Below are positions 1 through 64,000 of a stretch of 64,000 bases of DNA, piece after piece. The DNA is taken from contig NZ_AUBQ01000016.1 in assembly GCF_000429325.1 (NCBI RefSeq), positions 62,001 to 126,000 of the forward strand, written 5' to 3'. Made by a program: the position numbers and the translations under genes. How positions within the stretch are numbered: the stretch's first letter is position 1; each line of letters starts with the position of its first letter. The notes below the pieces were generated by a model, which ran no database searches, was not told where the DNA came from, and saw only the letters and a program-made list of their open reading frames with translations. The DNA is from Fundidesulfovibrio putealis DSM 16056 (GTDB taxonomy: Bacteria; Desulfobacterota; Desulfovibrionia; Desulfovibrionales; Desulfovibrionaceae).

Positions 1-1086
1 TCACGCGCCCGAAGCATTTGCGCGCCGCCGCCCTGGCGATGGCCAGGCCGAAGCCGGTGCCTTGTGGTTTTGTCGAATGGAAGGGGAGGAACAACTCGTC
101 CACCTCGCCTCCCCTGGGGAGTTCGCCGCAGCCCAGGACTATGATGCTCAGGTGCGACGGCGTGGCCTGATCCACGCGGGAGGTGACGGACAGGCTGCGC
201 TCGGTTGCGGGCATGGCCTGGATGGCGTTCATCAGCACTTCCTTGAAGAGCTCCTTGAGAAGCGCCGGGTCGGCTTCGATCACGGGGTGCTCCGGGGCCA
301 GGGCGAGCGTTGTCCGCATGCCCTCCGGCCAGTCCGGCCCGGAAGCCAACCCGTCCAGCACCTGCTCCAGGAACGCGATGATGGGCACTTCCTGGAACGT
401 CGGTTCGGCCATTTCCAGGGAGTTGTAGGTGGATATGTCGCGGGTCAGGCGCTCCAGGCGCAGGGCCTCGTCCAGGATCACCTGGGCCATGCCCTTCACC
501 TCCGGCCCGCCCGAGCGCATGAGGCGCATGGCCGTGCCGCCGATGATGGTCAGGGGGTTTCTGGTCTGGTGAAACAACCCCTGCAAAAGCGGCTCGGCGC
601 ACTGGGAGTTGTAGGAGGCGTGGCCCTTGACGCGCACCATGAGGCACAGGTCCAAAAGATCGTTGACGGCGGAGGCCACGGGGCCGCGCTTGTCCAGGGG
701 CACGTCCTCGCGCACGGCGCGGATGAAGAGCTGGCGGCACTTGACCTCGCCCAGCATCATGTACTGGAGCTCAATGCCCATCCGGGCGGAGTAGACGCCC
801 TGGCGCCACAGATCGGAGAGGAATTCGTCGTCCCAGGGGCGCGTCCACAGCTCGGAGTACCAGCGGAACCAGAACTCCCTGAGCGTGCCGTTGAAGTACT
901 CGAGCGTGAGCTCCATCCGGGTGCGGGGCGCGACCTTGCGGAAGAGGCCGTCCAGATAGGCCCCGGCCTTGCGCGCGCGGGAGGAGAGCTTGTCGGCGTA
1001 GGGGCGGATGGCCGTGAGCTTGGTCTCGTCCAGGCCGATTTCCTTGCGGAAGAACTCCAGCCGGGCAAGCGGGATGTCGCCGTTCA
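1..1086 (-). CDS. sensor histidine kinase with protoglobin-like N-terminus (C-terminus cut by window edge)
   Basis: An open frame runs leftward from ATG at 1086 and leaves the window at base 1, so the last residues are missing; 362 codons are visible. The kinase half shows an H-box (FHQTRNPLTIIGG, about residue 172) and a G-box (GTGFGLAIA) near the edge, so this is an autophosphorylating histidine kinase. The first ~140 residues have no membrane segment and include LWRQGVYSARMGIELQYMML, which resembles the proximal helix of protoglobin and globin-coupled sensors (family pattern YxxRxxIGxxH). The position expected for the heme-binding His holds Tyr here. A cytosolic gas or redox sensor is inferred. 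The partner regulator is not visible. It lies 53 bp downstream of the flavoprotein gene and could be cotranscribed. Confidence 0.8.
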
Positions 1087-1139
1087 TGGCCTTGTCTCCT
1101 CTGGGAGCGGAAACCGCGCCGCGCCGGTCGCTGTCGCGG

Positions 1140-2333
1140 TTACTCCGGCAGCTTGAAGGACTGCCCGGCGGCAAAGGCCGAAGCCCAGGCCCAGTGCAGG
1201 TTGTATCCGCCAAGCTGCCCCGTGACGTCCATGACCTCCCCGATGAAGTACAGGTTGGGCGCGGCCAGACTCTCCATGGTTTTGGAGGAGATGGCCTTGG
1301 TGTCCACGCCGCCCGCCGTCACTTCGGCCTTCTTGTATCCGGCCAGCTCCTTGGGGGTGACCTCCCAGGCGGTGAGGCGCTTCACGAGCCACGCGGCCTC
1401 TTCCTTGCGCAGCTGGGCCACGGGCTTGGCGCCCATCTCCGGCGGCACGACCGAAGCCGCCAGCCGCGCGGGCAGAAGCCGCGAGAGGATGGTCTTCACC
1501 TGGGACTTGGTGGTCCTGGCCTTGTTGATGACCTCTTCGGGGGAGACGTTCGGCACGAGGTTAATGCTTATGGGCTTGCCGGGCTGCCAGTAGTTGGAAA
1601 TCTGAAGGATGCTCGGGCCGCTCAGTCCCTTGTGGGTGAAGAGCAGGGCGTCCTCGAAACTGGCGGAGCCGAAACTGACCCGCGCGGGCACGGCGATGCC
1701 GGACAGCGTGGACATCTGCCAGCCGGGGCCGAAGTTCAGCGGCGTGAGCGCCGGGCGCGGCTCCACGAGCTCCATGCCGAAGGTCTCGGCCACGCCGTAG
1801 CCGAAACAGGATGACCCCACCTGGGGCCAGGCCAGACCGCCCGCAGCCACCACGAGGTTGCGCCCCGGCACGGTGCCGCCGGGGTAGGTGACGCGGAACT
1901 CCTCGGTTCGCTCGATGTTCTTTATGCGCACGTCCATGTAGAAGTGGACGCCCGCCTGACGGCAGAGCCTGTCCAGCAGCTCGGCCACGCTCAAGGCTCC
2001 CTCGCGGCAGAAGAGCTGGCCGTGGTCCTGCTCCACGCTGGAGAGCCCGTTCTGCTCCAGGAATTCCTTGAAGGCCAGCGGACCGAAGCGGCTCAAGGCC
2101 GACACGCAGAAGTGCGGGTTGGCGCACAGGAAGTTTTCCGGGCCGACGTGGGTGTTGCCGAAGTTGCAGCGGCCGCCGCCGGTGACTTTCAGCTTCTTGC
2201 CGGTCTGGGCGTTGTGATCGAAGACGGCCACGCTCAAACCCCTGCGGGCAGCGGTGAGCGCACAGAACAGGCCGGAAGCTCCGGCACCAATGATGACGAC
2301 GTCGTACCCTAACATCCGGCCATGATACGGCAT
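1140..2333 (-). CDS. HI0933/YhiN-family FAD-dependent oxidoreductase
   Basis: A flavoprotein of about 397 residues. The N-terminus has a dinucleotide-binding motif (VVIIGAGASGLFCA), followed by the family signature TGGGRCNFGN. The C-terminal FAD-contact segment reads IGEVMDVTGQLGGYNLHWAWASAFAAG, given here as IGEVMDVTGQ and GGYNLHWAWASA. These features match the HI0933/BaiN-like family, some members of which reduce unsaturated ring systems. The physiological substrate here is unknown. An internal ATG at 2315 (MLGYDVVIIG) sits right before the nucleotide-binding fold and may be the true start; neither start has a strong ribosome-binding site. No signal peptide, so cytoplasmic. Confidence 0.85.
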   Translation of the reverse strand: MPYHGRMLGYDVVIIGAGASGLFCALTAARRGLSVAVFDHNAQTGKKLKVTGGGRCNFGNTHVGPENFLCANPHFCVSALSRFGPLAFKEFLEQNGLSSVEQDHGQLFCREGALSVAELLDRLCRQAGVHFYMDVRIKNIERTEEFRVTYPGGTVPGRNLVVAAGGLAWPQVGSSCFGYGVAETFGMELVEPRPALTPLNFGPGWQMSTLSGIAVPARVSFGSASFEDALLFTHKGLSGPSILQISNYWQPGKPISINLVPNVSPEEVINKARTTKSQVKTILSRLLPARLAASVVPPEMGAKPVAQLRKEEAAWLVKRLTAWEVTPKELAGYKKAEVTAGGVDTKAISSKTMESLAAPNLYFIGEVMDVTGQLGGYNLHWAWASAFAAGQSFKLPE

Positions 2334-2414
2334 AGCCGGGCGCGGGGCAAGCAGCGCGCCGCATGGGGCCGTCCCGGGCAGAAGGGCGTGCGCAAGAGGG
2401 CGGGCCGGAAACGC

Positions 2415-3344
2415 CTACAGGACGCGCCGCGCCCCCGCGTAGAGCTTGTTCCAGAGCGGATCGTCCAGGTCGCCGACCTTCACGGCCCCGCCAGAGGACG
2501 CGGCGTGGATGAATTTGCCGTCGTCCAGATAAATTCCCACGTGGTTGACGCCCTTGCGCCCGAAAAACACCAGATCGCCTTTGCGGAGCTTGTCGCGCTC
2601 CACGGGTGCGCCCTGGGAGTACTGCTCGCGGGAGCTGCGGGGCAGGTCCAGCCCGTTCCTGGAGTACACGTAGCTTGAGAGCCCGGAACAGTCGAAACCC
2701 TGGCGCGGGCTCTCCCCGCCGAAGGAGTAGCGCTTGCCCAGCTGCGCCGAGGCGGTCTTGATGAGCGATTCCAGGTCTCCGGTCTGGCCAGTCTGGCCGG
2801 GTTGGGAGACTTGCGCTGCAACGGCTGCCTGGGCCGGGGGGGAATCGCCGCGCGACGGCGTCTTGGCGCTTGCGCTCCGGCGCGCCGGAGCGCTGACGCG
2901 CGCGGCAACGTGCAGCAGGGATTCCTCTTCCGGCGTGAACTGGGCTGGCTTGGCCGCAGGCCCAGGCGCGGGCCCGGATGCGGGTGAGGAAACAGGCTGG
3001 GGGGCGGCTTCGGGAGCTTGATCGGGGGGCTTTACGGCGTCATCTGCGGGCAGGATTATCCTGCCGCGCACTTCGTTTCCGCTTGTGCGGCTGTCCGCCT
3101 GGGTGGTCAGCAGTATCTGGCCGCGCACCTCATGGAACCGGGATGCTTGAGCTTTCGCGGCATATGGCGCGGACGTACCGGCGTCGCCCCCGGAACCTGT
3201 CGGCGTGCTGGCCAGGGTTTCGGCCAACGTGTCTTCGAACGCACGCACCCGCGTGGACCGGGGCCTGAGCCTCGGATGAAAGCCGGACTCCGCCGCGCTG
3301 GCGGCGGATTGCGCTGAAAGATGGGCGGACACGTCTACGGCCAT
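2415..3344 (-). CDS. NlpC/P60 (C40) family cysteine peptidase with long low-complexity N-terminus
   Basis: Predicted cell-wall D,L-endopeptidase. The C-terminal ~115 residues form an NlpC/P60 domain: FDCSGLSSYVY carries the catalytic Cys, NHVGIYLDDG the His, and FIHAAS the third polar residue. The first ~190 residues are rich in Ala, Ser and Pro and hold two short repeats of the form EVRGxI(L/I)L about 20 residues apart. There is no classical signal peptide, which is unusual for a wall enzyme; export by another route or a cytoplasmic role is possible. ATG at 3344 was chosen over the upstream codon at 3371 because AGAGGA lies about 6 bases before it. It sits 36 bp downstream of the exonuclease gene on the same strand. 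Confidence 0.8.
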   Translation of the reverse strand: MAVDVSAHLSAQSAASAAESGFHPRLRPRSTRVRAFEDTLAETLASTPTGSGGDAGTSAPYAAKAQASRFHEVRGQILLTTQADSRTSGNEVRGRIILPADDAVKPPDQAPEAAPQPVSSPASGPAPGPAAKPAQFTPEEESLLHVAARVSAPARRSASAKTPSRGDSPPAQAAVAAQVSQPGQTGQTGDLESLIKTASAQLGKRYSFGGESPRQGFDCSGLSSYVYSRNGLDLPRSSREQYSQGAPVERDKLRKGDLVFFGRKGVNHVGIYLDDGKFIHAASSGGAVKVGDLDDPLWNKLYAGARRVL

Positions 3345-3380
3345 GGGAATCCTCTGGGGATTCTCAAGCAAGCGCCGTGC

Positions 3381-4142
3381 CTAAATAGCAAGCTCCAATC
3401 CCACCGGGCAGTGGTCCGAGCCCATGACCTCGTCGGCTATCCAGGCCCTGGCCACCTTGGGGCGCAGCTCCTCGGACACGAAGAAGTAGTCGATGCGCCA
3501 GCCCACGTTTCTCGCCCTGGCCTGGAAGCGGTAGTCCCACCATGTGTAGTGGCCCCCGCCCGGCTCGAACATGCGGAAGGTGTCCACGTATCCGGCGGCG
3601 ATGAACCGGTCCAGCCAGGCCCGCTCCTCGGGCAGGAACCCGGAGGTCTTCTCGTTGGACTTGGCGTTCTTCAGGTCAAGCTCGGTGTGGGCGGTGTTGA
3701 AGTCGCCGCAGGCCACGATGGGCTTGTGCTTGCGAAGCTCCTGGGCGTGGGCCAGGAAGGCCTCGTAGTAGGCCAGCTTGAAGTCCAGCCGGTGCTGGCC
3801 CATCTGGCCGTTGGGGAAGTAGACGTTGAAGAAGTGGAACTCCGGGTATTCCAGGTGCAAAAGCCGCCCTTCGCCGCCGAACTGCGGATCGGGCAGCTCC
3901 GCGTTGACGGCCAGCGGAGCGGGGCGGGTGTACACCCCCACGCCGGAATAGCCCTTCTTGACCGTGCTGGACAGGAAGTTCACCGTGTAGCCGGGAACCT
4001 GCGAGAAGCCTGCCTCATGGTCCTTCTGGAGCTTGGTCTCCTGGATGCCCACCACGTCGGCCCCTGATGACTGGAGCCACTCGTTGAAACCTTTGCCTGC
4101 CGTGGCCCGCAGGCCGTTCACGTTCCACGAATACAGAATCAT
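3381..4142 (-). CDS. xth: exodeoxyribonuclease III
   Basis: AP endonuclease/3'-5' exonuclease of the EEP superfamily acting in base excision repair, 253 residues, a normal length. The order of motifs is typical: MILYSWNVNGLRA at the start, IQETKLQ (metal-binding Glu), YSGVGVYTR, CGDFNTAHTELD (catalytic Asp and Asn), WRIDYFFVS and GSDHCPVGLEL (catalytic His) at the end. The start at 4142 overlaps the stop of the upstream phosphoesterase gene as ATGA, so the two are probably translationally coupled. Longer upstream extensions of the frame lie inside that neighbour and were discarded. Confidence 0.96.
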   Translation of the reverse strand: MILYSWNVNGLRATAGKGFNEWLQSSGADVVGIQETKLQKDHEAGFSQVPGYTVNFLSSTVKKGYSGVGVYTRPAPLAVNAELPDPQFGGEGRLLHLEYPEFHFFNVYFPNGQMGQHRLDFKLAYYEAFLAHAQELRKHKPIVACGDFNTAHTELDLKNAKSNEKTSGFLPEERAWLDRFIAAGYVDTFRMFEPGGGHYTWWDYRFQARARNVGWRIDYFFVSEELRPKVARAWIADEVMGSDHCPVGLELAI

Positions 4143-4834
4143 TTGCCCCGGCGCTCCCCTGTGTCCATTATCCGAAGTTCTCCCGTGACCTTGCCGCCCT
4201 TGAACCCGACGAGCACGTAGCCGCCCGAGGCCAGATCGCCAGGATTTATCACCAGCGTCTCGCCGATCATGTCCGTGCCGCGCGCCTCGTGGATGTGCCC
4301 GGTGATGCACAGCTCCGGCTTAACCCGCTCGATGAAGGCGCGCACAGCCTTCGAGCCCACGTGCGTTCCAGGCCCGACCACGTCCGCCGTGGTGTTGTGG
4401 GGCGGCGTGTGCGACACCAGAATCAGGTGCTTGAACTTTCTGGCCTTCTCATAGGTTTCTTCCAGCCACTCGGCCAGCTGGCCGTCCGGGGCCTCGCTCG
4501 GCGTGCCGAAGGGCGTCGGGCTGGACCAGCCCACGCCCATAAGGCCCAGCCCCGGAGCCAGCTCCACTGCGTGCGCGTGGATGCCCCGGCCTGACTCGTC
4601 CAGCCAGACCTGCACCGGCTCATAGTCCATGTTGCCGATCTGGGCCATGACGCGCGGGTTGATGGCCGACACGGCCTCGACCACGCGCGCCGCCTCCGTG
4701 ACCCCGCCCCGATTGGTCAGGTCGCCCGTGATGATGACGCCAGCGGCACCCGGCAGCTCGGGTATGTCCGAAAGCCGGTTCACATGGCCGTGAATGTCGC
4801 CGAAGGCGATCCAGTAGGGGGTGTCGCTGGGCAT
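4139..4834 (-). CDS. calcineurin-like metallophosphoesterase
   Basis: A small cytosolic phosphoesterase of 231 residues. Metal-binding motifs occur in the usual order: FGDIHGHV near the N-terminus, ITGDLTNRGG, GNMDYE, LVSHTPPH and CITGHIHEARG, which supply the His, Asp and Asn ligands of the dinuclear centre. The substrate cannot be read from the sequence. ATG at 4834 is preceded by CGGAG about 6 bases upstream, and upstream in-frame codons run into the divergent neighbour. The stop overlaps the start of the exonuclease III gene by 4 bases. The 59-bp gap to the divergent cyclo-ligase gene must hold both promoters. Confidence 0.88.
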   Translation of the reverse strand: MPSDTPYWIAFGDIHGHVNRLSDIPELPGAAGVIITGDLTNRGGVTEAARVVEAVSAINPRVMAQIGNMDYEPVQVWLDESGRGIHAHAVELAPGLGLMGVGWSSPTPFGTPSEAPDGQLAEWLEETYEKARKFKHLILVSHTPPHNTTADVVGPGTHVGSKAVRAFIERVKPELCITGHIHEARGTDMIGETLVINPGDLASGGYVLVGFKGGKVTGELRIMDTGERRGK

Positions 4835-4893
4835 GGGCGCTCCGGTGCAAAGGTTCTTTTCGGCTGCTCGGTTGCCTGCTAGCATGGAACGCG

Positions 4894-5493
4894 ATGCCTC
4901 ACAACGCGCCCCCCCACACGATGGACAAGTCGACTTTGCGCAAGGCCATGCTGGCCCGGCGCTCTGCCCTCGCGCCCGCAGACGTGCGCGCGGCCAGCCT
5001 GCGCGTCGCCGCCCTTGTGGAAACCCTCGACGCCTGGCAGCAGGCCCGCGAGGTGCTTGTCTATCTGGCCTTTGGCGGCGAGGTTGAGACCACCGCGCTG
5101 CTGGACGCGCTGTATCGGCGCGGCGTGCGGGTGTTGGCACCGCGCTGCCGCCCCGGCCAGGCCGGGCTCCTGGACGTGGCCTGCGTCACCTGCCTGTCGC
5201 AGCTGGCCCCCGGCGCGTATGGCATTCCGGAGCCGCACCCGGAGTTGTGTCCGGCCCTGGATGATTTCTTGCCCGGCGCGGCGCTCATCCCCGCCGTGGC
5301 TTTCGACCGGCGCGGCGGCAGGCTGGGCTTCGGCCAGGGGTATTACGACCGCCTGCTGGCCGGGCCGGAGTTCGCTGATACGTTTCTGGTCGGGCTGGCG
5401 CACGGCTTCCAGGTGGTGGACGCGCTGCCCGTGGACCCCTGGGACCGGCCGGTGCACGTTGTGGTGACGGATGAAGAGATTATTCGGGTGTGA
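4894..5493 (+). CDS. ygfA: 5-formyltetrahydrofolate cyclo-ligase
   Basis: ATP-dependent enzyme that converts 5-formyl-THF to 5,10-methenyl-THF, returning a stored folate to one-carbon metabolism; cytosolic. The 199-residue product has the family landmarks: basic N-terminal helix (KSTLRKAMLARRSAL), PGAYGIPEP in the middle, and the signature AFDRRGGRLGFGQGYYDR that binds nucleotide phosphate. A second in-frame ATG at 4921 (MDKSTLRK) fits the usual family start better and may be the true one. It is transcribed divergently from the phosphoesterase operon and is followed by the hairpin-rich element starting at 5524. Confidence 0.93.
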   Translation: MPHNAPPHTMDKSTLRKAMLARRSALAPADVRAASLRVAALVETLDAWQQAREVLVYLAFGGEVETTALLDALYRRGVRVLAPRCRPGQAGLLDVACVTCLSQLAPGAYGIPEPHPELCPALDDFLPGAALIPAVAFDRRGGRLGFGQGYYDRLLAGPEFADTFLVGLAHGFQVVDALPVDPWDRPVHVVVTDEEIIRV

Positions 5494-5537
5494 TTAAGAG
5501 ATAGAGAAGAAGGGAAGGCAGAGGATGCCTCCGGCGG

Positions 5538-5576
5538 CCAGAGAGGAAACTTTTTGGAAAAAAGTTTCCTCTCTGG
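5538..5576 (+). terminator. perfect 18-bp hairpin, probable terminator of the cyclo-ligase gene
   Basis: CCAGAGAGGAAACTTTTT (5538-5555) and its exact complement (5559-5576) are separated by 3 bases. The A/T tracts at the apex, rather than after the stem, make it unlike a simple intrinsic terminator. It is part of the larger repeat element. Confidence 0.55.
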
Positions 5577-5636
5577 ACTCTCCTTCAAAAACTTTTAGTG
5601 GGCTTCGCGGGTTGGCGCGATAGAATGGAATTTCGG

Positions 5637-5746
5637 CGGCGGCTGGGGGCTGTAACGGTCGTGTCTTGCGCGGCGGGCGACGAATCGTCTTCAAATCGGT
5701 TCGAGCCCGCCGCGCAGGGCACAGACGGAGCAGCCCCCAGCCGCCG
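5637..5746. repeat. nested two-tier inverted repeat
   Basis: The outer arms CGGCGGCTGGGGGCTG (5637-5652) and the complement at 5731-5746 enclose an inner pair TGCGCGGCGGGC / GCCCGCCGCGCA near 5667-5718. Together they could fold into one long cruciform or RNA stem of about 110 bases. Confidence 0.65.
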
Positions 5747-5868
5747 ACAAGTACGTGAAGCTACTTTCAGGGCCAGGGGGATGATCCACTTTGGCCCCTG
5801 GCTGGAGAGTGCAGAGAGGGCGAAGCCCTCTTTGCCCGCCGGAGGCATCTGTCAATGAGGAGCAAGGC

Positions 5869-6597
5869 ATGTCAGTCACGGTGATACCGTTCAGTTTCCC
5901 AGGCCTGCCCGGCGTTCGCGCGGCCTTCACCACCGCCATGAGCGGCCCGGACCGGGGCAACATCTCCTATAATGTGGAGTGCGACCCGGCAGCTGTGCAG
6001 GCCAACCGGGAGTCGCTCCAGGCGGACCTGGGCTTCTGGTCCTGGCATTCGTTGCGACAGGTGCACGGCACGGACATTGTGTTCGAGCCGGGGGCCGTGG
6101 GCTCGGGCGAGCCGTCAAGCCTCCTGGCCGACGGCTCGGCCACCAGCCAGCCCGGAAAGGCGCTGGTGATAAAGACCGCCGACTGCCAGCCGATTTTGCT
6201 GGCGCACGAGAGCGGACGCTTCGTGGCCGGGCTGCACGTGGGCTGGCGCGGCAACGTGCTGGAGTTTCCGCAGAAGGGCGTTGCGGCTTTCTGCGAACGA
6301 TACGGCCTGAAGCCCGAGGAGCTGATGGCCGTGCGCGGCCCGAGCCTGGGGCCGTCCGCCAGCCAGTTCACCAACTTCGAGGCCGAGTTCGGGGCCGGAT
6401 TCCGCGAACACTTCGACCCGGCCACCCAGACCGTGAACCTGTGGCAGCTCACCGTGGCGCAGCTCCTGGCCGCCGGACTCAGGCGCGAGCGCATCTTCGG
6501 CCTGGACCTGTGCACCCACAGCCTCAGGGCGTTCCATTCCTATAGGAGGGACAAGGCCCAGTCGGGCAGGCAGGCCAGTTTGATCTGGATGGAGTGA
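5869..6597 (+). CDS. pgeF: PgeF/YfiH-family (polyphenol oxidase-like) protein
   Basis: Member of the YfiH/DUF152 family of Zn- or Cu-dependent cytosolic enzymes; family members have been assigned peptidoglycan-precursor editing or purine nucleoside activities. The 242-residue product shows RQVHGTDIV, IKTADCQPILL, LHVGWRGNVL and the C-terminal DLCTHSLRAFHSYRRDK ... GRQASLIW pattern; the Cys and His residues in these motifs are the metal ligands. The position usually written HAGWRG is HVGWRG here. ATG at 5869 has GAGGAG 6 bases upstream; the longer frame starting at 5791 would translate the repeat element and was rejected. Which family activity applies cannot be told from sequence. Confidence 0.9.
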   Translation: MSVTVIPFSFPGLPGVRAAFTTAMSGPDRGNISYNVECDPAAVQANRESLQADLGFWSWHSLRQVHGTDIVFEPGAVGSGEPSSLLADGSATSQPGKALVIKTADCQPILLAHESGRFVAGLHVGWRGNVLEFPQKGVAAFCERYGLKPEELMAVRGPSLGPSASQFTNFEAEFGAGFREHFDPATQTVNLWQLTVAQLLAAGLRRERIFGLDLCTHSLRAFHSYRRDKAQSGRQASLIWME

Positions 6598-6715
6598 GGG
6601 CGGGAACCGTGAAAGTCGCCTCGGGGGCGACATTGCCACGTCGTCGGTTTCTTCAGGCCGGATGGCGGCCCAATTGTCGGGCAGCATGCCTTGCTCTGTG
6701 CGTCTGCGCCAGGGA

Positions 6716-7486
6716 TCACTCGCTCCCTGCACGCACTGCGTCGATGGCGGCGTTGATCCGTTCGATCACTTCAGTGGGCACTCCCTTCCCGCAGAAGATG
6801 AAGCGCTCCCTGCGTTCGTTGAGGTCGGAGAGCGGCATGACCAGGAAGTCCTTCTTCTGCCTGCCGGAGAGCCTGATGATCTCGTCGACTTCCGATTCCC
6901 TGGTCAGGGTGTACTGGAAACGTTCGGTGGCCAGCATGAGCCCCTGTTGCGTGGGCGTCGGAATGTGCGTCACCTGGGTGTTGTGTTTCTTGATAACGCC
7001 ATCGACGTGTTCCCCGTAGGACCAGGACGCGATGAGGCCCAGCTTGAGATTGTTGTTGGTGGCGAGTTCCACGAAGCTGTGTTTGCCCGCGAACAGTTTT
7101 TGATTTTTGGCGAGAACCAGGGCCACCAGGGGGCTGTCCTCGAAGATGGGCCGCGTGAATACCCCGTAAGCCTCCCTGCCGGGCACCTTGAGGGCGCCGA
7201 CAAGGCAGCACTGGACGTCATCGCGTTGCAGTTCCGCAAACATACGAGGAGCGGGCATTTCCGTGAAGGTGGCCTCGATCCCGGCCTTGAAGAGGACGTC
7301 CCGGCTGAGTTCAATAAGCAATCCCGTGGGTTTGCCGTCCTGAGTGTAGCTGTAAGGCGGGCGCTCCGGGTAATAGAATTCGATGGGCTCGCTCCGTGCC
7401 GGGAACGCTGTGAGAAGAATCAGAGCTATGGCAAATACGGCGTGCATTTTCAGATTATCATTTGCTGGAGATGTCTGTTTCTTCAT
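6716..7486 (-). CDS. periplasmic solute-binding protein, transporter substrate-binding (SBP_bac_3-like) family
   Basis: Secreted protein resembling the extracellular solute-binding family 3, often annotated as amino-acid ABC transporter binding proteins. A signal peptide is visible: basic start, hydrophobic core AVFAIALILLTAF, cleavage near ARS-EP. The mature part begins with IEFYYPERPPYSYTQDGKPTGLLIEL, read as IEFYYPERPPYSY and GKPTGLLIEL, which matches the first lobe of the fold. No permease or ATPase gene is adjacent, so it may be an orphan sensor-like binding protein. The start is uncertain: ATGs exist at 7567, 7504, 7486 and 7447 without a clear ribosome-binding site; 7486 gives the best signal peptide. 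Ligand unknown. Confidence 0.8.
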   Translation of the reverse strand: MKKQTSPANDNLKMHAVFAIALILLTAFPARSEPIEFYYPERPPYSYTQDGKPTGLLIELSRDVLFKAGIEATFTEMPAPRMFAELQRDDVQCCLVGALKVPGREAYGVFTRPIFEDSPLVALVLAKNQKLFAGKHSFVELATNNNLKLGLIASWSYGEHVDGVIKKHNTQVTHIPTPTQQGLMLATERFQYTLTRESEVDEIIRLSGRQKKDFLVMPLSDLNERRERFIFCGKGVPTEVIERINAAIDAVRAGSE

Positions 7487-7631
7487 GAAGAGGCATATGC
7501 TCATTATATAGGACCGTTGGTCCTGGCGGGCAACGTGTTTTTCCCTTTCCTCTGAAGCTTGATGCACTCTGCGCGGGCCTGCGGGCTGTTTCGGCCTTGA
7601 TCAAATTTGGGAAAAGAAACATAAGAATGCC

Positions 7632-8105
7632 ATGAATCCATTTCTTCTCCTCCCTCTCCTCGTGGCGTTTGTTTTTCCGGGGCTTTGCTTCGCCCAGGTC
7701 ACCACCCTGGAGCAGCAACTGGCCATCTACGACCAGCTGTTCCAGACCACCGGTTCCAACCCGGCGGCGTTGGTCTCCAACATCGCCTCGCTCGTGCCGC
7801 AGTACGGCAACTGGTGCGGCGTGAACGCCACGCCCCTGGGCACTCCGGCCATCGACTGCGTGGACGCCGCCTGCCGCGAGCACGACCTCTCCCCCGGCTA
7901 TTCCTTATCCAAGCCCACGTTGGAGCAGGTGGCCCAGGCCGACCGCCAGTTCATCGCCGCACTGAGCTTCACGCAGGCCTCAACTCCCTACGGTGAACTG
8001 TTCCGCGCAGCCGCCATTCCTCTGTTCGAGTCGAAAACAACATACGAGCAGGCCAACCGCGTGAGCCTCATCAGGCCCTGTGCGAATTGCCTGTCGCAAC
8101 CGTAA
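7632..8105 (+). CDS. secreted phospholipase A2-like small protein
   Basis: A 157-residue protein with a clear signal peptide ([21 protein letters not shown], cut before QVTT). The mature part contains YGNWCGVN, resembling the calcium loop of phospholipase A2, followed 20 residues later by [12 protein letters not shown], which fits the catalytic Cys-x-x-His-Asp helix of that fold. An Asp in QADRQF could complete the catalytic dyad, as in small bacterial PLA2 proteins. Lipase activity is inferred, not shown. There is no strong ribosome-binding site before the ATG at 7632. It stands alone between a divergent binding-protein gene and typA, 74 bp before the latter. No immunity or chaperone partner is obvious. 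Confidence 0.72.
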
Positions 8106-8179
8106 CGCGACTTTCGCTTGCCAGCAGGGCTTGCGGGCCGTATGGAGGGGCCTCCCAAATATATCGGAGATCAATCCCA

Positions 8180-10018
<1,839 letters not shown>

Positions 10019-10076
10019 GCCGGGCGCGAGCCTCTGCGCGAGACGTCGAGGGCGGGCCTCATAATAAAGCGAACGG

Positions 10077-10117
10077 CAAATGCCGGGGCGAGTGGAGAAC
10101 ACTTGCCCCGGCATTTG
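10077..10117. terminator. intrinsic terminator after typA, probably bidirectional
   Basis: An 18-base arm beginning CAAATGCCGGGGC pairs with its complement at 10100-10117 with one mismatch and a short loop. It lies between the convergent typA and carboxymuconolactone decarboxylase-family genes and could serve both. Confidence 0.85.
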
Positions 10118-10157
10118 TGTTTCGTCTCATTCCAAGCCGACGGCGGCGGCCGGTTCA

Positions 10158-10565
10158 TCACTCCGACATGTCGCCCGGGTCCACCGAGCCTTGCCGCACA
10201 TGGTCACAGGCTTTGCGTATTTCGCCTTTGAACTTCTCGAAATCCACCTGCATGCCGTTCAGGTAGGCGCTCCACCCGGCGCTGGACTTGGCGTAATGCA
10301 CCGCTTCCTCGATCTCGGCCTGGGTTGCGCCGTTCAGCTTTGCCAGCTCCGTGTGGTAAAAGGCGCAGTACCGGCATTTCGAGATGGCGGAGATGGCCAC
10401 CCCGATGAGTTCGCGGTACTTGTTGGGGATGGCTCCGGGAGCGAACTGCACCTGCTTGTACAGGTTCCACTCGAGTTCCAGGGAAGAATCCGGGATGGTC
10501 TCGAACATTGAGGGCACCAAGCCCAACATCGCCACCATTTCCTTGTGTATTTCATCTCTGGTCAT
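10158..10565 (-). CDS. carboxymuconolactone decarboxylase/AhpD-family protein
   Basis: A 135-residue all-helical protein of the CMD/AhpD superfamily. The redox motif CRYCAFYHTELAK (Cys-x-x-Cys with a His four residues on) is that of AhpD-type peroxidase partners rather than of true decarboxylases. A role in thiol-based peroxide defence is inferred. ATG at 10565 is preceded by AAGGAGG, an excellent ribosome-binding site. The product continues in-frame upstream only without family similarity. No AhpC gene is adjacent. It is convergent with typA and shares the terminator between them. Confidence 0.85.
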   Translation of the reverse strand: MTRDEIHKEMVAMLGLVPSMFETIPDSSLELEWNLYKQVQFAPGAIPNKYRELIGVAISAISKCRYCAFYHTELAKLNGATQAEIEEAVHYAKSSAGWSAYLNGMQVDFEKFKGEIRKACDHVRQGSVDPGDMSE

Positions 10566-10749
10566 ACGGGGCCTCCTTGGGCAAGCTGCCCACGCTGCCG
10601 TATGCCACGGATTTAAAGTGGCGTGCAATCAAATCCCGGCAGCAGGATGTCGGGAATAGGCCGGGACCCGGCAAGGCGAAAGAATTGACTGGCGCCAGGA
10701 ACGGGAGCATGGGGGTATCATCCCAAAATGTTCGGATGGAGGTTCCACC

Positions 10750-11058
10750 ATGCACCGTTTCCATTCCCTCTTGGCCGCAATGGCTGTTTCGGCCTGCGTG
10801 TGGCTGCCTGCGCCCGCGTCGGCGCAGGCCATCGGCGTCACAGTGGTCGGCGCACCTGACGACACGGTCACGGCCCGCCCGGTCATTGGCACGTCGCGCT
10901 ACGTTTCGAACAATCCCGTCACCTACGCCAAGACCGCCACGGGCCTCCTGGTGGTGCTTTCTCCGGGGGAGCTCGACGGCATTGGCCGCCTTGACGGTGT
11001 CGAACATGGGCTGACCCTGGAAATTCCCGATTTCATCTTCCGGCTGCTCTTTTTCTAA
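10750..11058 (+). CDS. small secreted protein, paralogue of the next gene
   Basis: No function recognised. The 102-residue product has a signal peptide (MHRFHSLLAAMAVSACVWLPAPASA) and a mature domain of about 77 residues that looks beta-rich and ends in an unusual aromatic/hydrophobic tail (FIFRLLFF). The segment VTYAKTATGLLVVLSP aligns with ITYVRTAGGMSVSTSP in the next gene, and both end with an IP(D/E) motif and a hydrophobic tail, so the two are probably related. The start has a strong GGAGG ribosome-binding site. The gene is the first of three secreted-protein genes in a row; the third is a C40-like peptidase. Confidence 0.75.
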   Translation: MHRFHSLLAAMAVSACVWLPAPASAQAIGVTVVGAPDDTVTARPVIGTSRYVSNNPVTYAKTATGLLVVLSPGELDGIGRLDGVEHGLTLEIPDFIFRLLFF

Positions 11059-11149
11059 GGCCGCATCCCCACGATACGGTCATGCGGTTTTGGGTTTGAG
11101 CCTTGAAAGCACATTCATGCATTTCGAAACGCGCAATCAGGAGACATCC

Positions 11150-11452
11150 ATGAAATCCCTTCTGTTCATTCTCCTCATTTCTCTTGCCCTTGCGGTGCCG
11201 CCCGCGATAACAGCCGAAGCCGCGCCCATCGGATCGCGCACTTCGCAGCCCGCGACGTTCAGCGTCACCCTGGACTTCTTTGCATACCAGGCGTCCAGCA
11301 TGATTACTTACGTCCGCACCGCTGGGGGTATGTCCGTGTCCACCAGCCCGGCCGTCATGTTTTCGGCGACCCAACCCGCCGGACCGCAGAACAACCAGGG
11401 GTATTCGGTGATCTTCACCATCCCGGAAGACGTCATCGAGCTTTACTACTGA
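11150..11452 (+). CDS. small secreted protein, paralogue of the previous gene
   Basis: No function recognised. ATG at 11150 follows AGGAGA at an optimal distance and starts a signal peptide (MKSLLFILLISLALAVPPAI, cut near AEA-AP). The mature part of about 75 residues aligns with the preceding gene product through the TYxxTAxGxxVxxSP block and the IPEDVIELYY tail. Its stop codon overlaps the ATG of the downstream peptidase gene as TGATG, so the two are very likely co-translated, which suggests a functional pairing such as inhibitor, chaperone or partner of that enzyme. That pairing is inference only. Confidence 0.78.
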   Translation: MKSLLFILLISLALAVPPAITAEAAPIGSRTSQPATFSVTLDFFAYQASSMITYVRTAGGMSVSTSPAVMFSATQPAGPQNNQGYSVIFTIPEDVIELYY

Positions 11453-12189
11453 TGAACAAGACAACCGCGCTCCTTTTGCTGTTCCTCGCCGCGCTGGGAG
11501 TTCTCCCAGTTCAGGCGAGCCACGCCGCCGACCTGACCACCCGTGCCGACCAGCTCCTGGGCATCCCCTACCGCCCGGACGGCGTGCGCGACGAGGCCGG
11601 ACGCTGGACGTTGTTCGAGCACCCCGAGCAGACCTTCCCTTCGCCGGGCCTCAACTGCTCCGGCCTGGACTACTGCCTCATGCGCATGATCGCCCCGTCC
11701 GGTCCGCCCGCGCGCCAGGCCGGGCGCGACCGCCTGGGCGATTCCGGCCCGGCGAGCGCCATGGGGCAGGACTGGGATTTCGGCTACGACCTGATCCTGA
11801 ACCTGTCCGAGGGGTTGTCCCGGCGCTGGCTGCTGCCCGAACCCAGGCAGGTTTCCACCCTGGACAGCGGCAGCACGGCCCTGGGCTTCCCGGTGGCGGA
11901 TCAGGCTGCCTGGAAAAAGGCGCTTACGCAGATCGGCCCGGACCAGGCCTGTCTGGTGAGCTTCAGCCAGACCGGGCGGCGCAAGGGCTACACGCTCCAG
12001 CACTACCACGTTGGCGTCATCCTGCCGGACGGCTCAGGCGGGCGCTGGCTGTATCAGGCCCTGCCCAAGTCGGGCGTCACCAAGCTGAATCTGTCCGACC
12101 CGGCGGGCATGGCCCGGTTCCAGGGAATGTTTTCCGGGGGCGACAAGCGGGTGCTTCTTCTCGGCGTGACCCTGCCTCCGGGGCGTTAG
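11452..12189 (+). CDS. secreted NlpC/P60-like cysteine peptidase (divergent)
   Basis: A 245-residue exported protein: signal peptide MNKTTALLLLFLAALGVLPV with cleavage near SHA-AD. LGIPYRPDGV, then LNCSGLDYCLMRM with a candidate catalytic Cys, and HYHVGVILPDG with a candidate His about 110 residues on, give the C40 papain-like arrangement. The central part, about residues 80-150, is not typical of the family. A periplasmic peptidoglycan amidase or endopeptidase is likely. Its ATG overlaps the stop of the small secreted protein gene by one base. No typical T6SS genes are nearby, so an effector role has no contextual support. Confidence 0.72.
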   Translation: MNKTTALLLLFLAALGVLPVQASHAADLTTRADQLLGIPYRPDGVRDEAGRWTLFEHPEQTFPSPGLNCSGLDYCLMRMIAPSGPPARQAGRDRLGDSGPASAMGQDWDFGYDLILNLSEGLSRRWLLPEPRQVSTLDSGSTALGFPVADQAAWKKALTQIGPDQACLVSFSQTGRRKGYTLQHYHVGVILPDGSGGRWLYQALPKSGVTKLNLSDPAGMARFQGMFSGGDKRVLLLGVTLPPGR

Positions 12190-12357
12190 TGTCGCGTTGT
12201 TGAAAACATGATGAATGGTTCCCTGCGGTTCGCTTCATGCCCTCTGGGCTGGTATCGAGTCCGCGCCCGCGCGCAGGGGCATCGGGCAAGGACGTTGCCC
12301 CCAAGGCCCAAACAGGCTACATCCCAGCCCCAGCAATTCATTCCCAAGGAGCATCGC

Positions 12358-12894
12358 GTGGGCAAGGAAAACATGAGCCTGGAGAAGATCGAAACCCAGC
12401 CCGAGTTCGACATGGAATACTACATGGAGATCAGCGGGCTCATGCGCCTTGAGCGCGAGCTGACCGAACTTCTTGAACACTATTGGGACAAGTGGCAGGG
12501 CCAGGTGCAGGCCTACAAGATGGAGCCCTCCGACGGCGAGGACGGCTTCCTGCTTGTCTATCTGGACGCGCAGACCGAAAACGAAGTGCAGCAGGCCTTC
12601 GAGAAGAACTCCCACCACGGCTTCGCCTTCCACCATCTGGCCATCACCCTGGTGATGTGCGCAGCCCAGAGCGTGATGCCGGAGCTCATCGGCGGATGCA
12701 TGCCGCTGCCCACGCCCACCCGCGAGGTGAAGAAGAAGTTCAAGAAGCTCGACCTGGAGTGGGACGACAAGGGCTGCCTCAACCGCATCTACGCGGTGTT
12801 CACCGGCTACCCCTACAAGGGCGGCTGCGAGGACTGCTACTCCTGCGACACCTGTCCTTCCAGCCAGCTCAGAGAGATCGGCAGGATAGACTAG
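12358..12894 (+). CDS. conserved-looking hypothetical protein with Cys-rich tail
   Basis: Unrecognised 178-residue cytosolic protein. A GTG at 12358 is chosen because AAGGAG lies 6-7 bases before it; an ATG at 12373 has no such site. The body is acidic and helical (residues about 5-120). The C-terminus carries CEDCYSCDTCPSS, four Cys each separated by two residues, which could bind zinc or an iron-sulfur cluster. Additional Cys and His residues (HHGFAFHH, MCAAQ, GGC) lie in the middle. It is followed by a strong terminator at 12927 and appears monocistronic. Codon usage matches its neighbours. Confidence 0.75.
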   Translation: MGKENMSLEKIETQPEFDMEYYMEISGLMRLERELTELLEHYWDKWQGQVQAYKMEPSDGEDGFLLVYLDAQTENEVQQAFEKNSHHGFAFHHLAITLVMCAAQSVMPELIGGCMPLPTPTREVKKKFKKLDLEWDDKGCLNRIYAVFTGYPYKGGCEDCYSCDTCPSSQLREIGRID

Positions 12895-12926
12895 ACGGCG
12901 ATCCGCCTGATCATCACGAAGCAACC

Positions 12927-12960
12927 AGCCCCGGCCATCCCTGAGATGGCCGGGGCTTTT
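12927..12960 (+). terminator. intrinsic terminator
   Basis: AGCCCCGGCCATC (12927-12939) pairs perfectly with 12945-12957 across a 5-base loop, followed by TTTT. It ends the transcript of the Cys-tailed hypothetical gene. Confidence 0.92.
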
Positions 12961-13180
12961 CGTTTGCCGGGTCCCTTGTCGGGACTGTACAGCGGGATTG
13001 TGTGTTGGGACCCTGCCCGATGTAATGGTTCAACGCTCTCCAGTGGGACGGGGCTTCTGCGGGGCGTATGCCAATTCGCCTTCCCCTGCTCCTGGTTCAC
13101 CCGGTAAAGCGCCCTTCATGAAAGCCCCCTGAATGTGCGCTTTGATGCGTGCGCCGCTCGAGCCCAAGGCACGTGAAACG
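12961..13180. other. intergenic stretch without recognisable gene
   Basis: Between the two terminators at 12927 and 13181 I see no frame with a ribosome-binding site or protein-like composition, and no RNA gene. Confidence 0.6.
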
Positions 13181-13206
13181 CGAAAAGGCCCCGCAGGGCC
13201 TTTTCG
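13181..13206 (-). terminator. intrinsic terminator of the small Lys-rich protein gene
   Basis: CGAAAAGGCCC and its exact complement flank a 4-base loop. On the minus strand it directly follows the stop codon at 13231 by 25 bases and ends in a T-rich arm. Confidence 0.85.
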
Positions 13207-13230
13207 TTCGACATGAAAACAGCGCGCCGC

Positions 13231-13389
13231 TTAGTTGGCGGGGGCGGCCTTCTTGGTCTTCTTGGTCTTCTTGGCCATCTGCTCGGTGTAGGAGCCCTTG
13301 TCGGAGGTGGACTTGGAGCCTTCGAAAGCGAAAGCAACGGAGCTGAACAGCAGGCAGGAGGCAACGGCGAAGATAACGGCCTTTTTCAT
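13231..13389 (-). CDS. 52-residue secreted Lys-rich protein
   Basis: A very short but well-supported gene. ATG at 13389 has AAGGAG upstream, a signal peptide (MKKAVIFAVASCLLFSSVAFA) is followed by a mature peptide of about 31 residues, and a perfect terminator follows the stop. The mature part contains SKSTSDKGSYTEQM and then a basic tract with KKTKKTKK before AAPAN. Function unknown; the basic tail could bind nucleic acid, lipopolysaccharide or peptidoglycan. It is transcribed divergently from an OmpR-type two-component system 208 bp away, which is a candidate regulator. Confidence 0.8.
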   Translation of the reverse strand: MKKAVIFAVASCLLFSSVAFAFEGSKSTSDKGSYTEQMAKKTKKTKKAAPAN

Positions 13390-13596
13390 TTTCTGATCTC
13401 CTTGGATTAACAGTCTTTGAGATGGTTTTGTCGAAAACTAGGCAACCGGTGTGGGGGGAATCCGGCTGCTTTGCGTGGGAAGAGAGCTACGCCAGCATTC
13501 ATTACCGGTCCCTTTCCTGGCTATTACACAATTGAAAGGCTCTCGAAGGGTTGATCGCGTTGACAGCCACGGTTGCCGGGTCTATCCATCCAAACC

Positions 13597-14280
13597 ATGC
13601 GCATCCTACTCGTGGAAGACGACCCCAAGATTTCGGCCTTCATCGCCCAGGGCCTCAAGCAAAATGGTTTCGCCGTGGACCAGTGCGCCGACGGTGCGGA
13701 CGGCCTGCACATGGCCCTCTCGGAAACCTACTCCGCCGCCGTTATCGACCTGATGCTGCCGGGCATGGACGGCCTGAAGCTCATCGAGGAGATGCGCAAG
13801 AGCAGGGTGAACACGCCCGTGATCATCCTCTCGGCCAAACGCTCCGTGGACGACCGGGTCAAGGGCTTGCAGTCCGGCGGGGACGACTACCTGGCCAAGC
13901 CTTTCTCCTTTGCCGAGCTGCTGGCGCGGCTTCAGGCCCTCATCCGGCGTTCCACCAGCAGCGCCGAGACCACCCAGCTGGTGGTGGGCAGCCTGAGCAT
14001 GAATCTGCTCACCCGCGAGGTGATGCGTGACGGCACGGTGCTCACCCTGCAACCCCGGGAGTTCTCCCTTCTGGAATTCTTCCTGCGAAACCCGGGCAAG
14101 GTGCTCTCCAAGACAATGATCATGGAGCACGTCTGGAACTACACCTTCGACCCCCAGACCAACGTGGTGGACGTGCTGGTGTGCCGCCTGCGCAACAAGA
14201 TCGACCGCGACTTCCAGCCCAAGATGCTCTCCACCCTGAGGGGGGTCGGTTATGTCCTCAAGCCTCCTCGGCAGGATTAG
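13597..14280 (+). CDS. OmpR/PhoB-family response regulator
   Basis: A 227-residue DNA-binding regulator. The receiver domain (about 1-120) has the acidic pair VEDDPK, the phospho-acceptor Asp in VIDLMLPGMDG and the conserved Lys in LAKPF. The C-terminal half is a winged-helix domain (LTLQPREFSLLEFFLRNPGKV ... TLRGVGYVL; shown as LQPREFSLLEFFLRNPG and RGVGYVL). ATG at 13597 begins the receiver fold, although no clear ribosome-binding site precedes it. It overlaps the kinase gene by 29 bases. The target genes are unknown; the divergent Lys-rich protein gene is a candidate. Confidence 0.94.
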   Translation: MRILLVEDDPKISAFIAQGLKQNGFAVDQCADGADGLHMALSETYSAAVIDLMLPGMDGLKLIEEMRKSRVNTPVIILSAKRSVDDRVKGLQSGGDDYLAKPFSFAELLARLQALIRRSTSSAETTQLVVGSLSMNLLTREVMRDGTVLTLQPREFSLLEFFLRNPGKVLSKTMIMEHVWNYTFDPQTNVVDVLVCRLRNKIDRDFQPKMLSTLRGVGYVLKPPRQD

Positions 14281-15649
14281 ACGCAGCACCGCCTTCAGGC
14301 TGACCGCGATCTATGCCTTGCTCTACATCGTCAGCTCGATGCTCCTGTTCATTATCGCCTACGTGCTCCTGGCGGGGGTGGTGCGCTCGCAGGATCAGAA
14401 GCTGCTGACGGAAAAACTCAACGAATACAGTTATATCGAGCGGACAAAAGGCCTGCCCGCCCTGCTGGACTTCATCCGGCGCGACACCGAGGAATACGAG
14501 GAGTCCGAGTACTTCGTGCGCATCCTCGACCCGTCCGGGGTCGAACGCCTGACGGTGTCCCCGCCCGGCTGGGAGACGCTTCCCCCGGGCCGGCTCGAAC
14601 CACGCTCCCTCGAGGCCGCGCAGTGGCAACTGCTGGAACAGCCTGGGGCGGGCGGCGGCGTGTTCGAGATCACCTCGCGCAAGCTGGGAAGCGGGACTTT
14701 TCTCATCGTTGGGGGCGACGCCCACCAGCGCGAGGCCCTGCTCTCGGAATTCAAGCGCATCTTCCTGTTCATCACGGCCACGGTGGTCCTTCTTGGGGTG
14801 GTGGTGGGAGCCATCCAGGCCGACAGGTCCCTTGCGCCCATCCGCGACCTGATAGGCACCGTGAACTCCATCGGGGGCGGCAGCATGACCGCCCGCGTGC
14901 CCACGCGCGGCACCGGCGACGAACTGGACGAGCTGGCCAGCCTGTTCAACTCCATGCTGGAGCGCATCTCCACCCTGATCCAGGGCATGCGCGACGCTTT
15001 GGACAACGTGGCCCACGACCTGCGCACGCCGCTCACCCGCGCCAAGGCCGTGGTGGAGACGGCGCTCCAGTCCAACCTGTCGCAACAGGGCCTGCGCGAG
15101 GCGCTCATGGACATCGCCGAGGAGAACGAGCGCATCCGCACCACGTTGAACACCCTCATGGACATCTCGGAGGCTGAGACCGGAACCATGCGGTTGTCCA
15201 TCGAACGGGTGGACATGGCCGTTCTGGTGGAAGAGGGCGTGGAGATCTACGACTATCTGGCCCAGGAGCAGGGGATAATCCTGATCTGCGACGCTGCGCC
15301 GGGGTTGTTCGCCCTGGCCGACGCAGGGCGTGTGCGCCAGGTGCTGGCCAACCTGCTGGACAACGCGCTCAAGTATTCGAAGCCCGGCGGGCAGGTGCAG
15401 GTCAGCGCGTGGATGGACAACGGACGGGTTCGGGTGGCGGTGAGCGACCAGGGCGAAGGCATCCCCTCCGGAGACATCCCGCGCATCTTCGAGCGTCTCT
15501 ACCGGGGTGACAAGAGCCGCTCCCACCGGGGGCTCGGGCTTGGGCTGTCGCTGGTGAAGGCCGTGCTCACGGCGCACGGCGGGGATATCGCCGTCACCAG
15601 CACGGTGGGTCAGGGCAGCGAATTCGTGTTCAGTCTGCCGAAGGCGTAG
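14252..15649 (+). CDS. membrane sensor histidine kinase, partner of the preceding regulator
   Basis: 465 residues. A first membrane segment (YALLYIVSSMLLFIIAYVLLAG, around 20-42), a periplasmic domain of about 120 residues and a second membrane segment (FLFITATVVLLGVVVGAI) precede a HAMP linker. The HisKA domain has the phospho-acceptor in VAHDLRTPLTRAK. The ATPase domain has NLLDNALKYS (N-box), SDQGEGIP (G1) and HRGLGLGLSLV (G2). The start is inside the regulator gene, so the two are translationally coupled. This domain plan resembles heavy-metal or envelope-stress kinases, but the signal cannot be read from sequence. Confidence 0.94.
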   Translation: MSSSLLGRIRRSTAFRLTAIYALLYIVSSMLLFIIAYVLLAGVVRSQDQKLLTEKLNEYSYIERTKGLPALLDFIRRDTEEYEESEYFVRILDPSGVERLTVSPPGWETLPPGRLEPRSLEAAQWQLLEQPGAGGGVFEITSRKLGSGTFLIVGGDAHQREALLSEFKRIFLFITATVVLLGVVVGAIQADRSLAPIRDLIGTVNSIGGGSMTARVPTRGTGDELDELASLFNSMLERISTLIQGMRDALDNVAHDLRTPLTRAKAVVETALQSNLSQQGLREALMDIAEENERIRTTLNTLMDISEAETGTMRLSIERVDMAVLVEEGVEIYDYLAQEQGIILICDAAPGLFALADAGRVRQVLANLLDNALKYSKPGGQVQVSAWMDNGRVRVAVSDQGEGIPSGDIPRIFERLYRGDKSRSHRGLGLGLSLVKAVLTAHGGDIAVTSTVGQGSEFVFSLPKA

Positions 15650-15658
15650 TATCGCGTA

Positions 15659-15686
15659 TGTGAAAACCATGAATATGGTTTTCACA
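15659..15686 (+). terminator. perfect 12-bp hairpin after the two-component operon
   Basis: TGTGAAAACCAT and its complement flank a GAAT loop, 9 bases after the kinase stop. The sequence after it is only weakly T-rich. Confidence 0.65.
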
Positions 15687-15795
15687 AACACAATCACTGG
15701 TTCTTCTGGCTTGGGTTCGTGGGTAACATGAACGTTTCATGCGAACGCCACTCTTGCGACTCCTGCGCGCTGCCCCAGGTGCAGGCCTGCGATTC

Positions 15796-17280
15796 CTACA
15801 TCGGCCCCTTGGGCCAATACTCCGAACGTTCCCTGAATACCTTGTCCAGCCGGGCCACTTCCTTGCGGTCTTCTTCCGTGCGGACGTAGTTCCTGGCCTT
15901 TTCCATCTGCATCAGGGACTGGCGCGCGTCATTGGAATACACTGCCGCGTAGGCCAGGTTCAGGTGCGCGCGGAACATGTCGCCCGATTCGCCGTAGATG
16001 CGTCCCAGCATCTGGCGCACCTCGGCTGATTCCGGCGCGAAGGTTGCCACCTTGCGCATGAGGGTGAGCGCCTCGGGGTAGCGGCGCTCCTGGGCCAGGA
16101 TCAAGGCGTATTCCGCCGAGGCCACCATGTCTTTCGGGTTCAGCTCCACGGCGCGGTGAAGAAGCGTGCCCGCCCGGTCGAAATCGCGCAGCTTCAGGAA
16201 GAACCGTCCCCCCTCGCGCTGCCACAGGGCGTCGTTGCCGCCCTCTTTCAGGGCTTCGTCGAAAGCCTGGCGGGCGCGGGCGTTCTCGTTGGTGCGGCCA
16301 AGGGCCATGGCCAGCCCCAGGCGGTCCAGCCGGGTCATGGAGGAGCCCTTTTTCCCGTAATAGGCGATGGCGGCGGCGGGGTCGCCGTAGCGGGCGCGGA
16401 TGATGGTCTGCACGCGCAGGAAACGCTCGTCGCGGTCCGGGCGCGACACCACGTCCTTGGGCATGCGGCTCACGCGCTCGGACAGGTAGCCGATGCGCTC
16501 GGTGATGTCCGGGTGGGTGGACAGATAGGCCGGGATGGATCCGTATCCCTTGAAGATCTTCATGCGCTGCATCACGTCGAAGGCCTGGGGCAGCCCGCGC
16601 GGCGGGTATCCCGCCGAGGAGAGGTAGTTCATGCCCACCTCGTCGGCCTCGCGTTCGTCGTCGCGCGAGTAATTGAGCATGGCCTGCGTGGCTGCGGCCT
16701 GGGAGCCCATCATCATGGCTCCGGCGGCGTCGCGCTGTCCGGTGGCCGCGCCCAGGGCGAACCCCGCCAGCACGCCCAGGATGGAGGCGATGCTCAGGAT
16801 GCGTCCCTGCTCCACGCGCTTGGCGATGTGGCGCTGGGTGACGTGGGCCAGTTCGTGGGCCAGCACGCCCGCCACCTCGGAATCGTGGTTCATGTTGAGC
16901 ATGAGGCCCGTGAACACGAAGACGTAGCCGCCGGGAGCGGCAAAGGCGTTGATGGCGTTGTCCTGCACCACGGCCACGCTGAACGGGAAGGGCTGGGGCG
17001 GCATCTGCCTGGCCAGCCGGTCCACCACGTCGCGGGCGTAATCCACGACCTCGGAGTCCTCGATCATGGGGAGCTTGGAGCGGATGAGCACGTTGAACTT
17101 GTCGCCGAGTTCCTTCTCTTCCTTGATCCCGAAGTTGAAATAGCTGGCGTTGGCCGGGGTCACGGACAGGGGCGAAGGCGCGATCAGCGTCATGGCCAGG
17201 ATGAGCGCTAGGGCGCGGGCCAGGGTGCGGACCAGATTGCGCAGCACGTTCTGGACGGTGATGGAAAAGCGTCGCGGCAT
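15796..17280 (-). CDS. M48-family periplasmic metalloprotease with TPR domain (BepA/YfgC-like)
   Basis: 494 residues. An N-terminal signal or anchor segment (LARALALILAMTLIAPSPL) is followed by an M48 peptidase domain with the zinc motif HELAHVTQRH, the third ligand Glu in EREADEVGMNYL, and the family segment AFAAPGGYVFVFTGL. The C-terminal ~170 residues form TPR helices (DRLGLAMALGRTNENARARQ, FDRAGTLLHRAVELNPKD). This layout matches BepA, which chaperones or degrades outer-membrane assembly substrates such as LptD in Gram-negative bacteria. A single-gene unit, with 258 bp to the next gene upstream. Confidence 0.9.
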   Translation of the reverse strand: MPRRFSITVQNVLRNLVRTLARALALILAMTLIAPSPLSVTPANASYFNFGIKEEKELGDKFNVLIRSKLPMIEDSEVVDYARDVVDRLARQMPPQPFPFSVAVVQDNAINAFAAPGGYVFVFTGLMLNMNHDSEVAGVLAHELAHVTQRHIAKRVEQGRILSIASILGVLAGFALGAATGQRDAAGAMMMGSQAAATQAMLNYSRDDEREADEVGMNYLSSAGYPPRGLPQAFDVMQRMKIFKGYGSIPAYLSTHPDITERIGYLSERVSRMPKDVVSRPDRDERFLRVQTIIRARYGDPAAAIAYYGKKGSSMTRLDRLGLAMALGRTNENARARQAFDEALKEGGNDALWQREGGRFFLKLRDFDRAGTLLHRAVELNPKDMVASAEYALILAQERRYPEALTLMRKVATFAPESAEVRQMLGRIYGESGDMFRAHLNLAYAAVYSNDARQSLMQMEKARNYVRTEEDRKEVARLDKVFRERSEYWPKGPM

Positions 17281-17538
17281 GGCCTTGTGTATAAACCCTT
17301 TGGTGCTGTTGGCAACCGGGGGGAGTGGGGTTTCCTCGGAGTGTAGCCGCTTTGGCGCCGGGATTGGTTACACGCGCGGCGAAGTGTTCTGCCAAACGAG
17401 CTCTGACTTGTCCTGCGTGTCCTGGGTACTCTGTCGCCAGATTCAGCTAGTCGCCCTGATCGTCGGAGGTGAGGGCATGCGCCCACCTCCGAAGTGGATA
17501 CCATGGCTGACTACGCGATCAGAAGTGCAGACGAGTGC

Positions 17539-18546
17539 TCACTGACCGTCATCGAGTATCTCCAGGAAAATAAGGGTTTGGTTCAGAAGCTGCGCAGCGA
17601 TTTCACCAAAGGTGACGGGGCCGGAAAACGGATCGGTGGTTTTGCCCTCCAGCCCGGAATAGAGGTAGTTCAGGATGCAGTTGCATGAGAATACGACCTT
17701 ATCCTCCGTGATCTGTTGTTTTGTGCCCAAGTGCTCCTTGAATGCTGTTTCGTAATTGGAGACAGGGCGGGCGTGCTTGTAGACAACGTCTTTGAATACT
17801 GGAGCATAAAACGTCACTTCTTCAGATACGTCGTCAACGTTCTGGAAGCTGGTGTTAGCCATGATGCCGTTATAGTTGGCCACAAGCGGGAGCTTGGTGT
17901 CGAGTCTGTTTTGAGTGATGTATGCTGCGAGATTGTCCTTTTCTCCGTTGACGAAAACAACCCTGGCGGAAAAACCGTCAACCGGAAATGTCAGGCTGTC
18001 TCCGTCGCCTTGTTCGAAAAGATTGATGATGCCCAACTTGGCCGCTTTCCCAGGGATCAAATCCGCATGGAGCACGAGCGCCCCTTCGCTAAAGGCCGCG
18101 CCGGTCGTGCCGTTGTAGACTTTCGGGGTGATCTCGCCCAACTCGTCCAGGTGAACGCCGGATATCCACCCCACAAGAGGGCGTTTGCCGAAGTCTTGAT
18201 AGCGGGGGGCGTTCAAGGCGAAAGCCAGGTGCGCGATGCTGCGGGCAGGGATGATGATGAAGCTGAATGAGTGGTCCGCCCCATCCGTGAATACCTTGGA
18301 CAAATTGTTGTGATCGTAACGGACGATCTCCATGGTCTCAACCACGTCGCTTATGTCCGTGGCGAAAAGAGCCGTGCGGGACATCATGCCGCCCTGGTCG
18401 TGGGTGATGAAATAGGGGATCGTTCCGCCTATCCAGTTGCCCTTGGGAAGTTTGCGCAGCACATTCTCATCTCCGGCCAGAAGCAGCTTGTGTCCCTCTT
18501 CGATTATCGCCCTTGCCTGTGCGACGGTAAGGATGCATTGCCTCAT
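17539..18546 (-). CDS. uncharacterised protein of the signalling operon
   Basis: 335 residues with no function I can name with confidence. It begins MRQCILTVAQARAIIEEGH and contains LPKGNWIGGTIPYFITHDQGG, which I associate with an uncharacterised family found beside signalling genes. Small hydrophobic sheets such as FSFIIIPARSIAHLAFALNA suggest an alpha/beta cytosolic ligand-binding protein. GGAGG precedes the ATG at 18546; the longer frame to 18648 lacks such a site. It is the last gene of an AT-rich operon that encodes a PAS kinase and two response regulators, so it may be the output or a sensory partner. Confidence 0.7.
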   Translation of the reverse strand: MRQCILTVAQARAIIEEGHKLLLAGDENVLRKLPKGNWIGGTIPYFITHDQGGMMSRTALFATDISDVVETMEIVRYDHNNLSKVFTDGADHSFSFIIIPARSIAHLAFALNAPRYQDFGKRPLVGWISGVHLDELGEITPKVYNGTTGAAFSEGALVLHADLIPGKAAKLGIINLFEQGDGDSLTFPVDGFSARVVFVNGEKDNLAAYITQNRLDTKLPLVANYNGIMANTSFQNVDDVSEEVTFYAPVFKDVVYKHARPVSNYETAFKEHLGTKQQITEDKVVFSCNCILNYLYSGLEGKTTDPFSGPVTFGEIAAQLLNQTLIFLEILDDGQ

Positions 18547-18619
18547 GGTTCCTCCAGTCAGAAAATGATGGCGTATGTCCGCATTTGTCAGAGTTTGGTT
18601 TGTTTCGCCTGGTTCCGTC

Positions 18620-19747
18620 TCAGATCGCTTGGAGTGGAACCAGGACATTCATCTTGTCCGGGAGCTTGAAACTCTCGCGCATTTTGGAAATCCTGAGCAG
18701 GGCGATTTCAGTGATCTCCTGGCCTTTGGCCATGATCAGAAGATTGCTGTCGTCGAAAATGTCCTGGCGCAGAATCATGCCAACGCGAACCTCCTTGAAT
18801 GGGACAAGTCTGGGTACGAAACCGTCATCGCTGAAGACCATCTCCTCGAATCCCTTGAACACCAAGGGAAAATTCGCAGCCCACTTGCCGCGCATGGACT
18901 CTATGGCGGCTTCCTTGTCCACGCCGAGCAGGTCGAGGTCATCGTATTCCAGGCACAGGTTCAGATACACCGCGCCTTCCGGCAGCCTCGCTATCTCCGG
19001 GTTTGTGAAACAGTCCAGCTGGTTTCCGATAATTTCTCCCACGTCGTTCATTCGCGGTATCTGGGAAAGAAGGGTGGTGGCCACCGTGGCGTGCATGCGA
19101 TAAATCTGGGCTTCCTCCGGCGTCAGCTGCTCACCGCGAAATCGCTTGAAGATAATGTCCTGGGGGACCGCCACCATGCCTATCTGGGAGAGCATTCCCG
19201 CCAGTTCGAGCTTCAAGGTGTTGGTCAGTCCGAGCCTTTTGGACAACGCCATGAGAAGCCGCTTGACCCGCTCCCCCCGACTGAAGGCCTCAGGGCTGAC
19301 AAGGTTGAGAATATCCACGAGTACCTTGATGCACCCGCGCAATGTCCCCCGCAGCAACTCCTTTTCGGCTGTTACCAGTTTGTATTGGGCAATCCCGGCA
19401 TCCAGGGCGCGGATAAGGATTTCCGCAGGGCAGGGCTTGGTCATGAACCGAAAGACGCTCCCCTCATTGACTGCGGCCATTGCCGCATCAAGGTCACCAT
19501 GTCCGGTGAGCATCATCCTTACGGTGGTGGGCTCCATATCCCTTACCTTTTCCAGAAAACGGACCCCATCCATGCCCGGCATCCGTAAGTCCGAGATCAC
19601 AACAGCGAACGGCCCCTGCTCTTTGACAGTCTTAAGTGCCTCGTCGGGGCCGCCGGCCACGACGATGTTATAGCGGCGGCAAAGGCCGCGACGCATTGAG
19701 TCCAGGAGATTCGTGTCGTCGTCAACTATCAGGATTTTAATGTTCAT
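18620..19747 (-). CDS. response regulator with degenerate HD-GYP-like output domain
   Basis: 375 residues. The N-terminal receiver is intact (VDDDTN, phospho-acceptor in VISDLRMPGMDG, Lys in MTKPC). The remainder aligns in layout with RpfG-type HD-GYP phosphodiesterases, but the catalytic residues are replaced: the segment expected as LLHDIGK reads MLSQIGM, and the region expected to carry HHE and GYP reads GNQLDCFTNPEIARLP. Cyclic-di-GMP hydrolysis is therefore unlikely; binding or scaffolding is more plausible. GGAGG precedes the start, which overlaps the upstream HDOD gene by 11 bases. Confidence 0.82.
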   Translation of the reverse strand: MNIKILIVDDDTNLLDSMRRGLCRRYNIVVAGGPDEALKTVKEQGPFAVVISDLRMPGMDGVRFLEKVRDMEPTTVRMMLTGHGDLDAAMAAVNEGSVFRFMTKPCPAEILIRALDAGIAQYKLVTAEKELLRGTLRGCIKVLVDILNLVSPEAFSRGERVKRLLMALSKRLGLTNTLKLELAGMLSQIGMVAVPQDIIFKRFRGEQLTPEEAQIYRMHATVATTLLSQIPRMNDVGEIIGNQLDCFTNPEIARLPEGAVYLNLCLEYDDLDLLGVDKEAAIESMRGKWAANFPLVFKGFEEMVFSDDGFVPRLVPFKEVRVGMILRQDIFDDSNLLIMAKGQEITEIALLRISKMRESFKLPDKMNVLVPLQAI

Positions 19748-20957
19748 CTGAACAGACCTCCGTTAGCGCTGCCTCAGCGTGATTCTTCCAGCCAGGCAGG
19801 CGATCAGTGAAACCGAAGTGATCAATTGCGTCAAGATTCCATCGGTCCTGGTCATAGTGAGGGTTCTCCACGTTCATTTCATGGTCCAGGGCGTTGGCCA
19901 CATGGACAATAGTTGCATGAAGAGGAATGTCTCCAGAGTACTGCATAAGATGGTGGTGGTGAAAAACACTCGTAATGGTCTTGTCAGGAAGACCCCATAG
20001 GCCTAGTAAGTATGCGCCAAGTTCTGCGTGGGTGCATTCAAGTTGGTCGCGTTCGGCTCTCCAGATTGCAATATTATCTTTCCTGCATGTCGCTAGAACT
20101 GATTCGTACATGTCTTGCGCGGAACATAACAGGATCAACTTTCCTACGTCGTGAAGAAGGCCTGTCACGTAGAGTTCGTCTTGTTCCGCCTGGGTCAATC
20201 CCTCCGCCCGCGCCAAGGCTTTGCATATACACCCTGTACTGAGGCAGTGCTTCCAAAGGCGGTCAAGGTCGTATCCCTTATGCTGTGTTGCATCGAACCT
20301 TGAAAAGAGCTGCACCGTGAGCACAAGTCCCGATATCACGTCCAGTCCGAGCAAGTTCACCGCGTGGGCGGGGCTCGAGACCTTGGTCCGCAATCCAAAA
20401 AACGCCGAGTTCACCAGTTTCAGCATGCTGACCGACAGCCCCATGTCCTGGGAGATCAAGTCGGAGACGAGCTTCATTGAGGGCTCAGGCGCGTTCAATT
20501 CTGCCAATATGCGTCTGTGAATCTCAGGGAGGGTGGGAAGCGTGTCGATCCTGGTTATCAGCTTTTGCACGCAGGGGCTTACAAAAACCTCGCGCAGGGT
20601 GACAACGCGCTCAATGGCGCGCTTCAATTCATCGGACTGAACGGGCTTGGCAAGGAACTGGTGGGCATAGCGGGATGCCTTCAGGGCAAGTTTATTCCCT
20701 GAGTGCCCGGAAAGCACGATGCGGGTTATATCAGGGTGTCGAGCATGAACTTCCTCAAGGAGCTTTCCGCCGTCCATGTCCGGCATAAGCAGGTCCGTGA
20801 CGAGGATGTCATGCTTCTTTTTCCCCAGTATGTTGAGTGCTTGAAGCGCGCCCAGGCAGAACGTCATGTCCCAGGCTTGGCGCATGGGATAGAGCATGCG
20901 CTTGAGCGCATCCAGAATGTTAGGCTCGTCATCTACAAATATGATTGAGGGCTTCAT
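19737..20957 (-). CDS. response regulator with HDOD output domain
   Basis: 406 residues. Receiver domain about 1-120 (VDDEPN, Asp in VTDLLMPDMDG, Lys in LAKPV), followed by an HDOD domain from about 135 to 340 starting with LPTLPEIHRRILAELN. The HD-like motif VTGLLHDVGKLIL is intact, but HDOD domains are generally non-catalytic and act in signalling scaffolds. Its ATG overlaps the stop of the upstream PAS kinase as ATGA, so stoichiometric translation with the kinase is likely and this is a probable phosphorylation target of it. Confidence 0.9.
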   Translation of the reverse strand: MKPSIIFVDDEPNILDALKRMLYPMRQAWDMTFCLGALQALNILGKKKHDILVTDLLMPDMDGGKLLEEVHARHPDITRIVLSGHSGNKLALKASRYAHQFLAKPVQSDELKRAIERVVTLREVFVSPCVQKLITRIDTLPTLPEIHRRILAELNAPEPSMKLVSDLISQDMGLSVSMLKLVNSAFFGLRTKVSSPAHAVNLLGLDVISGLVLTVQLFSRFDATQHKGYDLDRLWKHCLSTGCICKALARAEGLTQAEQDELYVTGLLHDVGKLILLCSAQDMYESVLATCRKDNIAIWRAERDQLECTHAELGAYLLGLWGLPDKTITSVFHHHHLMQYSGDIPLHATIVHVANALDHEMNVENPHYDQDRWNLDAIDHFGFTDRLPGWKNHAEAALTEVCSDEH

Positions 20958-23782
20958 TGTAGTGTCTCATTTCCTTCCTTTTGGAGGGGAAAACGCAGGA
21001 AGAATGTCGTGCCATGGCCAACTTCAGAGCGCACATCAATGGAGCCCCCGTGCTTTTTCACAACGATGTCATGGCAGAGAGCCAACCCTTGCCCCGTGCC
21101 TTTCCCAACCTCTTTGGTGGTGAAGAAGGGGTCGAAAATGCGGTGAAGATTCTGCTCGGGGATGCCGCATCCCGTGTCAGCCAGGGACAACACGAACCAT
21201 CTCCCATCGCGCCTCGTTTTGACAGTTATGGTCCCCTTGTCTTCGCGATCGTGGTACTTTTCAGTATTTGCGTGGCTGGCGTTCACCATTATATTGAGGA
21301 GCGCCTGGTTGAAATCGCCGGGAAAACAAGAGAGAAACTGCATTGAAGGATCAAGATCCAGCTGGATTTCCGAGTGGTATTTCCATTCATTGCGGGAGAT
21401 CATGACAGTATTCTGAATAGCTTTGGGCACGTCCAGCAGGCTTTTTTCTTCTCCGCCGACATGAGCGAATCGCTTCATGGCGCTGACGATTTCAGCCACG
21501 CGGGCTACCCCCTCGCGGGACTGGGTCAACGCCTTGGGCGCTTCTTCCATGAGGAATTTCAGGTCTGAGTCGCCGCCCGTGGTGCGTTCTGCTTGTTGCG
21601 CAAGAGCAGCGGACAATTCTGCCCATGCTGATTCCAGGAAGCTCAGGTTGTCCCCGATATACTGGATAGGAGTATTGATTTCATGAGCGATTCCAGCAGC
21701 CAGGCCGCCGATGGATTCCAGGCGATGTGCCAGCGCGAGCTGGCGCTCCATGGTCTTTCTGGCGGTAATGTCGAAAAAAATTTCGAAAATGAGGAGTTGG
21801 TTGGACCGCATCACGGAGATGACCGTCTTTATCACGGGGACGGTTGTTCCGTCCAACCGCTCAACCCTGTATTCCTCATCGTTTATGTTGCCATCAAGGA
21901 GCGGACACGATTCCTCGACTGCACCATCTCTTTCTCGAGTCCACTTGAAACTGCGGCAAGGTCTGCCAATAATAGCAGCCTTTGGTTCACCCAATATCTT
22001 CTCGGCAGCCTCGTTGACATCAACTATGGCAAACGTCTTTGGGTCGACGATGATAATCCCCGCATTAATGCCCTCGAGGATCTTTCTGAGAGTGGCCTCT
22101 CGCTCTGCAATCTCACTCTCAGCACACTTTCTCTCGGAAATGTCTGTCATGATGGCGATCAATCCCCTGACGTTGCCATCTGTGTCCATGAAGGGGGCCT
22201 TGTTGAAGATGATGTCCCGTTTCTCTCCATTGGCCGTTGTGGTTTGTGTTTCGTACGAAATTGCAGTTCCTGTTGCGTACATCTCTATTTCTTTGCTGGA
22301 GTGGAAATCGGCAGTTTCACGAGGAAGCATGTCGTAAGCAGTTTTGCCGAATATATCATCTTTTCCTGTTCCACGAAGAGCCTCATAGGCTCGGTTGCAC
22401 CGAATGTAACGACCAGAGACATCCTTAAGGTAGAGCGGAGAGGGGATTGTGTCGATAAGTGTATTCACGAATTCAAGTTGGTCGCTTATCTCTTTTTCTA
22501 ATCGTTTCCTCTCGGAGATGTCCTTTTCCACGCGGAGCAGGTATGATTTCCCCCCTGTTTCAATGGCCGCGAAGGTGCTCTCCAGGTAGACATCCTTCCC
22601 GAATGAACTGGTGAATCTATTGTCCGCCTTGACCGTGGTCCTTTCAGCCAGAACACGTTCCGCCAGTTCAATGCGTCCCGTCTTTTTCCATGTGTCGAGT
22701 TCACGGAAGTTCTGCGCGAGCAGGCCATCCACAGTGCCTCCGAGGAAATCTGCAAGTGTTTTGTTTGCCAGTGCGCAGCGACCGCTTGTTGCGCTGTACA
22801 CAGCAATACCTACCGTGGCGTGTTCCAGAATAGTGTTGTTGAATGCGAGCGCCTTCTTGAGTTTTTGCTCATAGCGCTTCCGGTCGGACACATCCCGTAT
22901 GACCACACTGGCTCGGTCCCCCAGTGAAATCCCAGAAATGATTGCCGAGGAAATCTCGCCTTCGAAAGTACTTCCGTCTTTTCGGTTAAAACGGAGTTCC
23001 CCTTTTGCTTTGCCGAACTGATCTCTTTCTTGGATAAGCTTGGCAGAGCGATTGTCTGTTGGGTCAACAAGGCCTTTGCGACCAGCCTGCTGTAGTTCCT
23101 CGCTTGTCATTCGGAACAATCCACATGCGGCTTTGTTCGCATAGTGAATTGTACCGTCTGTAGAGGTAAGAAACGTTGCATCCAGGCTTGTGTCGACAAG
23201 AGAACGAAATATGTGGCTGCTTTCCGCAAGCTGCTGCTCAAATTGCTTGCGGAGCACAAGTTCCCAAACCCCTTTGGAGAACAGTTCAAGCTGGTGAACA
23301 TCCGTTACAGTGTAGTCACTCTTCTTGTTGCCCACACCGATAACCGCAACGATAGCATCGTTGTGAAATATCGGAATCGTAAGAAAATTTTTCAGGGCAA
23401 CATGGCCTTCAGGCTGCCCTCGTTTAAGCGGGTGGGGAGCTGGGTAGTCGTTTACCATGAGAGGCTTTCTCATTCTCACCGCTTCGCCCCAGAGCCCTGT
23501 CTTATCCAGTTCGTAGCTTGTTTTCTTTTCAACAACCGCACATGAAGCCATGGCCGAGTTTGACCAGGAATAGAGCGTGAAAAGACGTGTGGCCTCGTCA
23601 TAGAAATAGATATAGCCAACGTCGCTTTCCGTGATCGACAGGGTTTCTTCGAGGGCAGAATCGAGGATTTGGACAATGGATTGGTCTGAGACCCGGTACA
23701 ACCGGATGAAGGCTTCTAGCGTTTTGTTCGCTGAGGATGCGCAGACGTCATCGTTCCGGTGATTGGGCAGTCTTTCGGTCAT
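20954..23782 (-). CDS. GAF/multi-PAS sensor histidine kinase
   Basis: A soluble 942-residue kinase. GAF-like domain about 35-180 (SDVGYIYFYDEATRLFTLYS; VIGVGNKKSDY), then four PAS repeats beginning near LVDTSLDATF, LEHATVGIAV, LIDTIPSPLYL and ILEGINAGIII. The transmitter has the His in LAAGIAHEINTPIQY and an ATPase domain with NIMVNASHAN, LADTGCGIP and GTGQGLALCHD. It has no receiver of its own, so it should act through the two downstream regulators. ATG at 23782 has GGGAG at about 8 bases. The gene is conspicuously AT-rich: 22441-22500 and 23341-23400 each hold only 23 G+C of 60 bases. Confidence 0.92.
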   Translation of the reverse strand: MTERLPNHRNDDVCASSANKTLEAFIRLYRVSDQSIVQILDSALEETLSITESDVGYIYFYDEATRLFTLYSWSNSAMASCAVVEKKTSYELDKTGLWGEAVRMRKPLMVNDYPAPHPLKRGQPEGHVALKNFLTIPIFHNDAIVAVIGVGNKKSDYTVTDVHQLELFSKGVWELVLRKQFEQQLAESSHIFRSLVDTSLDATFLTSTDGTIHYANKAACGLFRMTSEELQQAGRKGLVDPTDNRSAKLIQERDQFGKAKGELRFNRKDGSTFEGEISSAIISGISLGDRASVVIRDVSDRKRYEQKLKKALAFNNTILEHATVGIAVYSATSGRCALANKTLADFLGGTVDGLLAQNFRELDTWKKTGRIELAERVLAERTTVKADNRFTSSFGKDVYLESTFAAIETGGKSYLLRVEKDISERKRLEKEISDQLEFVNTLIDTIPSPLYLKDVSGRYIRCNRAYEALRGTGKDDIFGKTAYDMLPRETADFHSSKEIEMYATGTAISYETQTTTANGEKRDIIFNKAPFMDTDGNVRGLIAIMTDISERKCAESEIAEREATLRKILEGINAGIIIVDPKTFAIVDVNEAAEKILGEPKAAIIGRPCRSFKWTRERDGAVEESCPLLDGNINDEEYRVERLDGTTVPVIKTVISVMRSNQLLIFEIFFDITARKTMERQLALAHRLESIGGLAAGIAHEINTPIQYIGDNLSFLESAWAELSAALAQQAERTTGGDSDLKFLMEEAPKALTQSREGVARVAEIVSAMKRFAHVGGEEKSLLDVPKAIQNTVMISRNEWKYHSEIQLDLDPSMQFLSCFPGDFNQALLNIMVNASHANTEKYHDREDKGTITVKTRRDGRWFVLSLADTGCGIPEQNLHRIFDPFFTTKEVGKGTGQGLALCHDIVVKKHGGSIDVRSEVGHGTTFFLRFPLQKEGNETLQ

Positions 23783-24003
23783 CCGGCATCTCCCAGGTCT
23801 TACGCATTCGTCTAATGCAGTGTTATTGCGACTGATTATTATCATCGGGTCGATGTGATTCCCAGCCTTGCTCCGGGATCTTCACATAAGGGCTGTGTCC
23901 ATAGATATATCCACGTTAGCCTGATTTCTGTTCATGCGCTAGGGGCTGAACGTTTCGTATGACTTTCTCTTCCTTCATCGACGCGCCCAGCCCAGAAAAC
24001 AGG
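23783..24003. other. intergenic stretch upstream of the PAS-kinase operon
   Basis: No gene seen. It should contain the promoter of the leftward PAS-kinase operon; the AT-rich part near 23820-23940 is the likeliest place, but I do not find a convincing -35/-10 pair. Confidence 0.5.
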
Positions 24004-24033
24004 AACCCCTCCCGGCTTGACCGGGAGGGGGTT
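24004..24033 (-). terminator. intrinsic terminator of the chemoreceptor gene
   Basis: AACCCCTCCCGG pairs with CCGGGAGGGG-GTT (one bulged G) across a 5-base loop, about 75 bases beyond the chemoreceptor stop on the minus strand, with a T-rich run after it. Confidence 0.75.
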
Positions 24034-24109
24034 GCGCGAAGTCTGAAAGGCGGCCGTAGCGCCCGACTTCTGAGACTCACGCTCGAAGAGTCAGGGCAGA
24101 CGGCACATT

Positions 24110-25906
24110 TCAGGCCAGCGCCTTGCGCGCCCCGGAGGGGAGCTGCGTCTGCGCGCCGCCCTCGTTCTTCATGGCCGTGATGAGGTTCTGGAGAACCTGG
24201 GCCTGATGGGCCAGGTCCGACACGGCCTGGGCGGCCTGAGTCATGGCCTGGGCTGTTTCCGAGGAGATGGTGCTCACCTCCTCGATGGCCCTGTTGATCT
24301 CTTCGGATGCGGCCGACTCCTGCTCCGAGGCCGTGGCGATGGACCGGACCTGATCGGACGCGGTCTCGATGAGGCGCACGATGGACCCCAGAGCGTCTCC
24401 GGACTTGTTGGCCTGGTCCGTGGCCAGCTCGATGGTCTTCACGGTGCGCTCGACGTTCTGGATGTTCTTGGAGGTGCCGTTCTGGATGCCGTGGATGGCG
24501 TCGCCCACTTCCTTGGTGGCGGCCTGGGTCTTCTCGGCCAGCTTGCGCACTTCGTCCGCCACCACCGCGAAGCCTCGTCCGGCCTCGCCTGCACGGGCCG
24601 CCTCGATGGCGGCGTTCAGGGCCAGCAGGTTGGTCTGGTCCGCAATGTCGGAGATGACGTTCAGAATCTGTCCGATGCCGGAAGCCTGTTTGCCGAGCGA
24701 GTCCATGTCCGACTTGAGCTCCACTGCCTGGATCTGCACGTCGCCGATGCCCTTGACCACCTGGGTGACGATGGCAGCGCCCTCCTCAGCCTTGGACTTG
24801 GCCTCCTCGGTGCTCTGCGACGATTGCGAGGCGTTTTTCGCGACTTCCAGGATGGTGGCGTTCATCTCCTCCATGGCGGTGGCGGTTTCCGATATGCGCC
24901 TGGCCTGCTGCTCGGAGCCGTGGGATGACTGCTCGATCTGCGCGGAGAGCTCCTCCGAGGCCGAGGTGACGATGGCCACCACGTCCTGAAGCTGCTCGGC
25001 CGCCTGGAACATGCCTTCCGCCTTGGCCCGCTCGGCCATGGCCTTGGCTTCCTGCGCTTCGGCGGTGGCCTGCCGGGCGGCCTCGGCTTCCTTTGCCGCT
25101 TCTTCGGTTTTGCGGTCGGCCTCGGAGATCTTGGCCTTCAGGTTCTCCACCATCTTGATGAGCACGGCGTAGACGCCGCCTGAGCCGGAGACCGGCTTGA
25201 ACTTCAGGTCGAGGTTGCCGCCTGCGATCTCGGTGGCCACGTTCTGCAGATAGCCGGGGTCCTCCCCGAGCTGGCCCAGCACGTTGCGGGTAAGAAGCAA
25301 TGCCAGCAACGTTCCCGCGGCGATGCAGACGCACAAGGTCAGGATGATCCAGAACCTGCCGGAACTGAAGGCCTCAACTGCGTCTTTGGCGCTGTCCTGG
25401 CCGCCTTTGATATTCACGCCAACCAAGATGGTCAGATACTTCTGGGCTTCCCGGAAAACCTGCCGGGAGTCGCCGGCAATGAGTTTCCCTGCTTGTTCAT
25501 TTTGATTGCTGGATGAAAGTTCCATGATGGTCTTGGACAATCCTACATACTTCTCCCAGGCTGCGAGGAACTTGGGGAAATTCTCCCTCTCCGCAGGCTC
25601 CGTCATCAGGGGCTCGTATTGCTTGATGAGTTTCTGCACCAGCTGGAGAGTATCGGTCATTTCCTTTTCAAGCTGCCTCATGTCCGTTTCGGACGTCGTG
25701 AGAATATGAAGCATCTGGGTTCGCCTGAAACGGTTCGTTTCCGATTCAATTTCACTCACCACCTTGATGGTCGGCATCCAATTCGTGGCCAGTTCGTTGG
25801 CGTCCTTGAATATGCTGGCCATCCCGAAATAGCCCACTGCTCCCAGAAGACAGGAAGTAAGAAGGATGAATGAAAAGGAAAGGATGAGCTTGTGCGAGAG
25901 TTTCAT
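24110..25906 (-). CDS. methyl-accepting chemotaxis protein
   Basis: A 598-residue transmembrane chemoreceptor. First membrane segment at 8-30 ([20 protein letters not shown]), a periplasmic four-helix-bundle sensor of about 160 residues, a second membrane segment ([21 protein letters not shown]), HAMP, and a long signalling coiled coil. The hairpin tip that contacts CheA/CheW includes [20 protein letters not shown] and [20 protein letters not shown], given as [19 protein letters not shown] and [16 protein letters not shown]. The C-terminus lacks a CheR-binding pentapeptide. AGGAGG precedes the ATG. The ligand is unknown. A weak sigma-28-like -10 (GCCGATAC) lies 134 bases upstream. Confidence 0.95.
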
Positions 25907-26039
25907 ATCCCCTCCTGCTGGGATAAGATGGGGAGGATAACCTCAACGAACCTGGTTATCGCGAAAGGTGGCTGCCTGCCGGTGCGTCCCTCGGGACGAC
26001 TGAGAGGAGAGATTGATTAGCCATACATCCGAATCGGAA

Positions 26040-26066
26040 GTATCGGCAACGAAAAAGACGGATTCC
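26040..26066 (-). promoter_or_regulatory. weak sigma-28-like promoter candidate for the chemoreceptor
   Basis: On the minus strand GCCGATAC (26040-26047) matches 7 of 8 bases of the flagellar -10 GCCGATAA. The -35 region at the canonical 11-base distance (GGAATCCG) matches poorly, so this is only suggestive. Confidence 0.3.
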
Positions 26067-26098
26067 GACCCTGAAGAGCTGCGCGAGCGCCCAAGGAA

Positions 26099-26623
26099 TC
26101 AGGAACGCGGGAGTGCGTTTTCCCTCACGAAGGCCCAAATGTCGTCCGCGTGCCGGGGGAACTGTCCGGCAAGAACCTGTGGGTCGCCCAGTTCCACGTC
26201 AGGAAGCTCCACACCGGGCCATTCCGTTGTTCCCAGCAGGGCGAACCCGCCGCCAGGCTGGAGGCGCGTTATGTGGAACGTGCCACCTGGGATGAAGAGT
26301 TGCGGGCGCATTCCCGAGAGCAGATCCGGCCCGGTCGTGAGTTTCTCGCCCGTGCCGTCCGGATAGAGCAGCAGCGCCTCCAGCGGGCTTCCCAGGTAGT
26401 GATGGTACATCTGGTCGCAGCGGATGCGGTGCAGCGCAATGTGAGCGTTCGGAGTGACCATGAAGTACAGCACGGACCCCAGGGGGCGCGGTCCTTCGAA
26501 TCCTGCTGGCAGCGCCCCGCCGGGAACCGCGTGGGCGCTGCGGTAGGTCTCCGCCACAAAACCGCAGGTGGGGTGCTTCTTGAGTCCGAGAACGCGGATG
26601 ATCTCTTCGGGCGTGAGCGGCAT
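26099..26623 (-). CDS. cupin_5 (DUF985/YML079-like) protein
   Basis: 174 residues. The segment LGLKKHPTCGFVAETYRS at the N-terminus, then GSVLYFMVTPNAHIALHRIRCDQMYHHYLGSPLEALL, shown as LYFMVTPNAHIALHRI and DQMYHHYLGSPLEALL, and PGGTFHITRL are the landmarks of the DUF985 cupin family. These form a single-domain beta-barrel with a ligand pocket whose substrate is not established. GAGGAG lies 6 bases before the ATG at 26623; upstream in-frame sequence overlaps the rho terminator and is not coding. It is the gene after rho on the same strand but is separated from it by a terminator. Confidence 0.85.
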   Translation of the reverse strand: MPLTPEEIIRVLGLKKHPTCGFVAETYRSAHAVPGGALPAGFEGPRPLGSVLYFMVTPNAHIALHRIRCDQMYHHYLGSPLEALLLYPDGTGEKLTTGPDLLSGMRPQLFIPGGTFHITRLQPGGGFALLGTTEWPGVELPDVELGDPQVLAGQFPRHADDIWAFVRENALPRS

Positions 26624-26718
26624 GCGGGTCTCCTCGCGGGCGCGTGCAGGATAGAGGGTGTTCATACCGTAACCCCATTTTGCGCCGGGAGGCAAACCAC
26701 CGGGCAAGGCGCGGCAAC

Positions 26719-26746
26719 AAAAAAGGGGAGGCCAGATGGCCTCCCC
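26719..26746 (-). terminator. intrinsic terminator of rho
   Basis: GGGGAGGCC / GGCCTCCCC with a 4-base loop, followed on the minus strand by TTTTTTG. It lies 30 bases after the rho stop. Confidence 0.93.
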
Positions 26747-26775
26747 GGTGATTGCGTGCTTGCTGGATGAAACCG

Positions 26776-28023
<1,248 letters not shown>

Positions 28024-28480
28024 CGAGGACTCCGTGAGGATGATGACGAAGGCTGGAGGGTTTGCGCCTGGGCACGTGGCCCGGTAGGCGGTGTCGGTGC
28101 GTCAGTAATTTCGACGCAATGGGGAATAATCACGGTTTTGGGCATGGTGACTCGCCGGAAGACGAAAGCGATACGTTGTCGGGGGATCGTCTGGCTCCTG
28201 CGGCAAGCCTGAAGACTCGCCGGATGGCGTACAACACGGCCTAACAACTTAGCCTTGTCTCACGAATTACCGTTTTAATGCAACACAACCGACTGGGCCG
28301 TCAGACGCGACACGTGGCAAAGACTGTTTTCTGCTTCAGTGCATACAACGCTTTGCTGGTGGTTTGCGACGAAAAGTGGCGTGGTTGAATCAATGGCTTG
28401 CCCAATGGCTCCATATCTCATTTTGAAGTGGTGTCAAGGGCGAGGCCGGGAGGTCCGAAAAAAAGTGGCTCCAGTGGGCA
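28024..28480 (-). other. rho leader region with possible overlapping short ORF
   Basis: No confident gene. Reading leftward, a 41-codon frame from ATG at 28145 ([20 protein letters not shown]...) ends with a TGA that overlaps the rho ATG as ATGA. It is Ser- and Pro-rich at its end and has only a weak ribosome-binding site, so it may be a leader peptide or chance. The AT-richer part around 28240-28440 is a plausible promoter site. rho genes in other bacteria are often autoregulated in their leaders, so this length is noteworthy. Confidence 0.45.
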
Positions 28481-28993
28481 TTATTCGGGGGTCTTGGGCT
28501 TCAAGACATCCTCGAAAAGGGTGTTGATCTCGTTCTTGACGTCGTCCTGGGGGATGTTCAGCGCGTAGGCCACTTCCAGGGTCAGAAGCCCGGTGGCCTG
28601 CTCCAGCAGGCGGCGCTCGCCGAAGGAGAGCTCCTTGCCGCCGCCAATGAGCAGCAGTTCCTTCAGGACGTAGGCCACGTCGGCCAGGTCGCCGCTTTTG
28701 AGCTTCTCGGAATACTCGCGGTAGCGCCGGTTCCAGTTCTGGCCGGTGTAGCCGGTGAAGGTGGAGCGGTCCTTGAGCGATTCCATGATCTGCGTGGCTT
28801 CTTCCGCAGGGCAGACGTGGCGCAGGCCCACGTTGGAGGCGTTCATCACCGGCACCATGAGGGTCACGTTGTTGGTCAGGATGCGGACGATGTAAAAATT
28901 AACCAACTGGCCGCCAACGGTCTGGGACTCGATGCGCTCGACTTTGCCCACGCCCTGGGCCGGATAGACAACCAACTCATCCAGTGAAAACAC
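28481..28993 (-). CDS. carD: CarD/CdnL-family transcription regulator
   Basis: A 170-residue RNA polymerase-binding factor. The N-terminal Tudor-like domain (FSLDELVVYPAQGVGKVERIES) contacts the polymerase beta subunit, and the helical C-terminal domain (ADVAYVLKELLLIGGGKELSFGERRLL, read as ADVAYVLKELL and KELSFGERRLLE) contacts promoter DNA at the upstream bubble edge, as known for CarD/CdnL. The start is GTG at 28993, with AAGGAG about 10 bases upstream. Located between pth and rho, an order I associate with Desulfovibrio relatives. Confidence 0.95.
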   Translation of the reverse strand: MFSLDELVVYPAQGVGKVERIESQTVGGQLVNFYIVRILTNNVTLMVPVMNASNVGLRHVCPAEEATQIMESLKDRSTFTGYTGQNWNRRYREYSEKLKSGDLADVAYVLKELLLIGGGKELSFGERRLLEQATGLLTLEVAYALNIPQDDVKNEINTLFEDVLKPKTPE

Positions 28994-29157
28994 TTGGGAG
29001 ATACTCCTTGCTGTGAAGGGCGGCCAGCGTGGACGCGTGGATCTGTCCGCCGGAACCGGGCCGGTCTGAAATTCGGGACCCGGAGTGCAGCGAACCGCGC
29101 ACTGGCGAGGACGTGTTACGGCACGGTTGACTTGTTACCCCATGTACGCCAAAGAGT

Positions 29158-29778
29158 CTACCCTTGCTCGTCCCGCCCGGGGCACGCGTTGAACTGCCCC
29201 GCCTCGCGCATGGCCGCGTCCAGGCCCTGCGCCAGATACAGCCGCACTGCGGCCACGGACGCAGGCAGCACCTTGGCCACGATGCCCTGTTCTTCGGCGC
29301 GGAAATCCTGCAGCACGTAGCTGGCCACATCCATTTTCCCTTCCGGGCGTCCGATGCCCAGGCGAAGCCTGGCGAAATCCTGCGAGCCGGTCTCGGCCGC
29401 GATGGATTTCAGGCCATTGTGTCCGGCCAGTCCCCCGCCCATTTTCAGGCGCATGCGCCCCAGCGGAATATCCAGCTCGTCGTGAATGACGATCAGGTCC
29501 GCCACCTCCAGCTTGTAGAAACGCAGCACCTGGGCCACGGCCTTGCCGGAGAGGTTCATGAAGGTCTGGGGCTTGAGCGCCAGCAGCTCGGCCTCGATGC
29601 CGGGCAGGCGCAACGCGTGAAGCTCGCCGTCCTTGCCCATGGAGAGCGGGCGCGCGGTCCCGGCGTCCAGCAGGGCGTCCACGGAAAGAAACCCGTAATT
29701 GTGACGGTTGCGGGCGTACTTGGGGCCTGGGTTGCCAAGGCCTGCGATGAGCATCTTGCGCGACGTGGATGTGTTCAT
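29158..29778 (-). CDS. pth: peptidyl-tRNA hydrolase
   Basis: Essential hydrolase that frees tRNA from peptidyl-tRNAs released by stalled ribosomes. The 206-residue product shows GLGNPGPKYARNRHN (substrate Asn and catalytic His), NLSGKAV, IHDELDIPLGRMRLK with the catalytic-dyad Asp, and GGGLAGHNGLKSI. Two starts are possible, ATG at 29778 and at 29754; neither has a clear ribosome-binding site. The C-terminal lid helix is present and the length is normal. Same strand as carD and rho. Confidence 0.96.
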   Translation of the reverse strand: MNTSTSRKMLIAGLGNPGPKYARNRHNYGFLSVDALLDAGTARPLSMGKDGELHALRLPGIEAELLALKPQTFMNLSGKAVAQVLRFYKLEVADLIVIHDELDIPLGRMRLKMGGGLAGHNGLKSIAAETGSQDFARLRLGIGRPEGKMDVASYVLQDFRAEEQGIVAKVLPASVAAVRLYLAQGLDAAMREAGQFNACPGRDEQG

Positions 29779-29857
29779 GATGTTGGGTGGCCGGGAGAGG
29801 GGGTTGCTTCGGAAGGTTGGCAAAAAAAGATAATAACCCAGCAACCCCTCGCTGGCA

Positions 29858-29884
29858 ACCCGGCAGGCTTGAAACCTGCCGGGT
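29858..29884 (-). terminator. probable terminator between the SGNH hydrolase and pth genes
   Basis: ACCCGGCAGG pairs exactly with CCTGCCGGGT across a 7-base loop. On the minus strand it is followed by a second small hairpin and a run of Ts near 29821-29830. Confidence 0.65.
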
Positions 29885-29912
29885 CAGGGCCTGGAAGGTA
29901 AAGCTCTGAAGC

Positions 29913-31118
29913 CTAGTTTTTACCCAGGTCCGGCCATCGCGCGGCAATGGCCTGGCCTATGGCCTCGTACCCCGAGGCCGTGCAATGGGTGTCCCCTGGC
30001 TGGTAATAGAGGCAACGTTCTGGAGACGCCGCGAGGATAGGGGCAAGATCCAGCACCTCGAAACCGTGCCGGGTGAAGGCTTCCAGCGCGACGGCCCGCA
30101 CCCGCTCCAGGGACTGGGCGATCTTGGGGAGGTCCTGGGCCATGCGGCTGCCCGGCTGGACCGCCGAATAGTCTACGTCCTTTGCCAGAAGCGCGGGGGA
30201 GGCCGGGATGAGCACGATCTTCATGTTCAGGCCCCGTGCCTTGAGCGCGGCCATTTCGTCCACACACTGCAAAGCCAGGGGAATTTCGTGGTCCAGGTTT
30301 TCCTCGAAGAGGTAGGTGGCGTAACCGGGGTGCCAGGAGACAGGCATGTCCCCGGGTGTTTTGCAGCTCATGGGAACCGGAGAGTAGGCCCCGGTGGGCG
30401 CTGCGAAGGCCGGGCGAGCTCCGTAGGTGCTCAGCAGGTACTTGCCCCAGGCCCGCAGGGGGCCAAGGAGCATCTGCCAGGCCAGGGCGTCCTGCGAATA
30501 CTGCTTGCGAAGCGAATAGAGGGCCATGTCCGAGGTGAAGTCGTTGCCGAGATAGACGAGCACCACCACGTCGCGGCCCTTGAACCGCTGGTCTTCCGGG
30601 AGGCCCTGCGTGAGCTTGTCAATGATTCGGACGTACTGGTTCAGGCCGTAGCCGCCGTTGCTGCCGCTGTATGTCGGCGTGCCGGTGAGGCGGGAATAGA
30701 CGGCCGGAGGGGACAGGCGGGTCCCGACTGATGCCCCGTTGCAGAAAGAATCGCCCACGAAGAGCAGCCGTGCCTGGCTTGGCAGGATGGAGTTGGCGAA
30801 TCCCAGGAAATCGCTCGCGATGTCGTCCGAGGCTGTCTGGACGGTCTCGCCGTAGGCCAGATAGGAATCCATAGTGTAGACCGGGTTTCGCGGCTCGTTG
30901 GGGGCGCGCACGAAGCCCATGAGCCATTCGCGGTAGAGGGGGTGCGAATTCGCTGACACCACGCCTGTGGAGATCAGCTGGTCGCGCTTGGCCTCCGGCA
31001 GCATTTTCAGAAGGCTCCAGGGGGCATGGAATATGGCCGCTGCCAGCAGGGTCAGGCAGATGTAACTGGCGAGGGCGAAGCAAATGGCTTTTCCAATGCG
31101 CGAGGTCAGATATTTCAT
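29913..31118 (-). CDS. membrane-anchored SGNH/GDSL hydrolase family protein
   Basis: 401 residues. An N-terminal membrane segment (AICFALASYICLTLLAAAIF) is followed by an extracytoplasmic SGNH fold: block I in LFVGDSFCNGASVG (nucleophile Ser), block III in YLGNDFTSD, and block V in GDTHCTASGYEAIG (Asp and His). The layout resembles polysaccharide O-acetyl modifying AlgJ/AlgX-like proteins and lipase/esterases of the envelope. The substrate is unknown. ATG at 31118 follows GAGG; the frame can be extended to 31166 without support. It lies between rplY and pth, where I would not expect an envelope gene. Confidence 0.82.
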   Translation of the reverse strand: MKYLTSRIGKAICFALASYICLTLLAAAIFHAPWSLLKMLPEAKRDQLISTGVVSANSHPLYREWLMGFVRAPNEPRNPVYTMDSYLAYGETVQTASDDIASDFLGFANSILPSQARLLFVGDSFCNGASVGTRLSPPAVYSRLTGTPTYSGSNGGYGLNQYVRIIDKLTQGLPEDQRFKGRDVVVLVYLGNDFTSDMALYSLRKQYSQDALAWQMLLGPLRAWGKYLLSTYGARPAFAAPTGAYSPVPMSCKTPGDMPVSWHPGYATYLFEENLDHEIPLALQCVDEMAALKARGLNMKIVLIPASPALLAKDVDYSAVQPGSRMAQDLPKIAQSLERVRAVALEAFTRHGFEVLDLAPILAASPERCLYYQPGDTHCTASGYEAIGQAIAARWPDLGKN

Positions 31119-31290
31119 GGGAGCCTCATGATGCCGAATGCCTTGGTAGTCAAGCGAAGATTCCATGCAGTCCCGGAATGGACAGCCTGAGAAGGGGAGG
31201 CGATGCGCGGTGATGAGGTTACAGGATGGTTGCCGGGTTTGCGGGTCAATCTTTCATAAAGTCGGCGCGAGGCTGCTGGCAGGGACAAAG

Positions 31291-31323
31291 ATGCCGGGGC
31301 CGCCCACAGGGCGGCCCCGGCAT
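31291..31323 (-). terminator. strong intrinsic terminator of the acylase gene
   Basis: ATGCCGGGGCCGCCC pairs perfectly over 15 bases with its complement across an ACA loop. It lies 46 bases past the acylase stop. Confidence 0.9.
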
Positions 31324-31330
31324 GGGGGCG
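31293..31330. repeat. direct repeat copy 1 (terminator-containing)
   Basis: About 38 bases that match 32600-32638 with three substitutions and one indel. The similarity continues past the hairpin (CATGGGGGCG here, CATGGGAGCG there), so it is more than two independent terminators of similar shape. Confidence 0.75.
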
Positions 31331-31368
31331 AAGTGTTTCATTCTCCGGCCGTCGTCGGGATGGTCTGT

Positions 31369-32463
31369 CTATTGGGTCGGCTTGCCGGCGCACCGGACGC
31401 TGTCGGGATAGGCCGCCCTGGCGTCGCGTTCGGCTGAAGCGATGTCGCGAAGACCAGGAATGCTGTTGAAGGACTTCTCGATCAGGTCCTTGTTGGCCTG
31501 CGTGCTATATACGGAAAAGTCGGCTTTGCCCTTCACGGGCGATTCGATGTCGATGAACAGCGCCTCGGAATCGCATGCGTAGTCGAACACCTTCATGTCC
31601 ACAGTTCTGGTGTTCTGATTTGTCGCGGTCTTGTAATGGATCATCATGTTTTTGATGTCGTACACGATGCTCCAGCGCGAACCCCACTTGTCGCCGTCCA
31701 GCCTGGTGTCGGTCAGGATCGAATACGCATACGCGACAGGGTCGCCGCTCCCTTTCCAGTCCCGGACCATCTTGTTGGCGCGCGCGAATCTCGGCAGCGA
31801 GTTCTCGAACGGATTGCCGTCGAACGGAGCTTTCGCCTCTCCAGGATTATCCCTGGCGAACGCGGCGGATGCCTCGTACGGGCTGTTGGTGAGCACAGGG
31901 AAGGGGAGGTCCTTGCCGGTGTAGTGCCTCATCTTGCCGTCGATGAACTCGATAACCGCGACGTTGCCCAGCCGGTCGGCCACCAGGAAGTGAACCACCC
32001 TGGGGTAGAGAAAGGACATCCTGACCGCAGCGTCGCTGGCGACGACATCCGCCACCGTGGCCGAGTTGTCCATGTGGTACTGGACCCACTGCTGCATGAT
32101 GAGGCCCGGCCTATCGTCTTTCTCGGCATACTTGCCCTGCGGCACGAGGAGCGACTCGATCACCAGGCCCGCCTCGTTCATGCCTCCCTGAGCGAACTCC
32201 TTGCCCAGCATGTCGAAGGTGACGCTTCCGAACTTCGATGTCCAGGACGTGGCGACCTCGGGGGAGGCGATGCGCGACGTCTTGGAGACGTTACGCTTGT
32301 TGACGGTGACGTGGGCGCTGCCTGCGCTGTAGTCGAGATTTTTCCCGAAGATGAGGTTTCCGGAGTCGTCCTTGAAGACAAATGTGGTGCAGGCCATGGG
32401 GCGTTCGCAGAGAAAGAGGACGAACAGGGCTGCGGCCAGGAGAACTTGAAACTGCTTCTGCAT
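31369..32463 (-). CDS. choloylglycine hydrolase/penicillin V acylase-like Ntn hydrolase (secreted)
   Basis: A 364-residue linear-amide C-N hydrolase. The signal peptide (MQKQFQVLLAAALFVLFLC...MA) ends directly before Cys of ACTTFVF, so processing would expose the catalytic N-terminal Cys, as the Ntn mechanism demands. Other family residues are visible: FGKNLDYS (Asp), GGMNEAGLVIESL, the oxyanion Asn in VLTNSPYEA, and GSRWSIVYD near the C-terminus. Bile salts are unlikely as a native substrate; N-acyl homoserine lactones, lipids or beta-lactams are known for relatives. GAGG precedes the ATG. The gene is flanked by near-identical repeats. Confidence 0.87.
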   Translation of the reverse strand: MQKQFQVLLAAALFVLFLCERPMACTTFVFKDDSGNLIFGKNLDYSAGSAHVTVNKRNVSKTSRIASPEVATSWTSKFGSVTFDMLGKEFAQGGMNEAGLVIESLLVPQGKYAEKDDRPGLIMQQWVQYHMDNSATVADVVASDAAVRMSFLYPRVVHFLVADRLGNVAVIEFIDGKMRHYTGKDLPFPVLTNSPYEASAAFARDNPGEAKAPFDGNPFENSLPRFARANKMVRDWKGSGDPVAYAYSILTDTRLDGDKWGSRWSIVYDIKNMMIHYKTATNQNTRTVDMKVFDYACDSEALFIDIESPVKGKADFSVYSTQANKDLIEKSFNSIPGLRDIASAERDARAAYPDSVRCAGKPTQ

Positions 32464-32590
32464 GGTGCTTGCCTCGGTTTTGCGCGTGCTGTTGGGGGCA
32501 GGTAAGGGCCTGGAAATGAGCCGTTCGCTCGACCGGCCTGTAAATAGAATCGCATGTACAGTTCAAGGCGTCAATCTGCGTCCGAGGCAA

Positions 32591-32628
32591 CAAAAAAAAG
32601 CCGGGGCCGCCCAAAGGGCAGCCCCGGC
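32591..32628 (-). terminator. strong intrinsic terminator of rplY
   Basis: GCCGGGGCCGCCC and GGGCAGCCCCGGC form a 13-base stem with one mismatch around AAA. It is followed on the minus strand by eight Ts. Confidence 0.93.
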
Positions 32629-32638
32629 CATGGGAGCG
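32600..32638. repeat. direct repeat copy 2 (terminator-containing)
   Basis: Partner of 31293-31330 in the same orientation. The two copies bracket the acylase gene exactly. Confidence 0.75.
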
Positions 32639-32653
32639 CATGCTTGCGAAAGC

Positions 32654-33253
32654 CTATTTGGCCTTGGCTTCTTCCTCGGCGGTCTCGGCTGCCGGGTTGA
32701 TGACGCCGACGATGGCGTAGGACTGCTCGTACACGGCCTTTACGCCCTCGGGCATGACCACGTCCTTGACGTTGATGTGCTGGTTCATGTTCAGCTCGGT
32801 CACGTCGATGACGATCTTGTGGGGGATGGCGGCGGGCAGACACACCACTTCCATGGCCTCGCGGTAGATCTCCAGCTTGCCGCCCACGGTGACGCCCTTG
32901 GCCTTGCCCACGATCTCGATGGCCACGTTGACGTGGATGGGCTTGGTGGGGTCGACGCCGTAGAAGTCCACGTGGTCCACCTGGTTCTTCCAGGGGTGGT
33001 TCTGCACCACCCAGATCAGGCTGGGATGGGTCACGACCTTGCCGTCCATCTCGATGTTCAGATCGAACACGCGGGACTTGCCGACCTTCTGGAGAATCTT
33101 GCGGAAGGGCAGGTCGGCCACCACCACGGGGATGTTCAGACCCTTGTCGTCATAGTAGACGCCCGGGACAAGTTTCTGCTCGCGCAGGCGGCGGTTGGGG
33201 CCTTTGCCTCTCTCGGCGCGTTCCTGCACGTTGAGGCTGAATTGTTCCTTCAT
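32654..33253 (-). CDS. rplY: 50S ribosomal protein L25 (CTC family)
   Basis: 5S rRNA-binding ribosomal protein of the long CTC form (199 residues): N-terminal L25 domain (ERAERGKGPNRRLREQKLVPGV, the RNA-binding part, read as GKGPNRRLREQKLVPGV; HPSLIWVVQNHPWKNQVDHVDF around 80-100, partly shown) and a C-terminal beta domain (KLEIYREAMEVVCLPAAIPH). The acidic Ala/Glu-rich tail is typical. AAGGAG precedes the ATG. It is 34 bp downstream of prs, so the two are probably one operon, and ends at the strong terminator above. Confidence 0.95.
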   Translation of the reverse strand: MKEQFSLNVQERAERGKGPNRRLREQKLVPGVYYDDKGLNIPVVVADLPFRKILQKVGKSRVFDLNIEMDGKVVTHPSLIWVVQNHPWKNQVDHVDFYGVDPTKPIHVNVAIEIVGKAKGVTVGGKLEIYREAMEVVCLPAAIPHKIVIDVTELNMNQHINVKDVVMPEGVKAVYEQSYAIVGVINPAAETAEEEAKAK

Positions 33254-33287
33254 GGGATATCTCCTTGGTGTAGCCTCGCGTCGAGGA

Positions 33288-34244
33288 CTAGCTGATCTTG
33301 TTAAAGAGGACGCTCACCGAAGATTCGGTGTGGATGTTGTGGATGGCCTTGGCCAGAAGCCCGGCCACGGACAACACCTTGATTTTCGGGCAGGCCATTC
33401 CCTCGGGGCTGAGCGGGATGGTGTTGGTCACCAGCACCTGGGAGAAGGGCGAGTTGCACAGCCGCTCGATGGCCGGGCCGGAAAGCACCGGGTGGGTGAC
33501 GCAGGCCATCACTTCCTTGGCGCCGTTCTCCAGCAGCACGTGCGCGCCCTGGACCATGGTTCCGGCGGTGTCGATCATGTCGTCCACCAGCACGCAGGTC
33601 TTGCCTTCCACGTTGCCGATCACGTGCATGGCCTTGGCCTGGTTGGGGGCGTCGCGGCGCTTGTCCACGATGGCCAGTCCGCAGCCCAGGCGCTTGGCGA
33701 AGCTGCGGGCGCGCTCCACGCCGCCCGCGTCGGGGGAGACCACCGTGAGCTCGCCCTGGACGGTGGAGCCCACGTACTCGGCCAGGATGCCCGAAGCGTA
33801 CAGGTTGTCCACGGGACCGTTGAAGAAACCCTGGATCTGGCCTGCGTGCAGGTCCACGGTGAGCAGGCGGTGCATGCCAGCCACCTGGAGGAAGTCCGCC
33901 ACCAGCTTGGCGCTAATGGGCGCGCGCGGCACCACTTTGCGGTCCTGGCGGGAGTAGCCGTAGTAGGGCACCACGGCGGTAACTCGCGAGGCGCTGGCGC
34001 GCTTGAGGGCGTCCAGGATCAGGCACAGCTCCATCAGGTGGAAGTTCACCGGATTGGACGTGGGCTGAATGACGAAGACGTCCGAACCACGGACGTTGGC
34101 TCCGATCTCGACCCGGATCTCGCCGTCGGAGAACTTGCTGACCATGGAAGGCAGCAGGGTGCAGCCCAGATGGTCGCAGATGGCTCTGGCCAGTTCCGGG
34201 TTTGCGTTCCCGGTGAGAATCTTCAAATCACCATGGGTTGCCAT
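33288..34244 (-). CDS. prs: ribose-phosphate pyrophosphokinase
   Basis: PRPP synthase, which transfers pyrophosphate from ATP to ribose 5-phosphate for nucleotide, His and Trp synthesis. The 318-residue product has SDGEIRVEI, the flexible-loop residues [20 protein letters not shown] (shown in part as YSRQDRK), the binding segment [12 protein letters not shown], and the PRPP-binding loop [12 protein letters not shown]. Full length. The gene follows the tRNA-Gln gene on the same strand with a 22-bp gap, so it may be read through from there. Confidence 0.98.
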
Positions 34245-34265
34245 AGGTGTCCCGTATGAAAAAAG

Positions 34266-34342
34266 TGGCTGGGGAGGAAGGATTCGAACCCTCGAATGCG
34301 GGGACCAAAACCCCGTGCCTTAACCAACTTGGCGACTCCCCA
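34266..34342 (-). tRNA. tRNA-Gln (anticodon TTG)
   Basis: The minus strand folds as a complete cloverleaf: acceptor TGGGGAG / CTCCCCA, anticodon stem CGGGG / CCCCG around loop TTTTGGT, and T-arm GGTTCGAATCC. The discriminator G and the CCA end are encoded. It lies between ispE and prs. Confidence 0.96.
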
Positions 34343-34354
34343 ACAAAAAAAACT

Positions 34355-35236
34355 TCACAGACGCGCAGAAAAGACCGCCGTATCGGGTCCATCCAGGACC
34401 GAAGCGGCGGCGTCCGCCCAGGCGGCATGCCGGAAGATTCCGAACACCGCCGATCCCGATCCGCTCATGCCAGCCGCCGCCGCGCCCAGAGCCAGCAGCC
34501 TTTCCTTGAGGAGGCGGACCGCAGGATAATGACTGAACACGACAGGCTCGAAGCTGTTGGCTGTGAACGTGCCGGAAACGCAAAAAGGCCGCATAGTCGT
34601 AGGGCAGAGTCTTGTCAAGGGGCCTGTGAATCCTTTGCCCGCCTGGGCCGCGTGGAGCAGGTCCCATTCGGCGTAGGCCCAGGCTGTGTTGACCCGCCCG
34701 GAAGGCACGGCCACGAGCATGGTCAACCCTGCCAGATCGCACTGCGCAGGCTCAAGTATTTCCCCGATTCCCGTGGCCCAGGCCGGGCGGTTCAGCAGGA
34801 AAAACGGCACGTCCGCGCCCAGTTTCGCGGCCAGGGCGGAAAGTTCCGGTTCGCCAAGCGCCTTGCCGCCCGCGTTGGCGTTCAGCCAGCCAAGAAGTGC
34901 CGCAGCGTCCGCGCTGCCGCCGCCAAGCCCCGCCCCCGAAGGGATGGACTTGGTCAGATGCGCGCGAAGCCCCGGACGCCAGCCTGACGCGGCCGCGAAG
35001 GCCTCGTAGGCCCTGGCAACCAGATTGGACGGGCACTCCAGGGCCTTGTCCGAACAGGTCAGAACCAGCCCCTGCGAGTCGTCCGCCCGGTCCAACTCCA
35101 GGGTGTCGTGCGGTTCGGACACGGGATAAAAGAGCGACTCCAGTTCGTGATACCCGTTCTCGCGGACCCCGGTGATCTCCAGAAACAGGTTGACCTTGCA
35201 GCCAATGCGAAGTGTTGCGCGAGGCGTTTTGCTCAT
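34355..35236 (-). CDS. ispE: 4-diphosphocytidyl-2-C-methyl-D-erythritol kinase
   Basis: GHMP kinase of the MEP isoprenoid pathway, 293 residues. The N-terminal lysine segment RIGCKVNLFLEITG, ENGYHELESLFYPV, the ATP loop PSGAGLGGGSADAAALL, DVPFFL, and the C-terminal GMSGSGSAVFGIF match the family. Its ATG overlaps the degP stop as ATGA. Only a tRNA gene separates it from prs, an order typical of many proteobacteria (ispE-tRNA-prs). Confidence 0.96.
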   Translation of the reverse strand: MSKTPRATLRIGCKVNLFLEITGVRENGYHELESLFYPVSEPHDTLELDRADDSQGLVLTCSDKALECPSNLVARAYEAFAAASGWRPGLRAHLTKSIPSGAGLGGGSADAAALLGWLNANAGGKALGEPELSALAAKLGADVPFFLLNRPAWATGIGEILEPAQCDLAGLTMLVAVPSGRVNTAWAYAEWDLLHAAQAGKGFTGPLTRLCPTTMRPFCVSGTFTANSFEPVVFSHYPAVRLLKERLLALGAAAAGMSGSGSAVFGIFRHAAWADAAASVLDGPDTAVFSARL

Positions 35237-36687
35237 TTTTTTTCAAGCAGCGGCACGGAACGGAACAGGGTCTGCTGGCCGCGTTTGACCAGGAGCAGCA
35301 CCACGCCCTTCTTGCGGGCGTCCTGGCTCAGGACCTCGTTGAACTGCGCCAGGGAGTTCACCGGGTTCTGGTTGGCTTCCAGGATCACGTCGCCGGGCTT
35401 GAGTTCCGCCTCGTCGGCGGGAGAGCCGGGGGCGATCTCGGTGACCACCAGGCCCTTGCCCGCAGCCACGCCCAGCGCGCGGGACTCCTCGGACTTCAGG
35501 GGGCGAAGCGCCAGACCCAGTTCGTTGCGGGCCGGTTCCTCTTCCTTGGAGCCTGGGCCGCCCGGCTGAGGCTGGCCCAGCTTGGCGGTGTCGCGCTGGC
35601 CGAGCACCACAGTGAGCTTCACGGCCTTGCCTTTGCGCCACACGGACAGCTCGGCCTTGCCGCCGGGCTTGATGGAGGCGATGGCGCGCAGCAGGCCGTT
35701 GGCGTCCTTCACGGGCTGTCCGCCCACCTCCAGGATCACGTCGCCCACCAGCACCCCGGCCTTGGCCGCAGGTTCGCCCTCCATCACCGTGGTGACGAGC
35801 GCGCCCTTGGGGTCGGGGAGGCCAAGCGCCTTGGCGGTGTTCTCGTCCACATCCTGGATGGAGACGCCAAGCCAGCCGCGCTTCACTTCCTTCTGGTCGC
35901 GCAGGTCGGCGATGACGGCCTTGGCAGTGTTGGAGGGGATGGCGAAGCCGATGCCCTGGCCGCTGGCGATGATGGCCGTGTTGATGCCTATGACCTTGCC
36001 GTCCAGGTCCAGGAGCGGACCGCCGGAGTTGCCGGGGTTGATGGACGCGTCGGTCTGGATGAAGTTGTCGAAAGGTCCGGCCCCGATCACCCGGCCTTTG
36101 GCGCTGACGATTCCCGCCGTGACGGTGTTCTGCAGGCCGAAGGGGTTGCCGATGGCCATGACCCAGGAGCCCACGCGCATGGCGTCGGAGTCGCCGAATT
36201 CCAGGAAGGGGAGGTCCCCGCCGTTGTCGATCTTGACCACGGCCAGGTCGATCTCGGGGTCGCGCCCGACCACCTTGGCCGTGAGGGGCTTGTCCTGGCC
36301 GCGCAGCTGGACCTTTATCTCGTCGGCCTCTTCCACCACGTGGTTGTTGGTGACGATGTAGCCGTCCTTGGAGATGATGAACCCGGAGCCCATGGAGCGC
36401 TGACGGCGCGAGGGGGAGTCTTCCTTGAACTGGCGCTCGAACTGGTCGAAGAATTCCTCGAATGGGCCGCTGCGCGGGTGGTTCTTGAAGAAGTCGCGCA
36501 GCTTGTCCTGGTTTTTCACGGCGCGCGTGGTGCTCAGGTTGACCACGGCGGCCCCGGCCTTGTCGGCCAGGTCTGCGAAATCGGGAAGGTTCACGCGGGC
36601 CTGCGCGGGCGCGGACGAGAGCAGGCAGCACAGTGCGCAGGCGGTGGTGAAAGCGGCGGTCAGGCGTGCGGAAAGAGCGCGAGGCAT
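35233..36687 (-). CDS. degP: periplasmic Do-family serine protease/chaperone
   Basis: 484 residues with a signal peptide (LTAAFTTACALCCLLSSAPAQA). The trypsin-like domain carries the triad: His in VTNNHVVEEADE, Asp in PEIDLAVVKI, Ser in NPGNSGGPLLDLDG. Two PDZ domains follow, at about 270-365 (GWLGVSIQDV) and 385-475 (GLVVTEIAPGSPADEAEL). The layout equals HtrA/DegP, a quality-control protease of the envelope. AGGAGA precedes the ATG at 36687; a longer frame to 36738 is not supported. The stop overlaps the ispE start. Confidence 0.95.
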   Translation of the reverse strand: MPRALSARLTAAFTTACALCCLLSSAPAQARVNLPDFADLADKAGAAVVNLSTTRAVKNQDKLRDFFKNHPRSGPFEEFFDQFERQFKEDSPSRRQRSMGSGFIISKDGYIVTNNHVVEEADEIKVQLRGQDKPLTAKVVGRDPEIDLAVVKIDNGGDLPFLEFGDSDAMRVGSWVMAIGNPFGLQNTVTAGIVSAKGRVIGAGPFDNFIQTDASINPGNSGGPLLDLDGKVIGINTAIIASGQGIGFAIPSNTAKAVIADLRDQKEVKRGWLGVSIQDVDENTAKALGLPDPKGALVTTVMEGEPAAKAGVLVGDVILEVGGQPVKDANGLLRAIASIKPGGKAELSVWRKGKAVKLTVVLGQRDTAKLGQPQPGGPGSKEEEPARNELGLALRPLKSEESRALGVAAGKGLVVTEIAPGSPADEAELKPGDVILEANQNPVNSLAQFNEVLSQDARKKGVVLLLVKRGQQTLFRSVPLLEKK

Positions 36688-36895
36688 GAGGGTCTCCTGG
36701 GGTTGGGCGGGGCTTGCGACACACCCGCGAGGCGGCACTATAATCGTCTTGAACGGAAAGTAAACCGCCCAGGAGCAGGGGGCTGGGATGCGGCCCGCAG
36801 CGGGGCTCTCCGGGAAATGCCGCGTGACGCGGACATGATGGAGTTGGACGGAAGCGCCCTCGGCGAGAGCCCGGCATGCGCGTGGCGCGTCCCTC

Positions 36896-36924
36896 TTGAC
36901 CTTAGGCGGGCCGCTCTATATGAA
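36896..36924 (+). promoter_or_regulatory. sigma-70 promoter of tRNA-Arg
   Basis: TTGACC (36896-36901) and TATGAA (36919-36924) are separated by 17 bases, ending 16 bases before the mature tRNA 5' end. Confidence 0.75.
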
Positions 36925-36940
36925 GAACGCCCTCGCGCAT

Positions 36941-37017
36941 GGTCCCGTAGCTCAGGTGGATAGAGCGACCGCCTCCTAAGCGGTAGGCCACAAGTTCGAA
37001 TCTTGTCGGGACCACCA
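36941..37017 (+). tRNA. tRNA-Arg (anticodon CCT)
   Basis: Complete cloverleaf: acceptor GGTCCCG / CGGGACC, anticodon stem CCGC / GCGG around CTCCTAA, T-arm AAGTTCGAATCTT, discriminator A and encoded CCA. A terminator follows 12 bases later. Confidence 0.96.
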
Positions 37018-37028
37018 TGATGGAAATC

Positions 37029-37064
37029 AAGGGCTTGCAGTTTGACGCTGCAAGCCCTTTTTCG
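37029..37064 (+). terminator. intrinsic terminator after tRNA-Arg
   Basis: AAGGGCTTGCAG pairs perfectly over 12 bases with 37048-37059 across a 7-base loop, followed by a T run. Confidence 0.93.
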
Positions 37065-37150
37065 TGTGGGCGCTTTTTGCGTCCCGATTCGGATTGTGTG
37101 TCCGTGCGCTCCTAGCTCGCGCCCTGGCCACGCCGTGACACGGTTCCCGG

Positions 37151-37555
37151 TCACGCCGGGGCGCGGTACTCCTCCTCGGGGACCATTTCAAGCCAGTCGG
37201 CGGTCTTGCCGTCCAGCTGCTCCTGCACGGCTATATGGGTCATGGCTGTCGTGGGCGTTGCGCCGTGCCAGTGCTTTTCGCCGGGCTCGATCCAGACCAT
37301 GTCTCCGGGGCGGATAACTTCCACAGGCCCGCCCAGGCGCTGCACCAGGCCGCAGCCAGCGGTCACGATCAGGGTCTGCCCGAGAGGGTGGCGGTGCCAG
37401 ACCGTCCTGGCGCCCGGTTCGAAGGTGACGATGGTGGCAGTCACTCTGGACGGGTCGTTTGCCTCGAGGATCAGCGGGTCGATGCGCACTGCTCCGGTAT
37501 ACCGTTCGGCGAGGCCGACAGTGGATGCCTGTGAACCTGCTCTCTTGATCTCCAT
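37151..37555 (-). CDS. small cupin-domain protein
   Basis: 134 residues forming one cupin barrel. Motif 1 reads [20 protein letters not shown], with both His present but Gln where the consensus Glu usually is. Motif 2 reads [16 protein letters not shown]. Such single-domain cupins include carboxymuconolactone-associated, mandelonitrile lyase-like and quercetin dioxygenase-like proteins; the substrate is unknown. ATG at 37555 has AAGGGG nearby. Monocistronic, convergent with the tRNA-Arg unit. Confidence 0.8.
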
Positions 37556-37765
37556 TCCAGAATCCCCTTTGAGAGTGTGCGGTTTCACCGCCAAGTTTCG
37601 GCTTTCTTCTCATATCTTCCGGCACTGGACAACGCCCGTTCACTGCTTACTTAAAGAGTGTGTCGCTGGCGATTCGAGCAACCTCAACGGAGGGAGTTCC
37701 ATTGGGCAAGTTGGATGACCAGATCAGCAGGCGTCAGGCGTAGCGCAACCAGAGGCCGCGAAAGC

Positions 37766-37879
37766 ATGGGCGACAAGCCCATGATCCCCGGCAAACCAGA
37801 CGGAGTGACCGTCACCGGGCGCTACCGGAGCCTGAGGCGCAGCAAACTGGAAGCATCGGCATCTCAAAGTAAGAACTGA
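37766..37879 (+). CDS. possible 37-residue protein or small RNA
   Basis: ATG at 37766 follows AGAGG by about 9 bases and opens a basic 37-residue frame (MGDKPMIPGKPDGVTVTGRY...). Just upstream, at 37692, lies a stronger ribosome-binding-like GGGAG before a TTG that reads only 13 codons. The transcript would contain hairpins such as CATGGGC/GCCCATG and would end at the strong terminator at 37939. I cannot decide between a small gene, a leader peptide and a non-coding RNA. Confidence 0.3.
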   Translation: MGDKPMIPGKPDGVTVTGRYRSLRRSKLEASASQSKN

Positions 37880-37938
37880 AATTTGGAAATCGGAACGAAC
37901 AGTTCCCAGCCTTGGTTTCAGAAACAGCCTTCCGACCG

Positions 37939-37974
37939 CGCCTCGTCCCTCAACCGGGACGGGGCGTTTTTTTT
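37939..37974 (+). terminator. strong intrinsic terminator
   Basis: An 11-base stem CGCCTCGTCCC / GGGACGGGGCG (one G-T pair) with loop TCAACC is followed by eight Ts. It shows that a rightward transcript ends here although no confident gene precedes it. Confidence 0.92.
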
Positions 37975-37998
37975 GTCTCTGCGCTCACCCGCTATCTG

Positions 37999-38154
37999 AT
38001 GCTGCTCGACGCCATCTGGCGCAACGACTGGAGCGAGGCCCGCGCCATCCTGCGCGATGTGGGCGTTCCGCTGCCCAAGGCCGCGCAGCTCTCCATGCAG
38101 GCCGGGCACAACATGGCCGAGCTGATGGGGGCGCTCAACACGACCACGCACTGA
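37999..38154 (+). CDS. possible 51-residue hypothetical protein
   Basis: The frame MLLDAIWRNDWSEARAILRDV... looks protein-like (amphipathic helices) but has no ribosome-binding site and starts 25 bases after a terminator. It may be the remnant of a larger gene or chance. Confidence 0.3.
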   Translation: MLLDAIWRNDWSEARAILRDVGVPLPKAAQLSMQAGHNMAELMGALNTTTH

Positions 38155-38234
38155 CCGGGCTTCGCCGGGTCGGGAGTGTCGCGCCGCGCGATGTTCCGGA
38201 CTGACCGTGCCGTTGTGTTCTCGAAGATGACGAA

Positions 38235-38271
38235 AAGGGGCTCTGCCGCAATGGGCAGGCCCCTTGTTTTT
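38235..38271. terminator. intrinsic terminator, usable in both directions
   Basis: AAGGGGCTCTGCC pairs with GGCAGGCCCCTT with one bulge; T runs follow on both strands. It lies 74 bases after the Ser-rich protein stop and 80 bases after the possible small gene. Confidence 0.8.
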
Positions 38272-38344
38272 GCATTGCCTGTCTTTCTCTGTCTCGAGCG
38301 CGCAGGCCGGACACGGTGCCGAAGCTTGGCGCCTGGCTGCCCGT

Positions 38345-39193
38345 TCAGCTTGAACTGCTGCTGTTTTCCTGGGCTTCCAGCTTCTCGGTCTGCAACTGAG
38401 CCAGTTGCGAGTTCAGGTCGGCCAGCTGGGTGTTCAGGTTCTTCACCTTGTCCATCTTGGATGCGTCGGCCTTGGCCTGCTGTTCGGCCTGCTGGACCTT
38501 CTTCTCCATCTCCCTGATCTTCTGCTCCATCTCCTCGATCTGCTCCTCGATCTCCTCGACGGTGTCCTCGGTGCTGCTGCTGGAGCTGCTCCCGCCGCTG
38601 GCGGCCCCGGACTTGACCGAGCCGGAAGAAGACGAGGCCTCCCCGGTGCTGCCGGACTCAGCCGAATCTCCTGAACCACCTGACGTGCCCGAGGAGCTGG
38701 AACCATCTGAGCTGGTCGAGTTGTCCTGCGAGGCCAGATCCTTGCCCTCGGTGGAGATGGTCACCGTGTCGCTGCCGGACGATCCGCCCGACGCCTGCGC
38801 CGTGGCCAGGGAGGGCGGTCCCGAGGCGATGTCCTTGAGGCTTTCCATGTCGCCGGTTTCGGCGGCTTCGGCGAATTTGTCGGCCATGTAGGTGAAGGCT
38901 GCCTTCTGTCCTGGGTCGGTGGCCTCCTGCGCGCTCTGGGCCAGGTTCCCTGCGATGGTCTGGGCGGTGGCTGTGAAGGCTTGCGGGTCCGAGGTGGACA
39001 TCTGCTGGAGCTTGCTCATCAGCTGTCCGAACTGCGAGACCTTGGCCTGATCCGTGTCTTTGGAGGTCACGGAGCCGGTTGCCGTATCAGTCGCCTGGGT
39101 CTGGCTCGTCTCCTGGGCCTGAGCCGAACTGGTCAGCAGTTGATAGGTGGAAAGCGTTCCGTATGCAGAGCCCGTCGAGCTGATGGTGGACAT
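38345..39193 (-). CDS. Ser-rich coiled-coil protein, probably flagellum-associated
   Basis: 282 residues without signal peptide. Residues 1-50 are Ser/Thr/Gln-rich. A helical domain at about 52-122 (FGQLMSKLQQMSTSDPQAF; MADKFAEAAETGDMESL) is followed by a long Ser/Gly linker (about 130-205) and a coiled coil (about 208-272, EEIEEQIEEMEQKIREMEKK...). No enzyme motif. AGGAG precedes the ATG. A near-perfect sigma-28 promoter 30 bases upstream suggests late flagellar or chemotaxis regulation, so a secreted or filament-associated role is inferred. I cannot name the family. Confidence 0.8.
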   Translation of the reverse strand: MSTISSTGSAYGTLSTYQLLTSSAQAQETSQTQATDTATGSVTSKDTDQAKVSQFGQLMSKLQQMSTSDPQAFTATAQTIAGNLAQSAQEATDPGQKAAFTYMADKFAEAAETGDMESLKDIASGPPSLATAQASGGSSGSDTVTISTEGKDLASQDNSTSSDGSSSSGTSGGSGDSAESGSTGEASSSSGSVKSGAASGGSSSSSSTEDTVEEIEEQIEEMEQKIREMEKKVQQAEQQAKADASKMDKVKNLNTQLADLNSQLAQLQTEKLEAQENSSSSS

Positions 39194-39566
39194 GGGTCGC
39201 TCCTGTGGATGTGTTGCTGTTCGTATCGGCTAAATGTTGTTCAGCATTAGGCCTGATGCGAAATAATGCAGAGAAATTGTATGATTGTATCGCCAAGTTG
39301 CATGGATAATATGTCTAGAGGCTTTATATTGCCGAAAAGTTACAGTCAGCTTGAAAAAAAAGTGAGGCTCCGCCGTAGAGGGCGTTTTCAGGCATTCGCA
39401 TGATCCTGGAAGGAATATCCGCGGAAGTTGTAACTTTCTGCCAACGCGCCTTCTCCAACTTGAGTCCGCCAGGTGGGGCCGAAGAGCTCCCGGCGGCTAC
39501 AGGACGCGCCTGCACTCCCTCGCAGAGCCGCATTTCAGCGCGTCAGGCCTGCAAGTAAGGACAAGT
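39194..39566. other. AT-rich divergent intergenic region
   Basis: 373 bases between the Ser-rich gene and the ABC efflux operon; no gene seen. It holds the sigma-28 promoter at 39223-39249. Nearer the operon is a short inverted repeat AAGTT-GT-AACTT (39425-39436), a possible operator. The interval 39240-39360 is clearly AT-richer than the flanks. Confidence 0.6.
39223..39249 (-). promoter_or_regulatory. sigma-28 (FliA) promoter
   Basis: On the minus strand TAATGCTG-N11-GCCGATAC, against the consensus TAAAGTTT-N11-GCCGATAA: the -10 matches 7 of 8 and the spacer is exactly 11. It lies 30 bases upstream of the Ser-rich gene start. Confidence 0.65.
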
Positions 39567-40730
39567 ATGTTGTATATAGCCTTGAAAATGCTTCTCGAAG
39601 ACAAGACCAAGTATCTGGGCATCATCACCGGCATCGCCCTGGCCTCGCTCATCATGATCCAGCAGCCCGGCATCCTGCTCTCCATGCTCACCCACATCTA
39701 CGGGGTGGTCTCCGACGTGGGCCTGCCCGACATCTGGGTCATGGACCCCAAGGTGGAGATGATAGACGACTCCAAACCCATGCTGGACACCCAGCTCTAC
39801 CGGGTGCGGGGCGTGCAGGGGGTGGAGTGGGCCGTGCCCTTCTACAAGGGCGGGCAGAAGGCCCTTCTGGCCGGGGGCGAGACCGTGAACATCCAGCTTC
39901 TGGGCCTGGACGATTCCACCCTGATCGGCGGCCCCGCCGTCATGGTGCAGGGCAGCCTTGAGGACCTGCGACAGCCCGACGCCGTGATCCTGGACGAGAA
40001 CAGCGCCAGCGGGCGCATGGCGGGCGGACCAGGCGGGCCAGGGCATGACCTGACTCCCATCCGGGTGGGCGACACCTTCGAGGTGAACGAGAAGACCGCC
40101 CGCGTGGTGGGCATCGCCAAGGCCAGCCAGGCCTTCGACTCGCGGCCCACGCTGTACACCACCTACACGCGCGCCAAGAACTACGCCCTGAGCGAGCGCA
40201 AGATGCTCACCTTCATCCTGGTCAAGGCCAAGACCGACGAACCCGCGCCGGACGTGGCCCGGCGCATCACCCGGGACACCGGGCTCGCGGCCTATACGGC
40301 GGACGAGTTCAAGCAGAAGTCCCTGGACAATTTCCTGCGCCACTCAAACATCCTGGTCAACTTCGGTTTCGTGGTGCTCATCGGTTTCGTGGTGGGCGCA
40401 GCGGTAACGGGCCAGCTGTTCTACAACTTCACCATGGAAAATCTGCGCTATTTCGGCGTGTTCAAGGCCATGGGCGCTTCAGACAAGCTGTTGATCGGCA
40501 TGGTGCTGCTCCAGGCGGCGCTGGTAGGCTCCGTGGGTTTCGGCATCGGCGCGGGAGCCAGCGCAGCCTTCGCCATGAGCACCAAGGGGAGCGGCGGGCC
40601 GTCGCTGCTGCTCAACTGGCAGCTCCTGGCCGGGTGTGGCGCGGCTGTGTTCGTCATGGTGCTGGGGGCCGCGTGCATCAGCCTGCGCAAGGTGCTCACG
40701 CTGGAACCGGGCGTCGTGCTCAAGGGCTGA
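39567..40730 (+). CDS. ABC transporter permease, MacB/DevC (FtsX-like) type
   Basis: 387 residues. N-terminal membrane segment (YLGIITGIALASLIMIQQPGILLSML), an extracytoplasmic domain of about 200 residues, then three C-terminal membrane segments (NILVNFGFVVLIGFVVGAAV; MVLLQAALVGSVGFGIGAG; LLAGCGAAVFVMVLGAACISL). The segment NLRYFGVFKAMGASDKLL is the coupling element to the ATPase found in this permease family. AAGGA precedes the ATG. First gene of a four-gene efflux operon. Confidence 0.92.
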   Translation: MLYIALKMLLEDKTKYLGIITGIALASLIMIQQPGILLSMLTHIYGVVSDVGLPDIWVMDPKVEMIDDSKPMLDTQLYRVRGVQGVEWAVPFYKGGQKALLAGGETVNIQLLGLDDSTLIGGPAVMVQGSLEDLRQPDAVILDENSASGRMAGGPGGPGHDLTPIRVGDTFEVNEKTARVVGIAKASQAFDSRPTLYTTYTRAKNYALSERKMLTFILVKAKTDEPAPDVARRITRDTGLAAYTADEFKQKSLDNFLRHSNILVNFGFVVLIGFVVGAAVTGQLFYNFTMENLRYFGVFKAMGASDKLLIGMVLLQAALVGSVGFGIGAGASAAFAMSTKGSGGPSLLLNWQLLAGCGAAVFVMVLGAACISLRKVLTLEPGVVLKG

Positions 40731-40732
40731 TC

Positions 40733-41435
<703 letters not shown>

Positions 41436-41449
<14 letters not shown>

Positions 41450-42404
41450 GAATACCGTGCATATACGCAACAAGATCCTTCCGGCCCTGGCAATCCTGGG
41501 CTTTCTCCTGGCAGTGTCCTCCGCCCTGATCGCCCGCAAGCCCGCCCCCGTGGCCCAGCCTGTGGCCCAGCCCGCAGCCGCCCCCTTCGAGACCTACATC
41601 GGCGGGGCGGGCATCGTGGAGGCCAGCTCCAACAACATCTCCCTGGGCGCCTCCGTGGCCGGAATCGTGTCCAAGGTGTTCGTCCAGGCGGGCGACAAGG
41701 TGAGGGCGGGCCAGCCGCTCTTTCAGATCGACGACCGTGAAACCCTGGCGGAGATCGCCGTGAAGCGGGCCAACGCGGCAAAGGCCAGGGGGGCGCTCAC
41801 CGAGGCCACGGCCAGCCTGAAGGACTACCGCACCCAGTTCGCCATCGTGAAGAGCGTCACCGACCGCAGGGCCGTAAGCCAGGACGAGGTGGAGAAGCGA
41901 CGCAACGCCGAGGAGCTGGCCAAGGCCAAGGTGGAGAGCGCCAAGGCCGCCGTTCTGGCTGCCGAGGCCGAGCTGGACGCCGCCAGGACCACCCTGGAGC
42001 GGCTCACGGTGCGGGCTCCCATCGACTGCGAGGTGCTCCAGGTGAACATACGTCCCGGCGAGTTCGCGGCCACGGGCGTTTTGAGCACGCCGCTCATGCG
42101 CCTGGGGAACCTGGACAGGCTGCACGTGCGCGTGGACATCGACGAGAACGACGCCTGGCGCTTCGTCAAGGGCAGCCGGGCCGTGGCCTCGCTGCGGGGA
42201 CAGCGCGACCTCAAGACGAACCTGTCCTACGAGCGGGTGGAACCCTACATATTGCCCAAGACATCGCTCACCGGCAGCAGCACCGAGCGCGTGGACACCC
42301 GCGTGCTCCAGGTGATCTACAGCTTCGCCGGGAGCGACCTGCCCGCCTTCGTGGGGCAGCAGGTGGACGTGTTCATCGAGACGCCTGCCGGAGGCAAGTC
42401 GTGA
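41436..42404 (+). CDS. HlyD-family periplasmic adaptor subunit
   Basis: 322 residues: an N-terminal membrane anchor (ILPALAILGFLLAVSSALIA), a lipoyl-like domain around IVSKVFVQAGDKVRAGQPLF, a coiled-coil hairpin rich in Ala/Lys/Glu (about 110-185) that would reach the outer-membrane channel, and a beta-barrel domain (GNLDRLHVRVDIDENDAWRF). It links the ABC permease to the outer-membrane factor. An alternative GTG start at 41457 is possible. The stop overlaps the next gene as GTGA. Confidence 0.93.
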
Positions 42405-43858
42405 AGCGCCTCGCGGCATTGGCCGCGCTCACGGCGTTCGCACTCGCCGGTTGCGTCAGCGTGGGGCCGGATTACCGGCGTCCGCAGCTGGACGCCCCGG
42501 CCGGATTTGAAGGCGGCAACCTACCGGCGAAGGCGGCTCCAGGTCTGGAGTTGGCTGGCTGGTGGAAGGCCTTCGGGGACCCGGTGCTGGACGAACTGAT
42601 GGTCGAGGCCGCGCGAGCCAACCTGGACGTGGCCCAGGCCCAGGCCCGCATCGCTCAGGCCCGCGCCGACGTGACCATCGCCAGGGCAGCCGCGCTGCCC
42701 ATGCTGAACGCGTCCGGCCAGAGCGCCACCGCCTACACCGATCAGCGCGCCACGGCGGATAATGCCGACTCTTCGTCCATGGAACCGGCTTCTCCCAACA
42801 CCCTGTACAAGGCTGGCTTCGACGTCTCCTGGGAGCTGGACGTGTTCGGCGGCCTGCGCCGCCAGCGCGAGGCTTCGCGCGCCAGCCTGGACGCCAGCGT
42901 GGAAGACGTGCGCGCCACGGTGCTGACGCTTCTGGGCGACGTGGCCGCAAGCTACGTGGAGCTTCGGGAATACCAGCAGCGCCTGGCCATCGCCAAGGCG
43001 TCGGCGCAGTCGCAGCAGCACAACGCGGACGTGACGCGCGAGCGCTACCGCGTAGGGCTGACCAGCCACCTGGACGTGTCCCAGGCCCAGGCGCAGCTGG
43101 CCTCCACCCAAGCCGCCATCCCCACCTACGAGGCCGCCGCGCGCAAGGCCATCCATCGTCTGGGCGTGCTGCTGGGGCGCGACCCCGGAGCCCTCACGCA
43201 GCGGCTGTCGCCCTCGCGGCCCCTGCCTGCGCCCGAGGCGGCCTACGCCGTGGGGCTCCCGTCCGAGCTGCTGGATCGTCGGCCTGACCTGCGCAAGGTG
43301 GAGCGGCAACTGGCCGTGGCGTCTGCCAACATCGGCGTGGCCGCCGCCGCGCAGTATCCGTCTTTTGACCTGACCATGGGGCTTGGCCTGCAAGGCAACG
43401 TGCTGAATTCGTTTCTCGGACTGGCCAACTGGTACTGGAGCCTGATTCCCGCCGTGGCTGCCCCGGTGTTCGACGCGGGCAAGTCGAGCGCGGGCGTGGC
43501 CAGGAAGCAGGCCGTGTATGACGAGGCTTTGGCCAAGTACCGGGCCTCCTACCTGACGGCCCTGGAGGAAGTGGCCAACGCCCTGGTGGCCATATCGGCG
43601 GAGAAGCAGAGGAAGGAAAGCCTCAATCTGGCCATCCAGGCCAACGAAGAGGCCCTGGGGCTGGCCAGGGAGCGCTACACCAAGGGGCTGACCAGCTTTT
43701 TGGACGTGCTGTCCGCCGAGAAGAGCCTGTTCGAGGCCCAGGAGAGCGCCTGTTCATCCAGCGCAAGCCTCTTGAAGAATCTGGTGACGCTGTACAAGTC
43801 CGTGGGCGGCGGATGGGATTGCCCGGACCTGCCGTATCAGCGGACCGCGCAACGCTGA
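42401..43858 (+). CDS. NodT-family outer-membrane efflux lipoprotein
   Basis: TolC-like channel of 485 residues. The lipoprotein signal LAALTAFALAGC has a lipobox Cys at residue 17. It is followed by the family start VGPDYRRPQLDAPAGF, two repeats of the efflux-protein fold (periplasmic helices and barrel strands), and YTKGLTSFLDVLSAEKSLFEAQ near the end. Start is GTG at 42401. Together with the three upstream genes it completes a tripartite exporter. Substrate unknown. Confidence 0.95.
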   Translation: MKRLAALAALTAFALAGCVSVGPDYRRPQLDAPAGFEGGNLPAKAAPGLELAGWWKAFGDPVLDELMVEAARANLDVAQAQARIAQARADVTIARAAALPMLNASGQSATAYTDQRATADNADSSSMEPASPNTLYKAGFDVSWELDVFGGLRRQREASRASLDASVEDVRATVLTLLGDVAASYVELREYQQRLAIAKASAQSQQHNADVTRERYRVGLTSHLDVSQAQAQLASTQAAIPTYEAAARKAIHRLGVLLGRDPGALTQRLSPSRPLPAPEAAYAVGLPSELLDRRPDLRKVERQLAVASANIGVAAAAQYPSFDLTMGLGLQGNVLNSFLGLANWYWSLIPAVAAPVFDAGKSSAGVARKQAVYDEALAKYRASYLTALEEVANALVAISAEKQRKESLNLAIQANEEALGLARERYTKGLTSFLDVLSAEKSLFEAQESACSSSASLLKNLVTLYKSVGGGWDCPDLPYQRTAQR

Positions 43859-43999
43859 ACGCTGCAGCCGCAGGCTGGCAGTGCACCTGTCCGGGGCCGC
43901 GCATGTCCTGCTGGAGAGGGGGGTCAGACTATCCGGCGGCATCTTGCGCTTACCGTCATTTCCCGTTTACTTCATGCGCAAACACTGTAGCGTGTACGC

Positions 44000-44047
44000 A
44001 TGAAAAAATTGACTTCTCCCACGATCATCAGCCCCACGCCCGCATGA
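44000..44047 (+). CDS. possible 15-residue leader peptide
   Basis: MKKLTSPTIISPTPA ends at a TGA that overlaps the ATG of the hybrid kinase (ATGA). It has no ribosome-binding site and no evidence of expression; the same overlap could arise by chance. Confidence 0.2.
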   Translation: MKKLTSPTIISPTPA

Positions 44048-46719
44048 GCATCCGCCGCAAGGTGCTCCTGCTTTTTGCGCTGACCTCCCTTGGCGTCCTG
44101 GCCTTTCTGCTGGGCGGGGCCAAGGTCATCCTTGTTGAGCGTTTCGCCCAGTTGGAAAAGGACGAGGTGGCCCTGAACATGGACCGCATTCAGGCCGCCG
44201 TGGGCGGCTTGCTCGATGCCATGCTGGCCGTGGCCAAGGATTACGGCAACTGGGACGACACCTACGCCTATCTGGATGCGCCCACCGACGCTTACGTCCA
44301 GGCCAATTTCGTGGAGGCCACCTTCCAGAACCTGAAGCTCAACATGGTGGTGCTGGCCGATGCGCGTGGCCGTATCCTCTTTTCCCAGGGCTACGACCTG
44401 GAGGAGAAGAAACTGACGGACATCCCGGAGGGGTGGCTGGAGCTGCTGACCGGCGGCGGACTTCTGGGCGGCGATTCCGCCCAGGGCGATCCTGCCGGGT
44501 GCAAGGGCCTTCTGCTGACTCCGGAAGGGCCGCTCATGCTGGTTGTGAAGCCTGTGCTCACCAGCGAGGCCAAGGGGCCGCCCAGAGGCGTTATCATTAT
44601 GGGCCGCCTGCTCGGGGCTGAGGAAATAGCGCTTCTGAGCCGTCTCACCCTGCTGGAAGTCTCCTGGCTGAACTTGAAGCACATGCCCGGCGGCGCGGCG
44701 GCCTGGGAAGGGCGGACCGTTGTGCAGCCCCTCTCGTCCGAGGCCGTGGAAGGGCTGCGGCTGGCCCTGGATATGCGGGGCGTGCCCATGGGCATCTGGC
44801 GCATCGAGATGGGCCGCCAGCTCTACTCCAAAGGCATGGCCGGGACGCTGTACTTTCTGGCGGTCATGGCCGCCGGGGGCATAGTCTTCGTTTTCGGGTT
44901 CGCCGTGGTCCTGGAGCGGACGGTGCTCGGACGCTTGTGGCGGCTGAACGCGCAAGTGATGGACATCGCCAGCAGGTCCGACCCCTCGGGGAGGGTGGAA
45001 ACCACCGGCGCGGACGAGATCGGCGAGCTTGGCGATTCCATAAACGGCATGCTCAAGGGGCTGGAGGACTCCGCCCGGGAGCTCAAGGCCGTGGCGGCCA
45101 AGCTTCGCGAGGCCTCGGACGCGGCGGACAGCGCCAACCGGGCCAAGAGCCTCTTCCTGGCCACCATGAGCCACGAGATCCGAACGCCTATCAACGCCGT
45201 CATTGGTTTTGCCGAGTTGGCCGAGGGGGAGCGCCCCGCCGGGAAGATGAAGGAATTCCTGGAGGGCCTCAAAGGCGCATCCGCGCACCTGCGCGGGCTC
45301 ATCGAGGACATCCTGGACTTTTCCAAGATTGAGGCGGGCAAGATGGAGTTGGAGATCGTCCCGCTGCGCCTTTCGGATCTGGCCGGGGATGTGGCTTCGT
45401 TGGTGAAGCCCCTGGCCGACTCCAAGCAGATCGGGTTTGCCGTGCATCTGGACCCGACCCTACCTCCCTTGGTGTCCGGGGACAGCCTGCGCCTGCGGCA
45501 GGTGCTGGTGAATCTGGCGTCCAACGCCGTGAAGTTCACCTCGCAGGGGGGCGTGATCCTGCGCCTGACGACCGCTTGCGCGGCTCCGGGCTCGGCGGAG
45601 GTGCGCTTTGAGGTGGAGGACTCCGGCATAGGCATCGACCCACAGACGCGTGAGGAGATTTTCTTCGCGTTCACCCAGGCCGACAGCTCCACCACACGGC
45701 GCTTCGGTGGCACGGGCCTGGGGCTCGCCATCAGCCGGGAGTTGGTTGGCCTCATGGGGGGATATCTGGAGGTGGAGAGCGCTCCTGGACAGGGAAGCCG
45801 GTTCTTCTTTTCCCTGCTGCTGAAAACCGCTTCCGGCCTGACTGCGAGCGAGGCCGGCTTGGACAGGCCCGTGGACCTCACTGGGAAGACTGTGCTGATC
45901 GCCGAGGACAATTATTTCAATCGCCAAATATTCAAGGAAATGGTCGAATCAGCAGGCGGGACGGCCATTCTTGCGGAGAACGGCATGCAGGCCGTGTTCG
46001 CCGCAGTAGGCCAGGAGCTTGACGTGGCACTCATGGACATGCACATGCCTGATATGGATGGGGTGGAAGCCGCCCGGACCATTCGCACCCATCCCTTCTG
46101 CCGGGAACTGCCCATCATCGCCCTGACCGCGGGAGCCTTCGACACGGATCGCAGCACCTGCCTCGAGGCGGGGATGAACGATTACCTGACCAAGCCCGTG
46201 GCCAGGAAAGTCCTTCTGGAGACCCTGGTGAGATGGGCCGGGACGGCTGAAGGGAATAGGCCCGCTCCGGACAACGGACCGGACGCCGGACTAGACAGCG
46301 GCTTGGTCGCTGTATTGCCAGGCTCGTCCGGCGGGTGGGAACTGCCCGTGCCAGACGGCGTGAACCGCGCCGTGGCGCTTGAGATCTTCGGGGGCGACCA
46401 GGCGCTGCTGGCGCGGATGTTCAGGCTGTTCGCCCAGAACTTCAGGACGGCCTGCACGTCCATAGCGGACCGGATCGCCCAGGGCGACCTGGAGACTGCC
46501 TTCCGGGAAGTCCACAGCCTGAAAGGGGCTGCGGGAAACATCGGCGCCGCCGAGGCGGTTGGAGCGGCGCGGCGCGTGGAGGCGGCCCTGAAGAGCGAGG
46601 ATATTGCCACGGCTGTGGCGGCGATGGCGGAACTTGAGAGCTTCATGGCTTCACTGCTCGCGCAGATCGACGCGCTCGACGAGGATGTGATGCACGCAGT
46701 AGAGAATACGGGACGGTAG
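44044..46719 (+). CDS. CHASE4 hybrid sensor histidine kinase with receiver and Hpt domains
   Basis: 891 residues. Membrane segment at about 7-29, a periplasmic CHASE4 domain (AKDYGNWDDTYAYLDAPTDAYV, read as AKDYGNWDDTYAYL), a second membrane segment (LYFLAVMAAGGIVFVFGFAVVL) and HAMP. These are followed by HisKA with FLATMSHEIRTPINAVIGF, ATPase motifs (NLASNAVKF, DSGIGID, GGTGLGLAIS), a receiver with Asp in ALMDMHMPDMDG, and a C-terminal Hpt domain with HSLKGAAGNIGA. All phosphorelay residues are present. ATG at 44044 begins just before the first membrane helix and lacks a Shine-Dalgarno; longer frames run into the efflux gene. The ligand is unknown. Confidence 0.93.
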   Translation: MSIRRKVLLLFALTSLGVLAFLLGGAKVILVERFAQLEKDEVALNMDRIQAAVGGLLDAMLAVAKDYGNWDDTYAYLDAPTDAYVQANFVEATFQNLKLNMVVLADARGRILFSQGYDLEEKKLTDIPEGWLELLTGGGLLGGDSAQGDPAGCKGLLLTPEGPLMLVVKPVLTSEAKGPPRGVIIMGRLLGAEEIALLSRLTLLEVSWLNLKHMPGGAAAWEGRTVVQPLSSEAVEGLRLALDMRGVPMGIWRIEMGRQLYSKGMAGTLYFLAVMAAGGIVFVFGFAVVLERTVLGRLWRLNAQVMDIASRSDPSGRVETTGADEIGELGDSINGMLKGLEDSARELKAVAAKLREASDAADSANRAKSLFLATMSHEIRTPINAVIGFAELAEGERPAGKMKEFLEGLKGASAHLRGLIEDILDFSKIEAGKMELEIVPLRLSDLAGDVASLVKPLADSKQIGFAVHLDPTLPPLVSGDSLRLRQVLVNLASNAVKFTSQGGVILRLTTACAAPGSAEVRFEVEDSGIGIDPQTREEIFFAFTQADSSTTRRFGGTGLGLAISRELVGLMGGYLEVESAPGQGSRFFFSLLLKTASGLTASEAGLDRPVDLTGKTVLIAEDNYFNRQIFKEMVESAGGTAILAENGMQAVFAAVGQELDVALMDMHMPDMDGVEAARTIRTHPFCRELPIIALTAGAFDTDRSTCLEAGMNDYLTKPVARKVLLETLVRWAGTAEGNRPAPDNGPDAGLDSGLVAVLPGSSGGWELPVPDGVNRAVALEIFGGDQALLARMFRLFAQNFRTACTSIADRIAQGDLETAFREVHSLKGAAGNIGAAEAVGAARRVEAALKSEDIATAVAAMAELESFMASLLAQIDALDEDVMHAVENTGR

Positions 46720-46724
46720 CATTC

Positions 46725-47144
46725 ATGGACGAGCAATCGATACAGAAGCTCAGGCAACTGCTCGGGCAGACCAATCTCCTGGTGGTGGACGACACCCCCA
46801 TCATCCGGGGTATCATAAGTGGCATACTGGAGCCCTTTGACCTTAAGAACATCATCCCCGCGGGCGATGGGGAAGAGGCCTGGGAGATCATGCAGCGCCA
46901 GGCCGTGGACATCGTGGTGGCGGACTGGCTGATGCCGGGAGTAAACGGATTGGAACTCTTGAGGAAGATGCGCTCGGACGACCGCTATGCCCAAACCCCA
47001 TTCATCATGATCACCGGTATGCCCGACAAGCGCGTGGTGGTGGAGGCCATGAAGCTCAAGGTGACGGATTTCATGGTCAAACCCATCGAGAGCACGCAAC
47101 TCAAACAAAAAATCCTAAGAGCCCTGTCCCAGAAGCTGAAGTAG
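46725..47144 (+). CDS. stand-alone CheY-like receiver protein
   Basis: 139 residues, receiver domain only: VVDDTPI, phospho-acceptor in VADWLMPGVNG, ITGMPD with the signalling Thr, and Lys in MVKPI. It starts 5 bp after the hybrid kinase stop and is presumably its phosphorelay target. The tail ends KALSQKLK-like basic residues. Output probably by protein-protein contact. Confidence 0.94.
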   Translation: MDEQSIQKLRQLLGQTNLLVVDDTPIIRGIISGILEPFDLKNIIPAGDGEEAWEIMQRQAVDIVVADWLMPGVNGLELLRKMRSDDRYAQTPFIMITGMPDKRVVVEAMKLKVTDFMVKPIESTQLKQKILRALSQKLK

Positions 47145-47195
47145 CACCCGCGTCCTTGAAAAACATGACAGCCGCCCGGACACCGGGGCAGACAC

Positions 47196-47939
47196 TCACT
47201 GGATGGTCATTCTCTCGCAATGGCTGATGAACTTGCGCGCTTCAACAAATTCCGGATTGAGCGTTGTGGCGATGTTCAGGATGCCGATGCACTTGTCGAA
47301 CTCGCCCTTGTCGTAGTGGACACGGGCTAGGTTGAAATAGATGTGCTCGTCGTTCTTCTGTATTTCCAAGGCCTTGTTGAAGAATTCGATGGACTCGTCC
47401 AGGTATCCCTGCTTGCGCAGGTTGATGCCGAAGGTGTTCAGCTTCTGGCGGTATTCGGTGGAGAACGCGTCGTCCAGCCCCATGAGCACGGTCAGGATGC
47501 GGCGCAGCTTCAGGAAATCCTTCTTCTCGGTGTACACGTCGCCCAGGCCGTAGTTAGCCGGGACGTTCACCTCGTCGATCATGAGCGCCTTGAGGAACGC
47601 CTTCTCTGCGTCGTCCAGAAGCCCCATGGAGAAGAACTTCTCGCCCTGGTCTATCTTGGCTTTCAAAGACTTGAGCGCCGGGACGGTGTTGGCTTCGTAG
47701 TAACGGGGCTCGGGCGTGTATGACTTCAGGAAGTCTGCCAGGATGGCCTGTTTGCGGATGCCGGAGGGCACGTGGTAGGCGTTCAGGGGCTGAAGCTCCA
47801 CGGCGCGCTGGTCAAGCTGGCGCGCGTACCAGTAGGTCAGCTGGGTGTGGCGCGACTGGGTCGCTCCGGTGCCGACGTCTTCGGCCCTGCGCAGGGAGAA
47901 GACCCCAAGAATCGTGGGAAACTCGTTCGCTTCGCTCAT
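47196..47939 (-). CDS. TPR-repeat protein
   Basis: 247 residues. After a short N-terminal stretch the product consists of tetratricopeptide-type helices: GEKFFSMGLLDDAEKAFLKAL, YGLGDVYTEKKDFLKLRRIL, INLRKQGYLDESIEFFNKAL and FNLARVHYDKGEFDKCIGIL, cited here only by their cores (GLLDDAEKAF, GYLDESIEFF, GEFDKCIGIL). It is likely a scaffold for protein complexes. Convergent with the receiver gene next door. ATG at 47939 was chosen over 47957; the ribosome-binding site is weak for both. Confidence 0.85.
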   Translation of the reverse strand: MSEANEFPTILGVFSLRRAEDVGTGATQSRHTQLTYWYARQLDQRAVELQPLNAYHVPSGIRKQAILADFLKSYTPEPRYYEANTVPALKSLKAKIDQGEKFFSMGLLDDAEKAFLKALMIDEVNVPANYGLGDVYTEKKDFLKLRRILTVLMGLDDAFSTEYRQKLNTFGINLRKQGYLDESIEFFNKALEIQKNDEHIYFNLARVHYDKGEFDKCIGILNIATTLNPEFVEARKFISHCERMTIQ

Positions 47940-48101
47940 GAGATATCCAGTTTGCATGGAAAAGGGTTGAAGCGAAACGACTGACTCGCCTTTCCTACAG
48001 GGCCATACGCCCCCGGGAGGCGTAAAGCGCTTCTCCTAGGGGCCAGAACACGTGCAAAAAATACGTTTCCTCAATCACCTACACTATTCCCCTTCGGGAC
48101 G

Positions 48102-50855
<2,754 letters not shown>

Positions 50856-50928
50856 CGGTGCTCCAGGGAAGTGCTGCGAAAGGGGCAAATAAGGCTTTGG
50901 CGGGGAAATGCAAGCGGCTGTTTTGTCC

Positions 50929-52197
50929 CTATCCCCCCAGGGTGTCCCACAGCAGCAGCACGTTCAGCCCGATGACCACGGCGGCGATCACAGACAGGAT
51001 AATCGTAGTGGAGCGCTTGTTGACCCACTTGCCCATCACCTTTTTGGACGACGTCAGGTACAGTTGCAGCAGGATGGTGAAAGGCAGCTGGATGGACAGC
51101 ACGATCTGGGAGACGATGAGCCCTTGGAAGGCGTCGGGGATCACCAGGATGATGAGATAGGCCACAATCAGGGTGAGGCCCACGCCCACGCGGGTGTGGA
51201 TGTCGCCCATGTTGTAGGGTTCCTTGAAGATGCCCGCGAAGATGGCTCCTCCGGCCATGCCCGCCGTCACCGAGGAGGCCACGCCCGCGAACAGCAGCGC
51301 CAGGGCGAAGACCACGGCCGCCGCGCTGCCCACCAGCGGGGTCAGCATGTTCTGGGCCTGCTCCAGCTCCGACACCTGCACCCCGCCTGAATAGAAGGCC
51401 GCTGCTGCCAGCAGGATCATGGAAGAGTTAATGGCCCAGCCCACCAGCATGGACACCAGCGTATCCGTGAACTCGTACTTGAGCTGGTGGTGGATGATGT
51501 CGTCGTTGTCCAGGTTCCACTGGCGGCTCTGGATGATCTCCGAGTGCAAAAACAGGTTGTGGGGCATGACCACAGCGCCCAAAACGCTCATGATGATGGG
51601 GATGGAGCCGTCCGGGAAGGCCGGGACCACCCAGCCGCGCGCGGCCTGTCCCCAGTCGATGTGGACCATGGACAGCTCGAACACGAAGGATATGCCGATG
51701 AGCGACACGAACCCGATGATGTACTTCTCAAGCCGCCGGTAGGTGTTGGCGAACAGCATCCAGAGTACCACGCACAGCGTGAGCAGCGCCCCCAGCCATA
51801 GCGGCACGCCGAACAGCATGCGCAGGGCGATGGCTCCGCCCAGGAGCTCGGCCAGGGCGGTGGAGATCGAGGCCAGCACGGCGGTGCCCAGCACGAACCG
51901 CGCCGCCGGGACCGGCAGGTGGTGCGCCGCGCCCTCGGAGAGGCACAAGCCCGTGGCGATGCCCAGGTGGGCGGCGTTGTGCTGCAACACGATGAGCATC
52001 ACCGTGGACAGCGTGACCATCCACAACAGCTTGTAGCCGAACCCGGCCCCTGCGGCCACGTTGGCCGCCCAGTTGCCCGGGTCGATGAAGCCCACCGTAA
52101 CCAGGAGCCCCGGCCCGATATACTTCCAGATCTCCAAGGCCATGAAGCGCGGCTTGTGCTGTTCGGACAGTCCGGCGAGGCTTTTGAAAAGATTCAT
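50929..52197 (-). CDS. mntH: Nramp-family divalent metal transporter (MntH-like)
   Basis: Proton-coupled Mn/Fe importer, 422 residues with about eleven membrane segments. The metal-site motifs are intact: DPGN in TM1 (GFIDPGNWAANV) and MPHN in TM6 (GAVVMPHNLFLHS), with Asp, Asn and Met as ligands. GGGTCCC precedes the ATG at 52197. The leader holds a strong hairpin, and a small gene of the same strand lies 114 bp upstream. Confidence 0.93.
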   Translation of the reverse strand: MNLFKSLAGLSEQHKPRFMALEIWKYIGPGLLVTVGFIDPGNWAANVAAGAGFGYKLLWMVTLSTVMLIVLQHNAAHLGIATGLCLSEGAAHHLPVPAARFVLGTAVLASISTALAELLGGAIALRMLFGVPLWLGALLTLCVVLWMLFANTYRRLEKYIIGFVSLIGISFVFELSMVHIDWGQAARGWVVPAFPDGSIPIIMSVLGAVVMPHNLFLHSEIIQSRQWNLDNDDIIHHQLKYEFTDTLVSMLVGWAINSSMILLAAAAFYSGGVQVSELEQAQNMLTPLVGSAAAVVFALALLFAGVASSVTAGMAGGAIFAGIFKEPYNMGDIHTRVGVGLTLIVAYLIILVIPDAFQGLIVSQIVLSIQLPFTILLQLYLTSSKKVMGKWVNKRSTTIILSVIAAVVIGLNVLLLWDTLGG

Positions 52198-52223
52198 GGG
52201 ACCCTTTCTGTGCTGTATCAAGG

Positions 52224-52260
52224 GTGCGCCCCCGATAAACCGTGGGGGCCGGGGGCGCAC
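52224..52260 (-). promoter_or_regulatory. leader hairpin upstream of the Nramp gene
   Basis: GTGCGCCCCCG pairs perfectly with CGGGGGCGCAC over 11 bases around a 15-base loop. No T run follows, so a regulatory or stabilising element is as likely as a terminator. I do not see a yybP-type riboswitch consensus. Confidence 0.5.
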
Positions 52261-52311
52261 GTCGTCGTCCGCAGTGGACGTTCCCTCGCAAGCGTGTTGA
52301 TTGCTGCGGCC

Positions 52312-52551
52312 CTATTTCTTGACTGCGCTCATGTACTCGTCGGCGGCCTTGGAGACGATGTCGTAGAAGCTGGGCTCTTTCTTGGCGGCCTTCAACTCGT
52401 CTTCGGCCATCCGGGCCTTGTGCATGGCTTCGTCGAAGGCCTGCTTGTCCAGGCCGCTCATCTCAAGCGCCTCCTCCGGGGAAAGCTGCCCCATCCTGGC
52501 AAACACAGCCGCAGTTACTCCCAGAACTTTACGGATGTTCTCCTTGGGCAT
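52312..52551 (-). CDS. small hypothetical protein
   Basis: 79 residues, helical and charged (MPKENIRKVLGVTAAVFARM...; SFYDIVSKAADEYMSAVKK). No signal peptide, no known motif. AGGAGGAG precedes the ATG, so expression is credible. It may be cotranscribed with the Nramp gene 114 bp downstream. Function unknown. Confidence 0.72.
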   Translation of the reverse strand: MPKENIRKVLGVTAAVFARMGQLSPEEALEMSGLDKQAFDEAMHKARMAEDELKAAKKEPSFYDIVSKAADEYMSAVKK

Positions 52552-52692
52552 GGATACTCCTCCTTGATGAAAGTTCTCGTCGTATAATTTCTTCCATATA
52601 TTCAGGATGGCGGCGAAATTGTCCAGCGAAAGAGCGAAGGGCGGCTTGCAGGGATTTTATGAGCCATTCAATTGAGAATAATAGCAGGGGAA

Positions 52693-53481
52693 TCAAAGTG
52701 GATCAACACGATCAGACTGTTTGCGCAAGACAATGTGCGCGAAGAGAGCCGTATGTTTCATGACAGGAGATAGGCAGGACTCAATAAGGCTCCAAATACT
52801 GTGGCTCCATTGAGGGACAAGACAACGTAGCGAGACCCCGCCTGACAGCAGGTAACGTAGAGGCATCATAGGGCGAAGCGTGTCGATGTTCCAGTTAGGA
52901 AGAATCCCCCGGAATTGTTGCACATCCCTCGATAGCACCATCCAAGGGAGTGCTCCGTTGGCCCCGGAGAGAGGGCCGTGCTCTTGGAAGTGCCAGTCGG
53001 TGGCGTCGGGAAGGAACGGTTCGTGGTGTAACCGCCCCCAGACGAACCGCGACCACGGAGTTACCCAGGGTTCAATCATGGCAATGGTGCCGCCTGGCGC
53101 GATGCAGCGGTCGGCCTCGGCGAGGAAATCCCGGATCCTGGGAATGTGGTGGAATACGTCGGTCATCACCACGCACTTGAGCGAGGCATCCGGGAAAGGC
53201 AGCCTGCACCCGTCGCAGACGATATCCACATGTGGCACGAAGAACACTTCGGAAGTGATGCATTCAGGGCAGTGCTCTTTGAAGAAGCCCGCCCCGGACC
53301 CCAGTTCGAGCACCGCCCCCGGACCGCCGGGAACTGCACCTCGAAGTGTGGTGTACCATTCCCGGTAGAGGCGTTCAAGGAACGGCTTTTCCCGGATGAT
53401 CGCGCGTCGCAAGACGGTGGTGTCTGGGGAGTCGAGATCGACCCCCCTGGCCTGGGGGAGGGTTAGGAACTGTCGCAGCAT
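52693..53481 (-). CDS. class I SAM-dependent methyltransferase
   Basis: 262 residues. SAM-binding motif I VLELGSGAGFFKEH, motif II around FVPHVDIVCDG, and motif IV/V in CVVMTDVFHHIPR and APGGTIAMIEPWVTPW. These fit small-molecule methyltransferases of the ubiE/COQ5-like class. The acceptor is unknown, but it stands 23 bp downstream of the methyltransferase-glycosyltransferase fusion, suggesting modification of the same surface glycolipid. Confidence 0.85.
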   Translation of the reverse strand: MLRQFLTLPQARGVDLDSPDTTVLRRAIIREKPFLERLYREWYTTLRGAVPGGPGAVLELGSGAGFFKEHCPECITSEVFFVPHVDIVCDGCRLPFPDASLKCVVMTDVFHHIPRIRDFLAEADRCIAPGGTIAMIEPWVTPWSRFVWGRLHHEPFLPDATDWHFQEHGPLSGANGALPWMVLSRDVQQFRGILPNWNIDTLRPMMPLRYLLSGGVSLRCLVPQWSHSIWSLIESCLSPVMKHTALFAHIVLRKQSDRVDPL

Positions 53482-53504
53482 GCGGTCTCCACATCAAGGC
53501 ACGA

Positions 53505-54971
53505 CTAATAATAGCTCTGACGCAACGTCTTCCAGGCCGCCCACCACATGCGCAACATGCGGTAGCCGTTCCAGAATACACGTTTCATTTTTGTGGAGCC
53601 GTATATCCTGTCCTGATAGTGCACGGGCAGATCGTGTACCTTCAGGTGTAAGCGGCTGGCCCCGAAGAGCAGGTCGAAGTCGCCCCACAGGTCCTCAATG
53701 CCCCACGTGCCGATGAAGGCCTCAATGCGCTCGAAATCCTTGCGCCAGAGGACTTTGGTTCCGCAGAGCGTGTCTTTGATGTAGTGCCCGAAAAGAAGGG
53801 TGAACATCATGCTGAAGACCTTGTTGCCAAAGAAGTTTGCGTACTTCATGGCTTGGCCCTGCATGGGGTAGATCATGCGGCTGCCGTTGATGAATTCACC
53901 GTGGCCCTCGGTCAACGCGTTCAGGAAGCCGGGAAGTTCCTCGGGCATGACGGCGAGATCGCCATCAAGAATCATCAGGACGTCGCCTTTTGCAGCGCGA
54001 AAGCCAGTCCAGACATTCTGTGCCTTGCAGATTCCTGGGCCAGGAATCAGGCGGATGTCCTTTTCAGGGTGCAGAGCGCTTACCCGCAGGACCTCCTCGC
54101 CCGTGCCGTCAGTGGACTTGTCGTCGCAGAACACGATCTCCGTGTGCTTGCCCATGTGGGGGATTCGTTCCACCGCGCTCGCGACGTTGGCCTGCTCGTT
54201 CTTGCAGGGAATGACCACCGAGACGGTGACCTCGGACGGAGCTACGGGTTTGGGAATGGGCCGCGCCACCAGAACCACCGACATGCACAGCCGCGACAAT
54301 AGGGGAACCCGCGCCAGATAGCGATTGGCCAGGGTGCTCAGGAACGGAATCTTTTTGGGGGCCAGGACCACTCGGTAGGTTTTCAGCAACTCGAACCCGG
54401 CCAATCCCAGAAAGCACCGCAGGTCGTCCACGGAGAGCCAGTTCGGCTCCAGCGTGGGCATGCGCAGTCCCTTGCGGGAGGCCCACTCCAGCACCGGCTG
54501 CCACAGGTAGTTGTAGGTATACAGCACCAGTCTGGATTGCGAATGGCACTGTTCGCGGGCGTTCTTCAGCACCTGGAGGACGTCCGGGGTATCTGAGATG
54601 TTGTTCAGCAAAACATAGTCGAAGGGATCCTGGACGGGATGATCCTGGGGGTCGCCGCATACGAAATCCAGGCCAGGATAGTGTTGTCTGGCGATGTCCA
54701 CCATGGCCGGGCTGATCTCCACTCCTACTCCCTTGGAAGGCGACACGGCGTTGAGGAAGAACCCCGTTTCACACCGATAGTTCAGTACGGATCGTCCAGG
54801 AACGATGATGTGCTTGATGAGGCGCGAAATGTAGTCGTAATAATATTTGTTATCCGAGATCCATTTCTCGCGGCGGCAAGCGTTGTCCTCGAGGAGCTTG
54901 CGTCGGTCATGACGGCTTTTCTCGATGGCTGCGGGGCCCCAGACGATATTTTCGGGAAGTGTTGATGCCAC
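53505..54971 (-). CDS. bifunctional methyltransferase-like/glycosyltransferase family 2 protein
   Basis: 488 residues from GTG at 54971. The N-terminal ~230 residues look like a SAM methyltransferase, but the usual motif I GxGxG reads YRCETG, so activity is doubtful. From about 255 a GT2 domain follows: SVVIPCKNEQANVASAV, FCDDKSTDGTGEE, ILDGDLAVMPEELPG (DxD-like metal site) and IEDLWGDFDLLFG. This resembles bacterial methyltransferase-GT2 fusions acting on polyprenyl-linked sugars. A TTG at 55055 extends the frame into the next gene by 56 bases and was not used. Confidence 0.83.
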   Translation of the reverse strand: MASTLPENIVWGPAAIEKSRHDRRKLLEDNACRREKWISDNKYYYDYISRLIKHIIVPGRSVLNYRCETGFFLNAVSPSKGVGVEISPAMVDIARQHYPGLDFVCGDPQDHPVQDPFDYVLLNNISDTPDVLQVLKNAREQCHSQSRLVLYTYNYLWQPVLEWASRKGLRMPTLEPNWLSVDDLRCFLGLAGFELLKTYRVVLAPKKIPFLSTLANRYLARVPLLSRLCMSVVLVARPIPKPVAPSEVTVSVVIPCKNEQANVASAVERIPHMGKHTEIVFCDDKSTDGTGEEVLRVSALHPEKDIRLIPGPGICKAQNVWTGFRAAKGDVLMILDGDLAVMPEELPGFLNALTEGHGEFINGSRMIYPMQGQAMKYANFFGNKVFSMMFTLLFGHYIKDTLCGTKVLWRKDFERIEAFIGTWGIEDLWGDFDLLFGASRLHLKVHDLPVHYQDRIYGSTKMKRVFWNGYRMLRMWWAAWKTLRQSYY

Positions 54972-54999
54972 TCTGGTGTCACTCGTTTTGAAAGAGTTG

Positions 55000-57114
55000 T
55001 TAAAAAGCGAATTGTGAAGTGATGACGAAAAATACCCGTTTGCCCAAAGCGGCAACGGGAAGCTTGCTGAATTGTGTTATGCGCCTTGCGTTCAGTTCCA
55101 GGCGCCTGTCGCCGTCCGTCAACTCCACAACAGGGTGCTGTTGGGTGGAATCAGGCCCGAGCACCTGGTCGAGAGTCTGTGGTTCGGCCACCAGCCAGAC
55201 CGTCAGGTCCGCACGGGGAAGCACGGTTAGAGCGGACATGTCCTTGTCGTAGGGTGAAAGAGGCCATTCTGCCGTCACTTCTCCCTTTGGGGGGATGGGC
55301 AGGAATCCGTTCAGACGCTGGACGCCGGACATTGGATCAACGAGCATCCCCCCTTTGAGGGGCGGGTCCATCCGGGAAATCCTCAGGGATGTGTCTCCTG
55401 CCAGGGCGGGATATCCTGGGTAGGCCACGCCGACGTGGCGCAGCGTAACGAAACTGCCCGGAAAAACAAACTCGGCCACGCGGCGGACCTCACCGTGTCG
55501 CATGGCCTGGATAAGGCCGGGACCGGCGGTGTTCTTCGCCGTTTCCTCAGTAAGTCCATAACGTTCCCACACCAGCGCCTTGTACTTCTGCTGGGCGCCG
55601 AAGAAAACGAACTGCTGCCACATGTATGGGGTCCAGCCGTATTTGTGGTATCTGGCGTCGAGCCGTGCTCCGGTCTCCTTGGCCATGAACAGGTTCCCGA
55701 TGGCCACGCAGACGAGAATAATGGCAGGCAGGGTCCGTGCTCCGGGTGCGCGGAGATGAGAAAGCGTGAGGCAGTACAGGATCGTCAGCACATTGATGAC
55801 GGTTTCGAACCAGAGCATGTCGCGCAGGATTGGGCGGGAGCTGAGCACCGCGCAGGCCAGGGCTGCAAACGTGACGACGGGGCACAGCAGCTGTGCTGCC
55901 TTGGGCAGGCGCGCACGTCCGAAATACAAAAGTGACGCAAGCGCCAGGAGGTGCAGTGCCAGGGTGGACGGGGCGTAGAGGGCGATCCTGGACAGCTGGC
56001 TCCAATATTCCGCCAGGGATAGTGGGGTGTACAGGGGTGCGCGGAAGAAGGTCATCTTCAGGTCCGCGAGCAGATACTGCCATCCTGCAATGACGGAAGT
56101 CAGCACGGCAAAATGGAGCAGATATGCGGCCAGAAAGCCGGTTTCCATGATGCATGTCCAGCGGGCCAGTCCTGTAGGGAGCGAGTCGTGGCGGGTTCTG
56201 ATTCTGGCCCACCAGAGTACGATCGGGCTGGCGATGAAGATCAGGAGGAGCAACAGTCCGAAAGAGGTGAGGCCGTACTTCTCGGTGAAGCTCCAGACTC
56301 CGGGAGGCAGTTCCTGAAAGCGCGCGAGAGCGAGTGTGCCCGCGAAGAAGATCAGGTTGAAGACGCCAAGCGCCGCAAGTCTTCCCAGCCCCTCGCGGGA
56401 CGGGGACAGCGTGAAGGGCAGAACTGGCCTGCACAGAAGACGCCGCACCAGCATGACCATCGCTGGGGCCATGAGCACGTAGATGAAGGACTGCAGCTTG
56501 GTCAGGATAGCCAGACCCATGCAACAGCCCGCAATCAGGATCCAGACGGTGCGGGAGCGCGGCGAAGAGAAACTGTATGAGCTGGCCATGGAGAAAAGTC
56601 CCAGCGCCCAATAGAGGATGCTGAACAACTCCGTCCGATTCATCGTGGAATGGTATATGAAGGAATGCTGCGTGCTCAGCGCCAGAAGGGCGAGAGCGGT
56701 CATCATGAGGCTGGCCCTGAACGAGAGGAAGAAGAAAGCGCTGAGGAGCATGACGCTTGCCAAGCAAACCGCAGGGGAGACCATCCGGATGAAATCGGTC
56801 AGTTCCGCCACGCAGGACAGCGGATTTAGAGACTGGGAGAGGCCCTCGAGGCTCACGGCGGAGAGAACTCCTGCGCTGTTAAACAGGCCTATCAGGCAGT
56901 TCAGCAGGAGGTACATCCCGAACCCGGAGTGGTTTACGTGGTCGGGGTGGTACCCGCTTTGGATCACGATTGCATCAAGGACCGTGGCCAGGTCCATATC
57001 CCAGATGAAGTGCCAGCTGTAGGAGGCGTTGGCTTTGAAATAGAAGAACCCGGCAAGGCAGAAAAGTGAAACGATGAGTCCCAGTTTCAACAGGTACCGG
57101 TACCGGAAGGTCAT
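55000..57114 (-). CDS. polytopic membrane protein, likely GT-C-type glycosyltransferase
   Basis: 704 residues with about a dozen hydrophobic segments in the first 460 residues and a large C-terminal soluble domain. The acidic WDMDLATVLDA after the first membrane segment corresponds to the metal-binding Asp region of GT-C enzymes that use polyprenyl-phosphate sugars. Start ATG at 57114 is preferred because AGAGG precedes it; GTG at 57123 is in frame. With the two downstream genes it forms a surface glycosylation cluster, somewhat poorer in G+C than the flanks. Confidence 0.75.
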   Translation of the reverse strand: MTFRYRYLLKLGLIVSLFCLAGFFYFKANASYSWHFIWDMDLATVLDAIVIQSGYHPDHVNHSGFGMYLLLNCLIGLFNSAGVLSAVSLEGLSQSLNPLSCVAELTDFIRMVSPAVCLASVMLLSAFFFLSFRASLMMTALALLALSTQHSFIYHSTMNRTELFSILYWALGLFSMASSYSFSSPRSRTVWILIAGCCMGLAILTKLQSFIYVLMAPAMVMLVRRLLCRPVLPFTLSPSREGLGRLAALGVFNLIFFAGTLALARFQELPPGVWSFTEKYGLTSFGLLLLLIFIASPIVLWWARIRTRHDSLPTGLARWTCIMETGFLAAYLLHFAVLTSVIAGWQYLLADLKMTFFRAPLYTPLSLAEYWSQLSRIALYAPSTLALHLLALASLLYFGRARLPKAAQLLCPVVTFAALACAVLSSRPILRDMLWFETVINVLTILYCLTLSHLRAPGARTLPAIILVCVAIGNLFMAKETGARLDARYHKYGWTPYMWQQFVFFGAQQKYKALVWERYGLTEETAKNTAGPGLIQAMRHGEVRRVAEFVFPGSFVTLRHVGVAYPGYPALAGDTSLRISRMDPPLKGGMLVDPMSGVQRLNGFLPIPPKGEVTAEWPLSPYDKDMSALTVLPRADLTVWLVAEPQTLDQVLGPDSTQQHPVVELTDGDRRLELNARRITQFSKLPVAALGKRVFFVITSQFAF

Positions 57115-57302
57115 CCGAAACACCTCTCGGAAGTGATAAGTTGGCTCTGGCCGCGTTCATCTCCAGTGTGAACGTGCAGCAAGGGAAGATGCCAGCGGTG
57201 ATAGGAACTAAGACAAATTATGATGCCAGCGCGCCAGCCAACTATCAAGTATAATTTTGAAATGCGTTGGTGAACTCTTTCGTGCCGTGCTTCCAAAGAA
57301 AA

Positions 57303-57322
57303 GGGGGAGCCGAAGCTCCCCC
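57303..57322 (-). terminator. intrinsic terminator of eno
   Basis: GGGGGAGC / GCTCCCCC around CGAA, followed on the minus strand by TTTTCTTT; 58 bases past the eno stop. Confidence 0.92.
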
Positions 57323-57379
57323 AGGGTACGCACGAAGCGTTGCGGACGCGTTACGCGGCGCAACAGGGCCGGGCGGGTG

Positions 57380-58705
<1,326 letters not shown>

Positions 58706-59503
58706 TTATAGTGAGCGGCGCTTTTCGTTCGCCGCCGCTTCCTCATACACAAGACGCAGGCCGTCGAGAAGAAGTTCGGGCCTTACGTTGGCGATTGCCG
58801 GACAAACGCGTGCCAATTGCTGGGCAAAGCCTCCGGTGGCCACCACCGTGACCGGCTCGCCCATGTGATCCTCCAGGCGGTCCAGGATGCCCTCCACCAT
58901 GGAGGCGAATCCGAACAGCAAGCCCTGGTTCAGGCTCTCAACCGTGGAGCGTCCGATGGACAGCTTCAAGGACTGCGGCTCAAGATCAATCTGGGGCAGC
59001 TTGGCCGTGTCCTGGGCCAAGGCCCTGGCCGAGGAGAGCACGCCCGGACAGATCAGCCCTCCCAGGTAGCTGGAGCCGCGCACCACGTCGAAGGTGGTGG
59101 CCGTGCCGAAGTCCACGCTCACCACGCAGTGGGAGCTGGCGCAGCGGCGCGCCGCGTAGGCGGCCACCAGCCGGTCCGCCCCCACCTGTTCTGGACGTTC
59201 GTAACGGTTTTCCAGCGGCACGGGAACATCTTCCGGCACAAATCGGGGCACGCGCCCCAAAAAACGGTGGCAGGCCTGGCGCAGCATGGGGTTCACGGGC
59301 GGCACCACGCTGACCGCCAGGATGGCGTCCAGGCGCTCGGGGTCCAGGCCCTCGCGGGCCAGCAGCGCGGCCAGGTCCAGGCCCAACTGGTCCGCCGTGC
59401 TGGAGCGCGGCGTGGGAAGCACGTAGGACGACAGGCCGGACTCGCCCCGGTAGAGGCCGATTTTTATGTTGGTATTGCCGATGTCGAAGAGAAGAAGGGC
59501 CAT
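58706..59503 (-). CDS. coaX: type III pantothenate kinase
   Basis: First step of CoA synthesis, K-dependent, 265 residues. ASKHA phosphotransferase motifs: phosphate-1 FDIGNTNIKIGLY, VSVVPPVNPML, GADRLVAAYAA, phosphate-2 VSVDFGTATTFDVV, GGLICPGVLSS and adenosine motif VVATGGFAQQL. TGGAG precedes the ATG at 59503; the frame continues upstream to 59554 without support. Confidence 0.96.
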   Translation of the reverse strand: MALLLFDIGNTNIKIGLYRGESGLSSYVLPTPRSSTADQLGLDLAALLAREGLDPERLDAILAVSVVPPVNPMLRQACHRFLGRVPRFVPEDVPVPLENRYERPEQVGADRLVAAYAARRCASSHCVVSVDFGTATTFDVVRGSSYLGGLICPGVLSSARALAQDTAKLPQIDLEPQSLKLSIGRSTVESLNQGLLFGFASMVEGILDRLEDHMGEPVTVVATGGFAQQLARVCPAIANVRPELLLDGLRLVYEEAAANEKRRSL

Positions 59504-59789
59504 GGCTACTCCAGGCGCGGGACATGCGCCGGGATGTTTTGGGATGTGATGCAAAGACGACCGTTGATAGACTATTTTCCAGGGCTTGAAAAGGTGATAG
59601 GGGCAGTGTTGACCACTCGCATACCCTCATGCGCCGGTCCGGCCCGGGCAGCGCCGGAAGGGCGCGGCGGGGAGGCGTCCGTCTTCGGGCCGTCTGCCCC
59701 GTGGGGTGTTTCGCTGCGGTGGGTTTTCATCGGTATGAACCAGGCGTTTTGCGCCTGTGCATTCTTTTACCGCCCCATGAGGACACCTG

Positions 59790-60869
59790 ATGGAACCGAG
59801 TGCGATGATCCCGGCGGCAGAGGCCATCCCCGCCGCGCCGTGGCTGTTTCGATGTCTTTTGGACCTGACGTTCTTCGTCCACATCCTCTTCATGAACACC
59901 ATGCTGGGGCTGACGCTCCTGGGGTTCGTCCGGTCGCTCAGATCTCCCCAGGCCACTCCGGCCCTGGGACAGCAGGCGGGCATGATCCCCAACCTCACCG
60001 CGCTCACCGTGAACATCGGCGTCGCGCCGCTGCTGTTCGTGCAGGTGCTCTACGGGCAGTTCCTGTACGTCAGCTCCACGCTCATGGGCGTGTACTGGTT
60101 CGGGGTGGTGCTGGCGGTGATGGGGGCCTACGGGCTGGCCTACCGCCAGAAGTACGCCCTGCACGCGGGGAACGAGCGCGGCACGCTGGTCTGGGGGGTG
60201 ATGAGCGTGCTCATGCTCTACGCAAGCCTTGTGCAGAGCCACAACGCCGTGCTGCTGGTGCGCCCGGACATGTGGGCCGGATATTTCAACAACCCTTCGG
60301 GCACTATGACGGCCTGGAGCGACGCGACGCTCCTGCCGCGCTGGCTGCACTTCGTCACCGCGTCCCTGGCCATCGGCGGCTTGGCCCTGGCCATGGTCGG
60401 GCGCAGGCGCACCCGCCACCACGACCCCCACGGCGAGGAACTCGTGGCCCAGGGGCTGGCCTGGTTCGGCTGGGCCACCCTGGCCCAGTTCCTGGGCGGC
60501 GTGTGGTGGCTGATGGCCTTGCCAAGGCCCGTGATGCTCGGGTTCATGGGGGGCGACCCCTTGGCCACCGGGCTTCTGCTGGCGGGAATCGCCGGGGCCG
60601 GAGCCGCTGCTGCGTTTGCCTTCATGAGGCGGCTCATGCCTGCGGCCGCCTGCGGCGTGGCCACCATCGCCGTGATGATCGCCATGCGCGGCGTGCTGAG
60701 GCAGTTCTACCTGGAGCCGTATTTCGATCCCGCGTCGCTTCCCGTGATACCGGAACCGAGCACCGTGGCCATGTTCTTCGGCTGCTTCGCCGTGAGCCTG
60801 GCAGTGGTCTGGTGGGCCGCGAAACACCCCGTCAAGGACGCGCCCGCCTCCGGCGTGAAGGGAGCCTGA
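59790..60869 (+). CDS. membrane subunit of a cytochrome bd-like complex (CydA-related)
   Basis: 359 residues with eight or nine membrane segments and no CXXCH. The first segment (LLDLTFFVHILFMNTMLGL, read as FFVHILFMNTM) places a His about where heme-ligating His lies in cytochrome bd subunit I, and LPRWLHFVTASLAIGGLA places another. It is poorly conserved compared with canonical CydA or CydB. GAGGACACCTG precedes the ATG. The stop is 3 bp before the next gene, so the two subunits are co-produced. A CydA-prime or CydB-like role in electron transfer is inferred. Confidence 0.72.
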   Translation: MEPSAMIPAAEAIPAAPWLFRCLLDLTFFVHILFMNTMLGLTLLGFVRSLRSPQATPALGQQAGMIPNLTALTVNIGVAPLLFVQVLYGQFLYVSSTLMGVYWFGVVLAVMGAYGLAYRQKYALHAGNERGTLVWGVMSVLMLYASLVQSHNAVLLVRPDMWAGYFNNPSGTMTAWSDATLLPRWLHFVTASLAIGGLALAMVGRRRTRHHDPHGEELVAQGLAWFGWATLAQFLGGVWWLMALPRPVMLGFMGGDPLATGLLLAGIAGAGAAAAFAFMRRLMPAAACGVATIAVMIAMRGVLRQFYLEPYFDPASLPVIPEPSTVAMFFGCFAVSLAVVWWAAKHPVKDAPASGVKGA

Positions 60870-60872
60870 TCC

Positions 60873-63383
60873 ATGGACTATCCCGTACTGCAATGGGGCT
60901 TCTGGGGCGGCGGCCTGCTGATCGCCCTGGTGGCCACCATCCACGTGTTCATCGCCCACTTCGCCGTGGGCGGCGGCATGTTCATCGCCGTCATGGAGAC
61001 CCGGGTGCAGCGCCTGGGCCTTGGGGTCATGAAGGATTACCTGCGCCGCTACGCCAAGTTCTTCCTGGTGTTCACCATGGTGGTTGGCGGGCTTACGGGC
61101 GTGGGCATCTGGTTCTCCATCTCCATCGGAGCACCGGGGGCCACGGCCACGCTGATACACTCCTTCGTACTGGGCTGGGCCACGGAGTGGACCTTCTTCC
61201 TGGCGGAGATCGTCACCCTCATCACCTACATGCGCTCCTTCGAGTCCGAGCGCTCCACGCGCCGCCTGATCCTGGCCTGGATGTACGCCGCCTTCGCCTG
61301 GGGCTCGCTGGCCATGGTGCAGGGATTCATCTCCTTCATGCTCACGCCTGGAGACTGGCTCACGACGCATCGCTTCTGGGACGGCTTCTTCAACCCGACG
61401 TTCTGGCCCGGCCTGGTGTTCCGCACGGCCATCGCGGCGCTGTTGGCCGGTGTGTTCGGCCTGATGACCGCCCAGCGCGTGGAGGACGAGAAGCACCGCA
61501 AGAGCCTGTCGCGCTTCTGCGCCCTGTGGGCCGTGCTGCCCATCCCGGTGCTGGTGGCGTCGGGCTGGTGGCACATCTCCGTTTTGTCGCCGGAGCAGCA
61601 GGCTTTGGCGCTGGGGCGCTCCCCCGAGGTGGCCGCCGGGATGCGCGTGTTCTGGTGGGTGGCTCCCACTGTGCTGGCCGGAGGCGTGCTGCTGGCCGGA
61701 GGACTGCCGCGAAAGGCCGCCCGCGCGGTGGCCGCGCTGACCCTGGCCGCGTCGTTTCTGTTCATCGGCTCCTTCGAGTACATGCGCGAGGCGGCCCGCA
61801 GGCCGTATCTCATCACCGGACACATCTACTCCAACGGCATCGCCGTTGCCGGGGCCGGGAAGCTGAACACGGCGGGCGTGCTGGCTTCGGCCAAGTGGAG
61901 CCGCAACAAGGCCGTCACCGCCGAAAACCGCCTGGACGCCGGGCGCGAACTGTTCTTCCTGCAATGTTCCAGTTGCCACAGCCAGGGCGGACCCATGCTG
62001 GACATCCTGCCGCGCTCGGCCAAGTACACGGCCTCGGGCATGGAGTCCCTGCTCACGGGGCTTGGCAAGATAGGCAAATACATGCCTCCGTTCTTCGGCA
62101 CGCCGGACGAGAAGAAGGCCCTGGCCGCCTACCTGACCGAGGGGCTTAACGGCGTAAAGCCCGCCCTGGCCCAGGGGCTCCCACAGACCGAGACCCCGGT
62201 CCCGGCTTTCGACGAGTCCGCGCCCTATCTGCTGACCGCCGTGGCCGACAAGGGCATCAACATGCTCTACGACAACGGCCAGTGGACCCTGAACATCGGA
62301 GCGCAGGCCATCACCGCGCACCTGCTGAAACGCGACGGCGTCCCGGCGCTTACCACCGAGGGAGTCACCCTGACCTACGCCGTGGAAGGCCAAGCCGCAG
62401 GCAGCTTCAAGGCTGTCGGGAACGCCTTCCGGGCCGAGGGCATAAACGTCTCGCCGTATCCGGCGCCAGATAAGGAGAATGTCAAGGGCAAGGACGGCTT
62501 CCAGCCGTATCCTCTGGCCGTGATCCAGGCCACGGACGCTTCCGGGAAGATTCTAGCCGAGACCACGCTGGTGCTGCCCGTGTCCTCGGAGCTCGGGTGC
62601 AAGAATTGCCACGGCGGAACCTGGACGCACGGCGTGGCGGGCATCGCTCCGGCAACGGCCAAGGACGTGCTCAAGGGGCACGACCGCCTGAGCCTGACGG
62701 ACCTCTCCAAGAAGGCCGGGCAGGTGGACTGCCGTTCCTGCCATGATGACTTCGCCACCGGGGGCAACCGCTCCCTGAACCTGTCTGCCTCGGTGCACGG
62801 ACTGCACGCGGTCTATCTGGCCGGACGCGGGGCCGACGCCTGCGACATGTGCCACCCAACTGACCCCAAGGGCGCGACCCGCGCCCTGCGCGATCCCCAC
62901 GCCGCCGCAGGCCTGGACTGCACCAACTGCCACGGTCCCCTGGAGGATCACGCCCTGGGGCTTTTGACCAGGGAGAAGGAACAGGGCGTGAAGGCCGCCG
63001 ATCCGCTCATCGCGCTGATAAAGCCCCGTGAATCCGACCCATCGCCGCGCGCGCCCTGGGTGAACCAGCCCAAGTGCGTCACCTGCCACGTGGGCTACAA
63101 GTCCCCTGAGCAGGCCCAGGCCTACGGAACCTGGACCAGCGGAGCCAAGGACCTGTTCAAGGCCAAGCGCGACGACCTGGACGCCATGACCTGCGCCAGC
63201 TGTCACGGCTCGGTCCATGCGCTCTATCCGGCCCGCAACCCCTACGGGAAGGACCGCGACAACCTCCAGCCCCTGCAATACCAGAAGCTGGCGCGCACCA
63301 TCGGCGGCGCGAAGAACTGCAAGGCCTGCCACACCATGGACATGGACGCGGCGGCGCACCACCCCGGCATGGGGGTGGAGTAG
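60873..63383 (+). CDS. cytochrome bd-like membrane subunit fused to an eight-heme c-type cytochrome domain
   Basis: 836 residues. About residues 10-310 contain eight membrane segments resembling CydA: ATIHVFIAHFAVGGGMFIAVME, read as HVFIAHFAVGGGMFIAVME, then GGLTGVGIWFSI, EWTFFLAEI and FEYMREAARRPYLIT, the last resembling the post-Q-loop signature. The canonical GRQPW is not present in that form. From about 365 eight CXXCH sites occur: CSSCH, CKNCH, CRSCH, CDMCH, CTNCH, CVTCH, CASCH, CKACH. The first lies in a class I cytochrome c-like domain (KYMPPFFGTPDEKKALAAYL, ligand Met). The c hemes must lie outside the cytoplasm. Likely an electron exchange between periplasmic cytochromes and a membrane heme core. 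GGAG precedes the ATG. Confidence 0.85.
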   Translation: MDYPVLQWGFWGGGLLIALVATIHVFIAHFAVGGGMFIAVMETRVQRLGLGVMKDYLRRYAKFFLVFTMVVGGLTGVGIWFSISIGAPGATATLIHSFVLGWATEWTFFLAEIVTLITYMRSFESERSTRRLILAWMYAAFAWGSLAMVQGFISFMLTPGDWLTTHRFWDGFFNPTFWPGLVFRTAIAALLAGVFGLMTAQRVEDEKHRKSLSRFCALWAVLPIPVLVASGWWHISVLSPEQQALALGRSPEVAAGMRVFWWVAPTVLAGGVLLAGGLPRKAARAVAALTLAASFLFIGSFEYMREAARRPYLITGHIYSNGIAVAGAGKLNTAGVLASAKWSRNKAVTAENRLDAGRELFFLQCSSCHSQGGPMLDILPRSAKYTASGMESLLTGLGKIGKYMPPFFGTPDEKKALAAYLTEGLNGVKPALAQGLPQTETPVPAFDESAPYLLTAVADKGINMLYDNGQWTLNIGAQAITAHLLKRDGVPALTTEGVTLTYAVEGQAAGSFKAVGNAFRAEGINVSPYPAPDKENVKGKDGFQPYPLAVIQATDASGKILAETTLVLPVSSELGCKNCHGGTWTHGVAGIAPATAKDVLKGHDRLSLTDLSKKAGQVDCRSCHDDFATGGNRSLNLSASVHGLHAVYLAGRGADACDMCHPTDPKGATRALRDPHAAAGLDCTNCHGPLEDHALGLLTREKEQGVKAADPLIALIKPRESDPSPRAPWVNQPKCVTCHVGYKSPEQAQAYGTWTSGAKDLFKAKRDDLDAMTCASCHGSVHALYPARNPYGKDRDNLQPLQYQKLARTIGGAKNCKACHTMDMDAAAHHPGMGVE

Positions 63384-63417
63384 GGGACTCCGTTCCGGCG
63401 CGGATACTCAATGCGGA

Positions 63418-63451
63418 CGGCCTGGGCGAACTTTTGCGCCCAGGCCGTTTT
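63418..63451 (+). terminator. intrinsic terminator of the cytochrome operon
   Basis: CGGCCTGGGCG pairs perfectly over 11 bases with 63437-63447, followed by TTTT. Confidence 0.9.
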
Positions 63452-63465
63452 CATTTTGCCCGTGG

Positions 63466-63494
63466 TTGACGAATGGGCAGATCTGCCATAATTG
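63466..63494 (+). promoter_or_regulatory. sigma-70 promoter of the toxin-antitoxin operon
   Basis: TTGACG (63466-63471) and TAATTG (63489-63494) are separated by exactly 17 bases. Confidence 0.7.
63476..63487. promoter_or_regulatory. palindromic operator candidate in the promoter spacer
   Basis: GGCAGATCTGCC is a perfect 12-bp palindrome lying between the -35 and -10 boxes, a position where a bound antitoxin would block polymerase. Confidence 0.55.
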
Positions 63495-63552
63495 AGTTGT
63501 GAACAAACTGGCGGCAGCCATAAGAGAACGACCATGACAACGAGGAAGAAAC

Positions 63553-63906
63553 ATGACGAAAAGCCTTTTTTGGCTGGGCGATGCCCTGCATATCCTCCGT
63601 GGGCTGCCGCCCCAGGTACGCATCGAGACAGGTGTTGCCCTTTTCGAGGTCCAGCAGGGCGGAAAACCTGATTGCGCCAAACCACTTAAGGGGCTCGGCA
63701 AGGGGATCACCGGCATTCATGAAATTGTCATGGACCACGACAAGGAAACGTACCGAAGTGTATACGTGGCCAAATTGAAGAAAGGCGTGTACGTGCTTCA
63801 CGTTTTTCACAAGAAGTCCAAACACGGCATCGGCATCCCTCGGGAGGATGTCGAGAAGATAGTCTCCCGGTATCGTCAGGCAGTAGAGAACGATAAGCCT
63901 GAGTGA
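63553..63906 (+). CDS. Gp49/HigB-like RelE-superfamily toxin
   Basis: 117 residues of the phage-derived Gp49-like (DUF891) family. The core IHEIVMDHDKETYRSVYVAK and GVYVLHVFHKKSKHGIGIP, read as TYRSVYVAKLKKGVYVLH and FHKKSKHGI, fits RelE-type mRNA interferases. GAGGAAG precedes the ATG. The antitoxin gene follows 8 bases later. Toxin-first order is typical of higBA. Confidence 0.9.
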   Translation: MTKSLFWLGDALHILRGLPPQVRIETGVALFEVQQGGKPDCAKPLKGLGKGITGIHEIVMDHDKETYRSVYVAKLKKGVYVLHVFHKKSKHGIGIPREDVEKIVSRYRQAVENDKPE

Positions 63907-63913
63907 GGTTGTC

Positions 63914-64000
63914 ATGAACGATCATATCGAAATTGGTTCGGGAAACGTCTTCGCGGATCTAGGGCTGCCTGAATCCGACGAACTCCTGTACAAGGCGGAG
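63914..64000 (+). CDS. XRE-family antitoxin (HigA-like), C-terminus outside window
   Basis: 29 codons are visible (MNDHIEIGSGNVFADLGLPE...), with GAGG before the ATG. The motif SGNVFADLGLP is common at the start of helix-turn-helix antitoxins that partner Gp49-like toxins. The gene continues beyond base 64000. It probably represses its own operon by binding the palindrome upstream. Confidence 0.85.
   Translation, partial: MNDHIEIGSGNVFADLGLPESDELLYKAE

Follow-up and report, generated by a model that had tools for sequence, protein, structure and literature searches.

The question raised by this locus is what a relative of cytochrome bd oxidase does when its main subunit carries eight heme c motifs, and from where it would receive its electrons. 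The window, i.e., the whole 64,000-nucleotide stretch of Fundidesulfovibrio putealis DSM 16056 that was analysed, had been annotated here with two co-transcribed membrane proteins. Both open reading frames were recovered (Table 1); co-transcription is suggested by the gap of only 3 bp between the genes and by a terminator-like hairpin behind the second one. The region holds three terminator-like sites compared to a shuffle mean of 2.5, so that the weight of this hairpin lies in its length and place. PHROGs and PADLOC gave no match on the locus.

Table 1. Features of the two-gene locus, with positions counted from the first letter of the window.
Feature	Position	Strand	Description or evidence
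Subunit 1 gene (P0001, 359 aa)	59790..60869	+	Probable diverged second CydA-type membrane subunit
Subunit 2 gene (P0002, 836 aa)	60873..63383	+	CydA-type core with fused eight-heme c region
CydA-type core, residues 1-323, eight membrane helices	60873..61841	+	Residues 12-324 of the model match CydA; ligand alignment
Class I monoheme cytochrome c domain, residues about 346-427	61908..62153	+	PF13442; Met404; SorU Z 6.8 (weak)
Beta-sandwich spacer domain, residues about 445-572	62205..62588	+	Strands in the model; weak Ig-like matches, Z about 6-7
Heptaheme domain, residues 573-836, seven CXXCH	62589..63380	+	Motif positions; PF14522, PF14537
Intrinsic-terminator-like hairpin	63415..63450	+	14 pairs; 32 bp past the subunit 2 stop

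The predicted model of subunit 2 matches CydA with Z 31.3 and an rmsd of 3.0 Å over 312 residues, and PF01654 is found in 47 of the 49 aligned subunit 2 sequences, in agreement with the CydA-like helical core that the initial annotation had seen in the second protein. The window copy itself is not matched by PF01654, and Pfam and NCBIfam gave no CydA-type match to the core of either window protein. An NrfD-like identity (subunits of alternative complex III and polysulfide reductase match both models) was rejected, as these matches reach Z 16-18 versus up to 27 and 31 for CydA.

According to passages of PMC8585947, His19 and Glu445 are active-site heme ligands and His186 and Met393 are the ligands of heme b558. 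The window core keeps His24, Glu105, Glu112, Glu306 and Arg309 and has no equivalents of His186 and Met393. Glu302 was considered as the Glu445 equivalent and discarded, since the alignment puts Glu306 at this position and Glu302 at Trp441. Among the multiheme-fused cores (n = 123, with seven or eight motifs, including near copies, repeat fetches of one genome and some sequences from incomplete loci), E. coli His19, Glu99, Glu107, Glu445 and Arg448 are matched in 123/123 in the alignment; at this level the ligands of both active-site hemes are present. In the b558 columns of the same cores His186 occurs in 0/123 and Met393 in 1/123, and in the quinol-loop region the Lys252 column is gapped and the Glu257 column is without Glu in every core, whereas the CydA controls carry His186 and Met393 in 14/14 and Lys252 and Glu257 in 14/14. 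The quinol-loop signature GRQPW indeed reads ARRPY in the window, yet the Arg and Pro of this motif are kept in all 123 fused cores. The 15 classic monoheme cores, counted apart from three incomplete fused cores, four split cores and L168, have the same ligand pattern as the fused cores, except for one with Asp at Glu107.

Behind the core, P0002 carries the CXXCH motif eight times (first residues 365, 576, 620, 657, 683, 735, 774 and 816). This is far above expectation: when the protein was shuffled 20,000 times, the motif appeared 0.0086 times on average and never more than once. The first motif had been assigned to a class I-like fold with a Met ligand, and this is borne out by a PF13442 match (CBB3/class I type) at residues 353-421, barely above the cut-off, and by Met404, which is invariant in 49/49 aligned sequences (window copy counted) and is likely the distal ligand of this heme. 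For the heptaheme domain His603, His642, His645, His676, His693, His782 and His829/830 are candidate distal ligands, and the conserved His of the aligned members suffice to give each of the seven extra hemes bis-His ligation. No CXXCK motif was found in 49 aligned members. With this supply of His and no CXXCK the heptaheme domain looks like an electron wire and not like a second active site. A catalytic octaheme domain resembling nitrite or tetrathionate reductase was rejected on the same grounds, and because NrfH/DmsE-like matches stayed far below the cut-off. The c region is fused to the core in the window, and a separate adjoining multiheme gene was seen in four inspected relatives. Counted with helix limits drawn by hand, the loops of subunit 2 hold 12 Lys+Arg inside, two in the first four outside segments and six in the last outside segment; because of these last six, the c region is placed in the periplasm mainly by heme c biology and homology.

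The first gene had been regarded as CydA-type instead of CydB, and this view holds. The model of subunit 1 (pLDDT 91.4) matches CydA with Z 27.0, and its profile finds the subunit 2 core with E 8e-10 as against 0.045 for CydB. Compared with CydA directly the profile gives E 0.07, which is below significance, so that the link to CydA runs via subunit 2 and the fold. The CydB fold is similar too, and Foldseek matches CydB with subunit 1. No Pfam family matched any of the 50 aligned members, in which His31, His187, Met296 and Arg300 are conserved. The profile and fold comparisons support a replacement of the canonical CydB partner by what would be a second, diverged CydA-type subunit.

The family with eight hemes is widespread; it is common in Desulfobacterota, and many sulfate reducers have it. 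An order-wide count over 199 genomes found both subunits in 138, subunit 2 only in two, subunit 1 only in none and neither in 59, and in 6/6 searched genomes where no subunit 1 gene adjoins subunit 2 a copy was found elsewhere. From this co-occurrence, on which the pairing rests, we infer a single complex of the two proteins. Loci were compared for the best 80 of 428, ranked by how well they matched the query over its full length, which favours fused forms. No conserved third gene was found in these 80, several of which are incomplete, and the commonest true neighbour, enolase (15/80), reflects plain synteny. Phyla other than Desulfobacterota are named for four of the best 80 of 428 loci (L050, L091, L102 and L111). 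Among viral contigs 18 pattern matches contained no relative, and four plasmid records gave no match beyond residue 423, the three that were fetched carrying one heme motif each.

In a quick tree (SH-aLRT only, with long-branch warnings) the eight-heme clade has a support of 97 and is joined at 88 to ten monoheme cores, with other monoheme cores outside; the monoheme label here, like that in the subunit residue counts, mixes the 15 classic monoheme cores with the three incomplete fused cores, the four split cores and L168. The one-heme member L168/L237 has no multiheme gene within several kb and nests inside the eight-heme clade, indicating that the multiheme tail is dispensable in some members.

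Murali, Gennis and Hemp reportedly defined in 2021 an OR-C family of the bd superfamily by active-site ligands, the lack of a quinol site and a heme c domain. All of these features are present in the window pair, with the heme c domain fused, and the pair presumably fits the OR-C branch. The monoheme relatives compared here, which we take to be OR-C, likewise have a CydA-like second subunit. In contrast to them, the window family adds seven hemes c and the beta domain behind the single class I heme, and subunit 1 lies mostly upstream of subunit 2 instead of downstream. The OR-C family is named in passages of PMC10839748, PMC13189123 and PMC11707229. For OR-N/CydAA' of Nitrospira and Nitrospinota, passages of PMC10839748, PMC12342949 and PMC6606698 suggest cytochrome c as the substrate and a pair of CydA-type subunits; by description they resemble the window pair in both respects, but their authors assign them to another branch. 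For CydAh of cable bacteria, described in excerpts of PMC13047784, PMC10030654, PMC12093952 and PMC11247825 as a core of CydA type that carries a cytochrome c domain in the periplasm, a route to O2 was proposed. Candidate CydAh sequences from genomes presumed to be of cable bacteria carry one CXXCH in 7/8 and two in 1/8 compared to eight in the window and, unlike the fused cores, keep His186 and have Leu at Glu107; no subunit 1 was found in 13/13 such presumed genomes. Canonical CydAB (E. coli and the host's own) shares the fold and the aligned b595 and heme d ligands with the window pair, which lacks the b558 ligands, the quinol loop and CydB and has eight hemes c in addition. For the wider kind, the bd-type reductases that lack a quinol site, the names OR-C and OR-N already exist in print. 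However, the eight-heme version looks new, as our literature search, whose scope did not extend to the text of Murali 2021, found no description of it.

From these sequence comparisons, the pair is rather probably a two-subunit bd relative that would oxidize periplasmic cytochromes and reduce O2, i.e., a cytochrome c:O2 oxidoreductase. Heme content, electron route, donor and O2 as acceptor are what we infer in the following scheme. The C-terminal heptaheme domain would take electrons from multiheme cytochromes of the periplasm, with tetraheme c3 as the likeliest donor, and hand them on to the class I heme c beside the membrane core. A high-spin heme at Glu306 would come next, and then the heme at His24, which would bind and reduce O2. 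Subunit 1 would stand in place of CydB, perhaps with a low-spin heme of its own. With neither the quinol-loop region nor the ligands of heme b558 in place, quinol is an improbable donor. PF02085 (class III cytochrome c) has four matches in the host genome. The host also encodes a canonical CydA with adjoining CydB and two COX1-family genes, so the two-subunit enzyme is not necessarily its main oxidase. A bolder version is possible, although we hold it only tentatively: the bd centre might be split, with the high-spin pair in subunit 2, the low-spin heme moved to subunit 1 (held there by His187 and Met296) and a wire of eight hemes in the place of quinol. Anaerobes would then have a direct cytochrome c3:O2 oxidase whose electron entry has been rebuilt.

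The same complex, fed by periplasmic cytochromes, could instead serve to remove NO, peroxide or other small oxidants. The active-site ligands by themselves do not dictate the substrate, canonical bd oxidases are described as acting in detoxification (passages of PMC10839748), and most hosts are sulfate reducers, which often have a canonical CydA too (PF01654 in 33/39 relatives, some of these matches being the eight-heme family itself). We nevertheless consider this unlikely, as the aligned O2-reduction residues of bd oxidases are kept in all 123 cores and no neighbour gene occurs in more of the best 80 of 428 loci than the 15 with enolase. Besides a cytochrome c:O2 reductase, the initial annotation had offered a conduit linking the quinone pool to periplasmic c cytochromes. 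Such a conduit would exchange electrons with menaquinone and work without O2 chemistry. Known quinone:cytochrome c conduits have a similar general design, with a multiheme part and a membrane core. A CydA homologue has also been suggested to pass electrons into the periplasm in cable bacteria (excerpts of PMC12093952). However, the core has lost the quinol-loop region and the b558 ligands while the ligands of the O2 site are invariant, which favours the reductase and makes a conduit improbable. That the two-CydA core is an electron sink or sensor without turnover is very improbable: the likely Glu445 position is variable in subunit 1 (Gly301 in the window, register uncertain), but the active-site residues of subunit 2 are constant over 123 sequences, where drift would be expected if turnover were lost.

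Sulfate reducers, long called strict anaerobes, often reduce O2, and passages of PMC11451228 credit this to CydAB and heme-copper oxidases. An extra, widespread oxidase candidate with a partner subunit that has no Pfam family would alter the oxidase inventories of Desulfobacterota. Most cable bacteria are reported to have a CydA homologue but no complete bd oxidase (passages of PMC10030654 and PMC12093952), with an exception in PMC11247825, and the eight-heme family bears on the question of this homologue. It also offers a natural test of bd chemistry with c hemes in place of quinol and heme b558.

The gene pair is carried on contig C9; the genome has a size of 4.7 Mb and a completeness of 99.99%. 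Both genes are separated by a gap of 3 bp, and a 14-pair terminator-like hairpin is found 32 bp 3' of the subunit 2 stop; a pattern search gave no sigma-70-type promoter pattern. Pantothenate kinase and enolase are encoded upstream of subunit 1 in opposite orientation. The protein encoded directly downstream belongs to the Gp49 family, which includes the HigB/RelE-like toxins. Among named relatives, the closest is locus L048, from a MAG titled Desulfovibrionaceae bacterium, with 96% identity in the best segment of subunit 2.

Coordinates of the genes, corresponding ligand residues and loci of relatives
Feature	Position	Strand	Remarks
Subunit 1	window 59790-60869	+	359 aa
Subunit 2	window 60873-63383	+	836 aa; CydA-type core and c region
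Gp49-family (PF05973) protein	window 63553-63906	+	117 aa
E. coli His19 equivalent	subunit 2 His24		
E. coli Glu99 equivalent	subunit 2 Glu105		
E. coli Glu107 equivalent	subunit 2 Glu112		
E. coli Glu445 equivalent	subunit 2 Glu306		
E. coli Arg448 equivalent	subunit 2 Arg309		
Protein adjoining a three-heme form	L238:7933-9438		501 aa
Distant one-heme CydA homologue	L222-L229		genomes G651, G652, G655, G656, G645, G653, G657, G646

The heme and quinol ligands of the subunit 2 core were compared in a sequence alignment of 171 cores, in which residues were positioned by sequence alone. In E. coli bd-II, heme b558 is ligated by His186 and Met393, b595 by Glu445 and heme d by His19 (PMC8585947). 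Equivalents of His19, Glu99, Glu107, Glu445 and Arg448 were found in 123/123 fused cores, i.e., CydA-type cores with a tail of seven or eight heme motifs. The initial annotation had asked for a check of the b/d heme ligands; those of the two active-site hemes (His19 and Glu445) are in place at the alignment level. The His186 column, however, holds Phe (110) or Leu (13), Met393 is kept in one of the 123 (the rest having Leu, Ala, Val, Ile, Phe, Thr or Pro), all 123 show a gap in the Lys252 column, and none has Glu at Glu257. PMC13189123 terms Lys252 and Glu257 previously indicated quinol-site residues, yet assigns them to Q-loop stabilisation. All listed ligand and quinol-loop residues were present in 14/14 canonical CydA controls. 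Two other residues are invariant in the fused cores and in 15/15 classic monoheme cores: Arg immediately C-terminal to the His186 position, and Glu at the Trp441 position. Since the O2-site ligands are kept and the b558 and quinol-loop residues are missing, the core is predicted to retain O2 chemistry and to lack quinol entry.

As initially described, eight CXXCH motifs (shuffle mean 0.0086) follow the core, the first in a class I-type domain whose Met404 is present in 49/49 aligned sequences. After heme 1 come a beta domain and then seven hemes; in this heptaheme part His603, 642, 645, 676 and 782 are found in 49/49 and His693, 829 and 830 in 47/49 sequences. The closest solved structures by sequence for the c region are cytochromes c3, a weak match (E 0.0045). 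The conserved His would suffice for bis-His ligation of all seven extra hemes, and no CXXCK motif occurs among the aligned sequences of the c region; on these grounds we read the heptaheme part as a putative electron-transfer wire.

AlphaFold models of subunit 1 and subunit 2 reached a mean pLDDT of 91.4 and 87.7, respectively. The CydA-like core proposed for the second protein was recovered: in the model, residues 12-324 match CydA chains with Z up to 31.3 (rmsd 3.0, 312 aligned, 17% identity), and Pfam PF01654 matches 47/49 aligned subunit 2 sequences but not the window copy. The subunit 1 model matches CydA chains with Z up to 27.0 (rmsd 3.6, 327 aligned), and in Foldseek also CydB chains, because the CydA and CydB folds are alike. 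In a Pfam scan, no family matched subunit 1 (0/50 aligned sequences). Profile comparison linked subunit 1 to the subunit 2 core (E 8e-10) rather than to CydB (0.045) or directly to CydA (0.07), which agrees with its earlier reading as a diverged CydA-type subunit.

In subunit 1, 98/98 rows from loci with a fused core retain His31, His187 and Met296, as do all 15 other rows. Of the 22 rows labelled M1 (a mix of classic monoheme cores, a few cut fused ones, split ones and locus L168), 22 retain His31, 20 His187 and 20 Met296. His31 aligns with subunit 2 His24 in the profile alignment. When the sequences are read by eye, the family has an Asp-Pro motif and His187 lies 8 residues past its Pro (the profile alignment is 1 residue off), the same spacing as His186 after Asn-Pro in E. 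coli CydA. This spacing and the conserved residues suggest, as a prediction, that subunit 1 holds one low-spin heme.

Of the 30 fetched loci, the window among them, 18 are multiheme fusions with 7-8 motifs (several of these are truncated at the end), 3 have a tail that brings the total to 2-3 motifs, and 9 have a single motif. In the classic monoheme forms the core carries one heme and the partner gene follows downstream. In four relatives (L035, L043, L044, L159) the multiheme part is a separate adjoining gene with 7-10 motifs; the separate c protein considered in the initial annotation thus exists in these, whereas in the window the c region is fused to subunit 2. In a quick tree with long branches, split and 2-3-heme forms nest within the eight-heme clade, which suits later fission or loss, uncertain as the long branches make this. 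One three-heme form adjoins a protein with eight CXXCH that looks octaheme-reductase-like by eye only.

Among 199 genomes of the Desulfovibrionales, subunit 2 was matched in 140 and subunit 1 in 138 (both in 138, subunit 2 alone in 2, subunit 1 alone in 0, neither in 59); a Fisher test on these counts takes no account of kinship among the genomes. Some of these matches are monoheme relatives (genus g3, 3/3 inspected); at its loci L156-L158 the monoheme form is flanked on one side by a small diheme protein and on the other by a partner subunit itself with two CXXCH. When 84,980 species genomes were scanned by pattern, 428 stretches encoding relatives were obtained. In the best 80 of 428 the core is fused in all 80, with eight motifs in 78 and seven in 2 (L122 and L127, titled Halodesulfovibrio). 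Subunit 1 is present in 65 of these 80, always on the same strand, and in 61 within 20 bp of subunit 2 or overlapping. Seven of the 15 loci without adjacent subunit 1 begin no more than 300 bases from the end of their contig; of the other 8, all but L052 and L083 were searched genome-wide, and one copy was found elsewhere in 6/6 (L058, L062, L075, L077, L098, L121). In Desulfonema magnum, whose chromosome measures 8.03 Mb, the two genes map near 0.76 and 5.77 Mb. Titles of the best 80 are mostly Desulfovibrionales, Desulfobacterales and Desulfobulbales, with four naming other phyla: Verrucomicrobiota, CSSED10-310, Krumholzibacteriia and Spirochaetes (L050, L091, L102, L111), which may reflect either gene transfer or mis-binned contigs. 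In the phylum sample 112/395 genomes match at an E threshold of 0.001, and for 72 of these the match reaches 5.4e-30 or below; the weaker remainder are mainly frames of canonical CydA size.

Full-text literature searches, judged by their listings and by selected passages, turned up no account of a CydA fusion with eight hemes. PMC13047784 names CydAh, a homologue of CydA from cable bacteria that carries a cytochrome c domain. We found a distant core-plus-one-heme CydA homologue in 13 consecutive genomes, in the family of Desulfogranum japonicum's genome; it fits this description and is likely the counterpart of CydAh. Eight of its sequences (L222-L229) keep His19, Glu99, His186, Glu445 and Arg448, with Leu at Glu107, and no subunit 1 was detected in the 13 genomes at the sensitivity used. 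With such a homologue known and no eight-heme fusion seen in these searches, we judge the bd-related kind to be already known and the eight-heme variant apparently new.

The host genome encodes four class III cytochrome matches, a CydA with CydB and two COX1-family genes. PMC10553843 describes TpIc3 as a conserved periplasmic cytochrome of syntrophic sulfate reducers. In the proposed mechanism, periplasmic cytochromes as presumed donor would reduce the heptaheme domain, from which electrons would pass to the class I-type heme 1, on to the high-spin heme at Glu306 and finally to the His24 heme, where O2, the presumed acceptor, would be reduced.
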